Notes under the pieces: generated by a model
Database searches by the model: none
Told to the model about the DNA's origin: nothing
Seen by the model: the letters and a program-made list of their open reading frames with translations, nothing else
Source of the DNA: Agromyces larvae
Lineage (GTDB): Bacteria; Actinomycetota; Actinomycetes; Actinomycetales; Microbacteriaceae
Assembly: GCF_022811705.1 (NCBI RefSeq)
Contig: NZ_CP094528.1
Span: forward strand, 1,488,001-1,552,000
DNA: 64,000 nt
Direction of reading: 5' to 3'
Part shown: positions 1 through 64,000 of the stretch, piece by piece
Position numbering within the stretch: position 1 is the first letter of the stretch
How the letters are laid out: every line of letters starts with the position of its first letter
Program-made: the position numbers and the translations under genes

Positions 1-27
1 CATCTCAGCAGCGTCATTCGCACCCAT
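1..27 (-). CDS. Start of an unidentified early phage gene (partial)
   Basis: Only the first nine codons lie in the window; the gene continues past the left edge. The ATG at 25-27 follows a GGAGGG ribosome binding site by eight bases and starts 12 bases after the stop of the DnaB-like helicase gene, so it is the next cistron of the leftward early phage operon. The nine residues do not allow a product to be named. Confidence 0.5.
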
Positions 28-41
28 CTCGACCACCCTCC

Positions 42-1382
42 TCAGTCCGGCACGACGGGATCCCACCCGCCGAACCACGTCTGCGACACCACCCGGGCGA
101 ACTGGCCCTCCCACAGCAGCGACCGCATCCCGGTGTTCCCGTGCCGGTTCTTCGACACGTGCACGTTCAACCGGTCACCAGGCCGGTCGTCCGCCTCGAG
201 CTGACGCTGCAGCAGCAGCACCACGTCCGCGTCCTGCTCGATCGCACCCGACTCCCGCAGATCCGCGATCGTCGGCGCCCGCCGAACCCGGCCCACCGGT
301 TCCCGGTTCAGCTGCGACAGCACCACGACCGGGCAGTCCAGTTCGCGGGCGAGGATCTTCATCTGCCGCGAGTGCTCGCCGACGACCTCCCACCGTGGCC
401 GGCCGCGCTCCTGCGACGGCACCAGTTGCAGGTAGTCCACGACGACGCCGGCGCACCGCTGATGCTGCTGCCGCACCGCCCGGGCGAACGCGGTGATCTG
501 CGAGATCGTCACCCCCGACCGGTCGTCGATGAACAGCGGCAGATGCTGCACCTCGTGCCGCACACCGGCGACCTTCACCCAGTCCTCGTCGGACAGCTCG
601 TGCCGCGACATCGGCCCCAGGTGCACCTTCCCGCGGAACGCGACCAGCCTGGTGAGCAGCTGCTCGGTCGACATCTCCAGCGACGAAAACGCGACCGGGC
701 CGGTGCCGGCGAGCTCGTGCGCGATCTGCACCCCGACCATCGTCTTCCCCTCGCCCGGACGCGCGCCGACCACGTACAAGCACCCCGGTCGCAGCCCGCC
801 GATGTACTCGTTCACCTCACGCCACGGCGTCGGCACGAACCGCGGCTTCTGCGACAGGTCCTCGACGAAGTCACCGAACTTCGCGCCGATCGGCGCGAAC
901 TCGACGAGCCGTTCCCGGCCCGCCGCATCCACCGCAGCACGGGCCGCTTCGATCGCGGCCGCAGGGTCCTCGTCGTCCGCGAAGCCGAGCTGCGTGATCC
1001 GGGCGCCGACGTCGATCAGGCGCCGCTTCACCGCCTTCGCCCGCACGATCTCCGCGTACCAGCCGGCGTTCGCCGCCGTCGGAACCTCGCTCGTTACCTC
1101 GGACAGCAGGCCCACCCCGCCGGCCCGCTCGAGCTGCCCGGTACGGGTCAGCTCATCGCTGACGGTGACCAGGTCCACCGGGTCGCCACGGTCGGCCAGC
1201 GCGGCGGCCGCAGCGAAGACGAGCTCGTGCCGGGGCACCCAGAAGTCCTCGGCCGATACCAGTGCCAGCACCTCGACCAGGGCCCGCCGCGACAGCAGCA
1301 TCGACCCGAGCACGCTCCGCTCGGCCTGCTCGTCGAACGGGGGCGTCCGCTGCCCGGCCGGGGCATCCGCCGTCATCGTCAC
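42..1382 (-). CDS. Phage DnaB-type replicative helicase
   Basis: Hexameric 5'-3' helicase expected to unwind the phage origin. The N-terminal DnaB domain (about residues 15-130) contains AERSVLGSML. The C-terminal RecA-like ATPase carries Walker A GARPGEGKT (near 204-212), the Walker B-like VVVDYLQLV (near 322), and downstream VVVLSQLNRE and DADVVLLLQR motifs typical of DnaB. At 446 residues it is a usual length. The GTG start at 1382 overlaps the stop of the upstream gene by four bases (GTGA) and has GGAGGA six bases ahead; the ATG at 1376 is the alternative. It follows a putative loader and an initiator gene, giving an initiator-loader-helicase order. It is not the chromosomal dnaB: it lies deep in a phage early operon. 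Confidence 0.9.
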   Translation of the reverse strand: MTMTADAPAGQRTPPFDEQAERSVLGSMLLSRRALVEVLALVSAEDFWVPRHELVFAAAAALADRGDPVDLVTVSDELTRTGQLERAGGVGLLSEVTSEVPTAANAGWYAEIVRAKAVKRRLIDVGARITQLGFADDEDPAAAIEAARAAVDAAGRERLVEFAPIGAKFGDFVEDLSQKPRFVPTPWREVNEYIGGLRPGCLYVVGARPGEGKTMVGVQIAHELAGTGPVAFSSLEMSTEQLLTRLVAFRGKVHLGPMSRHELSDEDWVKVAGVRHEVQHLPLFIDDRSGVTISQITAFARAVRQQHQRCAGVVVDYLQLVPSQERGRPRWEVVGEHSRQMKILARELDCPVVVLSQLNREPVGRVRRAPTIADLRESGAIEQDADVVLLLQRQLEADDRPGDRLNVHVSKNRHGNTGMRSLLWEGQFARVVSQTWFGGWDPVVPD

Positions 1383-1747
1383 GAGCCGTCCTCCGTCGTG
1401 AGCTGCTCGTACCGGACCCGCTGCGCCTCGACCCAGCCCGGGTCGTGCGCGTTGGACATCCACTCGTCGCGGGTCATGCCGAGCACGCCGAGCACCCGTT
1501 CGAACCGGTCGCGCTCGTAGTCGGCCATCCGGGCCTCCTCGGCGAGCGCGGCCCGGTCCCGGACGTCGGCCGGCATCACCTGCCGGGTCTCGTGCCGGTA
1601 GTGCTCGATCACCGCGCTGCGGGCGTCGTCCCTGTGGAGGTCGCCGACGACCTCGTGCCAGGCGTCGACCATCGGCTCGGTGACGATGATGCGGCTATCG
1701 AGCCGCGCGGCGAGCGCGAGCATCGTCGCGGTGTGCTTCTTCAGCAT
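1379..1747 (-). CDS. Small helical phage protein, putative helicase loader
   Basis: A 122-residue, mostly alpha-helical protein. The first 60 residues have the spacing W-x-x-x-x-G-x-L...A...HYRHETRQVMPADV, which resembles the small helicase loader/inhibitor domain of phages such as SPP1 (G39P-like); this is a pattern judgement. The position supports it, since it sits between an initiator gene and a DnaB gene, the usual place of a loader. The ATG at 1747 has GAGGAGG six bases upstream and lies 53 bases inside the end of the initiator gene. It could equally be an unrelated phage protein. Confidence 0.6.
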   Translation of the reverse strand: MLKKHTATMLALAARLDSRIIVTEPMVDAWHEVVGDLHRDDARSAVIEHYRHETRQVMPADVRDRAALAEEARMADYERDRFERVLGVLGMTRDEWMSNAHDPGWVEAQRVRYEQLTTEDGS

Positions 1748-2585
1748 CAGGTTCCTCCTCGTCGTACTTCGCCATGAGGGCGTCCAGCGAGCTCTCGCGG
1801 TCTCGCATCGGCACGACGCGTGGCGGCAGCGGCTCGTCATCCCAGCGGCCTTGGTTCAGCCAGGTCGCCGGATGCGGGATGTAGTTCTTGTCGGGCAGGT
1901 TCGGGTCGGTCGCGTACCGGTGCACGCCGTCGAGGATCGCCCCGACGAGTTCCGGATGACCGCGGGTGAGCGCGGCGAACTTCTTCGCTGCCGCCTGCTT
2001 GCCGACATGCCGGGGGTACTCCGCGTAGAACGCATCGAATGGTGTGACCTTCGGTGCCTCGACCGGTACGTCGAGTGCATCGATTGATGCATCTGTTGAT
2101 GCACCATCGACGTCAGTCGATGAAGAGTTCTTCTTCTGTTCCCCTGTTCCCCTGTTCCCCTGTTCCCCTGTTACAGGCGCGAGGGTGTCGCGAGGGCTCG
2201 CGTAACTTTCGCGAATCACATCGGATTCGTAGTTGAAAGTGCCGTCTGGTCTGGGAAAACGTCCGCGTGCCGGCTTGTCGATTCGCTGCACCGACTTCCA
2301 TCGGTCGATGTAGAGCAAATCCTCACTTTCAACGCTGTATCGCACCACCAAACCGTTGATGCAGAGCGCGGAAATCGCTTCGGACAACCTCGCGAGGGTG
2401 TCGCGAGGGTTCGCGGAGAGGTCGCGAGGAAAGACATCGGCGGCGATCAGAGCGAGGTCGTCTTTGCCCACCCCGTTGTCGTCGACGTACGACTCGAGCC
2501 CCTTCAGCACGAGCCGTGTTTCCCAGTCCAAGGAGGCGATCGTCTTCGACCGCCAGAACTCCGGCTTGATGGTTCGGATGCGCAT
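1695..2585 (-). CDS. Phage replication initiator (O-like), winged-helix N terminus
   Basis: A 296-residue two-domain protein. The N-terminal half (about 1-130) opens with MRIRTIKPEFWRSKTI and the LDWETRLVLKGL stretch common to phage replisome-organiser/initiator proteins with a winged helix for origin binding. A hydrophilic linker (about 135-180) rich in G, E, N, R, T and D is encoded by tandem repeats. The C-terminal part contains FDAFYAEYPRHVGKQAAAKK, a helical segment found at the C termini of phage and plasmid initiators that recruit helicase. The gene precedes the putative loader and DnaB, a lambda O/P-like arrangement. The repeated DNA inside the linker may be the origin itself. The HTH family assignment is from motif recognition only. 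Confidence 0.8.
   Translation of the reverse strand: MRIRTIKPEFWRSKTIASLDWETRLVLKGLESYVDDNGVGKDDLALIAADVFPRDLSANPRDTLARLSEAISALCINGLVVRYSVESEDLLYIDRWKSVQRIDKPARGRFPRPDGTFNYESDVIRESYASPRDTLAPVTGEQGNRGTGEQKKNSSSTDVDGASTDASIDALDVPVEAPKVTPFDAFYAEYPRHVGKQAAAKKFAALTRGHPELVGAILDGVHRYATDPNLPDKNYIPHPATWLNQGRWDDEPLPPRVVPMRDRESSLDALMAKYDEEEPDAEEAHRDDARARRAAR
2137..2172. repeat. Four tandem copies of 8-bp TGTTCCCC inside the initiator gene
   Basis: Perfect TGTTCCCC units at 2137, 2145, 2153 and 2161, plus a partial TGTT. Eight is not a multiple of three, so gain or loss of one unit would shift the frame of the initiator. In the coding strand the repeat spells an 8-residue G-E-Q-G-N-R-G-T period. It is either an iteron array of a phage origin or a slippage-prone tract. 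Confidence 0.85.
2181..2415. repeat. Two near-identical 22-bp direct repeats in the initiator gene
   Basis: The segments 2181-2202 and 2394-2415 differ at one position and share the core GTGTCGCGAGGG. A third shorter GGTCGCGAGG lies at 2420-2429. They encode the recurring P-R-D-T-L-A residues of the protein. Together with the 8-bp array they make this gene unusually iteron-rich. They are candidate initiator binding sites. Confidence 0.7.
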
Positions 2586-2980
2586 CAGATGGTCACCTCT
2601 CCCGTTTTCACCAGCCCGAACACGGCCAGTAGTTCCAGGGCTTCCGAGGATGGAATGCCCTTCGTCGTGCCGTCCGGCAGGAGCATCTGCCACACGCCAG
2701 GGAAGACGAGCACGGGGATCTCGGTCGGGTCGGCGCGGTTCTCCACCGGCACGATCCAGCCGTTCGCGCGTGCCCGTTGCGGGTGTGCGTGGACCCAGCC
2801 GTGGCATCCCGTCGTGCCTGTCCCGCAGAGCAGGATCAGGTTCGGCGGGGTGTGGTCGCCGCTGCCGCGTCGTTGCCGGTGATGCCGGGATCCGACGATG
2901 AAGAACGCGCCGCAGCGTACGCACCGGAACTGGTCGCGGTCGTCGACGAGGCGGGCGACGTGGCCCGAGACGCCGGTCAT
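2585..2980 (-). CDS. HNH endonuclease-like phage protein
   Basis: A 131-residue protein with a zinc-ribbon type HNH core. CVRCG near residue 20 is followed by SRHHRQRRGSGDHTPPNLILLCGTG, with the first His pair, the Asn of PPNL and the CH of GCHGWVH near residue 61. Such small HNH proteins occur in actinophage early regions and may nick DNA during recombination or packaging. The ATG at 2980 overlaps the upstream stop as ATGA. The last third (VLVFPGVWQMLLPDG) has no recognisable fold. The nuclease call is strong from motifs; its role is inferred. Confidence 0.75.
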   Translation of the reverse strand: MTGVSGHVARLVDDRDQFRCVRCGAFFIVGSRHHRQRRGSGDHTPPNLILLCGTGTTGCHGWVHAHPQRARANGWIVPVENRADPTEIPVLVFPGVWQMLLPDGTTKGIPSSEALELLAVFGLVKTGEVTI

Positions 2981-3855
2981 GCTGTACTCGCCTTCGCGAA
3001 CGGAGGAGAGGGACGGTCGAAGTCGTTGTCGTAGACCTCCCACGCCCACGGGTCGGGCCACCCGCGGGCGGCCGCATAGGCGCGCGACCTGTCGGCCGCG
3101 ACGCCGGTCGGCCGGATGAGATTCAGCTCGTCATAGAGCGCGACGATGGCGCGGGCGCGGGCTGCGGTGATCTGGTACGTGCGGTGGCGTCGGCTCTGGC
3201 GTTCGTAGCTGGCGAGCGTGGTGCACAGATTGGTTCCGCAGCCGAGGCGGACGCCGAGTTCTCGCTGCGTCCATCCTGCAGCGATGAGCGCCCGGATGCG
3301 TCGGATGTACGGTCGTGCCGAGACGAGCGTACGGTCGCCGAGCAGGTCGAGGCTGGGGCGGACGGCGAGGATCCGCTCGGCGGTTTCCCGCTTGACGCGC
3401 TTCGGCAGTTCACCTTTCCGTGGTCCGGGATCCTGCCGCCCCCAGAGGATGGTCCGCACTGGGGTCACTCCGAGGCCGGCGAGGCCGGCGATGCGCTTGT
3501 AGCCGAGGCCGTGCTCGCCGAGCATGAGGAGGTGTTCGCGAACTGGCTCGGCGTCGACGAGACCGGTGTCGAACCGCCCGTATGCCTTGAGTCTGTCGCG
3601 ACGGCGCTGCATGGCGGTGTGGTGGTCGGTGCACGGGTCGCATCGGCACTGGTGCTGGATGTAGCAGGTGGAGGACGCCGCATGCTTGTGGTCGGGCGGG
3701 CAGACGATGCGGTGACGGGGGCGGGTGGGGAGTTTGGCGTGGTCGCCGAGTAGGCCGGCGTGCCAGGCGGCTTGGTAGTGGGTGCGGCAGAGACGTCGGG
3801 CGACGGTGCGGTTGTGGCATCCATCATGGGTGCAGGTGCGGGGTCGGCCAGGCAT
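2977..3855 (-). CDS. Actinophage DNA-binding protein with zinc-finger-like N terminus
   Basis: A 292-residue basic protein. The N-terminal part has paired cysteines (CTHDGC, RLCRTHY, then CYIQHQCRCDPC near 70-80) suggesting two small zinc-binding knots. The middle contains VREHLLMLGEHGLGYKRIAGLAGLGV, a helix-turn-helix resembling a transposase or sigma-like HTH, and a second ALIAAGWTQRELGVRLGC helix-turn-helix near 195. Proteins with this layout are frequent in actinophage and actinobacterial mobile DNA but their function is unknown. It starts one base inside the upstream stop (TGATG). A regulatory or DNA-maintenance role is inferred. Confidence 0.65.
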   Translation of the reverse strand: MPGRPRTCTHDGCHNRTVARRLCRTHYQAAWHAGLLGDHAKLPTRPRHRIVCPPDHKHAASSTCYIQHQCRCDPCTDHHTAMQRRRDRLKAYGRFDTGLVDAEPVREHLLMLGEHGLGYKRIAGLAGLGVTPVRTILWGRQDPGPRKGELPKRVKRETAERILAVRPSLDLLGDRTLVSARPYIRRIRALIAAGWTQRELGVRLGCGTNLCTTLASYERQSRRHRTYQITAARARAIVALYDELNLIRPTGVAADRSRAYAAARGWPDPWAWEVYDNDFDRPSPPFAKASTA

Positions 3856-4151
3856 CAGGACAACACCCGCACCCTCTTCGGGACCACCTGGCGGCACGAG
3901 TCCCGCACACTGCGCAGGAACCCGATCGCGGTCTCGACACTGCCCCAGCCGTTCGGAGCGTCGTACTCAGCCTTCAGCGCCCCGAGGTCGTTCGACTCGA
4001 TCATCGTGAGCGCGGCGTCGATCCGCTCGGCCACCTCGTACCGGTCCATGCCGTCCCAGTCGGGCGGGTATGCGTCGAAGTCGCGGAAGAACCGGTGCAT
4101 GTTGGACGTGTAGTTGTGCCAGTCGAGGCCTGCTTGCACGTCGAAGCTCAT
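3855..4151 (-). CDS. Unidentified small early phage protein
   Basis: A 98-residue acidic protein with the stretch GLDWHNYTSNMHRFFRDF near the N terminus and alternating helical segments; no catalytic motif. Residues W-x-x-x-T-x-N-M are shared by small actinophage proteins of unknown role. The ATG at 4151 has a strong GGAGGGAGGGG site and overlaps the stop of the preceding 14-codon reading frame by four bases (ATGA), so translation is probably coupled. Confidence 0.6.
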   Translation of the reverse strand: MSFDVQAGLDWHNYTSNMHRFFRDFDAYPPDWDGMDRYEVAERIDAALTMIESNDLGALKAEYDAPNGWGSVETAIGFLRSVRDSCRQVVPKRVRVLS

Positions 4152-4192
4152 CGCCCCTCCCTCCAACGCGTCGACACGACCTGCAGGCTCAT
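4148..4192 (-). CDS. 14-residue mini-gene linking two phage cistrons
   Basis: A 15-codon frame encoding MSLQVVSTRWREGR. Its ATG (4190-4192) overlaps the stop of the upstream gene as ATGA and is preceded by AAGGAGGGG; its TGA overlaps the next ATG, again as ATGA. It has its own good ribosome binding site and an exact fit between two genes. It may make a micropeptide or serve only to carry ribosomes across the gap. Short length limits confidence. Confidence 0.4.
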   Translation of the reverse strand: MSLQVVSTRWREGR

Positions 4193-4494
4193 GACCCCTC
4201 CTTGGTCGGTTCAGGGGTACGGATAGCGAACGCGATGGCTGCCGCCGTCGCGGTCTCCCCGTACTGAACATCGGTCAGGTCGTCGGGGTGGGCATAGGGC
4301 GACTTGAATGAGTCCGCGATGGTCGCGCACCGCTCCCGTTCCTCGCGTACCGCTTCCTCCACGAGCGGGAGGATCGCGTCGGCCATGCCCCAAATCGTCA
4401 CGATCCACGGTGGTCTGTTGATATCAACGTGCGTGACATCCAACTGGTCGGCAAGCACTCGCGCGATCCGGTCGCGCAGGTCGTCACTCGGCAT
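4189..4494 (-). CDS. Unidentified small early phage protein
   Basis: A 101-residue protein beginning MPSDDLRDRIARVLADQL, followed by a helical LVEEAVREERERCATIADSF segment. Such segments (helix with a single Cys and ending in hydrophilic tail) are common in short actinophage open frames without known function. It overlaps the upstream gene by 11 bases and ends in the ATGA that starts the mini-gene. No domain is recognised. Confidence 0.6.
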   Translation of the reverse strand: MPSDDLRDRIARVLADQLDVTHVDINRPPWIVTIWGMADAILPLVEEAVREERERCATIADSFKSPYAHPDDLTDVQYGETATAAAIAFAIRTPEPTKEGS

Positions 4495-4792
4495 CGTTGG
4501 CCTCCTGTCGGGTGGTACGAGCGGCTTCGAGAGCGACGCGGGCGAGCGGGTCACACACGCGCTTGCAGTCAGGGCACGAGTCGTAATTCCCCGGCTCGTC
4601 CTCACCGCCGTTGCACGTCCACCCCTCCACGTTGAGCGCACGTGCCGCCGCCTCGACCTCGGCGTCGGTCACCGGGCGGGACGCCTGCCACTCGGCACCC
4701 TCCACGAACGTCGTGAGACGACTCTTCTCCAGCGCGTACAGTTCTCCTGCCGCGTGCCGCCGTTCTGCTTCGGCTCGTGCTTCGGTGCTCAT
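4484..4792 (-). CDS. Unidentified phage protein with CxxC pair
   Basis: A 102-residue protein, helical at the N terminus (TEARAEAERRHAAGELYALEK), then VTDAEVEAAARALN, then a cysteine cluster WTCNGGEDEPGNYDSCPDCKRVCD (four Cys) that may bind one zinc ion. The start overlaps the upstream stop at 4792 by one base. Function unknown; part of the early operon. Confidence 0.6.
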   Translation of the reverse strand: MSTEARAEAERRHAAGELYALEKSRLTTFVEGAEWQASRPVTDAEVEAAARALNVEGWTCNGGEDEPGNYDSCPDCKRVCDPLARVALEAARTTRQEANDAE

Positions 4793-4965
4793 CACTCGAC
4801 CTCCTGCTCGAACTCGCCTGTGTGCTGGGTGACGACCACACCGAGCTTGATTTCGGAATGCGCCTCGGCCATGTGCGCGAGGTGCCGCTCGGTCGCCTCG
4901 CGGTACGACCATCCGATGCTTCGGTGCCCGCAGGTTGAGCACTGCGCGTACTTCGCCTGTCCCAT
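4792..4965 (-). CDS. Small zinc-finger-like phage protein
   Basis: A 57-residue protein with CSTCGHRSIGWSYREATERHLAHMAEAH: a CxxC pair followed by two histidines eight residues apart near 28 and 36, the spacing of a C2H2-like finger. It is flanked by one-base overlaps with both neighbours. DNA or protein binding is inferred from the motif alone. Confidence 0.6.
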   Translation of the reverse strand: MGQAKYAQCSTCGHRSIGWSYREATERHLAHMAEAHSEIKLGVVVTQHTGEFEQEVE

Positions 4966-5357
4966 CAGCCCTGCTCCTCTCGCTTCTCGGCGGCACGGGC
5001 GCGGAGCCAGCCGGTCACGCCGCCCTCGTATGGGTGCGGGACGACTGCGAACGCATCCGCCGCCTCTTCGAGCACTCGCGCGTCGTGCTCGGCGAGGATG
5101 CGGGCACGAACCTCGGAATCGGCGGAAAGGATGCCGTAGACCGCGTCGTGGTCGGGCATCGAGCCGCACAGCGACTTGTCGAGAGCTTCGTCGGCCGCCT
5201 CGATCTGCGCGGCGAGAGCTTCGATAACGTCGATCTGATCGTTGCTCTCCGCTGCGTGAATCACAGCAGCCTCCCCGAACTCGGTCAGCCGTTGATTCTC
5301 GGCTTCGAGTTCGCGGATGCGGGCCTCCATCCGCCCAGCGTCGTCAGCCTCACCCAT
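4965..5357 (-). CDS. Coiled-coil early phage protein
   Basis: A 130-residue acidic protein. Residues 8-60 (RMEARIRELEAENQRLTEFGEA...) form a predicted coiled coil; the C-terminal half has GVTGWLRARAAEKREEQ. No enzyme motif. It sits in the run of overlapping small genes and starts eight bases inside the end of the upstream frame. Unknown role. Confidence 0.6.
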   Translation of the reverse strand: MGEADDAGRMEARIRELEAENQRLTEFGEAAVIHAAESNDQIDVIEALAAQIEAADEALDKSLCGSMPDHDAVYGILSADSEVRARILAEHDARVLEEAADAFAVVPHPYEGGVTGWLRARAAEKREEQG

Positions 5358-5541
5358 CAGACCACTCCGCCTCCGGGCGCCCATCCGGTACGGACACCAC
5401 CTCCACCCAGTCGCGCCCGTTGATCAACGTGACCTTCTCCCCCTGAACGATCCGAAGCGTGCCCACCGTCACATCAGCGACCGTCACACCCTCGAACGAC
5501 TCCGTACGAGTCGTCCGCTTCACAACGACACGACTACTCAC
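5350..5541 (-). CDS. Unidentified 63-residue phage protein
   Basis: Short beta-rich protein (VVVKRTTRTESFEGVTVADVTVG...) with a GTG start at 5541 that overlaps the upstream stop as GTGA. No family recognised. Base usage fits the surrounding operon. Confidence 0.5.
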   Translation of the reverse strand: MSSRVVVKRTTRTESFEGVTVADVTVGTLRIVQGEKVTLINGRDWVEVVSVPDGRPEAEWSDG

Positions 5542-5792
5542 CCCGCCGCCTCCCGCCGATACGCCTCAAGCTCATCGACCAACGGCGACACCTCACGCAC
5601 CTTCACCCGCGACCCCACCACGAACGCGGTGAACCCCCGATGCGTCACCGTCACATGCGCGACCGTCGCGAACTCATCCCGTGTGATGATCCGGAACACA
5701 CCTGCATGATCCATGTCGATCGCGAGAAGGAAGCCGGCGTCCTCCACGACCTGGCGGACCTTCGATTCCCACCGCTGCGCTGACGTGCTCAT
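5538..5792 (-). CDS. Unidentified 84-residue phage protein
   Basis: Begins MSTSAQRWESKVRQVVEDAGFLL, then a beta-rich middle (GVFRIITRDEFATVAHVTVTHRG) and a short helix LVDELEAYRREAAG. The start overlaps the upstream stop by four bases (ATGA). No domain recognised. Confidence 0.55.
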   Translation of the reverse strand: MSTSAQRWESKVRQVVEDAGFLLAIDMDHAGVFRIITRDEFATVAHVTVTHRGFTAFVVGSRVKVREVSPLVDELEAYRREAAG

Positions 5793-5971
5793 CGGCCCTC
5801 CACGTGTGCGAGCTCCTGCTCGAGACCGGCCGCGAGGTCACGGGCGCGCTCGAGGTCGCGCAGCGCCGCATCACGCTCGGTCTGGAGGCGTTCGAGTTCG
5901 GCACGTACCGCTTCGGGGCCGGCCGCGATGAGGTTGCCGACGTTGACTTCCCACCACTCCGGCCGGCTCAC
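5789..5971 (-). CDS. Small coiled-coil phage protein
   Basis: A 60-residue protein; after MSRPEWWEVNVGNLIAAG it is one continuous helix with heptad-like Leu/Ala spacing (ELERLQTERDAALRDLERA). Four-base overlaps with both neighbours. Function unknown; oligomerisation is likely. Confidence 0.55.
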   Translation of the reverse strand: MSRPEWWEVNVGNLIAAGPEAVRAELERLQTERDAALRDLERARDLAAGLEQELAHVEGR

Positions 5972-6303
5972 GACGCACCCCCGAGGATCGCGTCAGCGAG
6001 TCGGTCGGTGGACTCCCGGAACCCATACGGCGTCACGTCCTCGCCGTACACCTCAAGGCGGTTCCGCAGGATCGCGAGCTGCGCGTCGATCGTGCGGTGC
6101 AGGGTGACGATCAGCTCGGCGTCGTACGCCGCGTGGTAGAGCCGGGTCAGCGCGATCGCCTCGCGTGTCGAGTCTGCGTCGGCCGGGATGACGCAGTGTC
6201 CCTGCTCGCCGCTGTACTCGGCGATCCACGGTCCGGGTGTAATCTCCGCGCGCAGCGTCTCGAGTTTGAGGATCGCGGCGCGCAGCCGCTCCACCTGGCT
6301 CAT
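5968..6303 (-). CDS. Phage protein of the short GPWxxE type
   Basis: A 111-residue protein with a helical start, then AEITPGPWIAEYSGEQGHCVIPAD and an ALTRLYHAAYDAELIVTLHRTIDAQLAIL helix pair. The TPGPW motif and following Asn/Asp-rich helix occur in a group of small phage proteins of unknown role. Four-base overlaps at both ends show translational coupling. Confidence 0.6.
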   Translation of the reverse strand: MSQVERLRAAILKLETLRAEITPGPWIAEYSGEQGHCVIPADADSTREAIALTRLYHAAYDAELIVTLHRTIDAQLAILRNRLEVYGEDVTPYGFRESTDRLADAILGGAS

Positions 6304-6797
6304 GACGTCACCTCGAGCACGTCAGCCGGCACGAGCGCAGCGAGGTTCCAGACGCACCCGCTGGCGCAGTCCCAGCCGTAGTACCACATCGAGTTCAGGT
6401 CGTAGCGGGCGTCCCACAGGTAGGGCGTGATGAGGATGCCGTCGTATCGGGCGGCGACGCGCGGCCAGTCGATCCAGTGCGATCCGAGATCGGTGCCGGC
6501 GAACGCCGGATGATCGCGGTACTCGGCGGTGAACGCCTTGAGCTCGCCGAGGTTCCCGATCCTGAGGACCTCCGCGTCAGCGGCGATCGTGAACACGGCC
6601 CGGTGCTCCAGCGTCTCGAGGCGGAACTGCTCGTTGCGGCACCATGCGGGCCAGTCGTCCTCGCCGTCGACGCTGAGCCACAGGCCGCGCGGCTTGCCGT
6701 TGCCGAACTCGGTCTGGTCGTACGTCCGCGTCCGGTCGAAGACGAACGGCTCGGCGGTGTAATGCGAGAGGTTGACACCCTCATCAGGCTCCATCAC
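6300..6797 (-). CDS. Unidentified phage protein, possibly ADP-ribosyltransferase-like
   Basis: A 165-residue protein with many aromatic residues: VNLSHYTAEPFVF near the N terminus, KPRGLWLSVDGEDDWPAWC near 40-58, WPRVAARYDGILITPYLWD in the middle and WYYGWDCASGCVWN near the end. The order HYT ... GLWLS ... acidic strand vaguely recalls the His-Tyr/Ser-Glu core of small ART-fold phage effectors, but no invariant glutamate can be assigned with confidence. It overlaps its neighbours by four bases. Could also be a structural or host-takeover protein. Confidence 0.55.
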   Translation of the reverse strand: MMEPDEGVNLSHYTAEPFVFDRTRTYDQTEFGNGKPRGLWLSVDGEDDWPAWCRNEQFRLETLEHRAVFTIAADAEVLRIGNLGELKAFTAEYRDHPAFAGTDLGSHWIDWPRVAARYDGILITPYLWDARYDLNSMWYYGWDCASGCVWNLAALVPADVLEVTS

Positions 6798-7324
6798 GCC
6801 CCACCCCGCCCAGCGAGCTGATACGTCAACTCCACCTGCTTCGACTGCGTCTGCACAGCCGACGTCCGCTGCTCCACCAACCGCGCCATCGACCGGGCGT
6901 AGTCGTACGCGATCTCCGCATCATCCGCCCGCTCCCACTCGACCGCGGTCGCAAGATCAGCGGCCGCCTCACGCTCCGCGACCGTGCCCTGCGCATCCTT
7001 CAACGCGCGCGCACGGGCGAGCTTGTGCTGGCGGATCGCGACCCGACGCGCCCGATCCGCCTCACGCAGGATCCGCACGTTCTGCGCCGCCAGATGCCCG
7101 AGCATCTCCAGGTCCGCGACGATCGAGTCCGGGGTCTTCACCTGCGCGCCGTCCGGCGGGCGAGCCGCGGCGACCCGGCGGGCGACGTACTCCGTCCACC
7201 GCTGGATCGTCTCCGGCGACTCGACCTGCTCGTCGACGACCCGGTCGGGCTGGGCGTCGGCGACCTCGCCGGTCTCCTCATCGACGATGTCGGCGTCGAC
7301 GACCTGCGAAGGCTCATCGGTCAC
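6794..7324 (-). CDS. Coiled-coil phage protein upstream of the RecT module
   Basis: A 176-residue protein with an acidic N terminus (MTDEPSQVVDADIVDEETGEV), then long helices with many Ala, Arg and Glu. It overlaps the recT gene by four bases (its start at 7324 lies in the recT stop). Its constant place beside exonuclease/annealase genes in such phages suggests a partner of the recombination module, but no motif shows what it does. Confidence 0.6.
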   Translation of the reverse strand: MTDEPSQVVDADIVDEETGEVADAQPDRVVDEQVESPETIQRWTEYVARRVAAARPPDGAQVKTPDSIVADLEMLGHLAAQNVRILREADRARRVAIRQHKLARARALKDAQGTVAEREAAADLATAVEWERADDAEIAYDYARSMARLVEQRTSAVQTQSKQVELTYQLAGRGGA

Positions 7325-8142
7325 GGGCGTGCCTCCCCACCCCAGTCGGGCTCCACGTCGTCGAACGGCGGCGCTTCGTCCTCGAACGCCTCCCGCGCCT
7401 TCGCAGCGACCTCCCGCTCGTCACGCCCCGCAGAGGCATCAACCGGGTCGGGAGCGGACGCTTCGGCGATCGGCTCCACGTCGACCACGTCGGCCTTCGG
7501 CTGCACGGATGCCACGGGCTCGACCTGCTTCGGCGGCAGCGCCGCACGCCGAGCCGTCCGCCGCGGCGCCGGCTTCGAAGCATCCGGCCCCGCGACCGGC
7601 TCGTCGAACGCGCCGTCACCGACCTCCTCCGCCGTGTACGGCAGGCCGAGGATCACCTCCGGCGCGATCAGCCGCACCACATCCGCTGTGGCCCGCGCGA
7701 TCAGCATCGCCTCCGGATACCTCGCCCAGTTCTTCTTCCCGGCGAGCTCCGCCTTCTTCGCCCGGTCCATCGTCCAGGTCGACTCGGCGACGTGATCCGA
7801 CCCGACCCGCCGGCCCTTCACGATCGCCCGCTGCGACGTCGACTCCTCGACCCAGATCTCGTGCCCCGCCTTGATCACCAGCGCCCGCAACGTGATCGCC
7901 CGCAGCGCCGGCGTCCCGTCGATGATGTCGATCGACCGGAGCGCCGCCATCAACGGCAACCCGAGCTCAGCGCCCGCGACGATCGCCGCAGCCGTCTCGG
8001 CGACCTTCCCCCGATACGAGGCCGGCACGAACGCGGTCGGCGCGAGCTTCTGCGCGATCTGATACGCGGCATCCATCTCCCGCGCCTTCTCGACCAAGTC
8101 CACGACCGACGCGCGCGGCTCGTACACCTCCACGTCGCTCAT
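7321..8142 (-). CDS. recT: RecT-family single-strand annealing protein
   Basis: A 273-residue annealase. The core (about 15-190) has FVPASYRGKVAETAAAIVAGAELGLPLMAAL, PALRAITLRALVIKAGHEIW and the GKKNWARYPEAMLIARATADVVRLIAPEV segment characteristic of RecT. The C-terminal 80 residues are a disordered, Ala/Pro/Asp-rich tail. It would anneal the single strand produced by the adjacent exonuclease, for phage replication and recombination. Translationally coupled to the exonuclease gene by a four-base overlap. Confidence 0.92.
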   Translation of the reverse strand: MSDVEVYEPRASVVDLVEKAREMDAAYQIAQKLAPTAFVPASYRGKVAETAAAIVAGAELGLPLMAALRSIDIIDGTPALRAITLRALVIKAGHEIWVEESTSQRAIVKGRRVGSDHVAESTWTMDRAKKAELAGKKNWARYPEAMLIARATADVVRLIAPEVILGLPYTAEEVGDGAFDEPVAGPDASKPAPRRTARRAALPPKQVEPVASVQPKADVVDVEPIAEASAPDPVDASAGRDEREVAAKAREAFEDEAPPFDDVEPDWGGEARP

Positions 8143-9029
8143 GCCGCGACCCCGTCCGCCCGCAACTCCGGCCCCTTGAGCGCGTCCATCGCATCCCGGG
8201 TGCCGGTGCGGCGGGCCACGGATGCCACGAGCTGGAACGTGCGGAACACCTGCGGGCCCCGCTCCATCGGATACACGCTGTACCCGTCCGCCCGGACCCA
8301 GATCGCCCAGTGATCCGTGATGCCGAGCTCACTCACCGGGTGATCCGCGCCGTCGACGCCGACGAAGTACTCGGCGTTCCCGTACCCGGCCAGCTGCAGC
8401 GCGGTCTCACCGAAGATGCCCGACCGGTTCGTCTTCCAGTCGAACAGGATCACCCGGTGCTCGACGCCCCGGCCGCCGGCCGGGTGCGCGTCCCACACGT
8501 CCGACGTGGCGACGCCGTCGAGGGTGCCGCCGTACATGCCCGCCTCGCTCCACACCGTCGCCTCCGACAGCACCGGCCGGATCTGCCACTCGTCGAGGAA
8601 CCGCACCGCGGACTCCACATGCCCGGCGATGTCGTCGGGCACCTCGACCTCCTGCCCGGCGGCGATCCGCTCGGCGAGGGCGTGCACCAGCGTGCCGCGC
8701 GCCGCAGCCTCGTCACGCACCTGGTAGCGGGCCTTCTTCAGCGTCTCGAGCCGGTTCGACATGGACAGCTCGCCGAGCTCGTCCCAATGGTCGACCGCGT
8801 ACTTCGCGGTCTCGTTCCCGGCCCACTCCTCGAGCGCCTTCTTCCGCATCCCGTCACCGATCAGGGTGGTGACCCCGTCGAGCTTCACCTCACCGTGGTC
8901 GGTCATCAGGTAGTAGGCGTGGTTGCGGCCGTACTGCCGCTTCCGCACCCGGCTTGACGCCACGAGCTCCGGCTGCGCCGACTTCACGGACTTCGCCGTC
9001 GCGGGCTTGCGTGCCCTCGTCGCGGCCAT
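8139..9029 (-). CDS. Cas4/RecE-type PD-(D/E)XK exonuclease
   Basis: A 296-residue nuclease that pairs with RecT. Motifs in order: GTLVHALAE (112-120, motif I His), GGTLDGVA (168-174, Asp), ILFDWKTNRSG (catalytic D197 and K199) and QLAGYGNAEYF (Gln212, Tyr216), the layout of the PDDEXK_1/Cas4-like exonucleases. The N-terminal 20 residues are basic and probably disordered. The chosen ATG at 9029 follows the upstream stop by one-base overlap. It resects double-stranded ends so that RecT can load. No Fe-S cysteines are seen. Confidence 0.88.
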   Translation of the reverse strand: MAATRARKPATAKSVKSAQPELVASSRVRKRQYGRNHAYYLMTDHGEVKLDGVTTLIGDGMRKKALEEWAGNETAKYAVDHWDELGELSMSNRLETLKKARYQVRDEAAARGTLVHALAERIAAGQEVEVPDDIAGHVESAVRFLDEWQIRPVLSEATVWSEAGMYGGTLDGVATSDVWDAHPAGGRGVEHRVILFDWKTNRSGIFGETALQLAGYGNAEYFVGVDGADHPVSELGITDHWAIWVRADGYSVYPMERGPQVFRTFQLVASVARRTGTRDAMDALKGPELRADGVAA

Positions 9030-9325
9030 CAGTCGTCCTCGAGGTCGAGCTCGGCGGGCAGCGAGTCGCCGCCGCGCTCCTGGTACGCCGCCTCGAGCAG
9101 CCCGCGCGCGACATCCGCCTGCTTGCCGTCCAACGGTTCGATGTGACGGAACCGGATCACCGCGGACCATTCCTGCTTCAGGTCGTTGAACCGCAGCGCC
9201 GCCCGCTCGATGATCACGACCGCGAGCATCGGGTCGGGGGTGCGCTCGTGCAGCAGCTCCTCCTCGACGTCGACGAGCCCGTTCTGCTGTTCGCCCGGCA
9301 CCTGGCCGGAGATGTTGACTGTCAT
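9029..9325 (-). CDS. Unidentified phage protein of the recombination module
   Basis: A 98-residue acidic protein: MTVNISGQVPGEQQNGLVDVEEEL, then LAVVIIERAALRFNDLKQEWSAVIRFRHIEP and an acidic tail SLPAELDLEDD. It is found between exonuclease and RuvC-like genes and overlaps both neighbours. The tail and size are reminiscent of phage nuclease inhibitors or ssDNA-binding accessory proteins, but nothing specific can be shown. Confidence 0.6.
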   Translation of the reverse strand: MTVNISGQVPGEQQNGLVDVEEELLHERTPDPMLAVVIIERAALRFNDLKQEWSAVIRFRHIEPLDGKQADVARGLLEAAYQERGGDSLPAELDLEDD

Positions 9326-9861
9326 GCGTCCCCCTTGAGTTGTGGCCAGGCCGGTGTCGCCATCGCTTCCAGCGGGCGCCCGGTCAGACCGGGATCGATC
9401 GGATGCCCCGACCAGCGGGCACCCATGCCGCACAGCGCGAGCGCGTCGGCAGCGTTGTGGTCGGGAATCAGCACGTCGGGGTGCCTGGCCCGCATCGACG
9501 CGAGCACCTCCCGCTTGCCAGCCCGCCCGCTCCCCGTCGCATACAGGGCGCGGGTCGGCGGGGCCACCGCGACCACCGGGCCGCGGACGAACAACTGGTC
9601 GACGAGGAAGTGGTACAGCCCGCACCGGGCGACGAACTCACCCGACATGCCCCCCGACGCGAGCACCGGCGCCTCGATCACCGTCACGCATTCCGCCGGC
9701 GCGAACGCCAGCACGGCCCGCACGATCCACCGGATCCGCCGCCGCATCCCGGCAAGCCCCTCGACCGGCGACGTCGCGAACCGGCGGGCGGACACCAGCC
9801 CGGCCTCGCTCTTCGCCATCCCGGTCATCGTCAGCGACGGGTCCACGCCGAGCACGTCCAT
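9322..9861 (-). CDS. RuvC-like Holliday junction resolvase
   Basis: A 179-residue RNase H-fold nuclease. The first acidic residue lies in MDVLGVDPSLTMTGMA (D7), the second in CVTVIEAPVLASGG (Glu near 63), and the last acidic pair in VLIPDHNAADALALCGMG near 140, the RuvC pattern. It is expected to cut branched intermediates made by the exonuclease/RecT pair before packaging. Overlaps both adjacent genes. Chromosomal RuvC is excluded by context. Confidence 0.85.
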   Translation of the reverse strand: MDVLGVDPSLTMTGMAKSEAGLVSARRFATSPVEGLAGMRRRIRWIVRAVLAFAPAECVTVIEAPVLASGGMSGEFVARCGLYHFLVDQLFVRGPVVAVAPPTRALYATGSGRAGKREVLASMRARHPDVLIPDHNAADALALCGMGARWSGHPIDPGLTGRPLEAMATPAWPQLKGDA

Positions 9862-10121
9862 CACCAGTCTCGGAACGGCTCGAACCGGAACAGCCCGAAC
9901 GGATGCCCCACCGCACCGCAGCTCAGCCGCACAGGCCCATGCGGCCAACGGACGAACCCCTGCACCCAGCACGCGTTGCAGCAGAACACCGTCCACCGGC
10001 AGTTCTGGCACACCACGATGCCCGCCGCCCGCTTCCCGCATGCGAGGAGCTCGCACACGTGCGTCGGCTCGTACGCCCGCTCGAGCGGGGCGAGCGGGCT
10101 CGGCGCGACGTGCCGGCCCAT
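9861..10121 (-). CDS. Cysteine-rich small phage protein
   Basis: An 86-residue protein with CELLAC, VVCQNC, VFCCNACW and LSCG: eight cysteines, at least two CxxC pairs, suggesting a double zinc ribbon. It overlaps the RuvC-like gene by one base. Probably a nucleic-acid binding accessory protein; role unknown. Confidence 0.6.
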   Translation of the reverse strand: MGRHVAPSPLAPLERAYEPTHVCELLACGKRAAGIVVCQNCRWTVFCCNACWVQGFVRWPHGPVRLSCGAVGHPFGLFRFEPFRDW

Positions 10122-10387
10122 CAGAGGGCGTCCATCACAATCGTGCGCGCCCGGTCGAGTCCGCCCTCGACGCGCTGGATGACGGTGAACGCGTGCGCGT
10201 ATTCCGGGAACTCGCGACGCAGCCGGACGAAGTTCACCTCGTCGGCCGCGGCGAACAGCATCAGCAGCCGCTCAACGAAGTGCGACGGCCGCAGGCCCAG
10301 GTTCGCGTCGCCGAAGTGCCAGAGCACGTGCCGCAGCACCATGAGCGGAGCCTGCTCGAGGTCTACCGGCGGGTGTGTTGTCGCCAT
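10121..10387 (-). CDS. Unidentified phage protein
   Basis: An 88-residue helical protein (VDLEQAPLMVLRHVLWHFGDANLGLRPSHFVERLLMLFAAAD...). No motif. It shares one base with its downstream neighbour and is separated by 37 bases from the upstream regulator gene. The ATG at 10387 is preceded by a GAAGGGCAATC segment, giving a fair ribosome binding site. Confidence 0.55.
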   Translation of the reverse strand: MATTHPPVDLEQAPLMVLRHVLWHFGDANLGLRPSHFVERLLMLFAAADEVNFVRLRREFPEYAHAFTVIQRVEGGLDRARTIVMDAL

Positions 10388-10424
10388 GACGATTGCCCTT
10401 CAATCAGCCAGTGGGAGGTGGGTG

Positions 10425-10628
10425 CTACGGCTCGGCGTGCTCGAGCTTCACCGCGTCACGCGCAGCCTCGCGAGTGAAGTACTGCCGCTTCCACTCGTCG
10501 AGGTCGTCCTCGTGGAACACGACGAGTCGGCCGTGCACCTCGCCTCGCGGTCCCTGACCGAGGCTGCGGAGGTTCATCAGCGTCTGGTACGCGATGCCGC
10601 AATACGCGGCGGCTTCGCGTGCACGCAT
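10425..10628 (-). CDS. Excisionase-like winged helix-turn-helix protein
   Basis: A 67-residue MerR/Xis-type DNA binder: MRAREAAAYCGIAYQTLMNLRSLGQGP then the wing with RLVVFHEDDLDEWKRQ, the classic helix-turn-helix plus beta-hairpin of phage excisionases and AlpA-like regulators. The ATG at 10628 has GAGGGG seven bases ahead; an earlier GTG at 10643 overlaps the upstream stop. Next to the switch, it may direct excision or regulate early genes. Confidence 0.75.
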   Translation of the reverse strand: MRAREAAAYCGIAYQTLMNLRSLGQGPRGEVHGRLVVFHEDDLDEWKRQYFTREAARDAVKLEHAEP

Positions 10629-10639
10629 CGCCGGGCCCC

Positions 10640-10867
10640 TCACGGCGTCTTCTCCCTGATGAGGTCGTCCACCTCGACGCCGATCCACGCCGCGAGCTGA
10701 TCGATCTGCTGAAGGTTGTACGGTCGCGCGCCGTGATACAGGCGGTACGCCGTGGGACGTGTCACGTGGAGCACGTCCATCATCTGGGTGACCTTGAGAT
10801 TCGCACGTGCCATTTCTGCTCGCACTGTCCCGGCCACATCTACCCACCTAGAGGTGTCGGAATCCAT
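10640..10867 (-). CDS. Cro-like helix-turn-helix regulator
   Basis: A 75-residue XRE-like protein with VRAEMARANLKVTQMMDVLHVTRPTAYRLYHGARPYNLQQIDQLAAWIGVEVDDLI: a complete Cro/CI helix-turn-helix and little else. It is the first gene of the leftward early operon and faces the CI-like gene, the position of Cro. Its ATG (10865-10867) touches one copy of the 13-bp repeats in the switch. An internal ATG at 10814 would still include the helix-turn-helix. Confidence 0.75.
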   Translation of the reverse strand: MDSDTSRWVDVAGTVRAEMARANLKVTQMMDVLHVTRPTAYRLYHGARPYNLQQIDQLAAWIGVEVDDLIREKTP

Positions 10868-10973
10868 ATTTCGAGTAGTACGCCTATCCCCGCGTGTCTT
10901 GCAACTAAAATCAGTGATATAGTCGTATTTTGAGTAGTTCTCTCCACTAGAGCGGGCCGGGTACTCTTGATGC
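10867..10973. promoter_or_regulatory. Divergent lysis-lysogeny switch region
   Basis: Between the Cro-like and CI-like genes, this AT-richer segment holds two direct copies of TATTTYGAGTAGT (10867-10879 and 10926-10938, Y being C or T), which are likely operators. The rightward repressor gene has TACTCT six bases before its ATG, a leaderless-type promoter. The leftward promoter is not clear; candidate AT-rich boxes lie near 10900-10920. Confidence 0.65.
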
Positions 10974-11303
10974 ATGATCGACACGGAAGAACGGGAGCCG
11001 CTGAACGGCATCGCTCTCAGCGCCGCCCGTGTGGTCGGAACTCTGATGTCCGAGCGGGGTGTCACCCGTGTACAGATCGCCGATGTGCTCGGCATCCACA
11101 AGAACCTGATCGGCCAGTATCTCGGCGTTCAACGCAGACGAGGCGGGCCCCCTACGCCACCCTGGCGTCCCTTCGACCTCAAGCAGCTGCAATTGCTTGC
11201 GGAGTTCTTCGAATGGGACTGGGACGAGTTCCTCGATCTCGTGCTGCATCCTGGCGAGCCGCTGACCAATCGCTTGGCTCCCAAGGATCGGCCGCAAGAC
11301 TAG
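10974..11303 (+). CDS. CI-like phage repressor
   Basis: A 109-residue DNA-binding protein facing the early operon. SAARVVGTLMSERGVTRVQIADVLGIHKNLIGQYLGVQRRR forms an XRE-type helix-turn-helix; the C-terminal part (FDLKQLQLLAEFFEWDWDEFLDLV) resembles the end of the domain and may dimerise. No peptidase domain is present, so RecA-driven self-cleavage is unlikely. TACTCT lies six bases upstream of ATG, suggesting a leaderless transcript. It is the best candidate for the prophage maintenance repressor. Confidence 0.75.
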   Translation: MIDTEEREPLNGIALSAARVVGTLMSERGVTRVQIADVLGIHKNLIGQYLGVQRRRGGPPTPPWRPFDLKQLQLLAEFFEWDWDEFLDLVLHPGEPLTNRLAPKDRPQD

Positions 11304-11364
11304 CCAGCCTCGAACGGGCCAGCCAACCGCTGCAATGCGTGGGCGGGGATGATCACAAACCCTC

Positions 11365-11383
11365 TGTCAGGTTGAACCTGACG
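11365..11383. promoter_or_regulatory. Inverted repeat TGTCAGG-N5-CCTGACg
   Basis: A near-perfect palindrome (inner 17 bases GTCAGGTTGAACCTGAC are perfect) 32 bases before the gene at 11416. The same half-sites with the same 5-base spacing recur before the integrase gene, suggesting one dimeric regulator controls both. Confidence 0.7.
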
Positions 11384-11415
11384 GCGCTCCCCGCATCGGT
11401 GGCGGTGACGGCCTG

Positions 11416-11712
11416 ATGGCCACCCGGCGTCGACGCGAGCGCGAGACGCTCGACTACCTCGCGTTCGCGCGTCGGGCACTCCGCGGCGCGGGTCGACGCG
11501 TCGCGGATGCCGACGAGCACGAACTCGCCGAGCTCGTGGCACTGCGTACCGAGCTGGAGGATGCGATCCGGGTCGCGGTTGCGGGGCAGCGCGCGGTGGG
11601 AAGGTCGTGGGCGCATATCGGGATGGCGCTCGGGATCACCCGTCAGTCTGCGCATGAGCGGTACAGCGACGCTTTTCGTGAATCTCGAAGAGAGGACGAC
11701 CCCAGCCCGTGA
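11416..11712 (+). CDS. Unidentified phage helix-turn-helix protein
   Basis: A 98-residue protein. A long basic/acidic helix precedes AVGRSWAHIGMALGITRQSAHERY, a sigma-region-4-like helix-turn-helix seen in many actinobacterial small regulators. It starts 32 bases after a palindromic operator and overlaps the next gene by four bases. A transcriptional role in lysogeny is plausible but not shown. Confidence 0.65.
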   Translation: MATRRRRERETLDYLAFARRALRGAGRRVADADEHELAELVALRTELEDAIRVAVAGQRAVGRSWAHIGMALGITRQSAHERYSDAFRESRREDDPSP

Positions 11713-12404
11713 CGATCGCAAGCCCAACTCCGACCACCGCCCGGATTCACCGCTGCCATCAGTTCCCCGAGAAGATCCAGCATCGCTCGCTCGAAGCCGC
11801 ATTCGCCGAAGTCGACCGAGTCAAGCAGCAGCGCGACGTGCAGCTGCACGTCTACGCGTGCGAGTCGTGCGGCTACTTCCACTGCTCGAAGTCCTCCGGC
11901 ACCGCGGGCGACGTCCGCGGCAACGTCCGGGTGGGCCGTCGCGTCCACCGCGCCGATATCCCGCTGTGGACCGTCGGCACCGACGGCAGGCCGACCGAGA
12001 CGGTACGTGACGAGCGCTACGTCGAGACGACCGACAAGCGCTCAGGATCACGCCAGGCGTCCATCGAGGCGATCGAGTCGGCGCTTCGCGCGCACTCCTC
12101 GCCGACGAGCGTCAAGGCGAGCGAGCTAGCCGGATGGACCGGGCTCAGCGACTACCGAACCACCGAAGCGCTCAAGGCGATGGGCTGGGTTCCGACCGGA
12201 GCTTCGAAGTCCCGACTCTGGCACCGTCCCGGCGTCGAGCGCGCCGCACGAGCGCCGCTCCCGGTCGCAGAGCCCGAGAGTGTGCCAGCCGATCCGTGGC
12301 AGATCGTTGATCTGAACGCTGTACGCGACCTCTCGGTCGATCAGCTGCTGCGCACGTACAAGACGGCGGGCAAGTATCTCGAAGTGAGGATCAGGGACCG
12401 ATGA
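11709..12404 (+). CDS. Unidentified phage protein with zinc-ribbon segment
   Basis: A 231-residue protein, GTG start at 11709 overlapping the upstream stop. The N-terminal third has IHRCHQFPEKIQHRSLEAAFAEVD and VYACESCGYFHCSK (Cys pairs, one zinc). The middle, RHVHRADIPLWTV, is followed by SVKASELAGWTGLSDYRTTEALKAMGW, a winged-helix-like segment, and a helix near the C terminus. Its place between the lysogeny regulator and integrase suggests a role in lysogeny or exclusion. No match in memory. Confidence 0.6.
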   Translation: MTIASPTPTTARIHRCHQFPEKIQHRSLEAAFAEVDRVKQQRDVQLHVYACESCGYFHCSKSSGTAGDVRGNVRVGRRVHRADIPLWTVGTDGRPTETVRDERYVETTDKRSGSRQASIEAIESALRAHSSPTSVKASELAGWTGLSDYRTTEALKAMGWVPTGASKSRLWHRPGVERAARAPLPVAEPESVPADPWQIVDLNAVRDLSVDQLLRTYKTAGKYLEVRIRDR

Positions 12405-12415
12405 GGCATCTCGTC

Positions 12416-12440
12416 GGGTGTCAGGGGATCCCTGACACCC
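12416..12440. promoter_or_regulatory. Operator palindrome before integrase
   Basis: GGGTGTCAGGG-gat-CCCTGACACCC, 11-base perfect arms, 37 bases before the integrase start. It contains TGTCAGG-N5-CCTGACA, the same element as at 11365. As a hairpin it could also end transcription from the genes upstream, though no T-run follows. Confidence 0.75.
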
Positions 12441-12476
12441 GCGCGATTCAGGCGGCCAAGAGGGAGGAGTCAGATC

Positions 12477-13643
12477 GTGGCTAGGGAACGTATCCGCACG
12501 GAGGAGTACGGGAAGATCCGCCGCATCACGTGGAAGGGGAAACCCGCCGCGGACGCTTACTACCGCGACTCCGCCGGCAACCGGAAACGCATCCTGCGCA
12601 CGGCGGACACCTGGCCCCGCGCAGAGCGCGCATTGAAGGACGCGCTCAAGGATCTGTTCGTGGAATCCGAGTCCGACCTGACCCCGACCTCTACTGTGGC
12701 CGAGCTGATCGATCTGTGGTGGCTCGAGTGGCTGGCGAGCAAGCCGGCCGTGCAAACGGTGGTCACGTACGAGTCCCGCAAGCGCCAGATCGTGAAGGGC
12801 CTCGGCGGCGTGCAGCTGAGAGAGTGCACGGTGCCTCGCGTGGACCGGTTCCTGAAGTCGGTGAAGCAGTCCAAGGCGCATCGCACGATCCTGCGCGCCG
12901 CGTTCGGTCTAGCCGTCCGGCACGGGGCCATGAAGCACAACCCCATGCACAACGTCGCGTCGATGCCCGCCAAGGCCCGGTCGGAACGCCGCGCCCCGCA
13001 GGCGCCCGACGCCGCAGCCGTAGCCGAGATGCTGACGCTGTTCCGTGCATGGGACCGTGGCAAGGACGGGCGGGGCGTGACCCGGAACCACCCGCTCGAG
13101 GACTTCGGGAAGATCGAGTTCGCCACCGGCGCACGCACCAACGAGGTGCTCGCGCTGACCTGGGACGACATCGACCTCGACGCGAAGCAGCCCACCGTCA
13201 CGATCCGCGCGACCCTGATCCAGGACGAACACGGGAAGGTACTGCGCCAGGAGTTCCCGAAGACGGAGAACAGCGAGCGACGGCTGCTGCTCCCCCAGTT
13301 CGCGGTCGAGGTGCTGCTGCGCCGCCGGGTCGAGTCGTACAACGAGAAGGTGTTCCCGAACGGGCGCGGCGGCTGGATCCAGGACGCGAACTTCCGTCGG
13401 CGCTGGTGGCATGAGGCGCTGAAGGGCAGCAAGTACGAGGGGATCGTGCCGAAGGATTTCCGCAAGGCGGTCGCGACCTTGGTTGCGAGGCAGATGGATG
13501 CCAAGACTGCGTCGCGCCAGCTCGGCAACACCGAGACGGTGGCGCTGAAGCACTACATCCAGCGGGCCGCTGAGGGGCCGGATGCGACGGCGCTGCTGGA
13601 GTCGGCGTTCCGTAGCGCCGTGCCCGATGTGGAGACCGACTGA
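12477..13643 (+). CDS. int: Tyrosine-type phage integrase
   Basis: A 388-residue recombinase with an N-terminal arm-binding region, a core-binding SAM-like domain (about 70-165) and a catalytic domain. Residues seen: R220 (GARTNEVLALTW), K262 (PKTENSERR), R329 in VPKDFRKAV and the nucleophile Y360 in ALKHYIQR. The usual His of HxxR is Lys (K326) and the usual His/Trp near LG(H) is Asn (LGNTETV), so the pentad is unusual. GTG start with GGGAGGAG ahead. Ends 86 bases from the 3' end of tRNA-Lys, the likely target. The gene is under a palindromic operator. Confidence 0.9.
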   Translation: MARERIRTEEYGKIRRITWKGKPAADAYYRDSAGNRKRILRTADTWPRAERALKDALKDLFVESESDLTPTSTVAELIDLWWLEWLASKPAVQTVVTYESRKRQIVKGLGGVQLRECTVPRVDRFLKSVKQSKAHRTILRAAFGLAVRHGAMKHNPMHNVASMPAKARSERRAPQAPDAAAVAEMLTLFRAWDRGKDGRGVTRNHPLEDFGKIEFATGARTNEVLALTWDDIDLDAKQPTVTIRATLIQDEHGKVLRQEFPKTENSERRLLLPQFAVEVLLRRRVESYNEKVFPNGRGGWIQDANFRRRWWHEALKGSKYEGIVPKDFRKAVATLVARQMDAKTASRQLGNTETVALKHYIQRAAEGPDATALLESAFRSAVPDVETD

Positions 13644-13689
13644 CAGGCAAAGTGGAGACCAGATGGAGACCTGGCCCGAAAATGCCAGA

Positions 13690-13729
13690 AGCCCCGGTCA
13701 CCGTTTTGAAGCGGTGACCGGGGCTTTTT
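13690..13729 (+). terminator. Strong intrinsic terminator after integrase
   Basis: Hairpin with 14-bp stem AGCCCCGGTCACCG / CGGTGACCGGGGCT (loop TTTTGAAG) followed by five T. It ends integrase transcription just before the 3' end of tRNA-Lys, which is read from the other strand. Confidence 0.9.
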
Positions 13730-13804
13730 GGTGCACCCCCAGGGACTTGAACCCTGAACCCACTGATTAAGAGTCAGTTGCTCTGCCGATTGAGCTAGAG
13801 GTGC
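13729..13804 (-). tRNA. tRNA-Lys (anticodon CTT)
   Basis: A 76-base cloverleaf on the minus strand: acceptor GCACCTC pairs with GGGGTGC (one G-T pair), anticodon loop CTCTTAA gives anticodon CTT, T-loop GTTCAAGTC, and the 3' ACCA is encoded. Its 3' end faces the integrase gene, so it is the probable attachment gene of the element to its left. Confidence 0.95.
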
Positions 13805-13878
13805 GTGGTTTCGGCACAGCCGAACCGAGGTACGACTGTACCAGTTCACCCGGGCTCGCGCCAATCGAGCGCAGGCGA

Positions 13879-13921
13879 CCGCGCACGCGCCTGCGCGGGC
13901 GCCGCGCAGGCGCGTGCGCGG
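13879..13921. repeat. 19-bp perfect GC-only-like hairpin
   Basis: CCGCGCACGCGCCTGCGCG and its exact complement separated by 5 bases (GGCGC). No T-run follows either arm. It lies between tRNA-Lys and the next gene. It may be a structured chromosomal repeat or a boundary hairpin. Confidence 0.7.
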
Positions 13922-13965
13922 AGCATCCCGCACCGCCTTCGCACACGACTCGATAGCCTGATGCG

Positions 13966-14817
13966 GTGACCACCGATGCCTCGTCCTCGCCCTTCGCCGA
14001 CGACCTCGCGCTCGCCCTCGAACTCGCCGACCTGGCCGACGCGGTCTCGCTCGACCGCTTCCGCGCGGTCGACCTCGAGGTGCGCACGAAGCCCGATCGC
14101 ACTCCGGTCACCGAGGCCGATCTCGCGGTCGAGCGCGCGATCCGCGACCGGCTCGCCGCGGTCCGTCCCGACGACGGCGTGCTCGGCGAGGAGTTCGGCA
14201 CCGAGGGCGGCACGACCCGGCAGTGGATCATCGATCCCATCGACGGCACCGCGAATTTCCTGCGCGGCGTGCCGGTGTGGGCCACCCTCATCGCGCTGGC
14301 GGTCGACGGGCGCCCGGTCGTCGGCGTGGTCGCGATGCCCGCCCTCGGTCGGCGCTGGTGGGCTGCGGCGGGCGGCGGCGCGTGGACGGTGGATGCTCCG
14401 GGCACGACCCCGCCGACCGGGCTCGCGGATGCCTCGGGCAACGCGCCGCGACGCATCGCGGTGTCGTCCGTGGCCGAGCTGGCCGATGCATCCCTCAGCT
14501 TCCAGAGCATCGCGCAGTGGCGCGAAGCGGGGTACCTCGATCGGCTGCTGTCGCTGTCGCAGCTGGTGTGGCGCGACCGCGCCTACGGCGACGCGTGGTC
14601 GTACATGCTCCTCGCCGAGGGGCTGCTCGAGATCGTGGGCGAGTTCGACGTGAAGGTGTACGACTTGGCCGCGGTGGTTCCGATCGTCGAGGAGGCGGGC
14701 GGCCGGTTCACCTCGATCACCGGCGATGCCGGCCCGTGGCACGGCAGTTCGCTCGCCACGAACGGCGCCCTGCACGATGCGGTGCTCCGCGCGCTGGCCT
14801 CAGCTGCCGACGGGTAG
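13966..14817 (+). CDS. hisN: Inositol-monophosphatase family enzyme, likely histidinol-phosphatase
   Basis: A 283-residue Mg2+-dependent phosphatase. The metal-binding motifs are present: PVTEADLAVE (about 46), LGEEFG (near 72), IDPIDGTANF (near 87-96) and, near the C terminus, VKVYDLAAVVPIVEEAGG, the IMPase W/Y-D-x-A-A signature. Sequence type and length fit actinobacterial HisN, which removes phosphate from histidinol phosphate in histidine synthesis, but inositol-1-phosphatase or 3'(2')-nucleotidase activity cannot be excluded. The GTG at 13966 has TAGCCT six bases ahead, indicating a leaderless mRNA. First chromosomal gene outside the phage. Confidence 0.8.
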   Translation: MTTDASSSPFADDLALALELADLADAVSLDRFRAVDLEVRTKPDRTPVTEADLAVERAIRDRLAAVRPDDGVLGEEFGTEGGTTRQWIIDPIDGTANFLRGVPVWATLIALAVDGRPVVGVVAMPALGRRWWAAAGGGAWTVDAPGTTPPTGLADASGNAPRRIAVSSVAELADASLSFQSIAQWREAGYLDRLLSLSQLVWRDRAYGDAWSYMLLAEGLLEIVGEFDVKVYDLAAVVPIVEEAGGRFTSITGDAGPWHGSSLATNGALHDAVLRALASAADG

Positions 14818-14838
14818 CCCGAGGCATCCGTCACCGCC

Positions 14839-14894
14839 GATCGCTCACTGCAGATCGCTCACTGCAGATCGCTCACCGTCGATCGCTCGCCGCA
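14839..14894. repeat. 14-bp tandem repeat, four copies
   Basis: Units of GATCGCTCACTGCA (two perfect copies, two diverged) at 14839, 14853, 14867 and 14881. The last part overlaps the 3' end and stop codon of the EamA gene on the other strand, so copy-number change alters its C terminus. Confidence 0.8.
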
Positions 14895-15949
14895 GATCCC
14901 GAACCGGCGGTCGCCGCGTCCGGCGCGCCCTGGTCGCGGCGGACGCGTGAGCGCCGCCGGCTCCACGCCACACCGGCGAGGCAGAGCGCACCGCCGATGA
15001 GCCCGGCCGCCGTCGGCAGCTCGCCGAGCAGCAGCCACGACAGGAGCACCACGATGGCGGGCACCGCGAGCGTCGCCGACGCGGTCGCACCGGCCGTGCT
15101 GCGCTGGAGCACCCACGCCCAGAGCAGGAATGCGATCGCGGTCGGGAAGATGCCGAGGTACACCGTCGCCGCGAGCGCCCCTGGCGGTGCCTGCCCGACC
15201 TCGCCGACCAGCTGCGGCAGGAACGGCAGCAGCGCGACCGCGCCGACCGCGCATCCCAGCCAGGTCGCTGCGAGCGCGTCGGTCGTGCGCAGCGCGACCT
15301 TCTGCACGAGCACGCCGCTCGCGTACAGGGCCGCGGCGACGAGCCCGAGCGCGATACCGGTCGCGTCGCCGTGCGCGCCGGTGCCGCCGAGTGCGATGAC
15401 CACGACGCCCGCGAAGGCGATGCCGATGCCGACGATGAGCGGCCGCGGGAATCCCTCGTTCAGCACGATGCCGGCGACGAGCGCGACGAGCAGCGGCGCG
15501 ATGTTCACGAGCATGGCGGTCGTGCCCGCATCGAGGTGGCGCTCGGCGACGTTCAGGGCGAGCGTGTAGCCCGCGAACCACAGGACGCCGTAGGCGATCA
15601 CCAGCACGAGGCCACGACCGCGCGGCATCGCGGGCCGACGCCAGATCGCGACCGCGATGAGAGCGAGCGCGCCGACGAGTTGGCGGCCGAGGGCGAGGGC
15701 GCCCGGGGAGAGCGCGTCGCCGATCCCGCGGATCGCGATGAACGCCGATGCCCAGAGCACGAGGACGACGGCGGTCGCGAAGAGGACGCGCCAGTCGAGC
15801 GCACGGCCGGCCGCGACGGGCGCGGCAGACTCCACGGATGGCACGGGCTCCTCGGATGCCACGGGCTCGACGGATGCCACGGGCTCCTCGGATGACTCGG
15901 ATGCCACGGATGCCACGGGCTCGACGGATCGCTCGGCGGAAGTCGTCAT
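14873..15949 (-). CDS. EamA/DMT-family transporter
   Basis: An inner-membrane exporter with ten predicted membrane segments arranged as two EamA repeats; examples are VLFATAVVLVLWASAFIAIRG (segment 1) and GVLWFAGYTLALNVAE. The chosen ATG (15949) gives a 30-residue acidic N-terminal tail with Val-Glu-Pro-Ser repeats before the first segment, not usual in the family. The C-terminal 35 residues (RRRSRVRRDQG...) are basic and cytosolic. It is divergent from a LysR regulator 81 bases away, which probably controls it. Substrate unknown: amino acids or metabolites in this family. Confidence 0.85.
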   Translation of the reverse strand: MTTSAERSVEPVASVASESSEEPVASVEPVASEEPVPSVESAAPVAAGRALDWRVLFATAVVLVLWASAFIAIRGIGDALSPGALALGRQLVGALALIAVAIWRRPAMPRGRGLVLVIAYGVLWFAGYTLALNVAERHLDAGTTAMLVNIAPLLVALVAGIVLNEGFPRPLIVGIGIAFAGVVVIALGGTGAHGDATGIALGLVAAALYASGVLVQKVALRTTDALAATWLGCAVGAVALLPFLPQLVGEVGQAPPGALAATVYLGIFPTAIAFLLWAWVLQRSTAGATASATLAVPAIVVLLSWLLLGELPTAAGLIGGALCLAGVAWSRRRSRVRRDQGAPDAATAGSGSAASDRR

Positions 15950-16030
15950 GCGGCCAGCCTCACCGACGCCTGGATTCAGCACAAGCGAATGCTGCTATCC
16001 AATCGTTCAGCGGCACTGTATGGTTGGCGC

Positions 16031-16990
16031 ATGGTCGACCCTCAGCGCCTGCGTGTCTTCCGCGCCGTCGTCCAGGCGGGCTCCATCAACCGCGCGGCCG
16101 AACGGCTCGGCTACACACCGTCGGCGGTGAGCCAGCATGTGAGTGCGCTGCAGCGCGAGACCGGCTTGGCGTTGATCGAACGGCACGGCCGTGGCATCCG
16201 CCCGACCGCGGCCGGTCTGGCGGTGGCCGACCGCGCCACCCGGGTGCTCGACCAGCTCGCCGACTTCGACCTCCTGGCCGACGATCTGCGCAGCGGGCGA
16301 CGCGGCACCCTGCGGGTGGGCTGCTTCATGTCCGCGAACCGGGCGTGGATGCCGAGCGTGCTGCGCGCCGTCGGCGACGAGTTCCCCGACGTGCGGCTGG
16401 AGGTCGACCTGCTCGAACTGCGCGGCCGGCGCTCGGTCGACCCCGACCTCGAGGTCTACGTCGCCGAATCCGTGCATCCCGACCGCGACCCGGCTGCCGC
16501 CGACGGTCACGCCGACGGCTACGACCTCGAAGAGCTGCGCACCGAGGACTACCTCGCGGTCGTGCCGCACACGCACGCGCTCGCCGCGCACACGTCGGTC
16601 GCGCTGACCGAGCTCGCCGACGAGCCGTGGGTCGACAACGATCACGCACGCGGTCCCTGTCGCGAGATCGTCATCACCGCCTGCGCCGAGCGCGGCTTCG
16701 TCCCGCGCTTCCGCGTCGCCGCGCCCGACTACGCGAGCGCGTTCGACTTCGTCGCCGAGGGCCTCGGGGTGACGGTCGTGCCGCGGCTCGGGGCGTATCG
16801 GCTGCCGCCGGGCGTGCTCGCGGTTCCCGTGCACGACGCCGACGTGCGCCGACGCGTCATGCTGCGGGTGAAGCGCACGATGCGCGCGCACCCTGCGGTC
16901 GCGCGCACGGCCGAGCTCCTGCGCGCGGCGGCCGCCCGTGGCATCGTGTCTCGTGAGACCGTTGCAGCACAGCGAAGGGATGCCTCGTGA
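16031..16990 (+). CDS. LysR-family transcriptional regulator
   Basis: A 319-residue regulator with N-terminal helix-turn-helix LRVFRAVVQAGSINRAAERLGYTPSAVSQHVSALQRETG and an effector-binding domain starting near 90 (TLRVGCFMSANRAW). It is divergent from an EamA exporter and its last codon overlaps the next gene by four bases, so one signal may link exporter and cupin. TATGGT sits six bases before the ATG (leaderless). Effector unknown. Confidence 0.92.
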   Translation: MVDPQRLRVFRAVVQAGSINRAAERLGYTPSAVSQHVSALQRETGLALIERHGRGIRPTAAGLAVADRATRVLDQLADFDLLADDLRSGRRGTLRVGCFMSANRAWMPSVLRAVGDEFPDVRLEVDLLELRGRRSVDPDLEVYVAESVHPDRDPAAADGHADGYDLEELRTEDYLAVVPHTHALAAHTSVALTELADEPWVDNDHARGPCREIVITACAERGFVPRFRVAAPDYASAFDFVAEGLGVTVVPRLGAYRLPPGVLAVPVHDADVRRRVMLRVKRTMRAHPAVARTAELLRAAAARGIVSRETVAAQRRDAS

Positions 16991-17721
16991 CCGCGCCCGC
17001 ACCCACTGCCGGGGCACCCGGCGAACCCGACCGCGCCGACGGTGCCGACGGCCCCGACGAACTCGCCGAACTCGCCGAACCCAGTGGTGCCGCCGACACC
17101 GCCGACCCCGGGGCATCCGGCGACGTCCGCGAGATCGACGTGCGCCCGGTGCCGCGCGGCGATCGGCACCCGCTCGTGTTCGCGGCGTACGACGACCTTC
17201 GTCCGGGCCAGTCGATCGTGCTCGTCAACGATCACGAGCCCCGGCATCTGCGCGACGAGTTCGAGGAGGAGTTCGCGGGCGCCTTCGGATGGCACGCGCT
17301 GCCGGGTTCGTCGGACGCCGCCGGTTGGCGCATCCGCATCACCAAGCGGGCCGGTACCGCCCTGCCCCGCATCGTCGTGTCGGGCGCGCACGCGATCGAC
17401 ACGCCCGTCGACGCCGCCGGCTCGGTCTGGCGCCTGCGCCCGTCCCGGCGCGACCTCGACTCGAACATCATCGTGCTCCCGCCGGGCGACGAGATCCGCC
17501 GCCACGAGGGGCCGAACCTCGACGTGCTGGTGTTCGTGATCGCCGGGTCGGGCACGCTCGAGACCGAACTGGACGCCGTGCCGCTCGAACCGGGCGCGGT
17601 CGTCTGGCTGCCGCGCCGCTCGCAACGCCGATTCGTCGCGGGCGACGGCGGGTTGCGGTATCTGTCGGTGCACGCGCGCAAGCCCGGTCTGGGCATCACG
17701 GCGCGACCCGCCGGGGCCTGA
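16987..17721 (+). CDS. DUF2249-cupin fusion protein
   Basis: A 244-residue protein made of a Pro/Ala/Asp-rich tail, a DUF2249 domain (about 45-128; IDVRPVPRGDRHPLVFAAYDD, LVNDHEPRHLRDEF) and a cupin domain (about 140-240; IIVLPPGDEIRRHEG, GSGTLETELDAVPLEPGAVVWLPRRS). DUF2249 proteins are linked with redox and nitrogen chemistry; a cupin is a small barrel that often binds metal or ligand. The cupin has one His (RRHEG) and no full HxH, so metal binding is unsure. It overlaps the LysR gene (GTGA) and may sense or detoxify the regulator's ligand. Confidence 0.8.
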   Translation: MTAPAPTAGAPGEPDRADGADGPDELAELAEPSGAADTADPGASGDVREIDVRPVPRGDRHPLVFAAYDDLRPGQSIVLVNDHEPRHLRDEFEEEFAGAFGWHALPGSSDAAGWRIRITKRAGTALPRIVVSGAHAIDTPVDAAGSVWRLRPSRRDLDSNIIVLPPGDEIRRHEGPNLDVLVFVIAGSGTLETELDAVPLEPGAVVWLPRRSQRRFVAGDGGLRYLSVHARKPGLGITARPAGA

Positions 17722-17803
17722 GGCGGCGCAGCGGCGCCGGGCGGTGTTCCGCAGTGTGCGACGACGGCTCATCCGCCGGAGTCGGAGCTCCGGCGGCGGA
17801 GTG

Positions 17804-18168
17804 TGGAGATGGGGGGAATCGAACCCCCGTCCATCGCTGAGATTCCACGTCTTCTCCGGGCGCAGCCTGTGAGGCGTTCTGCTCGGCCCCGACTCGTGTC
17901 ACAGGCACCTGAGTCGACGGGCCCAGCCTGAAAGAGTCCCACGCACCGTTCAGGCGCCGGTGCGCAGCGAGTTCCCTAGATGACGCCAGGAACCGGGGCG
18001 GGAACGAACCCGGACTGACGGACTATCGGCTCTGCTTACGCAGCGAGAGCGAAGTCGGACTGCTTCTTATTGGCAGTTATTGATTCGCAGGGAGCGTTCA
18101 CGAGATAACCCTGCATCCTCGGCCCGCTTCTCGTGGGCACACAGGCGATGTCGAAACCGATCATCCCC
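17804..18168 (-). ncRNA. ssrA: Transfer-messenger RNA (tmRNA)
   Basis: About 365 bases on the minus strand. The 5' end GGGGATG pairs with CATCTCC at the 3' end to form the acceptor stem, and GATCGGTTTCGAC is the conserved 5' motif; the T-arm GTTCGATTCCCC is present. The tag frame reads GCCAATAAGAAG..., giving ANKKQSDFALAA followed by TAA. It rescues stalled ribosomes together with SmpB, encoded 3.4 kb to the right. A TATCCT box at 18251-18256 (read on the minus strand) may be its promoter, with 5' processing later. Confidence 0.97.
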
Positions 18169-18309
18169 GTGGGTGCCATCGCTGGCGGGCCGTCGTCGCA
18201 CACTGTGGAGTTTCCAATTCCGCGCTTCGCTCGGGCGAGCGCGGCCTTTCAGGATACAACAGCGACGGATGCCACGCCATTCCGCCGCGCACCTCGATAC
18301 CCTTGCGGC

Positions 18310-18999
18310 ATGCCGGATCCCGTCGTCATCACCGTGCTCGGCAGCGCCGAGACCCATCATCCTGCCGAGCGGGCCACCGTCACGGTGTCGATCTCGTTCG
18401 AAGCCGCCGACCGGGGCAGATCGTTCGAGCCCGTGTCGCGCCTGCACAGCGAGCTCGGCGAGCAGCTCCGCACCCTCGCCGCGCTCGACCCGGCGCCGCT
18501 GACCTGGTGGTCGGCCGGACAACTGCGCACCGCGTCGTACCGCCCATGGAACAAGGACGGCAAGGTGCTGCCGCCCGTCCACCGCACCACCGCCGAGATC
18601 GAGGCGAAGTTCGCCGACTTCGCGACCCTCGCCGACTGGACGAGCCGGGTCGCGCTCGTCGACGGCGTCACCGTGGTCGGCATCGACTGGGCGCTCACCG
18701 AGCGCACGCGCGACCGGCTCCGCGAGCGGGTACGCGACGACGCCGTGCGCTCCGCACGCCGGAAGGCCGAGGCGTACGCCGCGAGCCTCGGCCTCGGGGC
18801 GGTCGTGCCGGTCGCGATCGCCGACCCGGGCATGCTCGAAGCGGGCATGCAGTCGTACGCCGGCGGCGCGCCGGCCGGCGTGCGCGCGATGGCTGCGGCA
18901 GGCGGCGGCAACGGCGGCCCGAGCATCGATTTCACGCCCCGGCACCTCACCATCGAGGCATCGGTGCATGCGCGATTCGAGGCGCTTCCCGAGCACTGA
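18310..18999 (+). CDS. SIMPL-domain (DUF541) protein
   Basis: A 229-residue protein with the SIMPL/oxidative-stress fold: VITVLGSAETHHPAERATVTVSISFEA at the start, a beta-alpha body, and SARRKAEAYAASLGLG..VPVAIADPG near 155-180, the most conserved part of the family. No signal peptide, so it is probably cytosolic here, unlike the periplasmic Gram-negative forms. TACCCT six bases before the ATG (leaderless) makes 18310 the start. Function of the family is poorly known. Confidence 0.85.
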   Translation: MPDPVVITVLGSAETHHPAERATVTVSISFEAADRGRSFEPVSRLHSELGEQLRTLAALDPAPLTWWSAGQLRTASYRPWNKDGKVLPPVHRTTAEIEAKFADFATLADWTSRVALVDGVTVVGIDWALTERTRDRLRERVRDDAVRSARRKAEAYAASLGLGAVVPVAIADPGMLEAGMQSYAGGAPAGVRAMAAAGGGNGGPSIDFTPRHLTIEASVHARFEALPEH

Positions 19000-19038
19000 C
19001 GCCCCAGCGCTGACGACCCGAGCGCCGGGTCCGCGAAT

Positions 19039-19773
19039 TCAGCCGCGCTCGACCAGCCGGGCCTCGAGCTCGGCCAGCTCGCCGAGGGCGAGCCCTGAGG
19101 CGAGCAGGTACTCGCGCGCCGACCCGTGCTCGCGTTCGACCCGCTCGATGGCCGATTCGATCGCCTCGGGCGGGCTGCCGCCCATCAGGATGCGCAGCTC
19201 GGGCGTGTCGGCGACGCCGTAGCGCCCGATCATCTCGATCATGCCCTCGAGCCACTCACCGGCGAGGTTCTGCTCGGTGCGCTCGTAGTCCGCGACGACC
19301 GCGTCGCGGTCCACGCCGACGGCCAGCAGGGTCATGGCCACCACGACGCCGGTGCGGTCCTTGCCGGCGGTGCAGTGCACCAGCACCGCGCCGTCGGCGG
19401 TCGCGATGTGCCGCACCGCGTCGACCACGACACGGGAGTGCTGCGTGACGATGCGTTCGTAGAGGGCCTCGAGCGAGATGCCCGCCGCGCCCTGCGAGGC
19501 GCCCGAGCCCTCGAAGACCGGGAGCCGGCGCACCTGCACGTCGAGCCCGTCGAGATCGTCGGGCATGGTGTGCGCTTCGCGCTCGTCGCGCAGGTCGATC
19601 ACGCGGGAGAGGCCGAGTTCGCGCAGACGATCGCGCCCTTCGTCGCCGAGACGGAAGAGCCCGTCGGAGCGGTAGAGCACGCCGGGGCGGACGACGCCGG
19701 CCACGGCGGGCAGCCCGCCGACGTCGCGGAAGTTGTAGGTGCCGGGCACGGGGATCCGGGTCGAGGTCTCCAC
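19039..19773 (-). CDS. Tyrosine-protein phosphatase family enzyme
   Basis: A 244-residue phosphatase of the actinobacterial PtpB-like type. The catalytic P-loop is LVHCTAGKDRTGVVVAM (Cys and Arg of CX5R). The N-terminal GTYNFRDVGGLP is the family's characteristic segment. It lacks a signal peptide and is cytosolic unless released. The GTG at 19773 has TAGGCT seven bases upstream. Related enzymes act on phosphotyrosine or phosphoinositides; the substrate is unknown. Confidence 0.85.
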   Translation of the reverse strand: METSTRIPVPGTYNFRDVGGLPAVAGVVRPGVLYRSDGLFRLGDEGRDRLRELGLSRVIDLRDEREAHTMPDDLDGLDVQVRRLPVFEGSGASQGAAGISLEALYERIVTQHSRVVVDAVRHIATADGAVLVHCTAGKDRTGVVVAMTLLAVGVDRDAVVADYERTEQNLAGEWLEGMIEMIGRYGVADTPELRILMGGSPPEAIESAIERVEREHGSAREYLLASGLALGELAELEARLVERG

Positions 19774-19854
19774 GGCCCGTAGCCTAACCCGCGCGACCGA
19801 CACCGAGTACAGGTTCGGCGCCCCGCCGCTCGCGCGGGCGGGTCGGCACGCCGC

Positions 19855-20550
19855 TCACGCGGGCGGGTCGAGCGCGACCCCCCACTCGTCGCGCAGCGCG
19901 CGGCGGCCCTCCGCCGTCACCTCGACGCCCCGGCGCGACCCGCTGCGGCGTCGCACCCACTCGGCCCGCGACACCCGCTCGGCGATCGCCGCGCCGAGTG
20001 CTCCGGCGACGTGGAACCGCCGCTCGGTCCAGTCGAGGCACGCGAGCACGGTCGCGCGCCGTCGGCCCCGCGCCGCGACGAGATCGATGCCGAGTGCGTC
20101 GAGGCGCGCGGCCGCGTGCGCGGTGAGGGCGAACTCCTCGTCGAACCGGTCGAGCACGCCCTGCGCGACGAAGGCATCGGCGATCGCGACGCCGATCGCA
20201 CCGGCCAGGTGGTCGTAGCAGTAGCGTCCCGACGCGAGGTCGCGCGCCGCTCGGTGCCGCCGATAGTCGTGCACCGGCGTCTGCGGTGCGAGCGCGCCGA
20301 GCTGCTCGAGCGCCGCCGCGACTCCCGGGTCGGCGATGCGGAAGAACCGCTGCCGCCCGCGCGCCTCGGCGGTGAGCAGCCCAGCGTCGACGAGCACCGC
20401 GAGGTGATCGCTCGCCGTCGATGCCGAGACGCCCGCGGCCGCGGCGAGTTCGCCCGCCGGCCGGCGCGAGCCGTCCATCAGCAACGACACGATCTCGCTG
20501 CGCGCCGGCACCGCGAGCGCCCGCCCGAGTGCCGAGAAGTCGGTGGCCAT
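19855..20550 (-). CDS. ArsR-family helix-turn-helix regulator
   Basis: A 231-residue regulator with a winged helix: VPARSEIVSLLMDGSRRPAGELAAAAGVSASTASDHLAVLVDAGLLTAEARGRQRFFRIADPG. The C-terminal 130 residues are a variable effector domain, with one Cys-containing stretch RYCYDHLAGAIGVAIA that could sense a thiol or metal. It is divergent from osmC-ACT, with a perfect palindrome overlapping both -35 regions. TAGGCT lies seven bases before its ATG. It likely represses both operons, including itself. Confidence 0.85.
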   Translation of the reverse strand: MATDFSALGRALAVPARSEIVSLLMDGSRRPAGELAAAAGVSASTASDHLAVLVDAGLLTAEARGRQRFFRIADPGVAAALEQLGALAPQTPVHDYRRHRAARDLASGRYCYDHLAGAIGVAIADAFVAQGVLDRFDEEFALTAHAAARLDALGIDLVAARGRRRATVLACLDWTERRFHVAGALGAAIAERVSRAEWVRRRSGSRRGVEVTAEGRRALRDEWGVALDPPA

Positions 20551-20571
20551 GCCGGTCAGCCTACGCGTCCG

Positions 20572-20594
20572 ACGTTTCGGTGCCGACCGAAACG
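20572..20594. promoter_or_regulatory. Operator between ArsR and OsmC genes
   Basis: Perfect inverted repeat CGTTTCGGT-N5-ACCGAAACG. With -10 boxes at 20557-20562 (leftward TAGGCT) and 20604-20609 (rightward TACCGT), the palindrome covers the expected -35 regions of both promoters. Confidence 0.85.
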
Positions 20595-20615
20595 TTCCGG
20601 CCGTACCGTTGCCGC

Positions 20616-21092
20616 ATGGACACGCATCGATATCGCACCGCGCTCGCCTGGCACGGCTCCACCGCCGAGGGCTACCGCACCTACTCGCGGGCGCACGCCG
20701 TCAGCGCCCCGCCCGCCGACGCCACGCTGCACCTCAGCGCCGACGCGGCGTTCCGCGGCGACGCGGCGCTGCTCAACCCCGAACAACTGCTCGTCGCCGC
20801 GGCGAGCTCGTGCCTGCTGCTGATGTTCCTCGGCGAGGCGGCGCGAGCCGGCGTCGACGTGGTCGACTACGCCGACGACGCCGAGGGCGAGCTGCGCGAC
20901 GGCCGGATCGCCCGCATCGTGCTGCGGCCGCGGGTGCGGGTCCGCTCGGGCAGCGCGGCAGGTGTCGAGGGCCAGGTCGCGGCCCGCGTCGACGCGTTGC
21001 TGCGCACCGCCCACGAGGGGTGCTACATCGCGAACTCGCTCACGAGCGACGTGGCCCTCGAACCGGTGATCGAGACGGAGGTCGCCGCGTGA
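20616..21092 (+). CDS. OsmC/Ohr-family peroxiredoxin-like protein
   Basis: A 158-residue OsmC-fold protein: LNPEQLLVAAASSCLLLMFL contains one catalytic Cys; the second, CYIANSLTSDV, is near 141. These Cys residues reduce organic hydroperoxides. TACCGT is six bases ahead of the ATG (leaderless). It shares an operator with the ArsR gene and overlaps the ACT gene by four bases (GTGA). Expected thiol-based defence against organic peroxides or aldehydes. Confidence 0.9.
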   Translation: MDTHRYRTALAWHGSTAEGYRTYSRAHAVSAPPADATLHLSADAAFRGDAALLNPEQLLVAAASSCLLLMFLGEAARAGVDVVDYADDAEGELRDGRIARIVLRPRVRVRSGSAAGVEGQVAARVDALLRTAHEGCYIANSLTSDVALEPVIETEVAA

Positions 21093-21523
21093 GCTTCCCC
21101 GAGACGGACCCCCGCGAACGCGACATCGCCGTGCCGCTCCCCCACCGACCCGGCGCGCTCGCCCGGTTCGCCGCGGTGGTGGGCGAAGCCGGCGTCAACC
21201 TCGAGGGCGGCGGCGCGTGGGTCGACGACGGAGGCGGGGCCGGCACCGCGCACTTCCTCGTCGACGACGGCGCCCGCGCCGAGGCGGCGCTGCGCGCCGC
21301 GGGCTACGACCCCGTCGTCTCCGAGGCGGTCGCGACCCGGCTCGACCAGGGCCGCCCCGGGCAACTGGCCGCCCTGCTCGCACGCCTCGCCGACGCCGGG
21401 GTGGACCTGATCGCGCTGTACAGCGACCACGGCGGCCGGCTCATGCTCGTCGTCGACGACCGGCATCGCGCGGCCGCGCGGCGCGCCGTCGAGGCATCCG
21501 CCCCGCTCGATCCCCGTTCGTGA
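21089..21523 (+). CDS. ACT-domain protein (two ACT repeats)
   Basis: A 144-residue protein: IAVPLPHRPGALARFAAVVGEAGVNLEGG begins the first ACT domain; a second, weaker one is LAALLARLADAGVDLIALYSDHG. It carries no catalytic domain, so it is a stand-alone ligand sensor of amino-acid type. Translational coupling with OsmC (GTGA overlap) is unusual and suggests a joint role under the ArsR-like regulator. Confidence 0.8.
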   Translation: MSFPETDPRERDIAVPLPHRPGALARFAAVVGEAGVNLEGGGAWVDDGGGAGTAHFLVDDGARAEAALRAAGYDPVVSEAVATRLDQGRPGQLAALLARLADAGVDLIALYSDHGGRLMLVVDDRHRAAARRAVEASAPLDPRS

Positions 21524-21555
21524 GACCCACCCGTTCCGCGAGCCGCGCGATCGGG

Positions 21556-22032
21556 CTACTCCCCGATCCGCTGCCGGGTCGCGATGGCCCGGTCGGCCTC
21601 GCGCTTGTCCTGCTTCTCGCGCAGCGCCTGCCGCTTGTCGTACTCCTTCTTGCCCTTCGCGACCGCGAGCTCGACCTTCGCACGCCCGTCGCTGAAGTAG
21701 ATCTGCAGCGGGACGAGCGTGTAGCCGCCCTGCGCGGTGCGGTGCGAGATCTTGATGATCTCCTGCTTGTGCAGCAGCAGCTTGCGCTTGCGTCGCGGCG
21801 CGTGGTTGTTCCAGGTGCCCTCGGTGTACTCGGGGATGTGCACGGCGTCGAGCCACATCTCGCCGCCGTCGATGAAGGCGTATCCGTCGACGAGCGACGC
21901 CCGCCCCTCGCGCAGCGACTTCACTTCGGTGCCGGTGAGCACGATGCCTGCTTCGTAGGTGTCCTCGATGAGGTAGTCGTGGCGCGCCCGGCGGTTGGTC
22001 GCGACGACCTTCTGACCGCGTTCCTTGGGCAC
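21556..22032 (-). CDS. smpB: SsrA-binding protein SmpB
   Basis: A 158-residue OB-fold protein binding tm[43 protein letters not shown] and the basic tail [19 protein letters not shown]. Needed with ssrA (3.4 kb away) for trans-translation. GTG start at 22032 with GAAGGAG upstream. It ends the prfB-ftsE-ftsX-smpB order, and a TAGACT box about 60 bases ahead could give its own promoter. Confidence 0.98.
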
Positions 22033-22093
22033 GGCTGACTCCTTCGATGGTGACGGATGCCTCGGCCGACGCCGGGGCAGCCGCCCAGTCTAC

Positions 22094-23005
22094 CTACACC
22101 CGGAGGTACCGGCGGATCGCGATGCCCGCGGAGATCGCCGCGAGCAGCACGCCGACGACGATGAGCAGCGGCACCACGATCCACGCGTCGGTGAGGTCGA
22201 CGAACGTGAACGACAGCGAGTCGGCGAGGAACCCCTGCACGAAGAACTGCACGATCGCGAGCACCGCGGCCCCGGCGAGCACCGACCCGATCAGCCCGGC
22301 GAACACGCCCTCGAGCACGAACGGCGTCTGGATGAACCGGTTGGATGCCCCGACGAGCCGCATGATGCCGAGCTCGCGACGGCGCGAGAACGCCGACAAC
22401 CGGATGGTCGTGGCGATGAGCAGCGCCGACGCGACGAGCATGATCGCCGCGACCGCGATCGCGGTGTAGCTCGCCGCGTTCAGCACGTTGAAGATCTGGT
22501 CGAGCAGGCGCCGCTGGTCGCTCACCGACTCGACGCCCGGCATGCCCGCCAGCGATTCGACGAGCACGTCGGCCTCGCTCGGGTCGGTGAGGTTCACCCA
22601 GTAGGTCTCGTTCAGCACCTCGGGCGTGACGTACTCGGCCGCGGGCGTGCCCTCGAACTGCTCCTGGAAGTTCTGGTACGCCTGCTCGTGGTCTTCGAAG
22701 TAGTACTCGTCGACGTACGGCGCGAGCGTGTCGGATTCGAGCTGGGCTTCGACGGCGGCCCTCTGCTCCTCGGTCGCCTCGCCGTCGACGCAGCCCGCCG
22801 CCTCGCTGAGCGACGTGCACAGGTACACCGCGACCTGGGCGCGGTCGTACCAGTAGCTCTTCATCTGCCCGATCTGCAGCTGCAGCAGCGCCGCGGTGCC
22901 GACGAAGGTGAGCGACACGAACGTGACGAGCACGACCGACACCACCATCGACGCGTTGCGGCGCAGGCCGTTGGCCGCCTCGCCGATCACCAGTCCCGCC
23001 CTCAT
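22094..23005 (-). CDS. ftsX: Cell-division protein FtsX
   Basis: A 303-residue permease-like subunit with four membrane helices: one near 20-45 ([29 protein letters not shown]), then a large extracellular loop (50-170), and three helices at the C terminus ([13 protein letters not shown]..., [14 protein letters not shown]..., [18 protein letters not shown]). With FtsE it activates peptidoglycan hydrolases at the septum. Overlaps ftsE by four bases (ATGA). Ends with RRYLRV. Confidence 0.97.
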
Positions 23006-24102
23006 GAGACCGGCCCCACTTCCTGGTCGTCGTCGTCGGCTCTCGGTCCGGCGGGTGCGCGCAGCCCGAGGCGCTCTGCGAGCGTGCGCGGCGGCGGTGC
23101 GTCGGCTGCGGTCGCGCCGTCGGTGGCCCCGGCCGGTTCGGATGCCCCGGATGCCTCGGATGTCTCGCCCTCGGCGCGCTCCGTCGCATCCGTGGACGCC
23201 GTTCGATCCGCGGTGCTGCCCGCGCCCGCGAGCGCCGCACGATCGACCGCGATGACGCCCGTCGCGGCCGCCGTGATCTCGGCGGCCTCGTCGGTGACCT
23301 CGTCGGTCGCCTCGGGCTCGACGTAGAGGGGCTCGGCGTCGCGCATGGCCTCGGGCGTGACCTTCGGCGCGGCCGCGGTGACCGTCGCGAGATCCGACGG
23401 CTCGAACTCGCGCACCGTCTCGCCGTCGTAGCCTGCGGTGCGTTCGTCGCGCACGACCTCGCCCGACGACAGCTCGATCACGCGGCGCCGCATCTGGTCG
23501 ACGATGCCGGCCTCGTGCGTGGCCATCACGACGGTGGTGCCGCTCGCGTTGATGCGTTCGAGCAGCGTCATGATGCCGGCGCTCGTGACCGGGTCGAGGT
23601 TGCCCGTCGGTTCGTCGGCGAGCAGGATCTGCGGCTTGTTCACGATGGCACGGGCGATCGCGACGCGCTGCTGCTCACCGCCGGACAGTTCGTGGGGCAT
23701 CCGTTTGCCCTTGCCGTCGAGGCCGACCAGCTTCAGCGTCTCGGGCACCGCCTGGTGGATGAACCCGCGCGACTTGCCGATCACCCGCAGCGTGAACGCG
23801 ACGTTCTCGTACACGTTCTTGTTGGGCAGCAGTCGGAAGTCCTGGAAGACCACGCCGAGGCTGCGCCGGAAGTACGGCACCTTGCGCGTGGAGATCGAAC
23901 CGAGGTCCTGCCCGAGCACGTGGATCGTGCCGCGCGTCGGCTTCTCCTCCTTGAGGATCAGCCGCAGGAAGCTCGACTTGCCCGACCCCGACGCACCGAC
24001 GAGGAACACGAACTCGCCGCGCAGGATCTCGACGCCGACCTCGTCGAGTGCCGGCTTGGACTGCCCGGGATAGGTCTTGGTGACGGAGTCGAAGCGGATC
24101 AT
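23002..24102 (-). CDS. ftsE: FtsE ATPase with long C-terminal extension
   Basis: The first 230 residues are a complete FtsE ABC domain: Walker [10 protein letters not shown] (37-45), Q-loop VFQDFRLL, signature [14 protein letters not shown] and [13 protein letters not shown]. Beyond it lies a 135-residue Ala/Glu/Thr/Pro-rich tail of low complexity. FtsE is normally about 230 residues, so the tail is an addition. TAGGCT is eight bases before the ATG. Couples ATP hydrolysis to FtsX. Confidence 0.95.
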
Positions 24103-24211
24103 CGGGATCGAGCCTAAGCAGGCGTGACCGGTTTCGCCGCAGCGGATGCCGTGTGTCGCCCGGCATACTCGATCCTTGGCAGAACGGCGACCGCGCCGCT
24201 ACACTCCCCAC

Positions 24212-25690
24212 ATGGGGGAACGTGGAGGAGGGTGGCGTCGCGCTGCCATCAGTGGGATCGGCGTGCTCGGCACGCTCGCGGTACTCGCGCTCGCGGGCGG
24301 CGCAGCCCCGGCGGCCAGCCAGGAATCCGGCAGGCCGGCCGGCTCGTGGCTCGGGCTCGCCAGCGACAACGGTGTACCCTCGATCGACCCGTTCGACACG
24401 CTGACGCTCGAGACCGCGGGCTTCGGACCGGGCGTCGCGGGACTTCCGGATGGCGCGCTCCCCGCTGCCGTCGCATTCGCGCCCGACGGTCGCACAGCGT
24501 ACATCGCGGATCTCCAGGACGACGGCGGTATCCTCGTCGTCGACACGCAGGCGCTCACGGTGACGGGGTCCATTCCGCTCGGGGCCGCGACCCTCGATCT
24601 CGCGGTCTCCGCCGACGGCTCGCTTGTGGTGGCCACCGTCCTCGGCCGCGGCGTCGTCGTGGTGAATCCAGCGACGGCGACCGTGGTCCGCGACATCGCC
24701 CTCGACCCCGTCGACACGATCGCCGAGTCGGTCGCGATCGCGCCCGACGGCAGCCAGGTGTACGTCACCCGCAGTGACGGCGGACTCGACATCTTCGACC
24801 CCGCCACCGCCGCCCTGCAGTTCTCGCTCGTCATCCCGGCGGCGACGATGGCCACGGTGACACCCGATGGCTCGACGGTGTTCGTCGTGTCGGCGTTGAC
24901 CGAGGAGGTGATCGGTATCGATCCGCGCACCGGGTTCGAGCGATCGCGATCGGCGGTGGAAGCCGGTCTGCGAGTCTACGCCTCGCCGAACGGCGGTCCG
25001 GTCGTCGTGACCAGCGTTATCCAGTACGAGGACGATTCCGTCGACGGGTTCACGAGCGATGTCGATGCGGTCACGGGAGTCGAGACCCGTCGCGTGCTGC
25101 AGGACGTGCCGACGCCGTTTCTCACGTTTACCCCCGACGGAGCCCGGTTGGTCGGCCAGGTGCTCGGCCAGCTCAGCCTGAGCGTGATCGACCGGGCGAC
25201 GTTCGAGCAGGGCGACGAGGTACCGCACCAGACGAACGGCCTCGCGATCGCGCCCGATCAGGCGCCGGTCGCGGTGCTGGTCGCACCGTCGGTGACCGGC
25301 CTCGGCTCGGACACGGTGCTCGACGCGAGCGGTTCGTTCTCGCCGACGGGCTCGATCGTGCGATGGGATTGGGATTTCGGCGACGGCACAACCGTCTCGA
25401 CGACCGAGCCGGTCGTGCACCATCGGTACGAACACCCCGGCGCGCACACCGTGCGCGTGACCGTGACGAACTCGGCGGGCACCTCGACCGAGGTCGTGCA
25501 CACCGGCAAGCAGGTGCTGCGCAACGGCGGACCCTCGGCGATTGCGACCGCGACGGCGGAGGTGCGCGGGCTCGCTGCCACCGGTGTCGACCCCTCGGCG
25601 ACGGTTCTGCTCGTCGGGGCGCTGCTCGCCCTCGGGGCGGCACTGGGCGCGGCATCCGTCCGTCGTTCCGCGCCTCGCAACCGCGCATAG
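24212..25690 (+). CDS. Secreted beta-propeller/PKD protein with LAxTG sorting signal
   Basis: A 492-residue cell-surface protein. Signal peptide (IGVLGTLAVLALAGGAAPAA), then a repeat region with YVTN/beta-propeller blades (AVAFAPDGRTAYIADL, DLAVSADGSLVVATVL, SVAIAPDGSQVYVTRS), a PKD domain (about 360-450; FGDGTTVSTTEPVVHHRYEHPG) and the C-terminal signal LAATG followed by a hydrophobic helix and RRSAPRNR. Family knowledge: LAxTG is used by class E sortases in actinobacteria. TACACT six bases before ATG. It is inserted opposite to ftsE and prfB and is likely horizontally acquired or lineage-specific. No sortase in the window. Confidence 0.85.
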   Translation: MGERGGGWRRAAISGIGVLGTLAVLALAGGAAPAASQESGRPAGSWLGLASDNGVPSIDPFDTLTLETAGFGPGVAGLPDGALPAAVAFAPDGRTAYIADLQDDGGILVVDTQALTVTGSIPLGAATLDLAVSADGSLVVATVLGRGVVVVNPATATVVRDIALDPVDTIAESVAIAPDGSQVYVTRSDGGLDIFDPATAALQFSLVIPAATMATVTPDGSTVFVVSALTEEVIGIDPRTGFERSRSAVEAGLRVYASPNGGPVVVTSVIQYEDDSVDGFTSDVDAVTGVETRRVLQDVPTPFLTFTPDGARLVGQVLGQLSLSVIDRATFEQGDEVPHQTNGLAIAPDQAPVAVLVAPSVTGLGSDTVLDASGSFSPTGSIVRWDWDFGDGTTVSTTEPVVHHRYEHPGAHTVRVTVTNSAGTSTEVVHTGKQVLRNGGPSAIATATAEVRGLAATGVDPSATVLLVGALLALGAALGAASVRRSAPRNRA

Positions 25691-25737
25691 CCGGCGCAGC
25701 GACCGCACCTCGATCGGAACGCCGCGCCGCGCTGGGG

Positions 25738-26844
25738 TCAGTCTTCCTTGCGCTTGCGCCAGCGGATGCCCGCCGCGATGAGCCCGTCGAGGTCGCCGTC
25801 GAACACGACCGCGGGGTTGCCCACCTCGTACCCGGTGCGCAGGTCCTTCACGAGCTGCTGGCCGTACAGGAAGTACGAGCGCATCTGGTCGCCCCAGCTC
25901 GCGGTGATGGTGCCGGCCAGCTCCTTCTTCTGCGCCGCCTCCTCTTCGCGCTTCTGCAGCAGCAGGCGGGTCTGGAGCACGCGCATGGCGGCGGCGCGGT
26001 TCTGGATCTGCGACTTCTCGTTCTGCATCGACACGACGATGCCGGTCGGCAGGTGGGTGATGCGCACGGCGGAGTCGGTGGTGTTGACCGACTGGCCGCC
26101 GGGGCCCGACGAGCGGAACACGTCGACGCGGATGTCGGATTCGGGAACCTCGACCTCCTTCGCCTCCTCCATGATGGGGATGACCTCGACCGCGGCGAAG
26201 CTCGTCTGCCGTTTGTCGGCGCCGCCGAACGGGCTGATGCGCGCGAGCCGGTGGGTGCCGGCTTCGACGCTGAGCGTGCCGTAGATGTAGGGCGCGTCGA
26301 TCTCGAAGGTCGCCGATTTGATCCCGGCGCCCTCGGCGTACGACGTGTCGAGCACCTTCACGGGGTACCCGTGCCGCTCGGCCCAGCGCAGGTACATGCG
26401 CATGAGCATCTCGGCGAAGTCGGTCGCGTCGTCGCCGCCGGCGCCCGAGCGGATCGTGACGACGGCCCCACGGTCGTCGTACTCGCCGTCGAGCAGGGTC
26501 TGCACCTCGAGGTCGCCGACCGCCTTCTGCAGTGCGACGAGCTCGGCACGCGCCTCGGACTCGCTCTCGGCGTCGTCGGCCTCGTTCGCCAGCTCGACCA
26601 GCACCTCGAGGTCGTCGATGCGCTGCTCGATGGCGGTGATGCGCTTCAGCTCGGACTGCCGGTGGCTGAGGGCGCTCGTCACCTTCTGCGCGTTCGCGGG
26701 GTCGTCCCACAGGTCGGGCGCGCCGGCCTCGTCGTTCAGCCGCGCGATGTCGGCCTCGAGGGCGTCGACGTCGACGACGGCGCGGATGTCGTTGAAGGTG
26801 GACCGCAGGGCGGCGATCTCCTGCGTGAAGTCAGAATCCAGCAT
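25738..26844 (-). CDS. prfB: Peptide chain release factor 2
   Basis: A 368-residue RF2 recognising UGA and [15 protein letters not shown] contains the SPF anticodon motif and [17 protein letters not shown] the catalytic GGQ. Complete in one frame with no programmed frameshift: no early in-frame stop and no Shine-Dalgarno-slippery site is needed. TAGGCT lies nine bases before the ATG. It heads the prfB-ftsE-ftsX-smpB block, which here is split by a gene on the other strand. Confidence 0.98.
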
Positions 26845-26908
26845 GGCGTCCCCAGCCTACGCGAGCGGCGCCGGTCGGATGTCTCGTGCGGGTGTAGCGT
26901 CGAAGGCG

Positions 26909-28225
26909 ATGTCGTCCGCGGTTCCCCCATTCAGCTGGCGATCGATCATCCTCCCGGCCTACCTGCCGACGTTCGTCTACTCGATCGGCGAGGGCGCCAT
27001 CATCCCGGTCATCCCGGTGATGGCCACCGACCGCGGCGCCTCGCTGGCGCTCGCCGGACTCGTCGCCGCGATGGTCATGGTCGGCGAGCTCTGCGGCGAC
27101 CTGCCCGCCGGCTGGCTCGTCGCGAAGGTCGGCGAGCGCACGGCGATGCTCGCCGCGACCGCGTTGACGCTCGGCGCGACTCTGCTCGCCGCGCTCGTCC
27201 CCGCCGTCTGGGCGCTCGGGGTCGGCGTCTTCCTGATCGGGTTCGCGAGCGCGGTGTTCGGGCTCGCGCGGCACGCGTTCCTCACCAGCTACGTCCCGGC
27301 GCGGGTGCGAGCGCGGGCGCTGTCGACGCTCGCGGGCGTGTTCCGCGGCGGGTGGGCGGTCGGCCCGTTCGTCGCCGCCGCGCTGCTGGCCTGGACCGGT
27401 CACGCCGACGGCGTGTTCTGGGTGCTGGTCGGCGCGTGCGCGCTCGTCGCGGTCGTACTCCTGGTGCTGCCCGACCCCGAGCGGGTGTTCGGTGCGGCTC
27501 GGCTCGCGCGCGAGGCATCCGGGCTCACCGCGACCGGTTCGGTCGCGCAGGTCGCGACCGGCGCGACCGGCGCGCGCGCCTCGGATGCCCCGGATGCAGC
27601 GCGGGCCCCGGATGCCCCACCCGGCGTGTTCCGCACCATCGTCCGGCATCGCGCGGTGCTCGCGCGCATCGGCACGGGGGCGGGCATCATCGCGGCGGTG
27701 CGGGCGAGCCGGGTCGTGATCCTGCCGCTGTGGGCGGTGTCGATCGGGATGCCGCCCGAGCAGGCGGCGGTCGTGATCGGCCTGTCGGCCACCATCGATT
27801 TCGCGCTGTTCTACACGAGCGGGCAGGTGATGGATCGGTTCGGGCGGCTGTGGGGTGCGCTGCCCGGCCTGATCGGCCTGGCGGCCGGGCATGTCCTGCT
27901 CGCGCTCACGCACGACGCTCCGGGCGCGGCGATGTGGTTCACGGTCGCGGGGCTGCTGCTCGGGGTGTCGAACGGGTTGACCAGCGGCATCCTGATGACC
28001 CTCGGCGCCGATCTCGCGCCGAAGCGTCACCCCGCGCCGTTCCTCGGCGCGTTCCGCACGATCGCTGACGCGGGTGCGGCGGCGGCGCCGCTCGCGATCG
28101 CCGCGGTCACCTCCGCACTGTCGATCGCGGCTGCGAGCGCCGGCATCGGCGTACTCGGCCTCGTGGGTGCCGCGATGCTCGCCCGGTGGGTGCCCCGGTA
28201 CGTGCCGCGCGGCGGGCGCCGGTGA
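26909..28225 (+). CDS. Major facilitator superfamily exporter
   Basis: A 438-residue transporter with 12 predicted helices in two halves joined by a long cytosolic loop (about 185-230) rich in Ala, Ser and Pro (SGLTATGSVAQVATGATG). The conserved GELCGDLPAGWLVAKVGERTAM near residues 55-75 matches the MFS inter-helix 2-3 motif. TAGCGT eight bases before ATG suggests a leaderless or short-leader message. Substrate unknown; drug-efflux type by likeness. Confidence 0.88.
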   Translation: MSSAVPPFSWRSIILPAYLPTFVYSIGEGAIIPVIPVMATDRGASLALAGLVAAMVMVGELCGDLPAGWLVAKVGERTAMLAATALTLGATLLAALVPAVWALGVGVFLIGFASAVFGLARHAFLTSYVPARVRARALSTLAGVFRGGWAVGPFVAAALLAWTGHADGVFWVLVGACALVAVVLLVLPDPERVFGAARLAREASGLTATGSVAQVATGATGARASDAPDAARAPDAPPGVFRTIVRHRAVLARIGTGAGIIAAVRASRVVILPLWAVSIGMPPEQAAVVIGLSATIDFALFYTSGQVMDRFGRLWGALPGLIGLAAGHVLLALTHDAPGAAMWFTVAGLLLGVSNGLTSGILMTLGADLAPKRHPAPFLGAFRTIADAGAAAAPLAIAAVTSALSIAAASAGIGVLGLVGAAMLARWVPRYVPRGGRR

Positions 28226-28243
28226 GGACCACCCGGCGCGCGT

Positions 28244-28699
28244 TCAGTGGAACACCGAGCGCGCCGTCGCGGTCACCTCGATCGGCAGCTCGACCGGGAT
28301 GAGGTCGGTGCTCACGGGCGCCACCCATCGCGCCCGCAGCGTGACCGACACGGTGACCCCGTCGACGCTCGTCGCACGCACGAGTTCGAGGTCGTGCAGG
28401 TCGGTGGGCGCGATCTCGAGGTAGTCGGCGGCGGCCGCGTGCACCCGCGCGGGGTCGAGGTCGAACCCGAACGCCCCGTCGTCGATGCGCACCGAGTCGA
28501 TGCTCCACGACTCGGCTGCAGCGAGCGCGGCGCCGTCGGCGAGGGTGAAGAGCCGTTTGCGGTCGAGGTAGAGCGAGGTGGCCGCCACGACGACGAGCAC
28601 GAGCACCAGCCCGACGAGGCCGTAGACGAGTACGAGCGGCAGTGTCGAGCCGCCGTCGCGCCGACCCTCGGTGGCGAGCCACCGGCGGAGCGCCCTCAC
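28244..28699 (-). CDS. TadG-like pilus assembly protein
   Basis: A 151-residue secreted or membrane-anchored protein. After a short N-terminal tail, RRDGGSTLPLVLVYGLVGLVLVLVVVAAT forms one hydrophobic segment with a prepilin-like cleavage environment, followed by a domain resembling the RHaFP/TadG region (FTLADGAALAAAESW). GTG start overlaps the preceding gene by four bases (GTGA). Part of the Tad operon. Confidence 0.75.
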   Translation of the reverse strand: MRALRRWLATEGRRDGGSTLPLVLVYGLVGLVLVLVVVAATSLYLDRKRLFTLADGAALAAAESWSIDSVRIDDGAFGFDLDPARVHAAAADYLEIAPTDLHDLELVRATSVDGVTVSVTLRARWVAPVSTDLIPVELPIEVTATARSVFH

Positions 28700-29130
28700 G
28701 AGCCCGCCCCCGCGAATCGCGACACGGTCTGGGTCGCGCTCCCCTGGACCGTGACGCTGCCGACCTGTTCGAGTCCGGGCAGGTCGGGCACGAGGGGCAG
28801 CGCGACCCGGGCGACGACGTCCACCCGCACGCGAGCGCCGGGTTCGTCGCAGCGCGGATCGCAGTCGAGCCCGACGGATGCGTCGGCCGCCGCGATGCCG
28901 TAGTCCTCGAGGGCGACGCGGACCGCGCGTTCGACCGTCGCGCGCGGATCTCCGCCGGTGAGCACGGCGACGCGCGCGGCGTGCCGCGCGGCGCCTTCGA
29001 CGCCGAGGCTCCCGGCCTGGATGGCCGACATCGCGAGCACGAGGTACACGAGCGGCACGAGCATGAGGAGTCCGACGGTGAGGAACTCCAGCGTCGCCGA
29101 CCCGTCGTCGCCGCGGACGCACGCCCGCAT
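28696..29130 (-). CDS. TadE-like pseudopilin
   Basis: A 144-residue protein: MRACVRGDDGSATLEFLTVGLLMLVPLVYLVLAMSAIQAG is a class-IV-prepilin-like N terminus (GSATLEF, membrane helix) with a C-terminal pilin-like head containing paired Cys (LDCDPRCDE). Upstream of ATG 29130 lie two in-frame 21-bp repeats, so a longer start at 29226 exists; the chosen start gives a normal prepilin leader. Helps assemble the Flp pilus. Confidence 0.8.
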   Translation of the reverse strand: MRACVRGDDGSATLEFLTVGLLMLVPLVYLVLAMSAIQAGSLGVEGAARHAARVAVLTGGDPRATVERAVRVALEDYGIAAADASVGLDCDPRCDEPGARVRVDVVARVALPLVPDLPGLEQVGSVTVQGSATQTVSRFAGAGS

Positions 29131-29134
29131 CTGC

Positions 29135-29176
29135 GCGCACGCCGGCCGTAGGCGGGCGCACGCCGGCCGTAGGCGG
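29135..29176. repeat. 21-bp tandem repeat, two copies
   Basis: Perfect copies at 29135-29155 and 29156-29176 containing CACGCCGGCCGTAGGCGG. In the minus frame they would read C-A-R-L-R-P-A twice, upstream of the TadE-like start. Confidence 0.85.
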
Positions 29177-29200
29177 GCGCAGATCGCGCGGGCGCCACGC

Positions 29201-29692
29201 TCACTCCAAGAGCTCGACGGCGGCATGGCCGGTCACCTCCAGCCCGCGATCGAGGCCGAGCAGCCCGACGACGGGCAGGGTCGCGCGCACCGTGACCGCC
29301 ACGGTCGGGCCTGCGCCGTCGTCGGTTCGCTCGACGCTGATGTCGCGCCCGTACGCGTCGCCGAGCGCGGCCGCGATCAGGTCGCGGGTGCGTTCCGCCC
29401 CCTCGCCGTCGGTGGTGCCGGCGATCGCCGCGTACCTGGCGCCCTCGGCGGCCGCGTCGAGCAGGGTGTTCCGCACGTGCAGGGCGAGCGCGAGCTGCAC
29501 GACGGCGAGCGCGAGCGTGGTGAGCAGGATGCTCACGAGCACGAACTCGGCGACCGCCGACCCGCGCTCCTCCGCGAGGAGCCGCCGTGCGCCCGGCCGG
29601 ATCCGAGTGAGCCGGGTCGGCCGGGTCGGCCGGGTCGGCCGGGTGAGCCAGGTCAGCCAGGTCAGCCGGGTCAGCCGGGTCAGCCGGGTCAG
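29201..29692 (-). CDS. TadE-like pseudopilin with no standard start codon
   Basis: The C-terminal 115 residues (LLAEERGSAVAEFVLVSILLTTLALAVVQLALALHVRNTLLDAAAEGARYAAI...) are a clear TadE: GSAVAEF cleavage region, a membrane helix and a pilin-like head. Upstream in this frame there is no ATG, GTG or TTG down to the pilin gene; the nearest plausible start is CTG at 29692, overlapping the pilin stop as CTGA. From there run ten LTR/LTW/PTR triplets from a 9-bp repeat. An ATG at 29965 would overlap the entire pilin gene. A CTG start, or a start inside the repeat, is inferred. Confidence 0.65.
   Translation of the reverse strand: MTRLTRLTRLTWLTWLTRPTRPTRPTRLTRIRPGARRLLAEERGSAVAEFVLVSILLTTLALAVVQLALALHVRNTLLDAAAEGARYAAIAGTTDGEGAERTRDLIAAALGDAYGRDISVERTDDGAGPTVAVTVRATLPVVGLLGLDRGLEVTGHAAVELLE
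29603..29692. repeat. 9-bp tandem repeat, ten copies
   Basis: Ten contiguous degenerate units of CTGACCCGG (variants CTGACCTGG, CCGACCCGG, CTCACCCGG) between the pilin and TadE genes. In the TadE frame they read LTR, LTW or PTR. The tract lies exactly where the start of the TadE gene should be. Confidence 0.85.
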
Positions 29693-29880
29693 CCGCCGAA
29701 GCCGGTCACGCGCTTGATCGCCTGGTCGAACACGTCGCCGAGCGCCTGGCCGGCGAGCGACCAGACCACGATCACCAATCCCGCGGTCATGAGCGTGATG
29801 AGCACCCAGCCGGGCACATCCCCCCGCTCGTCGCCCAGCGTCACCAGCCGGGAGTGCGCACGTGCGAGCAATGATCGCAT
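29689..29880 (-). CDS. Flp-type pilin (DUF4244-like)
   Basis: A 63-residue prepilin: leader RSLLARAHSRLVTLGDERG, then GDVPGWVLITLMTAGLVIVVWSLAGQALGDVFDQAI, a hydrophobic helix of Flp/DUF4244 type. The ATG at 29880 has GAAAGGA six bases ahead. Processed and polymerised by the Tad system. No prepilin peptidase gene is visible in this window. Confidence 0.85.
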   Translation of the reverse strand: MRSLLARAHSRLVTLGDERGDVPGWVLITLMTAGLVIVVWSLAGQALGDVFDQAIKRVTGFGG

Positions 29881-29896
29881 CGGGAGTCCTTTCATC

Positions 29897-29932
29897 GAGG
29901 GTCGTGGGAGGTTCGAGGGTCGTGGGAGGTTC
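29897..29932. repeat. 18-bp tandem repeat, two copies
   Basis: Two perfect copies of GAGGGTCGTGGGAGGTTC upstream of the pilin, in the 84-base gap before tadC. Confidence 0.85.
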
Positions 29933-29964
29933 GAGCGGCGAAGGGCGAGGGGCGGGGCGCTGCA

Positions 29965-30900
29965 TCAGAAACCCGTCTGCAGCACGACGTAGCCGGGGAA
30001 GAGGGCGAATGCGACGGTGATCGGCAGGATGAGGAAGATCAGCGGCACCAGCATCGCGATCTCTTTGCGACCGGCGAGTTCGATGATGCGGCGCTTGGCC
30101 TCTTCGCGGGCGTCGCCCGCCTGGGCGGTCAGCACGGCGGCCAGCGGTGCACCGCGGTCGAGCGCGCCGAGGATCTGGTCGACGGCGCGGGTGAGCGCCG
30201 GATGGTCGAGCGCGTCGCGGAGCTCGGCGAGCGCATCGGCGAGCGGAACCCCGGTGCCGACGGCGGCGATGACCCCCGCGAACTCGCGTGGCAGTTCCCC
30301 CGAGCCGGCGCGTGCGACGCGGCGGAGCGCGTCGAGCATGCCCTCGCCGGCGGTGAGGCTGAGGGCGAGGAACTCGAGCACGGTCGGCAGTTCGGCCGAG
30401 ATGCGGGCCTGACGGCGTGCGGCGGCGTGCTGCAGCAGCCAGTCGCGCCCGACCGCGGCGAGGGCCGCGACGACGAAGGGCACGACGATGCGAGCGATCG
30501 TCGGCATCGTCGCGAAGCCGGGGCTCGCGACCGCGAGCGCACCGGCGACGACGAACCCGATGACGGCGCTCGCGAGCTGTTGCCCGCGGAAGCCCGCCAC
30601 GGTCGTGGTCGAGCCGGCCTGGCGCAGACGCTTCACGATGACCTCGTCGCCGCCGCCGATCGCTGCGACCGCGGAGCGCGTCGCCTCGACGACCGGCGCG
30701 GCCACGAGCCCGAGCACCGGGGCGGGGTCGGCGGGCCGGCGGTCGAGGAGGTCTCGGGCCCCGCTCGACAGGTCGGCGACGTACGGCGCGACGCGTTCCA
30801 TCAGACGGGGCCTGCCGAGCCGGGGCACCGCCGACAGCATCAGCCAGAGGCCCGCGCCGAGCGCGGCGCCGAGCGCGAGGGCGGCGGCAGCGACGGTCAT
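29965..30900 (-). CDS. tadC: TadC-like type II secretion F-domain protein
   Basis: A 311-residue inner-membrane platform protein with four predicted segments: AALALGAALGAGLWLMLSA (1), IGFVVAGALAVA (2), IVVPFVVAALAAVG (3) and IAMLVPLIFLILPITVAFALFPG (4). The T2SF core, LPTVLEFLALSLTAGEGMLDALRRVARAGSGELPREFAGVI, is intact. With TadB it forms the membrane base on which TadA acts. Confidence 0.9.
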   Translation of the reverse strand: MTVAAAALALGAALGAGLWLMLSAVPRLGRPRLMERVAPYVADLSSGARDLLDRRPADPAPVLGLVAAPVVEATRSAVAAIGGGDEVIVKRLRQAGSTTTVAGFRGQQLASAVIGFVVAGALAVASPGFATMPTIARIVVPFVVAALAAVGRDWLLQHAAARRQARISAELPTVLEFLALSLTAGEGMLDALRRVARAGSGELPREFAGVIAAVGTGVPLADALAELRDALDHPALTRAVDQILGALDRGAPLAAVLTAQAGDAREEAKRRIIELAGRKEIAMLVPLIFLILPITVAFALFPGYVVLQTGF

Positions 30901-31760
30901 CGGAACCACCTGCGCTCTTCGGGCAGTCGGCCGAGCGCGATCATCGCCCGGTAGGCGACGAAGCTGACGGTGACGCCGACGAGCAGCAGCACGCTGCCCG
31001 CAGCGCTGTCGTAGGCGGCGATCGTCTCGGGTTTCGTCGCGAGCACCACGAGCAGCACCCACGGCGCGGCGACGCCGAGCCGGGCGGCGTTGCGGATCCA
31101 CGACTGCCGGGCGCGCAGTTCGCCGCGGAGCGCCGCGTCCTCGCGCAGGTACCTCGCGAGGTTGCGAAGGACGGTGGTGAGTTCGCCGCCGCCGACCTCT
31201 CGAGCCATGCGCAGGGTCTCGACGAGCCGATCTGCCACGGGGTCGGCGAGCGCGGCCTTCAGCCGGTCGAGCGCGACCGAGAAGCTGCCGGTTCGTGCGT
31301 AGTCGGTCGCGAACGCCGCGAAGTCGGGCCGGGTCGCCGCCGGGCCGAGGTCGGCGAGCGCCGCCACGCCGTCGGGCAGCGAGACGCCGGCCCGCACCGA
31401 GGCGACGAGGTGGTCGACCACCTCGGGCCACACCGCGCGGTTCGCGGCACGACGTCGGCTCGCCCGCCGGTGCACGAGCACGGGCACGAGCAGCGAGCCG
31501 AGCACGGCGGCGACCGCGGACAGCATCGGCAACGAGAACACGGCGTACACGACCGCCCCCGCCGCCAGCCCGAGCAGCGCGGTGACGAGCGCGACCACCG
31601 CGATGGGCACACCCCCGAGACCCGCGAGCCGCAGTTCGTCGCGGATCCGGCTGCCCGCGGGACGACGCGCGGCGGGTGCATCGGGTGATGCGGGCCAGAT
31701 CAGCGGCGACAGCATGAGCAGCAGCCCGAGGCCGAGCGCGGCGCCGAGCACGAGGCTCAT
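30897..31760 (-). CDS. tadB: TadB-like type II secretion F-domain protein
   Basis: A 287-residue protein with two N-terminal helices (LVLGAALGLGLLLMLSPLIW, VALVTALLGLAAGAVVYAVF) and a T2SF core near 110-200 (VVDHLVASVRAGVSLPDGVAALADLGP, RLVETLRMAREVGGGELTTVLRNLARYL), then two C-terminal helices. It overlaps tadC by four bases and tadA by four. Confidence 0.9.
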   Translation of the reverse strand: MSLVLGAALGLGLLLMLSPLIWPASPDAPAARRPAGSRIRDELRLAGLGGVPIAVVALVTALLGLAAGAVVYAVFSLPMLSAVAAVLGSLLVPVLVHRRASRRRAANRAVWPEVVDHLVASVRAGVSLPDGVAALADLGPAATRPDFAAFATDYARTGSFSVALDRLKAALADPVADRLVETLRMAREVGGGELTTVLRNLARYLREDAALRGELRARQSWIRNAARLGVAAPWVLLVVLATKPETIAAYDSAAGSVLLLVGVTVSFVAYRAMIALGRLPEERRWFR

Positions 31761-32986
31761 GCGACCGCTCCGAGGACGGCGTCGGGGTCGAGCCCCGCCT
31801 GGCGGTACTTCGCGAGACGGGTGGGCCGCGCCCCGGTCGCGGCGAGCCGCCCGTCGCGCAGTGCGAACAGCAGCGCCGTTTCGACGAGCCCGTCGACGAC
31901 ACGGCCGGTCGGCGTGGAGATCTGCTCGACGCGTCGTCGGCCGTGCCGGTCGATCGCGAGGTGCACGACGAGATCGATCGCCCCGGCGACGGTCGGCACG
32001 ACGAACGCGCTGTCGATGTTGCGGCCCGCCAGGAGCGGCAGGGTGCACAGTTTCGTGAGCGCGTCGGCGGCCGAGTTCGCGTGGATCGTGCACATGCCCG
32101 GCACGCCCGAGTTCAGCGCGATGAGCAGGTCGAGGCTTTCGGCCTCGCGCACCTCGCCGACGACGAGCCGGTCGGGGCGCATCCGCAGCGCCTCCTTCAC
32201 GAGCCGTCGCAGGGTGATCTCGCCCGTTCCCTCGAGGCTCGGCTGCCTGCACTGCATCGCGACGACGTCGCGCACGTCGAGGTCGAGCTCGAAGGTCTCC
32301 TCGACGGTGACGACCCGTTCGCCGGGGCGGATCGCGGCGAGCATCGCGTTCAGCATCGTGGTCTTGCCGGTGTGCGTGGCGCCCGAGACGAGCACGTTGG
32401 CCCCCGCGAGCACGCTCATGCGCAGGAACTCGGCGGCCTGCGGCGTGAGCGAGCCGAGTTCGACGAGTTGACCGAGCGAGCGCAACCCGCGCTGGAACTT
32501 GCGGATGTTCACGGCCCAGTGCCGGCGCGTCACGTCGGGGATGACCACGTGCAGCCGCGACCCGTCGGGCAACGAGGCGTCGACGAACGGCGAACTCAGA
32601 TCCACGCGCCGGCCCGAGTGCTGCAGCATCCGCTCGACGAGCTCGCGCACCTCACGGTCGCCGAGCACCACCGTGGTGAGCTCGGCGACCCCGTCGCGCG
32701 CGACGAACACGCGGGTCGGGCCGTTGATCCAGATCTCTTCGACGCTCGGGTCGTCGAAGAACGGCTGGAGCGGCCCGTACCCGGTGAGTGCGGCGACCAC
32801 CTCGCGTTCGGCGCCGGATTCGTCGTCGAGCCCGCGGTGCGCGCCGGCGAGCGCCTTCTCGCTGTAACGCCGGACCTCTTCGCGTGCGTATCGCGCGGCG
32901 ATGCGGTCGTCATCGGCGAGGTCGACCCCGTCGCGGAGCACCCGGCTGCGCACCCGATCGGCGATGGTGCGCACGGGGTCGGTCAT
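31757..32986 (-). CDS. tadA: TadA/CpaF ATPase
   Basis: A 409-residue secretion ATPase: Walker A GATHTGKTTML near 195, the Asp box VEEIWINGPTRVF, the DPVRTIADRVRSRVLRDG start, and LRMRPDRLVVGEVREAESLDLLIALNSGVPGMCTIHANSAADAL. It powers Flp-pilus extension. The start at 32986 follows GGAACGC; a start at 32995 is possible. No TadZ/CpaE partner precedes it in this window; phoA lies there instead. Confidence 0.92.
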   Translation of the reverse strand: MTDPVRTIADRVRSRVLRDGVDLADDDRIAARYAREEVRRYSEKALAGAHRGLDDESGAEREVVAALTGYGPLQPFFDDPSVEEIWINGPTRVFVARDGVAELTTVVLGDREVRELVERMLQHSGRRVDLSSPFVDASLPDGSRLHVVIPDVTRRHWAVNIRKFQRGLRSLGQLVELGSLTPQAAEFLRMSVLAGANVLVSGATHTGKTTMLNAMLAAIRPGERVVTVEETFELDLDVRDVVAMQCRQPSLEGTGEITLRRLVKEALRMRPDRLVVGEVREAESLDLLIALNSGVPGMCTIHANSAADALTKLCTLPLLAGRNIDSAFVVPTVAGAIDLVVHLAIDRHGRRRVEQISTPTGRVVDGLVETALLFALRDGRLAATGARPTRLAKYRQAGLDPDAVLGAVA

Positions 32987-33041
32987 GCGTTCCATCTTGC
33001 GGGCGGCCCGATCGGCGGGCCGGGAGTTATCCACAACAGCG

Positions 33042-33070
33042 GAGGGGCCGGGTCATCGACCCGGCCCCTC
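33042..33070. terminator. Hairpin between tadA and alkaline phosphatase genes
   Basis: 13-bp perfect stem GAGGGGCCGGGTC / GACCCGGCCCCTC with loop ATC, downstream of the phosphatase gene. No clear T-run follows, but it is the probable transcript end for the phosphatase. Confidence 0.6.
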
Positions 33071-33094
33071 GATGGTGCGTGGAGATGCGTGCGC

Positions 33095-35026
33095 TCAGTG
33101 CCCCGAGACCATCCCCGCGGGGATGCGAGCGGATGCTGCGCGCCGACGCCGGCGCAGCACGAGCACGGTGCCCGCACCCGCGAGCAGCAGCGCGGCGGCG
33201 AGCCACGGTGCGACGGCCGCGCCGGTCGAGGCGAGTCCGTCGACCCAGCCCGCGGCCGACGACCCGCCGCCCGGGCCGCCGCCCGCACCGGCTCCGGCGC
33301 CCGGGCCGCCCGTCACGGGCCCGCCGGGCTCACCGCCGGCGGCGACGTCGAACGGCACCACGACCTCGACGCCCGACTGGGCGCCGGTCACGGTGAGCGT
33401 GTGCGCGCCCTCCTCGGTCGGCGCGGTCGCGGTGATCGTCGCGGTGCCCGAGAGCACGTCGGTGCGGCCGAGGTCGACCGGGTCGCTGGCCAGCACGGCA
33501 CCCACCTGCCGGTCGCCGGCGAAGCCGCCGAGCGTGACCTCGAACTCCTCGCCCGGCTCGAACGAGGACTTCGGCAGGGTCACGGTCGCCCCGGCCGAGA
33601 GGGCCGCTCGGTCGCGCGACAGGCCGAGCGCCTCGGCGATCGTGTAGTGCGTGTCGGTCTGGTCGGTGAGCCCGACGAGGTTCGCCGCGCCCGGGCCGTA
33701 GCCGGCCACGCGAAGCTGCGCGCCGGTGTGCTGCTGCGAGCCGCCGGCGGGCGAGGTGCCGTAGGAGACGAGCATGTCGGTGCCGTCGACGGTGCGCAGG
33801 CGGATGCTGAGCCCGGGCGGGGTCGAGTCGACGATCTGGCTCGTGTGCGCGTGGTCGGCGGTGACGATCACGAGGGTCTCGCCGTCGGTGCGCGCGAACT
33901 CGAGCGCGACCTGCACGGCCTCGTCGAGGTCGACGGTCTCGCCGATCTGGCCGCACGCGTCGGCCGAGTGGTCGCGCTTGTCGATCGAGGCGCCCTCGAC
34001 CTGGAGGAAGAAGCCGCGGTCGCTCGACGGGTCGTCGAGCAGGCCGATCGCCTTCTCGGTGAGCGACGCGAGCGAGAGCCGGGTGTCGAGCCGGTCGGCG
34101 TTGGGCTCGCAGGTCACGGCCTCGCCGTCGGCGCCGCCCGCGGTCGCCACCGTCTCGGCGTAGCGCGTGGGGAAGTTGCCCGGCGTGAACAGGCCGAGCA
34201 GCGGCGCGTTCTGGTCGGCGGCGGTCACCGCGTCGAGGCCGTCGGCGTCGCCGACCACTTGGTAGCCGCGATCGACCGCCTGGTCGAACAGGGTCTCGCC
34301 CTGCCACTGCCCCGCCTTCGCGGTCTGCGTGAAGCTCGCGGACCCGCCGCCGAGCGTGACATCCGGCCGGGTGTCGAGCAGCTGCTCCGAGATCGAGCCG
34401 AGCCCGCCCTGCTCGAGCGCGTCGGTGCCGCACGATGCGGAGTCGGGCCCGTAGCAGCTGCGTGCGGCCACGTGCGCGACCTGCACGGCGGGCGTCGCAT
34501 CCTGGATCTCGGAGGTCGTCACGTTGCCGGTGCGCAGCCCGTTCGCCTTGGCGAGCTCGATGAGGGTGTCGTGCGGCGTGCCGTGGATGTCGACGCCGAC
34601 CGCGTTGTCGTAGGTCTTCACGCCGGTCGACCAGGCGGTGCCGGTGGCGGCCGAGTCGGGCACGTAGTCGGGCTTGCCGGCGTTCGCGCCGTCCTTGAAG
34701 AGCGAGTACGTGGTGTACTGCCCGGTGAGCGGCAGGGCGTCGATGCCGGGCAGCTGCCCGGCCGCACCGTACGCGTAGTTGCGGGCGACGGTGATCTCGC
34801 TGTCGCCCATGCCGTCGCCGATGAGCAGGATGACGTTTCGAGCCGGGCCGTCGACGATCGAGGCGCGCAGGTCGTCGGTCGCGTCGCCCGGGTGGCGCTG
34901 TGCGCCGCCGGGCTCGTCGACGGAGGCGAACGCGGTCTGCGGCACGAGCACGGCGGATGCCGCGACGAGCGCCGCCGCGGCCACGGCCGCCGCGCGGCCG
35001 GCCCTGGGCGAGGTGAGGGTTGGCAT
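33095..35026 (-). CDS. phoA: Cell-wall-anchored alkaline phosphatase
   Basis: A 643-residue secreted enzyme. Signal peptide with [23 protein letters not shown], then an alkaline-phosphatase core: [15 protein letters not shown] (metal Asp), DSAATGTAW (phosphorylated Ser) and [12 protein letters not shown] with [13 protein letters not shown] metal ligands. After about residue 480 there is a beta-rich region and a Gly/Pro-rich linker, then LASTG, a membrane helix and RRRRR, a sortase-E-like sorting signal. It releases phosphate at the cell surface. AAGGAG is eight bases ahead of ATG. Confidence 0.93.
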
Positions 35027-35258
35027 GGAACTCCTTCACTGGATCGGTGGGGTACCGGCCCAGCGAATCCGGCGCGGGGAACGCGGCAGTGGCGCGAACG
35101 TGAATTCCCGCCGAACGGGCGACGACCGGATGCCACGCCGCCGCCGCCTGCGGCGGAACCCGCCCCCCGGCGCGGCGACACCCGACCGCGCATGACCGTG
35201 CGGACCGACCGGCTCACGCGCCGAGACCGGCTCGCGCGCCTAGACTGTTCGGGCACTC

Positions 35259-35340
35259 GCGGGAGTGGTGAAACCGGTAGACACGCAGGATTTAGGTTCC
35301 TGTGCCTTCGGGCGTGTGGGTTCGAGTCCCACCTTCCGCA
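35259..35340 (+). tRNA. tRNA-Leu (anticodon TAG)
   Basis: An 82-base cloverleaf with long variable arm: acceptor GCGGGAG / CTTCCGC (one G-T pair), anticodon loop TTTAGGT (TAG), variable stem CCTTCGGGCG, and T-loop GTTCGAGTC. CCA is not encoded. A TAGACT box at 35241-35246 is a likely -10. Confidence 0.95.
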
Positions 35341-35384
35341 CGCTCCCCCGGCGCCCCGGCACGATCACCCGATGCGGGGCACGG

Positions 35385-36248
35385 TCACTCGATCCGGGGC
35401 GGCCCGGCTGCGATGCGAGCCCGCGCGTGCGCCTCGGCACCCTCGGCCGGCACCGACCAGTCGGCCTCGAGCCACCAGGTCACGCCCGCATCCGCCCAGG
35501 GGCGCACGACCGCGGCGTCGGCCGCGGCATCCGCCCCGCCCGTGGTGCCCTCCTGGGTGATGTCGAAGGGCTGGTCGGCGAGGCCGAGCCGCTCGCGCTC
35601 GGCGCGGATCCATGCGATCCCCTCGGCCGCGACCTCGGGCGTGTAACCGGATGCCTCGGGCGTCACGTCGGCACCGGGCGGTGCGTAGTTCGGGATCCAG
35701 CCGTCGGCGCGCGCCGCCCGCCGCATCGACTGCGGGCGCGGCCACACCCCCACGACCCAGGTCGTGATGCGGGGCTGCTGTACCGCCGCCGGCGGCAGCA
35801 TCGAGGTCGCGGGCTTCGCGCGGTAGTGCCGGCCCTCGAACGCGAACGACTCGCTGCGCCACATCCGCCCGAGCAGGTCGAGGGATTCGTCGAGCTGTTC
35901 GGCGCGCACGCGCCGGCCCGGGTCGTCGTCGAAGAGCCAGAAGCGCTCCTCCGCCGACTGCGGCACGCCGAGCCCGGCCGAGAGGATGACCCGCCCGCCG
36001 CTCAGCCGGTCGACGGTCATGGTCTGGCCGGCCAGCTCCCATGGCCGCCGCCGCGGGACCGGAGTCAGCATCGTGCCGAGCCGGATGCGCCGGGTGCGCA
36101 CGGCGGCCGCCGCGAGCACCGACCAGGGATCGGTCGCCCAGATCCCCTCCCAGACGAAGAAGGCGTCCCACCCGCTCCGCTCGGCCAGTTCGGCGAGTTC
36201 GACGGCGACGACCGGGTCGTCGCCGGTGAAGATGCATCCGTACCGCAT
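35385..36248 (-). CDS. LLM-class flavin-dependent oxidoreductase
   Basis: A 287-residue flavoenzyme with the bacterial-luciferase-like fold (LLM): GWDAFFVWEGIWATDPWSVLAAAAVRTRRIRLGTML at the N terminus, the substrate/flavin region TMTVDRLSGGRVILSAGLG near 88-105, ending near 215-225. It probably uses FMN or F420. TACCGT is seven bases before ATG (leaderless). Substrate unknown. Confidence 0.88.
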   Translation of the reverse strand: MRYGCIFTGDDPVVAVELAELAERSGWDAFFVWEGIWATDPWSVLAAAAVRTRRIRLGTMLTPVPRRRPWELAGQTMTVDRLSGGRVILSAGLGVPQSAEERFWLFDDDPGRRVRAEQLDESLDLLGRMWRSESFAFEGRHYRAKPATSMLPPAAVQQPRITTWVVGVWPRPQSMRRAARADGWIPNYAPPGADVTPEASGYTPEVAAEGIAWIRAERERLGLADQPFDITQEGTTGGADAAADAAVVRPWADAGVTWWLEADWSVPAEGAEAHARARIAAGPPRIE

Positions 36249-36304
36249 GGCCCCGACGGTACGCGCGACGACCGACATCCGTTCACAGCACGCCCGATCC
36301 AATG

Positions 36305-36323
36305 TAAGGTAAGCCTTACCGAA
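36305..36323. promoter_or_regulatory. IdeR/DtxR-type iron box
   Basis: TAAGGTAAGCCTTACCGAA, a close match to the DtxR/IdeR consensus TTAGGTTAGCCTAACCTAA, 20 bases before the heme oxygenase ATG. Iron-loaded repressor would block the gene; release under iron limitation would turn it on. Confidence 0.85.
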
Positions 36324-36343
36324 CCCCTTTCGAGAGGCCCCTG

Positions 36344-37000
36344 ATGACGATCGCACCGCCCACCCCGTACCCCGACACCGCGACCGAGCCGCTCGACGTC
36401 GCCGCGCTGGTGCGCGCCGCCTCGGCCGACGACCACCGCGCCGCCGAGACCCGTGGGTTCGTCACCGCGCTCATGGGCGGCGAGCTCTCGCTCGCCGACT
36501 ACACGCGGTACCTGGCGCAGTTCGCGTGGGTGTACGAAGCGCTCGAGGCGCGGGGCGCGCGCGACGGCGACCCCTCGGTCTTCGACCCGATGCTCGCGCG
36601 GATGGCGGCGATCGAATCCGACCTGGCGGCGCTCGGGGCATCCGACTGGCGGGAGAGCCACCCCCCGCTCGCCGCGACCGCCGCGTACGCCGCGCACCTG
36701 CGCGAGGTCGGCGACGACGACGTGCGCTACCTCGCCCACCACTACACCCGGTACCTCGGCGACCTGTCGGGCGGGCAGGCGATCGCGGCGCTGGTCGCCC
36801 GGCACTACGGCGCGACCCCCGAGCAGCTCTCCTTCTACCGGTTCGACCTCGGCGAGGACGGGCCCGTGCGCTACAAGCGCCGATACCGCGAGGCGATGAA
36901 CGCGCTCGCCCTCGAGCCCGAGCAGGTCGACCGGCTCGTCGACGAGGTGCGCGCGTCGTTCCGTTTCAACAGCGCGATCTTCGAGGAGCTCGCGGCCTGA
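36344..37000 (+). CDS. Biliverdin-producing heme oxygenase
   Basis: A 218-residue all-helical HO-1-like enzyme. ADDHRAAETRGFVTALMGGEL holds the axial His (near 28-33); LSGGQAIAALVARHYG near 138-155 is the conserved distal-helix segment with the GxxxG needed for heme access. It opens heme to release iron, biliverdin and CO. Under the IdeR box, with GAGAGG six bases ahead of ATG. This is an iron-acquisition gene. Confidence 0.93.
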   Translation: MTIAPPTPYPDTATEPLDVAALVRAASADDHRAAETRGFVTALMGGELSLADYTRYLAQFAWVYEALEARGARDGDPSVFDPMLARMAAIESDLAALGASDWRESHPPLAATAAYAAHLREVGDDDVRYLAHHYTRYLGDLSGGQAIAALVARHYGATPEQLSFYRFDLGEDGPVRYKRRYREAMNALALEPEQVDRLVDEVRASFRFNSAIFEELAA

Positions 37001-37152
37001 CCGCAGCGGCGTTCGCTCGCCGCGGACGTCATCCGGAGGGCTGATTCCCAGGGTCTGCACGCGGTCGCGGCGCCGGCACCTCGGTAGACTGCTCGCACAC
37101 CGCCGCCCGTGACCCGGTGCCCGCCGTGTGTCCGACGACGTCAGGAGCCCCT

Positions 37153-37926
37153 GTGATCCACACCGCCCTCATTCCGTGGCTCGACCCCGAGGTGATCATC
37201 GGCGCGGCCGGTCCGTGGGCGCTGCTCGTCGTGTGCTTCATCGTCTTCGCCGAGACCGGGCTGCTGATCGGCTTCCTGCTTCCGGGCGACACGCTGCTCG
37301 TCATCTCGGGCCTGCTCTCGCACCCGGTGCCCGGCTCCGAGCACGGCGTGTTCGGCATCTCGGTGTGGTGGGTCGCGCTGCTCATCGGCCTCGCCGCGTT
37401 CCTCGGCGGCGAGGTCGGGTACTTCATCGGGCACAAGGGCGGCCCCGCCGTGTTCGAGCGCAAGGAATCGGGCGTGTTCAGCGTGAAGAACGTCGAACGC
37501 ACGAACGCCTTCTTCGAGCGGTTCGGCGGGCTGACGATCATCCTCGCCCGGTTCGTGCCGATCGTACGCACCTTCGCGCCCGTCGCGGCCGGCGTCGGCC
37601 ACATGCACAAGGGCAAGTACACGGTCTACAACCTCATCGGCGCGGTGCTCTGGGGCTTCGGGCTGACGATGTTCGGCTACCTGATCGGCTTCATCCCGCC
37701 CATCGCGTGGTTCGTCCAGGAGTACATCGACCTCATCCTGCTGGCCGCGGTCGGCGGCACCGCCCTCATCACCCTGTGGCACTACTTCCGCGAGCGCTCG
37801 AAGGCGAAGAAGGCGGCTGCGGCCGGCGAGGACGTGGTCACCGACGCCGACGAGGCGAAAGAGCTCGTGCTCGACCCCGACGTGTTCGACCGCGGCCCGC
37901 AGCACGACGACGACGAGCCGAAGTAG
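37153..37926 (+). CDS. DedA-family membrane protein
   Basis: A 257-residue membrane protein with about five helices; the conserved SNARE-assoc/DedA core is FAETGLLIGFLLPGDTLLVISGLL, FLGGEVGYFIGHKGG and LARFVPIVRTFAPVAAGVGHMHKGKYTVYNLIG. DedA proteins maintain membrane lipid and pH balance. GTG with AGGAG five bases ahead is a better start than the upstream ATG. C-terminal tail is acidic. Confidence 0.9.
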   Translation: MIHTALIPWLDPEVIIGAAGPWALLVVCFIVFAETGLLIGFLLPGDTLLVISGLLSHPVPGSEHGVFGISVWWVALLIGLAAFLGGEVGYFIGHKGGPAVFERKESGVFSVKNVERTNAFFERFGGLTIILARFVPIVRTFAPVAAGVGHMHKGKYTVYNLIGAVLWGFGLTMFGYLIGFIPPIAWFVQEYIDLILLAAVGGTALITLWHYFRERSKAKKAAAAGEDVVTDADEAKELVLDPDVFDRGPQHDDDEPK

Positions 37927-37983
37927 CACCGCCGCGCGTCGCGCACACAGCACCGGGTCGGCGCCGCAACGGCGCCGCGGCGC

Positions 37984-38910
37984 TCACGCGTGCGAGGGAT
38001 GCTCGTGCGCCGCGTGCTCGGCCGACTCGAGCTGGAACGTCGAGTGCGCGACGTCGAAGTGGTCGGCCAGGCACTCCCCGAGATCGTCGAGCAGGCACTG
38101 CTGCCGCTCGCCCGTGAGGGCATCGGGCTCGGCGACGACGTGCGCGCTGAACACGTGCGCACCGGTCGTGATCGCCCAGACGTGCACGTCGTGCACATCG
38201 AGCACGCCGGGGGTGCGCAGCAGGTGCTCGCGGATGTCGCCGACCCGCACGTCGGCGGGCGCCGCCTGGCTGAGCACCCGCAGCACATCGCGCAGCAGCA
38301 GCAGCGCGCGCGGCAGGATGAGCGCGGCGATCGCCAGCGAGGCGATCACATCGGCCGCGTCCCATCCGGTCATCAGGATGACTCCGGCCGCCGCGATGAC
38401 GAGGATGGAGCCGATCGCATCCCCGAGCACTTCGAGGTAGGCGCCGCGCACGTTGATCGAGCCCTTGGCGCCGGCGCGCAGCACGAGCATGGCGGCGAGG
38501 TTCGCGGCGAGCCCCGCGATCGCGACGACCAGCATCGGCCCGCCCTGCACCTCGTGGGCTTCGCCCGAGGCGCCCGCGAGCAGGCGATCGATCGCGCCGA
38601 TGGCGACCGTGACCGCGACGACCACGAGGAGAACGCCGTTCACGAGCGCCCCGAGCACCTCGAATCGCTGGAACCCGTACGTCTGCCGATCGTTCGCGGG
38701 GCGGGCCGCGATCATCGCCGCACCGAGCGCGACGAGCAGGCCGACGAGGTCGCCGGCCATGTGGCCGGCGTCGGCGAGCAGGGCGAGCGAACCGCTGACC
38801 AGCGCCCCGACCACCTGCACCACGAGGAACGCGCCGATGATCGCGATGGCGATCACGATGCGGGCGCGACCGCCTGCGGCGGCGTGCACGTGGTCGTGGG
38901 AGTGGCTCAT
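37984..38910 (-). CDS. Cation diffusion facilitator (zinc-type exporter)
   Basis: A 308-residue protein with six helices. HSHDHVHAAAGGR begins with a His-rich tail; LLADAGHMAGDLVGLL holds the helix-2 His-Asp pair and YLEVLGDAIGSILVIAA the helix-5 Asp. The C-terminal domain ends with AEHAAHEHPSHA, also His-rich. It exports Zn2+/Co2+ by proton antiport. GGAG five bases before ATG. The family match is strong; specificity not known. Confidence 0.92.
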   Translation of the reverse strand: MSHSHDHVHAAAGGRARIVIAIAIIGAFLVVQVVGALVSGSLALLADAGHMAGDLVGLLVALGAAMIAARPANDRQTYGFQRFEVLGALVNGVLLVVVAVTVAIGAIDRLLAGASGEAHEVQGGPMLVVAIAGLAANLAAMLVLRAGAKGSINVRGAYLEVLGDAIGSILVIAAAGVILMTGWDAADVIASLAIAALILPRALLLLRDVLRVLSQAAPADVRVGDIREHLLRTPGVLDVHDVHVWAITTGAHVFSAHVVAEPDALTGERQQCLLDDLGECLADHFDVAHSTFQLESAEHAAHEHPSHA

Positions 38911-38976
38911 GTCCACTCCAGCCTAGGTCGGAAATCCCCGGTCAGGCGCAGATGGAAGTGGGAATGAGTAGCGTTC

Positions 38977-39609
38977 TCAGCGGCCGTCGCCGACGGCACC
39001 GGCCAGTTCGGCCAGGTGCGGCAGCAGCGCCGCGAACGCCCTCGCGCGATGGCTCTCGGCGTTCTTCACGGCGGGCTGCAACTCGGCCGCGGTGATCTCG
39101 CGCCCGTCTGGCTCGAAGATCGGGTCGTAGCCGTGCCCGTACGACCCGCGCGGTTCGTACGCGATCTGCCCGGGCCACTCGCCGTGCGCGAGCACCTCGC
39201 GCGCAGCGGCCGCACCGGACGCATCGGCCGGTACGACGAGCGCGAGCGTGCAGTGGAAGTGCGCGTCGCGGTGCGGCCGGCGCACATCGGCGAGCTGCTC
39301 GAGCAGCAGGCGGATGTTCGCGTCGGCGTCGGCCCGGTGCCCCGCCCAGCGGGCCGAGAAGATGCCCGGGGCGCCGTTCATGATGTCGACGCAGATGCCC
39401 GAGTCATCCGCCAGTGCGATCCGGCCGGTGTGCGCCGCGGCGGCCCGAGCCTTCAGCAGCGCGTTGTCGTCGAACGTGGTGCCGTCCTCGACGGGCACGG
39501 GGCCGTCGTACGAGAGCACCGTGACATCCGTCAGATGCTCGGCGACCATCTTCTGGAACTCGGCCACCTTGCCGGGGTTGTGCGTGGCGAGCACGATCTC
39601 GAGCGTCAT
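38977..39609 (-). CDS. rdgB: Non-canonical purine NTP pyrophosphatase (RdgB/HAM1)
   Basis: A 210-residue enzyme that removes [22 protein letters not shown] is the nucleotide-binding start, [27 protein letters not shown] the metal region, and [18 protein letters not shown] the C-terminal substrate loop. Overlaps rph by four bases. Clean DNA precursor pool. Confidence 0.96.
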
Positions 39610-40415
39610 CGCGATCCCTCCCCCGCGGCCGGCGCGGACGAGCCCGGCTGCGCCGCGAGCGCCTCGGTCTGGATGCGCGCGAGGTCGGCGGTGCCGCCGA
39701 GCGCGAGGTCGAGCAGCGCGTCCAGCTCGCGACGGTCGAACGGGGCGCCCTCGGCGGTGCCCTGCACCTCGACGAACAGCCCGCGGCCGGTCGCGACGAC
39801 GTTCATGTCGGTCTCGGCGCGCACGTCCTCGACGTACGCGAGGTCGAGCATGGGCGTGCCGTCGATGATGCCGACCGACACGGCCGAGACGGTGTCGATG
39901 AGCGGCGTCGCCCGCTGCCCGATGAACTTCTTGCCGCGGGCCCACTCGATCGCGTCGGCCAGGGCGACGTAGGCGCCGGTGATCGCCGCCGTGCGGGTGC
40001 CGCCGTCGGCCTGCAGCACATCGCAGTCGATCTGGATGGTGTTCTCGCCGAGCGCCTTCGTGTCGACGACGGCGCGCAGCGACCGCCCGATGAGCCGGCT
40101 GATCTCGTGGGTGCGCCCGCCGATGCGCCCCTTCACGCTCTCGCGGTCGTTGCGGGTGTTCGTCGAGCGCGGCAGCATCGCGTACTCGGCGGTGACCCAG
40201 CCGGTGCCCTTGCCGGTCAGCCAGCGCGGCACGCCGTTCGTGAAGCTCGCGGTGCAGAGCACCTTGGTGCGGCCGAACGAGATGAGCGCGCTGCCCTCGG
40301 CGTGCGCGCTCCAGCCGCGTTCGATGGTCACCTCGCGCAGATCGGCGGGGGTGCGGCCATCGGCGCGCACGACGGATGCCCCGGATGCCCCGGGCTGCAC
40401 GGTTGCGTCGGTCAC
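39606..40415 (-). CDS. rph: Ribonuclease PH
   Basis: A 269-residue phosphorolytic 3' exoribonuclease trimming t[53 protein letters not shown] and [24 protein letters not shown] are the active-site strands. GTG start overlaps the murI stop as GTGA. The N-terminal 20 residues are a family-typical extra. Forms the murI-rph-rdgB operon common in actinobacteria. Confidence 0.96.
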
Positions 40416-41263
40416 TGCGGTCCTCTCGGATAGGTGCTCTGCGGAGTTCTGGGCAGGGTGATGGCGCCGGTGTGGACGAGTTCGACGCTCGGGATCTCAG
40501 GGGCGATGAGCCGGTGCGCGAGGTCGAGGAATGCGCTGGTCGAGTCGCCGGTCGCCTCGTAGCGGTAGCTGGGCGGGCTCGGGGTTCGGCGCTCGAGCCC
40601 CTGCGAGACGAGCACCCGGTACACGTCGTTCGCGGTCTCGACGTCGCTGGAGACGAGCGCGACCTCCTCGCCCATCACGTACGAGATCGCGCCCTTCAGG
40701 AACGGGTAGTGGGTGCAGCCGAGCACGAGCGTGTCGATGCCGGCGCGCTGCAGCGGCGCGAGGTAGCCCTCGGCGACTCGCAGCAGCTCGTCGCCGGTGG
40801 TCACGCCCGCTTCGACGAACTCGACGAACCTCGGGCACGCCTGCGAGAACAGCTCGAGGTGGGGTGCCGCCGCGAACGCGTCGTCGTAGGCGCGCGACTG
40901 GATGGTGCCGGCGGTGCCGATCACCCCGACCCGGCCGTTGCGCGTCGTCGCGACCGCGCGCCGCACGGCGGGCTGGATCACCTCGACGACCGGCACGTCG
41001 TACCGTTCGCGCGCGTCGCGCAGCATCGCGGCCGATGCCGTGTTGCAGGCGATCACGACCATCTTCACGCCCTGCGCGACGAGGTCGTCGATGACGGCGA
41101 GCGCGTAGCGCCGGACATCCGCGATCTTCTTCGGACCGTAGGGCGAGTGCTCGAGGTCGCCGACGTAGAGGATCGACTCGTTCGGCAGCTGGTCTTTCAC
41201 GGCACGGGCCACCGTGAGCCCCCCGACCCCGGAGTCGAAGATCCCGATGGGTGCGTCCGTCAC
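40412..41263 (-). CDS. murI: Glutamate racemase
   Basis: Makes D-glutamate for peptidoglycan: [18 protein letters not shown], the first catalytic Cys in [12 protein letters not shown], the second in [13 protein letters not shown]. 283 residues from the GTG at 41263, which lies eight bases after TAGGCT; the upstream TTG at 41272 would place the start too close to that box. First gene of the murI-rph-rdgB operon. Confidence 0.95.
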
Positions 41264-41294
41264 GGTCTCCAAGCCTAGATGCTCGCGCCGCTCC

Positions 41295-41415
41295 CTTCGA
41301 CAAGCTCAGGGCGCCACCCCCCGCGCCCTGAGCCCGTCGAAGGGGGCCGCCTCAAGCTCAGGGCGCCATCCCCCAGCACCCTGAGCCCGTCGAAGGGGGC
41401 CGCCTTCGACAAGCG
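41295..41415. repeat. REP-like inverted repeats (small cluster)
   Basis: CTTCGACAAGCTCAGGG is paired with CCCTGAGCCCGTCGAAG as a hairpin at 41295-41343; a second, partly truncated pair lies at 41350-41396, and a third fragment near 41403. The same family makes an array near 62 kb. Intergenic between murI and pncB. Confidence 0.85.
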
Positions 41416-41442
41416 CGACCGGCGCGCCATAGGCTCGGGTGC

Positions 41443-42762
41443 GTGACCGGCTCAGCTGCCCTCTTCACCGACCGCTACGAGCTCACGATGGTGGACGCCG
41501 CCCTGCTCGACGGCACCGCCCACCGCGAGAGCCTGTTCGAGGCGTTCGCGCGCTCGCTGCCCGGGGGGCGCCGGTACGGCGTCGTGGCGGGCACGGGCCG
41601 GCTGCTCGAACTGATCGAGCGGTTCCGGTTCGAGGACGCCGAGCTCGAGTGGCTGCGGGCGAACGAGGTGGTGCGGCCCGCCACGCTGGACTGGCTCGCC
41701 GACTACCGGTTCCGCGGCGACGTGTGGGGGTACCGCGAGGGCGAGGCGTACTTCCCCGGCTCGCCGCTCGTCACGATCCAGGCCTCGTTCGCCGAGGCGG
41801 TGATGCTCGAGACGCTCGTGCTGTCGACGCTGAACTTCGACTCCTCGGTCGCGAGCGCCGCGGCGCGCATGGTGTCGGTCGCCCTCGGGCGGCCGATCGC
41901 CGAGATGGGGTCGCGTCGCACGAACGAGCGCTCGGCGGTCGCGGCCGCGCGCGCTGCGTACATCGCGGGGTTCGACGCCACCTCCAACCTCGAGGCGGGG
42001 CGCACCTGGGGCATCCCCACGATGGGCACCGCCGCGCACGCCTTCACCCTGCTGCACGACAGCGAGGAGGCGGCGTTCCGGGCGCAGGTCGCCGCGTTCG
42101 GCCCGAAGACGACGCTGCTCGTCGATACCTACGACATCGAGCGCGGCGTCGAGACGGCCGTGCGCGTCGCCGGTCCCGAGCTGGGTGCGGTGCGCATCGA
42201 CTCGGGCGACCTGCCGACCGTGGTCGCCGCGGTGCGCGAGCAGCTCGACGCGCTCGGCGCGGTGAACACGAAGATCACGGTCACGAGCGACCTCGACGAG
42301 TACACGATCGCCGCGATGTCGGGCTCCCCGGTGGACTCCTACGGCGTCGGCACCTCGGTCGTGACCGGGTCGGGGCATCCGGCCGCCGGCATGGTCTACA
42401 AGCTCGTCGCCCGCCGCGACGACGCGGGCGAGTGGGTGTCGGTCGCGAAGGCGTCGGCGTCGAAGGCGTCGGTCGGCGGCCGCAAGAACGCGGCGCGGCG
42501 GCTGGACTCGACGCGCACCGCGCGCGAGGAGCTCGTCTACGTCGGCGACGGACCCGCCGGCGAGGCGGAGTTCGAGCCGGGCGATCGGCTGCGCCCGCTG
42601 ATGGTGCAGCTCATGGCAGGCGGCGAAGCGGTTGCCTCGTACACCGGCGCCGCGGGCACCGAGGCCGCGCGGGCGCACCGCGCCGAGGTGATGCAGGAGC
42701 TGCCGATCGAGGCGTTCCGTCTGGCGCGCGGCGAGCCGGCGATCCCGACGACGTACCGCTGA
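41443..42762 (+). CDS. pncB: Nicotinate phosphoribosyltransferase
   Basis: A 439-residue enzyme for NAD salvage: FTDRYELTMVDAAL at the N terminus, TNERSAVAAARAAYIAGFDATSN (PRPP region) and TMGTAAHAF (catalytic His), VRIDSGDLPTV. GTG start seven bases after TAGGCT (leaderless). A short insert in the C-terminal half, VAKASASKASVGGRKN, is not unusual. Confidence 0.95.
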   Translation: MTGSAALFTDRYELTMVDAALLDGTAHRESLFEAFARSLPGGRRYGVVAGTGRLLELIERFRFEDAELEWLRANEVVRPATLDWLADYRFRGDVWGYREGEAYFPGSPLVTIQASFAEAVMLETLVLSTLNFDSSVASAAARMVSVALGRPIAEMGSRRTNERSAVAAARAAYIAGFDATSNLEAGRTWGIPTMGTAAHAFTLLHDSEEAAFRAQVAAFGPKTTLLVDTYDIERGVETAVRVAGPELGAVRIDSGDLPTVVAAVREQLDALGAVNTKITVTSDLDEYTIAAMSGSPVDSYGVGTSVVTGSGHPAAGMVYKLVARRDDAGEWVSVAKASASKASVGGRKNAARRLDSTRTAREELVYVGDGPAGEAEFEPGDRLRPLMVQLMAGGEAVASYTGAAGTEAARAHRAEVMQELPIEAFRLARGEPAIPTTYR

Positions 42763-42772
42763 GGGCGGCGCG

Positions 42773-43075
42773 CTATTCGCGCTTCATGCGCTCGTAGATC
42801 TCTTTGCAGGTCGGGCAGACCGGGAACTTCTCGGGGTCGCGGCCCGGGGTCCACTTCTTGCCGCACAGCGCCTTCACGGGCTTGCCGGTGAGCGCCGACT
42901 CGAGGATCTGCTCCTTCTTGACGTAGTGCGAGAAGCGCTCGTGGTCGCCGGGTTCGATGTGCTCCTCTTCGAGGAGCTTCTCGAGCTCGCGGTCGAGCAC
43001 GCTGGTGCCGCCGCCGGGCTGGTCGGGGTCGGCGATGCTCGCGCGCGGGGTGAGCGGCCGCGGGGTGTGGGACAT
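42773..43075 (-). CDS. DUF3039 protein
   Basis: A 100-residue actinobacterial protein with a CxxC-type zinc-ribbon end: KALCGKKWTPGRDPEKFPVCPTCKEIYERMKRE. An upstream part has ELEKLLEEEHIEPGDHERFSHYV. Function unknown. ATG at 43075 is seven bases after TAGAAT, so leaderless; the GTG at 43081 is too near the box. It lies convergent to pncB. Confidence 0.9.
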   Translation of the reverse strand: MSHTPRPLTPRASIADPDQPGGGTSVLDRELEKLLEEEHIEPGDHERFSHYVKKEQILESALTGKPVKALCGKKWTPGRDPEKFPVCPTCKEIYERMKRE

Positions 43076-43093
43076 GGCCACGATTCTACGCGG

Positions 43094-44668
43094 CTACGCG
43101 CGCACGGCGGCCGCGAGGATCTCGGGCCCGCGGCGCTGGAACACCAGGCCGCCGAGCAGGATCCCGGCGATCAGCACGATCACCCCGAGCCCCGTGCCGG
43201 CGGCGAGCGACGCGAGATGCCAGGAGGGGTCGACGAACAGTCCGAGATAGCCGAACCACAGTGCGGGCAGCGCGAAGATGCCGGCTCCGATCATCGTGAT
43301 CGACTGCACGAGCGCCGTGATCGCACCGGTCGACTGCGGCTGCTGGAACGGGCTGTCGCCCGGCCTCACCGCGGGGTACGGGAACCGCGCCGAACTGAAG
43401 GCGCCCACTCCCAGCCCCGACAGCAGCAGCGCCGAGCTCACGCCGATGAGGCTCGGCAGGACGCGCCAGTCGTCGAGCACGAACGCGGTCACGGCGCTGC
43501 CGAGACCGATCACGACGATGCCGCCGATGAGCACCGGCACGATACGGCCGAGCCGATCGGATGCCCCGCGAACCCCCGAAGCGACGTGCAGCCACACCGC
43601 GGTCGAGTCGTAGGCCGTGTCGTTGTGCAGGCTCCAGCCGAGGAAGAGGCAGATCAGCGGCACCGGGATGAGCGGCAGGTAGTCGCCCGGAACGCCCGCG
43701 ATCGCGAGCGGCACGACCACGAACACCGGCACCAGCGGCACCATGATGAACGAGACCCAGTACCGGGCATCGCGGAACCAGTAGGTGAGGCTGCGCGCCA
43801 TGATCGCACCCGACGCCGTGCCCGGCGTGCGGTCGAACCATCCGAGCCCACGGTACGCCTTGGCCGCGGCCTCGCGACCGGGCGTGACGAGCATGCGGGC
43901 GACGAGGCGCACCCACGCGAGCCAGATCAGCCAGAGCGTCGCCGCGGCGATGAGGAGCTTCACGATCGCGGGCAGCCAGGCGCCCGACGCCGCGTCGCCG
44001 GGCACCGCGAACGCGGCCCCGAGCGGGGTCCACGAGAGCACGCCCGCGATCTGCTCGAGCACGCGCACGCCCTGGCGGGCCCAGTCGATCGAGGCGAGCA
44101 CCACGATCACCGGCGAGAGCATCACGATGAGCACGAGGCCCACGACGCCCGAGATCTCGCGCGCGCGCCGCGTGGCGAGCAGCAGCGACGCCAGCGACGT
44201 CGAGACTCTCGCCAGCAGCAGGCAGGTGCCGAAGGCGAATGCGCCGGCGAGGATCGCGAGAACGGTCTCGCCGAATCCGCGGCTCCAGGTGATCACGGTG
44301 CCGATCAGGATGATCGCGAGCACGAGTGCCGGGATGCCGACCAGCGCGGTCACCGCGAGCGCGAACGCGAGCGGCCGGTCGCCGATGCCGAACAGCGCGA
44401 ACCGGCGGGGGCCGAGGGTGTCGTCGACGCCGAACACGAGCGGCACCAGCACGAAGCCGACGACCGCGAGCGAGCCGGCGACCACGATGCCGTCGCGCAC
44501 GAGCTGCACGTCATCGGCGAACCGCAGCCCGACGAGCGCGCCGAACAGCAGCACCGCGAGCCCCAGCCCGTACGCCAGCCCCAGCACGATGCCCACGACC
44601 TGCCACGGACTCCGCCGGAAGATGTTCGCGAGCAGCTGCAGCTTCAGTCGGAGAAACTGTGCAACCAT
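43094..44668 (-). CDS. ABC-2-like exporter permease
   Basis: A 524-residue membrane protein with about twelve helices (VVGIVLGLAYGLGLAVLLFGALVG, IVVAGSLAVVGFVLVPLVFG, GLGVIVLIAGILLGGLVFQRRG). It overlaps the upstream ATPase gene by 25 bases. The pairing makes an exporter, but ABC-2 motifs are weak; family placement is by arrangement. Substrate unknown. Confidence 0.8.
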   Translation of the reverse strand: MVAQFLRLKLQLLANIFRRSPWQVVGIVLGLAYGLGLAVLLFGALVGLRFADDVQLVRDGIVVAGSLAVVGFVLVPLVFGVDDTLGPRRFALFGIGDRPLAFALAVTALVGIPALVLAIILIGTVITWSRGFGETVLAILAGAFAFGTCLLLARVSTSLASLLLATRRAREISGVVGLVLIVMLSPVIVVLASIDWARQGVRVLEQIAGVLSWTPLGAAFAVPGDAASGAWLPAIVKLLIAAATLWLIWLAWVRLVARMLVTPGREAAAKAYRGLGWFDRTPGTASGAIMARSLTYWFRDARYWVSFIMVPLVPVFVVVPLAIAGVPGDYLPLIPVPLICLFLGWSLHNDTAYDSTAVWLHVASGVRGASDRLGRIVPVLIGGIVVIGLGSAVTAFVLDDWRVLPSLIGVSSALLLSGLGVGAFSSARFPYPAVRPGDSPFQQPQSTGAITALVQSITMIGAGIFALPALWFGYLGLFVDPSWHLASLAAGTGLGVIVLIAGILLGGLVFQRRGPEILAAAVRA

Positions 44669-46290
44669 TCCATCCCCTCGGCCGCCTTGCGCCCGCCTGC
44701 GAGCTCCACGAACCGTTCTTCGAGGCTCTCGCCCCGGCGCACCTCGTCGAGCGTGCCCGAGGCGAGGATGCGGCCGCTCACCACGACGGCGACCGAGTCG
44801 CAGACTCGTTCGATGAGGTCCATGCTGTGACTCGACAGCAGCACGGTGCCGCCGCCGGCGACGTACCGCTCGAGGATCTCGGTGAGGTTCGCCGCCGACA
44901 CCGGGTCGACCGACTCGAACGGTTCGTCCAGCACGAGCAGCCGCGGCGAGTGGATCATCGCGCACGCGAGAGCGATCTTCTTCGTCATGCCGGCGGAGTA
45001 GTCGGCGACGAGGCGGTCGATCGCGTCGTCGAGCGCGAACGCGGCGACCAGGTCGGCGCTGCGCTCCTTGACGGTACGCGGGTCGAGCCCGCGCAGGATG
45101 CCCGAGTAGTAGAGGAGCTGGGCTCCGGTGAGGCGGTCGAACAGGCGCAGCCGGTCGGGCAGCACGCCCGTGTTGCGCTTGGCGTGCTTCGGGTCGGCCC
45201 ATGCATCGATGCCGTGGATGCGCACGGTTCCCGCGTCGGGACGCAGCAGGCCGGTGACCATCGACAGGGTCGTGGTCTTGCCGGCGCCGTTCGGCCCGAC
45301 GATGCCGAAGAAGGAGCCGACGCGCACGTCGAGCGACACCCGGTCGACCGCCGTGTTCGCCCCGAAACGCTTCTCGAGCCCGTCGATCTCGAGCACGGTC
45401 GCGGCGTCGGCCGGCGGCGCCACGCGCGCCGGTCGCAGGGTGCGCGCCTCGTTCGGCTTCGGGCGCACCGGCAGCGGCACGACCTCGGTCACGCGGGGCG
45501 ATTCATCGGATGCCTCGGACAGTGCGGAGACCTCGGATGCCTCGACCTCTGGCTCCTCGACGACGGACTCCTCGACCACCGGCGCTTCGACGACCGGCGC
45601 CGCTTCAACCGGCCCGTCCTCGACCAGCGCCACTTCGAGCGGTACTTCCTCGACCGGCGCTTCCTCGACCGGCGCTTCCTCGACCGGCGCTTCCTCGACC
45701 GGCGCTTCCTCGACCGGCGCCTCCTCGACCGGCGCCTCCTCGACCGACGCTTCCTCGACCGGCGCCTCCGCGATCTCCGTCTCGGGCTCCGCGAGCTTCG
45801 CGTCCGCGATCTCGGCGTCCGCGATGGCGATCTGCGCCGCTGCGAGCTCGGCAGCCGTCCGCCGTTGCTTCTTCTCGACGGGTTCCGCCTCGCTCCGGCG
45901 CGGCGGCTCGAGCTCGGTGGTCTCGGTCGTGATCGACGCGGCAATGCGCTCGCGCTGCTTCGCTGCCGTCGCGTTGCTGCGGGTGCGGCCGCCCGCCGTC
46001 GTCGCCGAACCGGCGGCCTTCTTGTTCGCCGTCGTGCGGGAGCTCTTCGCAGCTGCGGATCTGGCCGCCGTCGACTTGGCCGACGCCGCCTTCGATGCGT
46101 TCGTGCGCTTGGATGCGGTCGGCGCGGCCGACGAGGCATCCGTCTCGCTCTTCGGTCGGCGCGGACGCGGCGTGCGCGCGGCACCCGAGGTCGGGCGGGC
46201 GGGACGAGTCGACGAAGTCCCCGGATCGGCTGTCTCCCCCGAGCCGGTGGCTTCTGGCTCGTCCTTGGGTGAGCGCGAAACTGAAGTCAC
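44644..46290 (-). CDS. ABC ATPase with repeat-rich N-terminal extension
   Basis: A 548-residue protein. The last 245 residues are an ABC ATPase: IDGLEKRFGANTAVDRVSL, Walker A VGPNGAGKTTTLSMV, signature YSAGMTKKIALACAM and LLVLDEPFESVDPVSAAN. The first 300 residues are extra: a histone-H1-like Ala/Lys/Thr/Ser part (about 35-95; ASKAASAKSTAARSAAAKSS), then Ala/Glu-rich stretches and at 176-215 eight tandem VEEAP-type units. TACGTT six bases before the GTG start. The extension could tether the exporter to another surface or complex; it is not part of known ABC ATPases. Confidence 0.9.
   Translation of the reverse strand: MTSVSRSPKDEPEATGSGETADPGTSSTRPARPTSGAARTPRPRRPKSETDASSAAPTASKRTNASKAASAKSTAARSAAAKSSRTTANKKAAGSATTAGGRTRSNATAAKQRERIAASITTETTELEPPRRSEAEPVEKKQRRTAAELAAAQIAIADAEIADAKLAEPETEIAEAPVEEASVEEAPVEEAPVEEAPVEEAPVEEAPVEEAPVEEVPLEVALVEDGPVEAAPVVEAPVVEESVVEEPEVEASEVSALSEASDESPRVTEVVPLPVRPKPNEARTLRPARVAPPADAATVLEIDGLEKRFGANTAVDRVSLDVRVGSFFGIVGPNGAGKTTTLSMVTGLLRPDAGTVRIHGIDAWADPKHAKRNTGVLPDRLRLFDRLTGAQLLYYSGILRGLDPRTVKERSADLVAAFALDDAIDRLVADYSAGMTKKIALACAMIHSPRLLVLDEPFESVDPVSAANLTEILERYVAGGGTVLLSSHSMDLIERVCDSVAVVVSGRILASGTLDEVRRGESLEERFVELAGGRKAAEGMEWLHSFSD
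45646..45765. repeat. 15-bp tandem repeat, eight copies, in frame
   Basis: Eight units of TTCCTCGACCGGCGC (two with T to C at position 1, one G to A). On the minus strand they read VEEAP repeatedly inside the N-terminal extension of the ABC ATPase. Copy-number change keeps the frame. Confidence 0.92.
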
Positions 46291-46558
46291 CCGCCCAACG
46301 TACCAACGAGTCCGCTTCGAGCGTGTGTTTCGCCGACATCCTCAGTCTTCAGGAGGACGCAACCTGAACACCCGCTGGACGTCAGATCACGATCCGAGCA
46401 CGAGCGTCCACCCTCCCATGCGCCCGTCGGGGGCGAGCCGGTAGGCTGTGGGACGGCATAACGGCGTGTCCAAACGTGTACTTCCGGGTGAACCGACGGC
46501 GAACATCCTGCGTAGCGCAGGGCGTGGGTCGCGGCATCCGATCGACCAAGGAGATGCA

Positions 46559-47251
46559 GTGACCACGCAGATCGTGATTCTCGCAGCCGGCATGGGGAGC
46601 CGGCTCGGACGATCCCTTCCCAAGCCCCTCACCGAGCTCAGCGACGGCCGCACCATCATGCGCCAGCAGTTCGACAACATCCGTCACTCGTTCGGCGACG
46701 CCGCCGACGTGACGATCGTCGTCGGCTACAAGCTCGAGCACATCATGGAGGCGTTCCCGCAGGCCTCCTTCGTCTACAACGAGGAGTACGACCAGACGAA
46801 CACCTCGAAGTCGCTCATGCGCGCGCTCACCGCGTCGCAGCCGGGCGGCGTGCTGTGGATGAACGGCGACGTCGTCTTCGACCCGCGCATCCTCGACCGC
46901 GCCGTGCCGCTCATCGCACGCGACCAGTCGTTCGTGACCGTGAACCACGCGAAGGTCTCCGACGAAGAGGTGAAGTACACGATCAGCGCCGAGGGCTACG
47001 TCAAGGAGCTCTCGAAGACCGTCAAGGGCGGGCTCGGCGAGGCCGTCGGCATCAACTACATCTCGTCGCGCGACAAGGCGGTGTTCCTGCACCACCTGCA
47101 GCGCGTCAACGACCAGGACTACTTCGAGCGCGGCCTCGAGCTGGCCATCGAGAAGAACGGCATCCTCGTGGAGCCGATGGACATCTCCGACCTGTACGCG
47201 GTCGAGATCGACTTCGCCGAAGACCTGGAGCGAGCCAACCACTTCGTGTGA
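46559..47251 (+). CDS. Nucleotidyltransferase (LicC/sugar-CTP type)
   Basis: A 230-residue enzyme: IVILAAGMGSRLGRSLPKPL is the NTP-transferase loop, VLWMNGDVVFDP the metal-binding Asp, and VKGGLGEAVGINYIS the substrate loop. Related enzymes make CDP-choline or CDP-sugar/alcohols. Near teichoic-acid genes, it could make the CDP-polyol used by them. AAGGAG five bases before GTG. The transcript has a 106-base leader from a TAGGCT box at 46444 and a small hairpin (CCTGCG/CGCAGG, 46507-46521). Confidence 0.85.
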   Translation: MTTQIVILAAGMGSRLGRSLPKPLTELSDGRTIMRQQFDNIRHSFGDAADVTIVVGYKLEHIMEAFPQASFVYNEEYDQTNTSKSLMRALTASQPGGVLWMNGDVVFDPRILDRAVPLIARDQSFVTVNHAKVSDEEVKYTISAEGYVKELSKTVKGGLGEAVGINYISSRDKAVFLHHLQRVNDQDYFERGLELAIEKNGILVEPMDISDLYAVEIDFAEDLERANHFV

Positions 47252-47280
47252 TCGCACGGAACCACTGCACCACAGCAGGA

Positions 47281-47316
47281 GAGCGGATGCCCCCGACGGG
47301 GCATCCGCTCTTCTTC
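47281..47316 (+). terminator. Intrinsic terminator
   Basis: 13-bp stem GAGCGGATGCCCC / GGGGCATCCGCTC with loop CGAC, followed by TTCTTC. It ends the nucleotidyltransferase transcript. Confidence 0.85.
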
Positions 47317-47353
47317 GTCCAGGTCCTTCTTCGCCGGGTCTCGCGTCCGAGCG

Positions 47354-47917
47354 CTACTCGCGATTCGCCGCCGTCCGTGCCGAGCGGGCGACGCCCGCGC
47401 GCTCGAGTGCGTTCGCGATGACCCGCCCGATCCAGATGAACAGCACCGGGCTGAGCACCCACGCGGCGAGCGCGATCACCCACGCCCACCAGGCGTAGTG
47501 CTCGGCGCCGAGCGCGAAGAACACGCCCACCGCGAGCACCAGGCCGGCGAACGCGCCCGACACGTAGAACATCCACGGATCCCAGCGGCGGTAGCGGGTG
47601 ACGAGGAACGGGATCTCGAGCAGCAGCCCCACCAGCAGCCCGGTGCCGAGGTAGCGGCCGAACCACCAGGGCGCGAACGCGGCGCCGACGAGGCCCGCGA
47701 TGAGGCCGGTGAGCAGCCCCGTACCCGGGCGGCGCAGCAGCGAGAGCCCGACGACGCTCGGCAGGAAGTGGGTTCCGGCGGTCAGGCCGTACAGCATCGG
47801 GCCGAAGACGGCGAAGGCCGCTGCGAGGTAGCCGGATGCTCCGGCCACGAGCCCGCCGCCGACGCCGATCGCCGCACAACTCAGGAGGATGCTGGTACTG
47901 GTTCGTCGCGCGGGCAC
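47354..47917 (-). CDS. Small integral membrane protein, ECF S-component-like
   Basis: A 187-residue protein with about five helices (AAIGVGGGLVAGASGYLAAAFAVFG, PMLYGLTAGTHFLPSVVGLSLL, ...). The G-T-H-F-L-P turn and Gly-rich helix 1 resemble ECF transporter S components of the YkoE/thiamine type, but no companion ATPase is next to it; assignment is tentative. Convergent to the nucleotidyltransferase and divergent from the wall-polymer permease. Confidence 0.6.
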   Translation of the reverse strand: MPARRTSTSILLSCAAIGVGGGLVAGASGYLAAAFAVFGPMLYGLTAGTHFLPSVVGLSLLRRPGTGLLTGLIAGLVGAAFAPWWFGRYLGTGLLVGLLLEIPFLVTRYRRWDPWMFYVSGAFAGLVLAVGVFFALGAEHYAWWAWVIALAAWVLSPVLFIWIGRVIANALERAGVARSARTAANRE

Positions 47918-47948
47918 CCTGCAAATCTACCGCCGCGCGCCATCTACG

Positions 47949-48758
47949 ATGAGTGTCGTGACGAGCTATGCCGAGACGCATCCGCTGCAGCGGACGCGAT
48001 GGGGGCGTTATCGCCACGCCCTGTGGCTGCTCACCACGCGTGACCTGAAGGTGCGCTACTCCACGTCGGCGCTGGGGTACCTCTGGAGCGTGCTGGACCC
48101 GCTCGTGATGGCCGGCATCTACTGGTTCGTGTTCACGCAGGTGTTCCAGCGGGGCGTCGGGCAGACGCCGTACATCGTGTTCCTGCTCGCCGCATTGCTG
48201 CCGTGGATGTGGTTCAACGGTGCCGTGTCGGATTCGACGCGCGCGTTCCTGAAGGACGCGAAGCTCGTGCGGTCGACGATGATCCCGCGGACGATCTGGG
48301 TGAACCGCATCGTGCTGTCGAAGGGCATCGAGTTCCTGCTGTCGATCCCGGTGCTCGCGCTGTTCGCGATCGTGTTCGGGGCGCCGGTGTCGTGGGAGCT
48401 CGTGTTCTTCCCGCTCGCGATCGTGCTGCAGGCGGTGCTCACCGCCGGGGTGTGCCTGATCGTCGCGCCGTTGGTGGTGTTCTTCCGCGACCTCGAGCGG
48501 GCGGTGAAGCTCGTGCTGCGGTTCCTGTTCTACGCGTCGCCGATCATCTACGGCACGACCGACCTGCCGGGCGGATTCGGGTTCTGGGCGGCGTTCAACC
48601 CGCTGAGCGGGGTGTTCTCGCTCTACCGTGCCGGGTTCTTCCCGCAGGAGCTGAACTGGTTCGACGTCGGCGTGTCGGCGGCGATGTCGCTGCTCATCCT
48701 GGCGGTGGGGCTCTGGGTGTTCCGGTCGTCGGAACGACAGGTGCTGAAGGAGATCTGA
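47949..48758 (+). CDS. Wall-polymer exporter permease (TagG/Wzm type)
   Basis: A 269-residue ABC-2 permease: TTRDLKVRYSTSALGYLWSVLDPLVMAGIYWFVF is the start of the family core, six helices in all, and QELNWFDVGVSAAMSLLILAVG at the C terminus. The next gene encodes its ATPase. A GTG at 47958 lies seven bases after TACGAT and may be the true leaderless start; ATG is at 47949. Exports teichoic acid or O-antigen-like polymers. Confidence 0.9.
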   Translation: MSVVTSYAETHPLQRTRWGRYRHALWLLTTRDLKVRYSTSALGYLWSVLDPLVMAGIYWFVFTQVFQRGVGQTPYIVFLLAALLPWMWFNGAVSDSTRAFLKDAKLVRSTMIPRTIWVNRIVLSKGIEFLLSIPVLALFAIVFGAPVSWELVFFPLAIVLQAVLTAGVCLIVAPLVVFFRDLERAVKLVLRFLFYASPIIYGTTDLPGGFGFWAAFNPLSGVFSLYRAGFFPQELNWFDVGVSAAMSLLILAVGLWVFRSSERQVLKEI

Positions 48759-49543
48759 TGGGCGAAGCATCCGTCGTCCCCGCCGCGCCCGCTGCCGGCG
48801 CCGCCGACGCGGCCATCCGCATCGAAGGACTCGGCATCCGATTCCGGCGCAACCGGCGCGGGCGCCGATCGTTCAAGGACCTGTTGGCGGGCCGCAAGCG
48901 TCGCACCCGACCAGGCGAGTTCTGGGCGCTGCGCGACGTGAACGCGGTGGTGCGCCCGGGCGAAGCGATCGGCGTGGTCGGCCGCAACGGGCAGGGCAAA
49001 TCCACCCTGTTGAAGCTGGTCGCCGGTGTGATGATCCCCGATGAGGGAAGCGTGCAGATCACCGACGGGGTCGCGCCGCTCATCGAGATCACGGGCGGAT
49101 TCGTCGACGACCTCACCGTGCGCGACAACGTCTACCTCACCGCAGGGCTGCACGGCATGTCGCGAGCGCAGATCGATGCGAAGTTCGACGAGATCGTCGG
49201 GTTCGCCGAGATCCCCGACTTCGTCGACACGCCCTACAAGCACCTGTCCAGCGGCATGAAGGTGCGCATCGCGTTCGCCGTGATCTCGCAGCTCGAGGAG
49301 CCGATCATGCTCGTCGACGAAGTGCTCGCGGTCGGCGACAAGGCGTTCCGCGAGAAGTGCTACGCACGGATCGAGGAGATGCTCGCGGGCGGGCGCACCC
49401 TCTTCTTCGTGTCGCACAACGAGCGCGACCTGCGCCGGTTCTGCACGCGCGGGCTCTACCTCGACGGCGGACGGCTCGTGCTCGACGGACCGATCGGCGA
49501 CGTGCTCGACCGGTACAACGCGGATCACGGGCTGCTGAAGTAG
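48758..49543 (+). CDS. Wall-polymer exporter ATPase (TagH/Wzt type)
   Basis: A 261-residue ATPase: IRIEGLGIRFRRNRRGRRSFKDLLAGRKRR, Walker A VGRNGQGKSTLLKLVAG, signature HLSSGMKVRIAFAVI. It has the long N-terminal arm typical of Wzt/TagH but no C-terminal carbohydrate-binding domain, so substrate recognition is simple. Overlaps the permease stop with TGATG. Confidence 0.93.
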   Translation: MGEASVVPAAPAAGAADAAIRIEGLGIRFRRNRRGRRSFKDLLAGRKRRTRPGEFWALRDVNAVVRPGEAIGVVGRNGQGKSTLLKLVAGVMIPDEGSVQITDGVAPLIEITGGFVDDLTVRDNVYLTAGLHGMSRAQIDAKFDEIVGFAEIPDFVDTPYKHLSSGMKVRIAFAVISQLEEPIMLVDEVLAVGDKAFREKCYARIEEMLAGGRTLFFVSHNERDLRRFCTRGLYLDGGRLVLDGPIGDVLDRYNADHGLLK

Positions 49544-49644
49544 TCACGCGGAGGTCTCCCGGTGGCGCGGCGAGGCCGTGACGGCGGCGCGAACCCGCTG
49601 GCAACCGCCGACGCCTTGCCAGCCTCGCCGCCTATGATCCCTGC

Positions 49645-50760
49645 ATGCCCGAGCGCGTGTACCGCATCACCTCGATGAAGCAGGGAGCCCCTGCCGAGAC
49701 GTCGCCGAGTTCGAGCGATGGGGCGGCTGGGGCCGCCGGGAATGCGGAGTTCGTCGACGAGGGCCGTGCGCACGGAGTCGAACGCGCGATCGACCGGGTG
49801 CTGGCGATCCAGCGGCCGGTCGTGGTGGCGCACCTCCGTGGCATCCGTCGTCGTGTTCCCGGCGCGACGCCCGACCAGCTCGTGCGCATCCTGGAGCGGC
49901 GCTATCTCGCCGCCGTCACGACCGGTGGGGCCGCGGTCGGGGCGACCGCGGTGATCCCCGGGATCTCGACCGGCATCACGCTCGCGCTGTCGGGGGTCGA
50001 GACGGCCGGGTTCCTCGAAGCGACCGCCCTGTTCGCGCAGTCGGTCGCCGAGGTGCACGGCATCCCGATCGACAACCCCGATCGGGCGCGCGCGCTCGTG
50101 ATGACCCTCATGCTCGGCCGTGAAGGCAGCGACCTCGTCCGGCAGTTCGCGGCGCAGGCGACCGGCACCGGCGTCGCCCGCAGCGCGTACTGGGGCGAAC
50201 TGATCACGAACACGCTGCCGAAGGCCGTGATGGGAACCGTCGTCGACCGGCTGCGCAGCGTCTTCGTGAAGCAGTTCGCGGTGCGCGGCGGAGCCGGATT
50301 CATCGGCAAGGCCCTGCCGTTCGGCGTCGGCGCCGCGGTCGGCGGCATCGGCAACAACGTGCTCGGACGTCGGGTGCTCGCGCAGTCGCGGCTCGCGTTC
50401 GGGCAGGCGCCCGCGGTGCTGCCGGTCGAGCTCGAACCGGGTGAGAGCGACGGCGTCCTCCAGACCGCCGGAACCCGTCTCGCGACCGCCGGTTCCGCAC
50501 TCGGTGGTGCTGTGGCGAGCGCAGCGGTCGCGTCGGCGCGAGGCATCCGACGCGCGGGAGCCGCGACCGGAGCGGTGACCGCGCGCGGGGCGCGGGCGAT
50601 CACGCGTCGGCGCGGCGGTAACGACGACGCGGACGCAGACATGGTGGCCGGCGTGGACGCAGACATGGTGGCCGGCGTGGACGCAGACGAATCCACCGAC
50701 GAACCTACAGACGAACGCACCGACGGACCCACAGACGCACCCACAGACGAACGCGACTGA
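49645..50760 (+). CDS. Unidentified membrane-associated protein with repeat tail
   Basis: A 371-residue protein. Central part is Gly/Ala-rich (YLAAVTTGGAAVGATAVIPGISTGITLALSGVETAGFL), weakly EcsC-like, then GVGAAVGGIGNNVLGRRVL, resembling membrane-inserted helices. The C-terminal 100 residues are Ala-rich then acidic, with two DADMVAGV copies (24-bp repeat at 50632) and a T-D-x pattern. TATGAT six bases before ATG. Function unknown; next to the polymer exporter. Confidence 0.7.
   Translation: MPERVYRITSMKQGAPAETSPSSSDGAAGAAGNAEFVDEGRAHGVERAIDRVLAIQRPVVVAHLRGIRRRVPGATPDQLVRILERRYLAAVTTGGAAVGATAVIPGISTGITLALSGVETAGFLEATALFAQSVAEVHGIPIDNPDRARALVMTLMLGREGSDLVRQFAAQATGTGVARSAYWGELITNTLPKAVMGTVVDRLRSVFVKQFAVRGGAGFIGKALPFGVGAAVGGIGNNVLGRRVLAQSRLAFGQAPAVLPVELEPGESDGVLQTAGTRLATAGSALGGAVASAAVASARGIRRAGAATGAVTARGARAITRRRGGNDDADADMVAGVDADMVAGVDADESTDEPTDERTDGPTDAPTDERD
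50632..50690. repeat. 24-bp tandem repeat, two copies plus part
   Basis: Copies at 50632-50655 and 50656-50679, containing GCAGACATGGTGGCC, followed by a partial unit. Encodes two DADMVAGV units of the neighbouring gene's tail. Confidence 0.85.
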
Positions 50761-50799
50761 TCCAGCGTGCGTCGCTGGTTCCAGGGACGGGTCCGACGC

Positions 50800-50888
50800 C
50801 GTCGGGCGCTCCTCAACCGGCGCATCTCCGCACACGCTGGTCGAGGAGCGCCGGCGCAGCGGCGACGCGTCTCGAGACCCCGCAACCG
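50800..50888. repeat. REP-like element of the GTCTCGAGACC type
   Basis: The 148-base gap after 50760 contains GGTCGAGGAGCG and CGTCTCGAGACC, a second family of actinobacterial interspersed repeats known to form hairpins. No gene is seen. Confidence 0.5.
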
Positions 50889-50908
50889 GCGCGCCCCTCG
50901 CCCGATTC

Positions 50909-52207
50909 TCATGGCCCCGCACCGACACCGGCGCCCTGGGCAAACGCGTACTCGGGCTCGGTGACGTGCACCCGCCCGGTCGGACTGGTCCATTCGAGTC
51001 GCCCGCCGCCGAGTTGGCGCACGCGCCAGCCGCCGTGGTGTTTCACCCGGTGGTGGGCTCGGCAGAGACAGGCCAAGTTCGCCGCGTCGGTAGCTCCGCC
51101 ATCAGCCCAGTCGTCGGTGTGGTCGAGGTCGGTGCGACTCGCCGGCCGACTGCAGTTCGGGAACCGGCAGGTACCGTCGCGCACCCGCACGTACCCCGCG
51201 AGATCGGCGGGTACCCGGTACGTGTCGCGGCCGTACGAGAGGAACGCGCCCGTCTCGGGGTGGGTCAGGATGCGCCGCCAGCTCGTCGCGTTGCCGGCGA
51301 GCGCGGTCGCCGTCGCCGAGTCGATGGGGCCGTAGCCCTCGAGCTCGGCCGGCGCGTCGCCGATGCCGAGCAGCGCGAGCACCGGAACGGTGACGTGGAC
51401 CGTCGGGCGAATCGACGATTGCACCCGGCGCCACGCCTCATCGTCGAGGTGTTCGCCGGCAACCGTCGGTGCGATGCCGGTGAGCAGAAGGGCGGTCGCG
51501 ACATCCGCCAGATCTGCTCCCATCGCCTTCCGGTCGCCCGCCGCTCTGCCGGCCAGATCACGCACCCGCCCCTCGATCGCGATCGCGCGCTCGGCTTCGA
51601 TGAACAGGTGCAACCACGCCATGCCGTCGTCGGCCGGCTCGACCCAGAGCCGCCGCTCGGCCCGCGCGGCCGTGCGGCGGATCTCGCCCGACTCTGGATG
51701 CATCCGCTCGCGCAACCGGCGCGCGATGCGACGGAACTGCGCCGGCGTGCGCGTCGCCGCACGTTCGAGCAGCGCGGCTTCGAGCGCGGGCCGGGCGTCT
51801 TCGGGCACCGAGAGGACCTGCGCGATCACCTCGCGCGCGTGGGCCATCGAGATCTCACCGCGACCGAGCATCGCGCGGGTGGCCCGACCGGATACCTCGA
51901 GCCACCCGGCCTCGTCGACGAGCCCGTTCGCGGTGCGCTCGTGAACACGCAGCGTCACGGCGAGCTCGGCTGCGAAGGAGCGGCGTGCGAGCTCGGCGGC
52001 CTCGCCTGCCGTGAGCCCGATAGCCGGCTCGTCATCGATCACGAACGCGTCGGATGCTTCGGCGATGAGTTCGAGCTGCCGTGCCTGAGCTGCCCGGATC
52101 GCGTTTTCGAGCTCGGCGACCTCGGCGAGCGCGACCTCGACGCGCACGGCGGCAGCACGGGGCATCCGGAGCTCTGCCCGTGGTGCCGAGTGCGCGGTCG
52201 TCTGCAT
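50909..52207 (-). CDS. DUF222/HNH endonuclease-like protein
   Basis: A 432-residue protein of the 13E12/DUF222 family, common in multiple copies in Microbacteriaceae. N-terminal helical DUF222 (about 40-300); C-terminal HNH: VRDGTCRFPNCSRPASRTDLDHTDDWADGGATDAANLACLCRAHHRVKH, with the Cys pairs and the DHxx..N..xxH arrangement. Function unknown; may be a mobile or defence nuclease. No mobile-element ends are seen. Confidence 0.9.
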   Translation of the reverse strand: MQTTAHSAPRAELRMPRAAAVRVEVALAEVAELENAIRAAQARQLELIAEASDAFVIDDEPAIGLTAGEAAELARRSFAAELAVTLRVHERTANGLVDEAGWLEVSGRATRAMLGRGEISMAHAREVIAQVLSVPEDARPALEAALLERAATRTPAQFRRIARRLRERMHPESGEIRRTAARAERRLWVEPADDGMAWLHLFIEAERAIAIEGRVRDLAGRAAGDRKAMGADLADVATALLLTGIAPTVAGEHLDDEAWRRVQSSIRPTVHVTVPVLALLGIGDAPAELEGYGPIDSATATALAGNATSWRRILTHPETGAFLSYGRDTYRVPADLAGYVRVRDGTCRFPNCSRPASRTDLDHTDDWADGGATDAANLACLCRAHHRVKHHGGWRVRQLGGGRLEWTSPTGRVHVTEPEYAFAQGAGVGAGP

Positions 52208-52393
52208 GGATCGATCGAATCACCACCCACAGACATCGGATTCAGCGGCTGACCTGGTGATTGCAGCGACTCCTCCTCCACAGGCGAGGGGTTGCCTCCG
52301 AGTTTTCACAGGTCACCTGCGACGCGCCCCCTGCATGTCGGACGACCCTCGTAGCGTGCCGCCACGACCGCTCCCGTGACCGAGAGGACGACC

Positions 52394-52714
52394 GTGACGA
52401 ACCCGCGCCCCACTCCCCTGCCGGCTGCCCGCACCGACCCCCGCGCCGACGCCGCCTACCGCGTGCCCTGGCACGTCGATCGCCGCCACGACCCGTGGTT
52501 CACGCTCGTCAACACGAGCGACGAGCCGCTGAGCGGCGTGCACCTGACCCTCAGCGGCGACGGGCGCCTACTCTGGCGGCCGCTGCTGACCGTGCCGCCC
52601 GGTGGCAGCGTGCCGTTCGTCGTGCACGCCGACGACCCGGCGCGCAACTCGATCGCGTGCGTGCGGTGGTTCCGACCCGACGGCGGCGAGTATCTGTGGC
52701 GGGTGAGCTTCTGA
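52394..52714 (+). CDS. Unidentified small protein
   Basis: A 106-residue protein, beta-rich: YRVPWHVDRRHDPWFTLVNTSDEPLSGVHLTLSGDGRLLWRPLLTVPPGG. It has an immunoglobulin-like look and no signal peptide. GAGAGGA six bases ahead of GTG 52394; the GTG at 52376 is the alternative. The sequence TGAGGATGCCCCG is duplicated just after it at 52711-52742. Confidence 0.6.
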   Translation: MTNPRPTPLPAARTDPRADAAYRVPWHVDRRHDPWFTLVNTSDEPLSGVHLTLSGDGRLLWRPLLTVPPGGSVPFVVHADDPARNSIACVRWFRPDGGEYLWRVSF

Positions 52715-52744
52715 GGATGCCCCGCGCCTGAGGATGCCCCGACT

Positions 52745-54461
52745 ATGATCGCGACCGCCGTGGCGTTCCTCGAGTCCGATCCCGACGACGAGGAGGATCC
52801 TGCTACGCGGGCCGTGCTCCGTCACATCAGGGACGACGTGAAATACGTCGTCGTCGACGAATACCAAGACGTGAACCCGCTGCAGGAGCGGCTGATCTCC
52901 GCCCTCGTCCGATTCGGGGCGAACCTGTGCGTCGTCGGCGACGACGATCAGACGATCTACCAGTGGCGCGGGAGCGAGGTGCGCAACATCCTCGAATTCG
53001 CAGGCCGGCACGATGCGGTACGGACCATCGAGCTCTCCGATAACTTCCGTTCGAGTCGAGGCATCGTCGCCCTTGGGCGCAGCATCGCCGAGCGCATCCC
53101 CGCCGGCGAACGTCTCGCCAAGGGCATGGAGTTCGCATCCCATCAGGTCTGGGAACGAGGCGACCTGCTCGCCCTGACATTCGATGATCTCGGCGCGGAG
53201 GCGAGGTGGATAGCCGACCGAATCGAAGCACTGCGCGGTATCCCATTCTCCGACGACCCCGACGCCGCACCGCGCGGATTGTCATGGTCGGATTGCGCGG
53301 TCTTGTTTCGAACCGTCAAGGATGCGACGCCGCTCGTGGACGAACTCCGGCGCCGTGGCATCCCGTACCTGATCAAAGGGTTGGCTCGGCTCTTCGATGC
53401 ACCGGAGATCGCCGCGGTTTGCGGATTGTTCTCGTACATGGTCGATGAGATCGACGCAGTCACCCTCCAAGAGCGTTTGGTCGCGGCGAACCTGCTTCCT
53501 GAACCCGAGCGATTCCCGCAGGCCATCGCGCTTCTCGACCGATCCCGGCGATTCGACAGCGGTGAACGGTGGGACACGTACAACATCCAGCGGCTCTACC
53601 TCCAGGTGCTCGAGACATTGAACGTGCGGGAGCAGAGCATTCATCCACTGCACACAGTCGTCGTGGGTATCGACCGCGGACACCGGGCTTGCACACCGAG
53701 CGAAACTGACCCCTTCGCCGCCGACCGAGATCCCCGCCGTTCGCATCACGTTCTCGGAGCTCAAGTACCTGTTCGAGTGTCCGTACCAGTTCAAACTCCG
53801 CTTCATGTACGGATTCAACCCGCCGATCCATGAGGCGCTCGGGTACGGAAAGGGTCTGCACGACGCCCTTGCCGAGATGCACAAGCGTGCGATCGACAGG
53901 GACGTACCCGATGTATCGGAAGCCGTCGAACTCGTGGATCGGCACCTCTCCACCCCCTATGCCTACCCCGCGCTACGGTCGCAGCTGCGGAGGTCGGCGA
54001 TCGACGCCATCGAGCGCTACTTCGCCGTGCACGGCGATGACCTGACGCGCACCGTTCATGCCGAGAAGCAGATTCGCGTGCAGGTCGCTCCCGGCGTCAC
54101 CGTCGACGGGCGGATCGACCTCATTCGTCGACTCGAAACCGATGAAGTCGCCATCGTCGATTTCAAGTCGACCGCGCGCGCGCAACCCGAAGACGTCACA
54201 CGGGATCAGCTCCATGTGTACGCCCTCGGCTATCGCGAACTCACCAGTGAGTCAGCGGATCTCATCGAGGTGTTGATCCTCGACGAACGCGGCCGCACCA
54301 CGCGCGAGCAGGTCGTCGATCCGATTCTCGAGGGAGTACGCGAGAAGATCGAGGCGGTTGCCGACGACATCCGAGCGAACCGCTACGCATGTACTCACGA
54401 TCACACCGGCGACCGAGCCAACGATGACCTGGCCTGGCTCTGCGCACCGGTCCGGCGCTGA
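52745..54461 (+). pseudogene. Decayed UvrD-like helicase/PD-(D/E)XK nuclease gene
   Basis: Two fragments of one large gene. Frame A (52745-53640) begins mid-domain: motif II VVVDEYQDVN, motif III CVVGDDDQTIYQWRGSE and motif IV LSDNFRSSRG of a UvrD-like helicase, but no Walker A (motif I) precedes it, and motifs V and VI are gone. Then, in another frame (from 53737), ITFSELKYLFECPYQFKLRFMYGFNPPIHEALGYGKGLHDALAEMHKRA and VDGRIDLIRR..VAIVDFKST give a RecB-type nuclease with its C-terminal Cys. So the 5' part is lost and the middle is deleted/frameshifted. Not expected to work as a helicase. Confidence 0.85.
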
Positions 54462-54508
54462 CTGATCTGACTTCAGCAGACTCGCCGGGGCGACAGGGCG
54501 AGTGTTGT

Positions 54509-55111
54509 CTACTCGAGCTCGCCCCACCCGAGCGCGTCGCGTAGCACGCGCGTTTCGGCGTCGAGCACGTCCTCGGGCTTATCGGCATCCTCCCGCACCC
54601 GCAGGCGACCGCTGAGCAGCCGTGCACGGTGGAGGTCGTCGGCATCGCCCTGCTGCGCCTGCGTCGCACCGATGGTGAACCACCGTTCAGCGAGCGCGAG
54701 CTCGTCGTGGTGCTCGAAGGCTTCGGCGATCCGTTCCGTGAGCACCCAATCACCGAGGCGAGCGGTGCGAATCTCGTCGGCGAGTTCGATGGCCGCATCC
54801 CGCTCGCCCGATTCGAGCTTCATCTCGATCATGAGCGGGTGCGCTTCGAACAGCTCTGCGTCGGCCTGGCCCGAGGCCGCCTCGGCGAGGTTCCACGCCT
54901 CGTCGTGGTCTCCGATGTCGAAGAGGTGTTCCGCAGCGACGAGGAGCAGATACGCGCGGGTGACGCGGTCGCCGAGTTCGTACTTCTCGCGGTCGGTCGC
55001 CCACTCGATGAGCGTGCCCACCCGCGAACGCAGCTGCTCGTCTCGGTTGCGCTTGTCGAGCCGAGTGAACTCGAGGTCGTACACGTCGTCGCTGGTGATG
55101 ATCTGTGGCAC
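54509..55111 (-). CDS. Unidentified TPR-like helical protein
   Basis: A 200-residue helical protein (VTRAYLLLVAAEHLFDIGDHDEAWNLAEAASGQ, LALAERWFTIGATQAQQGDADDLHRARLLSG) with two or three TPR-like helical pairs. Acidic and cytosolic. GTG at 55111 is six bases after TACACT. Function unknown; it might bind a partner. Confidence 0.75.
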   Translation of the reverse strand: MPQIITSDDVYDLEFTRLDKRNRDEQLRSRVGTLIEWATDREKYELGDRVTRAYLLLVAAEHLFDIGDHDEAWNLAEAASGQADAELFEAHPLMIEMKLESGERDAAIELADEIRTARLGDWVLTERIAEAFEHHDELALAERWFTIGATQAQQGDADDLHRARLLSGRLRVREDADKPEDVLDAETRVLRDALGWGELE

Positions 55112-55173
55112 GCAGCAAGTGTACGGATCTCCGCTCTCGCGAGTCATCCGCCGCTACGCCCACCGACCAGCGG

Positions 55174-55452
55174 TCATCCCCCACCCAGTTCATCGCAGGT
55201 CGCGAGTTCCCAAAGACCGGCATCGTCACCGCGACCCCACTGCTCGAACTCATCCGGATAGTTCTGCATGCAAGGCTGATGCCGACCCTCATGCCCGCAC
55301 CCGACGCCGGTGTCGGCGAAGTCGCCTTCGATCCCCTCCTCCCCACCAGACCGGTACGCGCGGTGTATCCACAATCCGGGGGAACCCCGACCACGCCTCC
55401 CGCACCATTGCCAGACTCCAATCGCCCCCGCACAATGAAGGAGTGATGGCAC
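55174..55452 (-). CDS. Possible small Cys-rich protein or fragment
   Basis: In the 334-base gap between 55111 and 55446 the minus strand holds an open frame ending CGHEGRHQPCMQNYPDEFEQWGRGDDAGLWELATCDELGGG. The Cys/His content (Cys-x-His...Cys...Cys) looks like a real protein end, but the first 40 residues do not, and the start overlaps the neighbouring gene. It may be a fragment of a lost gene. Confidence 0.3.
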   Translation of the reverse strand: MPSLLHCAGAIGVWQWCGRRGRGSPGLWIHRAYRSGGEEGIEGDFADTGVGCGHEGRHQPCMQNYPDEFEQWGRGDDAGLWELATCDELGGG

Positions 55453-55772
55453 TGAACGACGCGCAGATTTGGACGATCATCGGCATCCTCGCGGCCGCCT
55501 TCGTCGGCACCATCACGGTGACGACCCAGCTCATGATGCGCGCGTTCACCGCACAGCTCACCGGGCTCGGTCGACAGGTCGAGAGCTCGCACGCGATGCT
55601 CGACCTCAAGATCGATCACCTCCGAGAGCACCTCACCGACCGCCTCCAACGCGTCGAGACACGGCTCGACGGCGTTGAAACCCGACTCGACAAGGTCGAG
55701 CACCGGTTCGACTCGCTCGACCGCGACATGCAGGCGATCGCACGCCGCGTGTTCCCCACCGAACCCGACTGA
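55446..55772 (+). CDS. Membrane-anchored coiled-coil protein
   Basis: A 108-residue protein with one N-terminal helix (WTIIGILAAAFVGTITVTTQLMM) and a long coiled coil (DRLQRVETRLDGVETRLDKVEHRFDSLDRD). AAGGAG is two bases from ATG at 55446; the GTG one codon earlier is not favoured. Orientation suggests the coil is cytosolic. Role unknown. Confidence 0.7.
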   Translation: MALNDAQIWTIIGILAAAFVGTITVTTQLMMRAFTAQLTGLGRQVESSHAMLDLKIDHLREHLTDRLQRVETRLDGVETRLDKVEHRFDSLDRDMQAIARRVFPTEPD

Positions 55773-55818
55773 CCACTCAGCGGAGCCGGCTCCGCGGGGA
55801 GGGCGCACCGCTCGCGCC

Positions 55819-56376
55819 CTACCCCGCCAGATCCTCCTCGGGCTCCCCCGCCTGCTCGGCGCGCTCACCCTCGGTGTCGTGGTCATCCAGGTCGGGGTCG
55901 CCGGCGTGCAACGCGGCGAACCGCTCCCACTCAGCCATCAGGTGGTCAACCGCGGCGTGGAACCGCGCGGTCGTGACCCCGGGCGTCGTGTCGCCGAAGT
56001 ACCGGGTCACCCAGTACTGCAGCCGCGACAGCGCCTCGGGATCATGGGCGACCTCGTCGACGCGGGCGAGCATCGCGGCGCCGCGGTCGGCGGCTGGCGG
56101 CTGGCGAAGCATCCGGCCCGGCCTCGAGCCACTCGCACGCCTGGAGGTACCCACCGGTGTCGATCTGCGCCTCGCGCGCAACCGGCTTCGTGATGAGCAG
56201 CGGCTTGCCGGCCGCGAGCCGGTCGTAGACCATCGCCGAGATGTCGACGATCGCGACGTCGGCGGCGGCGAACTGCCAGCCCAGGTCGGGACCGTCGTCG
56301 AAGATGTGGTGCGCCGCAGGGTCGGCGACGTTCGCGGCCTCGAGCGCGGCGATGATCGCCCTGTTCGCCGCCGCGT
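55819..56376 (-). pseudogene. Partial duplicate of glycerophosphotransferase gene
   Basis: The last 560 bases of the gene at 57431 are copied here almost exactly. A seven-base duplication (GCGGCTG near 56095) shifts the frame after ASPAA, and homology ends abruptly near 56376. No start codon belongs to it. Non-functional. Confidence 0.9.
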
Positions 56377-56536
56377 AGCGGCTGCTCGACCCCCACGCGA
56401 GTTGAGAGCGCCAGCCGGCCCGTTCACGACACCCCGCGAAACACTCGATGCCGCCCGCCACCAGTCGCGCGCTCGGAGGATCCCAGGCGGAACACACAGG
56501 TCGGCGTTCATGTCGAGATCTGCCAGTCTTGATCCC

Positions 56537-57319
56537 ATGAGCGACCCCGACGCCGACGCCGCCGACTCCCCCGTACCGACGACCCGCTCGGTGTGGGACT
56601 ACGTGAAGCCCACCGCGGCACCGACGTTGAGCACGCCGAGCGTGGCCTCGGTCGCCTCCGCCGAGCCGGCCGTGCCCGCAGCCGACTCCGCTGAGCCGGC
56701 CGCCTCGGCCTCCGCCTCGGCCTCCGCTCAGACCTTCGCCGCCGCCGATCCGGCGAAGATCGTCGAGGATGCCACGGCGCGCGCCGTGGCATCCGTACCC
56801 GCCAACCTGCAGCAGACGGTCTCGACCGCGTTCGAAGCGCTGCCGGCCGCCGTGCAGGATCGCGCCGCCGCCGCAGCGACGAGCGCCGCCGCCACGGCAA
56901 GCGCGTACGCCGAACAGGCGGTCGCGAACGTGCAGCGCACCGTCGCGAACGCGCAGCGCGCCACCGCCGCACCGCTACCGACCCCGCCGACCCTCCCCGA
57001 GGTCCCTCGGTACGGCGAGTACGCCGCCACCCGCCCCGGCAGGGGCCCCGCGCCTACCGGCACCGCCACCACCGCCAACCCTGGCACTGGCGCGGCCATC
57101 GCCTCGATCGTGCTCGCCGTCCTCGGCGGGGTGTTCGCGCTGATCCCGATCCTCAGCTACGTCGCCGTCGCGGGCGCGATCTTCGGCATCACCCTCGGAA
57201 ACCGGGCGAAGCGCGCCGGCTCCGCAGCGGGTACGGCCGGCGTGGCGCTGTCAGTGCTGACGCTCATCTTCAGCGTCATCACGTCCATTGCGTACACCGC
57301 GGTTTTCGCGTCGATGTAG
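56537..57319 (+). CDS. DUF4190-like membrane protein
   Basis: A 260-residue protein: 180 residues of Ala/Ser/Thr/Pro-rich low complexity, some helical (VVEDATARAVASVPANLQQT), followed by GTGAAIASIVLAVLGGVFALIPILSYVAVAGAIFGITLGNRAKR and a last helix, the DUF4190 pair of membrane segments. Trapped between the two copies of the duplicated sequence, it could be lost by recombination between them. Function unknown. Confidence 0.75.
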   Translation: MSDPDADAADSPVPTTRSVWDYVKPTAAPTLSTPSVASVASAEPAVPAADSAEPAASASASASAQTFAAADPAKIVEDATARAVASVPANLQQTVSTAFEALPAAVQDRAAAAATSAAATASAYAEQAVANVQRTVANAQRATAAPLPTPPTLPEVPRYGEYAATRPGRGPAPTGTATTANPGTGAAIASIVLAVLGGVFALIPILSYVAVAGAIFGITLGNRAKRAGSAAGTAGVALSVLTLIFSVITSIAYTAVFASM

Positions 57320-57412
57320 CGATCCAGCGATCAAAGCGATCCAACGACCAAGCGATCCAACGACCAAGCGATCCAGCGATCCAGCGACCAAGCGATCCAG
57401 CGCTGAAGCGAC
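57319..57412. repeat. Short tandem repeat of AGCGATCC and AACGACCA units
   Basis: About twelve 8-base units, mixing GCGATCCA and GCGACCAA-like sequence, right after the DUF4190-like gene. Likely unstable by slippage. Confidence 0.8.
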
Positions 57413-57430
57413 CTCGGCACCGCGCGCGCC

Positions 57431-58768
57431 CTACCCCGCCAGATCCTCCTCGGGCTCCCCCGCCTGCTCGGCGCGCTCACCCTCGGTGTCGTGGTCATCC
57501 AGGTCGGGGTCGCCGGCGTGCAACGCGGCGAACCGCTCCCACTCAGCCATCAGGTGGTCGACCGCGGCGTGGAACCGCGCGGTCGTGACCCCGGGCGTCG
57601 TGTCGCCGAAGTACCGGGTCACCCAGTACTGCAGCCGCGACAGCGCCTCGGCATCATGGGCGACCTCGTCGACGCGGGCGAGCATCGCGGCGCCGCGGTC
57701 GGCGGCTGGCGAAGCATCCGGCCCGGCCTCGAGCCACTCGCACGCCTGGAGGTACCCACCGGTGTCGATCTGCGCCTCGCGCGCAACCGGCTTCGTGATG
57801 AGCAGCGGCTTGCCGGCCGCGAGCCGGTCGTAGACCATCGCCGAGATGTCGACGATCGCGACGTCGGCGGCAGCGAGCTGCCAGCCCAGGTCGGGTCCGT
57901 CGTCGAAGATGTGGTGCGCCGCAGGGTCGGCGACGTTCGCGGCCTCGAGCGCGGCGATGATCGCCCGGTTCGCCGCCGCATAGGCGTCGCCGACGACGCC
58001 CGACCGGGGGTGCGGACGGTAGATCACGCGATGCCGACCGCTCGCGAGCAGCGCGTTCACGAGGTCGACGCCGTGCGATGCGATCGACCCGTACGCAGCG
58101 GCGGCGCGGTCGCCCTCCCACGTGGGGGCGTAGAGCACGACTTCGCGCCCGTCGGCGGGGTACGGAAGCTCGCGGCCGTCGAGGTAGTGGTCGGCCTGCG
58201 GCCGCCCGATCGGGATGGCGCGCTTGTCGAAGTCGTAGTCCCAGAGCACCTTGTCGAGGCGGGCCCGCGCTGCATCGCCCGCGATGAGCGCGTAGTCGTA
58301 CGCCTTGAACTGGTTGGTGGTCATGTACATCTTGTCGGACTCGCCGTGGTTGATGAACACGTGCCAGCGACGCCCGTAGCGCATCATCTGGAAGTTCTTC
58401 GCGTTCTGGTTCACGTAGAACACGATGTGCAGGTCCTGCTCGTGGATGACCCGCTCGAGGTCTGCGACGCGTCGCACGTACGCGACCGGCAGCGGCGACT
58501 CGTCGAGCAGCGCGAGCGCCGCACCCGACGCACGGCTCAGGATCACGACCGGATACGTCTCAGCGAGCTCGGCCAGCGGCTTGTACCACTGCCGCAACTG
58601 GTAGAGGTTCACCTTGCCGTCGGCGAAGTACACGCCGATCTTGAAGCGGTGCGGCTCGAGCGGCGCCTGCATCGCGAGCCGCGCCTGGAGGTCGCGCTGC
58701 GCCCTGCGGTTGCGCAGGATGCTCCGCGCGAGCTTCACCGCGCGACGCGCGTCCGTCCGGAGTCCCAT
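57431..58768 (-). CDS. CDP-glycerol glycerophosphotransferase-like enzyme
   Basis: A 445-residue peripheral membrane enzyme of the TagF/TagB fold: FKIGVYFADGKVNLYQLRQWYKPLAELAETYPVVILSR, a central HGESDKMYMTTNQFKAYDYALIAGD, then VVLYAPTWEGDRAAAAYGSI and RVIYRPHPRSGVVG, and VAIVDISAMVYDRLAAGKPLLI. These are the CDP-glycerol binding motifs of glycerophosphate polymerases. Its acidic C-terminal tail carries repeats of Glu/Asp. It probably makes a poly(glycerophosphate) or related wall polymer exported by the 47.9-kb ABC pair. Confidence 0.85.
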   Translation of the reverse strand: MGLRTDARRAVKLARSILRNRRAQRDLQARLAMQAPLEPHRFKIGVYFADGKVNLYQLRQWYKPLAELAETYPVVILSRASGAALALLDESPLPVAYVRRVADLERVIHEQDLHIVFYVNQNAKNFQMMRYGRRWHVFINHGESDKMYMTTNQFKAYDYALIAGDAARARLDKVLWDYDFDKRAIPIGRPQADHYLDGRELPYPADGREVVLYAPTWEGDRAAAAYGSIASHGVDLVNALLASGRHRVIYRPHPRSGVVGDAYAAANRAIIAALEAANVADPAAHHIFDDGPDLGWQLAAADVAIVDISAMVYDRLAAGKPLLITKPVAREAQIDTGGYLQACEWLEAGPDASPAADRGAAMLARVDEVAHDAEALSRLQYWVTRYFGDTTPGVTTARFHAAVDHLMAEWERFAALHAGDPDLDDHDTEGERAEQAGEPEEDLAG

Positions 58769-58929
58769 TCGTTCAAGGGTAGCGATGGGCTCCGAACGGA
58801 TGCTCCGCGCGCGCCCATGCGCGCGCGACCGAGAGCCGATCGTTACCACGGCTCCGCGGTCGAGTGGCGACCGGCGGAGGAACGGCGCTGCGCCCTCCTC
58901 GACCAGCGGAGCCGAGGGGCTGCGGGGGC

Positions 58930-59901
58930 TCAGATCACCGGGAGGCGACCGGCACGGGTCATCCGCCACACGGTGCGCCAGCGCATCCGGCGCCGCCCGC
59001 CCGGGTCCTCGCGCCAGCCGGCGACCCACCCGCCGAACCAGGCGCGCAGCGCCGTGGGGCGTCTCGCCCACCGCAGCACCTGGATCGCCGTCCACGAGCC
59101 GACGTAGCAGGGCGCCAGGATCGCGGGCAGGTTGCGCTTGGCGAGCCAGACCCGGTTGCGGGCGTTGAGCCGGTAGTACTCGGCGTGGCGTGCGGGATCG
59201 ATGACCGGATGCCCCGCCTCGAGATCGCCCGCGTACCAGGCGATGCGGCCCGCATCCCAGACCCGCCACGCCAGTTCGATGCCCTCGTGCGCGTAGAAGT
59301 ACGGGTCGCCCCAGCCGCCGACGCGGTCGAACACGGCGCGCGGCATGAGCACCGCGCCCTCCCAGCAGGAGAACACGGGCGAGGATGCCGCGGCGTCGCC
59401 CTTGCGGATCCGCGGGATCCACCGCCGCGGCGAGGTGAGCCCGGTCGGGTCGACCACGCGCGGCTGGATGAGCCCGATCTCGGGGCGCGCGCGCAGCAGC
59501 GCGACGCCGCGGGCGAGGAAGTCGTCGGCCGGTAGGAACGCGTCGTCGTCGAGGAAGAAGACGTACTCTCCCGACACGTGCGGCACACCCCGGTTGCGGC
59601 CCGCCGGGATGCCGAGGTTCTCGGGCAGGTGCACGGGCGTCACGCCGTCGGGCAACGCGGGCGACGACGTCGCCGGGTCCCAGCCGTTGCCCACGACGGC
59701 GACGTCGACGGTCACGTCGCGCTGGGCGAGGACGCTGCGGATGCCCCGGGCGAGGTCGTCGGGCCGCGTGCCCATCGTGAGCACGACCACACCGACCCGG
59801 GGCGCAGCCCCGCCCCCCGAGGGTCGCCGAGCCGGTCGAAGCGGACCGCCCCCATCGACCCGCTCGGGGAGCCCGTCGCCGGGGTGTTCAGGCCCGGACA
59901 C
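58930..59901 (-). CDS. Family 2 glycosyltransferase
   Basis: A 323-residue GT-A enzyme: VGVVVLTMGTRPDDLARGIRSVLAQ, VHLPENLGIPAGRNRGVPHVSGEYVFFLDDDAFLP with the DXD-type metal site, then FSCWEGAVLMPRAVFDRVGGWGDPYFYAHEGIELAWRVWDAGR. About 38 N-terminal residues are Pro/Gly-rich and carry DNA resembling the REP family. It starts in the end of the CDP-alcohol transferase gene (14-base overlap). Confidence 0.9.
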   Translation of the reverse strand: MSGPEHPGDGLPERVDGGGPLRPARRPSGGGAAPRVGVVVLTMGTRPDDLARGIRSVLAQRDVTVDVAVVGNGWDPATSSPALPDGVTPVHLPENLGIPAGRNRGVPHVSGEYVFFLDDDAFLPADDFLARGVALLRARPEIGLIQPRVVDPTGLTSPRRWIPRIRKGDAAASSPVFSCWEGAVLMPRAVFDRVGGWGDPYFYAHEGIELAWRVWDAGRIAWYAGDLEAGHPVIDPARHAEYYRLNARNRVWLAKRNLPAILAPCYVGSWTAIQVLRWARRPTALRAWFGGWVAGWREDPGGRRRMRWRTVWRMTRAGRLPVI

Positions 59902-60700
59902 GGCGGCTCGCCAGGATCGCGACGAAGTGCCCGACCAGCGCGAGGATCGCGAGCGGAACCAGCACGACGACGACCCCGCGGTCGGTGAGCGGCTGCCCGG
60001 CGAACAACCCGATCACGGCCGCTGCGAACGCGATGAGCGTGAGCTCCACCGAGTGGTAGAGCCGGTGGAAGGGCACGAACCGCGCCGCCCGACGCAGCTT
60101 CGCGACGAGCCCGCCGCGCGGCGCGGTCTCGCCGTGGGTGTCGGCGAGCTTCGGCAGACCGGCGTTGGCCCGGGCGACGTGCACCATGTCGTTGAGCGCC
60201 TTGTTCAGCACGATGACGAGCGCGAGCAGGGTGCCGAGCGTCGTCCAGAGGAAGTCGCCGGGGAATTCGAGCGGGTACGCCGCGGCCCGGATGCCGAGCG
60301 CGATCGGGATGAGGGCCTCGGTCGAGTAGTGGCCCACCTTGTCGAGGAATACGCCGGCGGGCGACGACGTGCGCCGCCATCGGGCGACCTCGCCGTCGCA
60401 GCAGTCGACGAGCATCTGCAGCTGGCCGAGCACGACGGCCAGCAGCGCCCCCCAGATGCCGGGGATGAGCAGCGCGGCGGCCGTGGACCAGCCGACCAGG
60501 ATCATCAGCCCGGTCACGCCGTTCGCGCTGATGCGCGTCTTCAGCAGCATCCACGTGAGGTACGGCGAGATGTTGCGCAGATACAGCGATGCCGTCCAGT
60601 GCTCGGCATTGCGGCGGCTGCGCACCTCGGGGGGCTGCGCCACCGCCCTGAGCTCGGCGATGCTCGACGGACGACGGGTGACCGGATCGGTCTCGGACAT
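59888..60700 (-). CDS. CDP-alcohol phosphatidyltransferase-like enzyme
   Basis: A 270-residue membrane protein with six helices. LQMLVDCCDGEVARWRRTSSPAGVFLDKVGHYSTE is the family motif D-x2-D-G-x2-A-R-x8-G-x3-D-x3-D, but the last Asp is His. It moves a phospho-alcohol from CDP to an acceptor. The 3' end overlaps the next glycosyltransferase gene. It probably adds a lipid or polyol part to the wall polymer. Confidence 0.88.
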   Translation of the reverse strand: MSETDPVTRRPSSIAELRAVAQPPEVRSRRNAEHWTASLYLRNISPYLTWMLLKTRISANGVTGLMILVGWSTAAALLIPGIWGALLAVVLGQLQMLVDCCDGEVARWRRTSSPAGVFLDKVGHYSTEALIPIALGIRAAAYPLEFPGDFLWTTLGTLLALVIVLNKALNDMVHVARANAGLPKLADTHGETAPRGGLVAKLRRAARFVPFHRLYHSVELTLIAFAAAVIGLFAGQPLTDRGVVVVLVPLAILALVGHFVAILASRRVRA

Positions 60701-60702
60701 CG

Positions 60703-61758
60703 TCACCTTCCCGTGTGCCTGGCGATGTTGCTCGTCAGCGCAAGGAAGCCGAGTACGAACCCGACCCCCCAGCTGACGTGGATGCAGGGCAAGACTACGA
60801 GAAACCACGCCGCTGTGCCCGCGCCGCGTCCGCGCGCGTACACGAGCGTGGCGGCCGCCACGAACAGCAGGTAGACGAGCGGCACCGTCAAGCCGACGAG
60901 CAGCCAGGGCGCAGCGCCCATCGCGAGCTGCACGAGGCCGCCGATGCCGGCGAGCAGTCCGAGCGTGACGCCGAGCACCATCGCCGGCGGAATGAAATAC
61001 CGGATGCCGTTGGACGCGGGGAACCGGCGTGCGAGCTCGCCCCGCCACATCCCGGTCGAGAACATCTGCCGGGCGAGCCGGTCGAGGCTCGACCGCGGAC
61101 GGTACATGACCGCCAGCTCGGGGGTGAACCACACCGTGCCACCGGTTTCGCGCAGGCGCCGGTTGAGCTCCCAGTCCTGCCCGCGCTTGATGCCCTCGTC
61201 GAACAGCCCGACGCGTTCGAGCGCGCCGCGGCGGAACACGCCGAGGTAGACCGTGTCGGCCGGCCCCTCGTCGCCGCCCACGTGGAACGACCCGCCGCCG
61301 AGCCCGACCTTCGTCGTGTACGCCAGCGCCACCGCACGCTCGAACGGCGTCTCGCCGTGCGCATCCATGATGCCGCCGACGTTGTCGGCGCCGGTGCGCT
61401 CGAGCGTGGCGACCGCGATGCGGGTGTACTCGGGCGGCAGCATCGAGTGCGAGTCGACCCGGACGACGACGGGATACCTCGCGGCCCGGATGCCGATGTT
61501 GAGGCCGGCCGGCGTCGAACCGACCTCGTTGTCGAGGACGCGCACGCGCGCGTCGCGCGCGGCGAGATCGGCGACGAGTTCGGCGGTTCCGTCGATGGAC
61601 GGGCCGAGTGCGATGAGCACTTCGACCGGGCCGTCGTAGTGCTGCTCGAGGATGGACTCGACGGCGGCCCTCACATGGGACACGTCGTTCAAGACCGGCA
61701 TCACGTAGGAGACGCCCTCAGTCGGCGACGGGGTCGCCTCGGGGGTCGCGTCGGGCAT
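60703..61758 (-). CDS. Family 2 glycosyltransferase with C-terminal helices
   Basis: A 351-residue enzyme: VSYVMPVLNDVSHVRAAVESILEQHYDGPVEVLIALGPSIDGTAEL, the DXD in VVVRVDSHSMLP, and RVGLFDEGIKRGQDWELNRRLRETGG. After residue 250 there are three helices (YFIPPAMVLGVTLGLLAGIGGLVQLAMGAAPWLLVG...), as in wall-polymer glycosyltransferases. First of the leftward four-gene set. Confidence 0.92.
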   Translation of the reverse strand: MPDATPEATPSPTEGVSYVMPVLNDVSHVRAAVESILEQHYDGPVEVLIALGPSIDGTAELVADLAARDARVRVLDNEVGSTPAGLNIGIRAARYPVVVRVDSHSMLPPEYTRIAVATLERTGADNVGGIMDAHGETPFERAVALAYTTKVGLGGGSFHVGGDEGPADTVYLGVFRRGALERVGLFDEGIKRGQDWELNRRLRETGGTVWFTPELAVMYRPRSSLDRLARQMFSTGMWRGELARRFPASNGIRYFIPPAMVLGVTLGLLAGIGGLVQLAMGAAPWLLVGLTVPLVYLLFVAAATLVYARGRGAGTAAWFLVVLPCIHVSWGVGFVLGFLALTSNIARHTGR

Positions 61759-61829
61759 GTTCCTCACTCGGGCTCGGTCGATCGAGCCTACCAGCCGGGT
61801 CGGTCGCGACCCGGATCGGATGCCCCGGG

Positions 61830-62216
61830 CGGAAGCCCGTCGAAGCCCGCTGAGCCCGTCGAAGCCCGTCGAAGCCCGCTGAGCCTGTCGAAGCGGAGCA
61901 GCCCCCTTCGACAAGCTCAGGGAGCATGAGCCGAAGCCCGCTGAGCCCGTCGAAGCGGACCAACCCCTTCGACAAGCTCAGGGAGCCGAGCCCGTCGAAG
62001 CCCGCTGAGCCCGTCGAAGCGGACCAGCCCCCTTCGACAAGCTCAGGGAGCATGAGCCGAAGCCCGCTGAGCCCGTCGAAGCGGACCAGCCCCCTTCGAC
62101 AAGCTCAGGGAGCATGAGCCGAAGCCCGCTGAGCCCGTCGAAGCGGACCAGCCCCCTTCGACAAGCTCAGGGAGCATGAGCCGAAGCCGACCCAGCCCCC
62201 TTCGACAAGCTCAGGG
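61830..62216. repeat. REP-like array with 62-bp period
   Basis: CTTCGACAAGCTCAGGG occurs at 61906, 61967, 62032, 62094, 62156 and 62200. Between copies lie GCTGAGCCCGTCGAAG elements of opposite orientation, so each unit can fold as a hairpin. It fills most of the 475-base gap (61759-62233) before the protease gene. Confidence 0.95.
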
Positions 62217-62233
62217 GGCCGAGCCGTCGGTGT

Positions 62234-64000
62234 TCAGCCCTCGAAGGTGCCGAGGGTGACGTCGACCGACGTGCTCTTGCCGTCGCGGGTGTACGTGAGC
62301 GTCGCGTCCGACCCGCCGGCCCGCGCGCGCACCTGCGCGGTGAGGTCGGTCTGGTCCGAGATCGGCACGCCGTTGAACGAGGTGACGACGTCGCCCTCGC
62401 GCAGGCCCGCGGCCTCCGCCGCGCCGCCCGGGCTCACCTCGGTGATGAGGGCGCCGACCTCGGTCGCGTCATCCGCCGCCTGAGCCGACGTGACCGTCGC
62501 GCCCAGCAGGCCGTGCGTGGCCTCGCCGTTCTCGATGAGCTCGCTCGAGACGCGCTTGGCCAGGTTCGCGGGCACCGCGAACCCGACGCCGATGTTGCCG
62601 GCCTCGCCCGACGACCCGCCGGCCGAGAGGATCGCGACGTTGATGCCGATCAGCTTGCCGCTCGCGTCGAGCAGCGCACCGCCTGAGTTGCCGGGGTTGA
62701 TGGCCGCGTCGGTCTGCACCACCGGAATCGAGATGGTGCCGCTCGACTGGGTCTGCTGCTGCTGGCCCTCCTGGCCCGGGACGTCGAAGTTCCAGAAGTC
62801 GAAGGGGCTCTCCCCCTGCGGCTGCTGCTGCTCGTCGCCGTCGTCAGGGGTGGCCGGCGCCGCCGACGAGGCGACGTCGATGCTGCGGTTGAGCGCGCTG
62901 ACGATGCCGTTCGTGACGGTGCCCGACAGGCCGAGCGGCGCACCGATCGCGATCGCCGCGTCGCCCACGTTGAGCTTGTCGGAGTCGGCGAACTCGATCG
63001 GCTCGAGGCCCGAGGCATCCACCAGTTTGATGACCGCGAGGTCGCTGAGCGGGTCGGTGCCGATGAGCTCGGCACCCCACAGCCGACCGTCGCTGGTCTT
63101 GACCTGGATCGACGGATCGCCGGTCGCACCGTCGAGCGTGACGACGTGGGTGTTCGTGAGCACGTAGCCGTCCTCCGAGAGGATCACGCCCGACCCCGTG
63201 CCCGCACCCTGCTGGCTGGACACCGAGATGGTGACGACGCTCGGGCTGGCCGCCGCGGCGACCGCGGTGATCTGGTTCACCGAGTCGGGGTCGTTGACGA
63301 CGATGTTCTGCGGGGTCGCTGCGCTCGTGGACACCGCGGGCTGGTTCTCGTTGATGATGAGCGCGGTGATGCCCGCACCGCCCGCGCCGGCGACCAGGGC
63401 GGTCGCGACGATCGCGGCGGCGACGCCGAACCCGACGCGACGACGCTCGGGCTTGGGCTCGGCCGGCCGGGCGGTCGGCCCGCCGAACGCCGGCGGAACC
63501 TGGGGCACCGATCCGGGCAGCGGCTGGGTCGGCTGCGTCTGCCCCGGGGCCGGAGCCGCGGCGCCGGCGTACGGCAGCGGCGTCGTCGGCTGGGTCTGCG
63601 CGGCGGGCTGGTGCGAGTACTGCGCCGCGTGGTACGGCTGCGGAGACTGGCCCGGCGTGTACACGGTTCCGGTGGGCGCCGCGGGCGCCGCGGGGGCAGC
63701 CGGCGGGGCGACGGGCGCGGGAGCAGCGGTCGGCGCGGGCGCGGCAGCCGGTGCCGCGGCCGCCACCGGCGCGGCAGGTGCGGCAGGCGCCGCAGGCGCG
63801 GCCGGCGCAGCAGGCGCCGCAGCGGGCGCGACGGATGCCTCGTCGGCGACAAACCCGTCGGCCGGCGCCGCAGCAGCTGCCGCGGCGGGCGCAGCAGCCG
63901 CGGCGGTGCCGACCGGCTCGGCCGCAGCCGGTGCGGTTTCGGCGGTCTCGGTGGTCAGGGGCTCGGGAGCGGTCGGCTCCGGGGCCGCGCCGTTCTGGTT
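62234..64000 (-). CDS. HtrA/DegP-family membrane serine protease (partial)
   Basis: The frame runs open to the right edge. From there: a long Ala/Pro-rich cytosolic part (about 200 residues or more), a membrane helix (VGFGVAAAIVATALVAGAGGAGI), a trypsin-like domain with His in YVLTNTHVVTLDG, Asp in SDLAVIKLVDASG and the catalytic Ser in INPGNSGGALLDASG, an insert EEQQQPQ-like in the middle (Gln/Pro rich), and a PDZ domain (about the last 90 residues; GLREGDVVTSFNGVPI). Surface quality-control protease. The start lies beyond the window. Confidence 0.93.
   Translation of the reverse strand, partial: NQNGAAPEPTAPEPLTTETAETAPAAAEPVGTAAAAAPAAAAAAAPADGFVADEASVAPAAAPAAPAAPAAPAAPAAPVAAAAPAAAPAPTAAPAPVAPPAAPAAPAAPTGTVYTPGQSPQPYHAAQYSHQPAAQTQPTTPLPYAGAAAPAPGQTQPTQPLPGSVPQVPPAFGGPTARPAEPKPERRRVGFGVAAAIVATALVAGAGGAGITALIINENQPAVSTSAATPQNIVVNDPDSVNQITAVAAAASPSVVTISVSSQQGAGTGSGVILSEDGYVLTNTHVVTLDGATGDPSIQVKTSDGRLWGAELIGTDPLSDLAVIKLVDASGLEPIEFADSDKLNVGDAAIAIGAPLGLSGTVTNGIVSALNRSIDVASSAAPATPDDGDEQQQPQGESPFDFWNFDVPGQEGQQQQTQSSGTISIPVVQTDAAINPGNSGGALLDASGKLIGINVAILSAGGSSGEAGNIGVGFAVPANLAKRVSSELIENGEATHGLLGATVTSAQAADDATEVGALITEVSPGGAAEAAGLREGDVVTSFNGVPISDQTDLTAQVRARAGGSDATLTYTRDGKSTSVDVTLGTFEG

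Follow-up and report, generated by a model that had tools for sequence, protein, structure and literature searches.

The 64,000-nucleotide stretch of Agromyces larvae DNA analysed here (contig NZ_CP094528.1, positions 1,488,001–1,552,000; referred to as the window) harbours near its left end, on the minus strand, a gene for a replication initiator (1695–2585), coding for a protein of about 296 amino acids with the start MRIRTIKPEFW. The protein matches the phage family phrog_2149, replication initiation protein, over its whole length (E 3.9e-77; residues 2–295 on profile positions 1–286 of 289); profile searches yielded no Pfam or NCBIfam match. Downstream of the initiator gene, with one small gene of unknown function in between, lies the gene for a DnaB-like replicative helicase of the prophage (42–1376, minus strand; PF03796, 4.7e-68; PF00772, 8.7e-28; phrog_19, 1.3e-92). 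Among the five genes spanning 42 to 3855, the profile searches recovered this DnaB-like helicase and no match to P. RecT-like, exonuclease and integrase genes were identified to the right of the initiator gene (integrase gene at 12477–13643), while the 20 kb to the left of the window contain genes for tail, major head, portal and terminase proteins; since phage genes are located on both sides, the region represents an integrated phage. The left flank additionally encodes a single protein matching both ParB-like and DNA methyltransferase phage families (L422:15919–17565).

An AlphaFold2 model divides the initiator into three parts, all encoded on the minus strand. The underlying alignment comprised the window protein and 70 of 88 representatives, the 18 left out being mostly overlong, wrong-frame or truncated readings. 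Rows such as L073, L118 and L123 lack the N-terminal domain, having been read in a different frame of the array (see below), a shortcoming that affects the model as well as the phrog_2149 count (63 of 71 aligned sequences, some rows being in the wrong frame of the array). The N-terminal part (2289–2585) codes for residues 1–100, modelled with high confidence as helices and a beta hairpin. This domain is probably a winged helix and presumed to bind the boxes described below. Its best Foldseek matches in the PDB are mostly winged-helix proteins, although weak and none with an E-value of 0.001 or better; a sequence search of the PDB with the alignment of the window protein and its array-locus relatives returned no match at E up to 1. 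The linker-coding part (2049–2288; residues ~101–180) corresponds to a poorly ordered region (residues ~121–178; pLDDT block means of 49–73 over 121–180). The C-terminal domain encoded by 1698–2048 is helical in the model (residues 181–297) and presumed to recruit the helicase; relatives from Enterobacteriaceae possess a DnaT domain in their C-terminal half.

Repeats within the initiator gene

A preliminary description of the region had claimed four perfect repeat units in this gene. Four perfect GGGGAACA units indeed follow one another head to tail at 2137–2168 on the minus strand (TGTTCCCC on the forward strand), within the linker-coding part. Five TGTTCCCC 8-mers occur in the window as compared to 0.85 expected, a count equalled in none of 100 shuffles, and across the 4.0-Mb genome 2137–2168 is the only place with two or more consecutive units. 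For this array, a role in strand opening and capture is proposed.

Two clusters of CGCG boxes were detected in addition, both on the minus strand and both with a spacing of 11-10-11 bp: cluster A at 2178–2213 (boxes at 2178, 2189, 2199 and 2210) and cluster B at 2391–2426 (boxes at 2391, 2402, 2412 and 2423). In the 5' to 3' direction of the coding strand, the order is cluster B, about 180 bp free of boxes, cluster A, the junction CCTGTAACA (2169–2177, minus strand) between the last box and the array, and the four GGGGAACA units. In relatives, the junction often reads CCTGGAACA (flanks of 115 distinct arrays), and the last box begins 13 bp ahead of the array in 13 of 14 loci displayed. Cluster A is encoded in the linker, cluster B in the part coding for the N-terminal domain (residues ~54–66 of the AlphaFold2 model). 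The pair of direct repeats with one mismatch, originally given as 22 bp, extends over 25 bp (2178–2202 and 2391–2415) and is part of a repeat family of 37 nt (84%); its copies belong to clusters A and B, respectively. The earlier assignment of the repeats to the linker-coding part therefore holds for the array and the copy at 2178, but the copy at 2391 encodes part of the DNA-binding domain. Likewise, the array lies between the two halves of the modelled protein (residues ~1–100 and 181–297), as had been proposed, whereas cluster B is situated inside the N-terminal part. Overlooked in that description were the 10–11 bp boxes, the nature of the 22-bp pair as two box clusters, and the generality of the array.

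The GC content amounts to 0.53–0.59 in 120-bp windows of 1981–2400 as compared to 0.60–0.78 elsewhere in 1–8000; the array itself is G-rich and the dip in stability shallow. In relatives, duplex stability has its lowest mean just past the array (corresponding to 2107–2136, minus strand): positions +20 to +35, counted from the beginning of the array, have −1.46 to −1.47 kcal/mol per bp, a shallow minimum given −1.48 also at −145 (89 loci). The TGATGCATC-type repeats that had been noted near 2090 are present (exact at 2085–2093, with one mismatch at 2097–2105) and form a 12-bp, codon-sized repeat. Allowing one mismatch, 18 TGATGCATC sites occur in the window versus 10.2 expected, and 18 were reached in 3 of 100 shuffles. 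Their suggested role as part of an origin was not retained: they look incidental, since their period is codon-sized and since, in related loci, the periodicity found on this side of the array is essentially restricted to codon-sized steps. Elsewhere in the window, an 8-bp array of about 10 AGCGATCC-like units (57318–57413), several repeat copies built on TTCGACAAGCTCAGGG and its reverse complement (41301–41405 and 61832–62226), and a 15-bp repeat of about 13 copies with codon-sized period (45578–45773) were observed.

Boxes and array in related phages

The preliminary description had advised comparing the repeats in homologous genes of related phages; the same layout of boxes and tract recurs in many divergent phages. 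Periodicity was analysed in 89 non-redundant loci, derived from 134 arrays with sufficient flanking sequence. Strong peaks at lags 9, 11 and 21–22 appear in the 100 bp ahead of the array, and peaks only at multiples of 3 in the 100 bp behind it. Some 6-mer is present at least three times ahead of the array in 70 of the 89 loci, with cores that vary (CGCGAG, CGCCGA, CGGCGC, GCGGAA and others). In these 70 loci, the density of the locus' own core reaches 28–30 per kb in cluster B (−280 to −200), compared to a background of 1.4 per kb. The own core was found in cluster B of 35 out of 37 CGCGA-class loci and 21 out of 33 others. Cluster B of the non-CGCGA loci contains 13.1 own cores per kb, compared to 2.8 when the cores are taken from other loci. 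For the CGCGA class, such borrowed cores are also frequent (13.0 versus 37.8 per kb for own cores), probably due to near-variant cores. Box spacing in 44 related loci is mostly 10–11 bp in either cluster, and the distance from A to B is a multiple of 3 in 24 of these loci and not in 20, the latter number being inflated by missed boxes. Boxes that differ among phages and agree within a gene would be the mark expected of a sequence-specific binding protein.

The exact 24-mer (GGGGAACA)3 was detected in at least 120 viral stretches, a permuted 24-mer serving as control in two. Of the 120 viral stretches listed, 115 have the array 100–900 nt downstream of the N-terminal initiator domain and on the same strand; this placement also applies to 28 of the 90 genome-collection stretches and, in the case of (GGGAACA)4, to 26 of 56 viral stretches. 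All placement counts were made with a profile of the N-terminal domain, as a full-length alignment profile matches the array itself. Judged by their titles, which cover 80 of the 90 genome stretches, 25 of the 28 initiator-associated ones could be read, all 25 as Actinobacteria. The remaining 62 stretches lie outside initiators, including those of the microsatellite-rich Candidatus Viridilinea and Hormoscilla. Arrays of the GGGGAACA type are scattered outside initiators in genomes of Candidatus Viridilinea, Hormoscilla and Saprospiraceae (L187–L276). In a sample of the class, the 24-mer occurs in 2 of 394 genomes, one of which is the window's own, and a reversed control in none of the 394.

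In total, 473 phage records encode relatives of the window initiator. Searching with the window protein, and thus without selection for the array, yielded 62 loci, 53 of them distinct at the array; the best run comprises three exact units in 21 of these, two in 17, four in 7, one in 6 and none in 2 (one a truncated locus). An alignment restricted to the N-terminal domain (21 sequences) was used as query to obtain the best 80 of 578 relatives, of which 71 are non-redundant; the 21 sequences were drawn from array-bearing loci, so this set leans to their kin. A loose pattern was matched by 39 of these best 80 of 578, some poor matches included. At least four GGA within 40 nt are present on the coding strand of the linker in 64 of the 71 array-blind loci (from the best 80 of 578 relatives) and on the opposite strand in 1 of 71; the same threshold is passed by 8 of 71 N-terminal parts and 4 of 70 downstream regions. 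A clear GGA tract is absent in 7 of the 71 loci. If codons are redrawn with the protein kept fixed, 35.1 of 70 loci are expected past the threshold, as compared to 63 of 70 observed. Among 28 loci without an 8-mer array, selected by hand and viewed, the tract often consists of GGANN pentamers or 7-mers. The spacing from GGA to GGA peaks at 5 (136) and 8 (122), and the unit spacings of 8, 7 and 5 are out of reading frame.

Substitutions within the units are unevenly distributed. The 287 units of 79 loci carry 71 substitutions. Unit position 2 accounts for 49 of these and positions 1 and 6–8 together for 22, with none at positions 3–5; the loci are related, and the restriction is somewhat overstated since units were counted only with at most one mismatch. 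The commonest substitution is G to A at position 2 (49 of 71), and position-2 changes fall into all three codon phases (26, 8 and 15). In all, 60 changes are nonsynonymous and 11 synonymous, with 5323 versus 1565 opportunities, respectively (rate ratio 1.6). Codon usage, in which the restriction is likewise somewhat overstated by the mismatch limit, is uniform in the array: threonine is encoded by ACA in 77 of 77 instances versus 31 of 313 in the N-terminal part, and arginine by AGG or AGA in 89 of 89 versus 128 of 756 (78 loci). As the substitutions ignore the reading frame, selection acts on the nucleic acid, the level at which the comparison shows the array to be constrained.

The array also coincides with breaks in similarity between phages. 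Among 105 loci (5460 pairs), 10 pairs are alike only downstream and 13 only upstream of the array, next to 36 alike on both sides; these 23 one-sided pairs are not independent of each other. No such break is seen in any pair at control joints placed 250 bp away from the array in each direction. L063 and L108 share 141 identical bases after the array and only 14 before it, and further pairs with a break at the array are L104/L132 and L016/L054. Phages thus appear to swap modules of boxes and binding domain at the array.

A putative origin and its alternatives

The proposal that an origin lies within the initiator gene, as in lambda, gains support from the comparison, namely from the phrog_2149 assignment, the helically spaced boxes, the strand-asymmetric tract and the recurrence in divergent phages. 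The stretch 2137–2426 is accordingly a candidate for the lytic replication origin of the prophage inside its own initiator gene, where boxes would be bound, the GGA tract opened and one strand held for helicase loading; judged from sequence, we put the probability of this reading at roughly 0.7. The winged-helix-like N-terminal half of the initiator would bind both CGCG clusters, whose boxes, spaced by one helical turn, may all lie on one face of the helix, with the DNA being wrapped or looped. The resulting strain would act on the adjacent tract, i.e. the GGGGAACA coding strand and the slightly less stable stretch, and cause the strands to open. One strand of the GGA tract may then be kept single-stranded by the initiator and/or its helicase partner during loading of the DnaB-like helicase. 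Opening and strand capture are assigned to the GGA tract because of the closest worked-out precedent, a plasmid origin with a winged-helix Rep protein (PMC4081077). Against the model stand the tract not being A+T-rich and the shallowness of the drop in stability behind the array. Further points against it are the 35.1 of 70 loci expected past the GGA threshold from the protein alone, the 7 of 71 array-blind loci devoid of a clear tract, the less fitting Tyrion gp43 and ydaU, and the missing kinship to lambda O (see below).

The main rival retains the same origin and has the array act via transcription: the purine-rich nascent RNA would re-pair with the C/T-rich template, forming an R-loop that opens the origin and may supply primers. 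Every array placed beside the initiator domain has its tract on the coding strand, C-poor and with clustered G, and the origin of lambda is activated by, and requires, transcription (PMC5043065). The activating promoter of lambda may, however, lie downstream, so that the origin itself need not be transcribed (PMC5043065), and a plain R-loop would not require the invariant core at unit positions 3–5. The direction of the gene never varies independently of that from boxes to tract, so that the comparison cannot separate the R-loop from strand capture; overall, we regard the R-loop as unlikely. Far less probable still is that the array acts as a G-quadruplex, with four GGGG runs and four-base loops on the displaced strand. 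The window array does fit the motif, and when the quadruplex term is switched on, the folding energy of its RNA amounts to −31.1 as compared to −6.5 kcal/mol; yet a control with permuted loops folds equally well (−29.7) although viral contigs hardly contain it (2 stretches), and the run is broken by the most frequent change within the units, G to A at position 2. With four runs of at least three G kept in just 51 of 132 distinct relatives, the quadruplex was rejected as a conserved feature.

Readings that deny the array or the boxes a role in replication are very unlikely as well. A microsatellite born by slippage, or a peptide linker under selection at the protein level, without any role of the DNA, would agree with the similar GGGGAACA arrays scattered in some bacterial genomes, where 62 of 90 stretches lie outside initiators, and with linker amino acids that by themselves favour GGA (the 35.1 of 70 loci expected). 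The viral arrays are nevertheless almost confined to one gene and strand (115 of the 120 listed), unit spacings of 8, 7 and 5 break the frame, nonsynonymous changes are no rarer than synonymous ones, and the codons of the array are fixed. On these data of substitution, codons, placement and spacing, both a mere microsatellite and a mere peptide linker were rejected. The boxes might, with a similarly small probability, serve a winged-helix regulator as operators or as a partition site, with the origin located elsewhere, as the weak fold matches include the regulators Fur and CodY as well as the centromere-binding TubR and AspA. The family is, however, annotated as replication initiator and has a DnaB-like gene nearby; moreover, the boxes are located within the gene rather than ahead of it, and are followed by a distinct tract, as in lambda.

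Relation to known origins

The layout resembles that of lambda ori in gene O (NC_001416), where repeated initiator sites in linker-coding DNA are likewise followed by a purine-rich coding strand at the place where the strands open. Gene O contains four iterons at nt 349–433, and its most purine-rich 40 nt start where iteron 4 ends, at about nt 431. Binding of O opens a neighbouring A+T-rich region of 40 bp, the opened element is contacted by O and P, and single-strand binding activity there is reported for O, P and DnaB (PMC5043065). In contrast to the one-turn boxes of the window, the lambda iterons measure 18–19 bp, the lambda tract is A-rich, and a second box cluster is present only in the prophage. 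Lambda furthermore employs P and the host DnaB; the prophage, by contrast, brings a DnaB-like gene of its own, and no gene for P was recognized next to its initiator. Kinship to lambda O was not found: hhalign of the N-terminal-domain alignment against lambda O gave a probability of 1%, and the Phage O family (PF04492/TIGR01610) is matched by lambda O and not by the window protein. At oriV of RK2, the winged-helix Rep protein TrfA binds the iterons and also, within the opening element, one of the two single strands of the repeats, every one of which is needed (Wegrzyn et al. 2014, PMC4081077). Shared with the window are phased iterons next to short direct repeats in the opening element; the differences are that RK2 is a plasmid with A+T-rich 13-mer repeats and that strand binding has been shown for TrfA and is inferred here (PMC4081077).

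Gp63 of mycobacteriophage Brujita (NC_011291) is a homologous initiator with CGCGA boxes and a GGGGAACA array, the latter having three exact units compared to four here; no origin is annotated in the stretch viewed. The initiator of a Klebsiella plasmid-prophage (NZ_CP030728) belongs to the same N-terminal family (28.5% over 41% of the window protein) and has CTCAGTGAG-type repeats followed by a GGA tract, but differs in its DnaT domain in the C-terminal half, its GGGAA-type units and its overlap with a gene annotated as replication protein P. This relative from Enterobacteriaceae lies between lambda and the window family. A short repeated motif read as single strand beside boxes bound as double strand is also known from the DnaA-trio of bacterial oriC, which proceeds in trinucleotide steps and is read by DnaA; here GGA recurs at steps of 5–8 nt.

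Other candidates fit less closely or were set aside. Tyrion gp43 contains (GGATCAG)3 with equal GGA maxima on both strands. For extrachromosomal mycobacteriophages of the Miko type, the repA region suffices for replication and the origin is thought to lie in or just before repA; that study reports the region to be devoid of repeated motifs (Wetzel et al. 2020, PMC7157519). Miko RepA is likewise a phage initiator, although a different protein, and as inspection of Miko repA by eye revealed no comparable array, it was dismissed as an experimentally tested member of the family. YdaU of the Rac prophage in E. coli K-12, a prophage with the active origin oriJ (PMC3945230), was rejected as a relative, its N-terminal domain being DUF1376 and hhalign covering only 11 columns at a probability of 0.3%. 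The ydaU gene has no GGA tract; its linker (L420:3500–3640) contains GTTCAAAC-type repeats followed by an A-rich stretch, a lead only. A protein of the Rhodococcus plasmid pRA1 (tblastn, query residues 37–257) was also set aside, its likeness residing by eye in the C-terminal half and a GGA tract being absent. This HTH protein of the 9.4-kb plasmid (L423:1–1335) differs from the window initiator in its N-terminal domain.

An iteron origin inside an initiator gene is of a known kind. In the literature searched (titles and the beginnings of abstracts of the papers listed, with most subscription papers outside its range), no description of a strand-asymmetric GGA-repeat element common to phages with different boxes was found, the array strings appeared only in papers of unrelated title, and no experiments on any family member were encountered. 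More tentatively, and with the odds somewhat against it, the GGA tract in its forms as 8-mer GGGGAACA, 7-mer GGGAACA and 5-mer GGANN could function quite generally, and independently of the host, as an origin element in temperate phages of hosts from Actinobacteria to Enterobacteriaceae. It would be read as single-stranded nucleic acid by a conserved helicase-loading part, with the boxes changing from phage to phage, and owing to its conservation would serve as the joint at which the module of binding domain and boxes is swapped against C-terminal modules.

If these readings are true, the sequence by itself would suffice to locate lytic origins in a very large set of temperate phages (the 473 records) for which no origin description was found in the literature searched. 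The opening element would be marked by strand asymmetry and GGA repeats instead of A+T content, and variable boxes beside a near-invariant tract would mean that box recognition and strand capture are separable. This would also suggest how initiator genes may shuffle among phages while keeping their origin.
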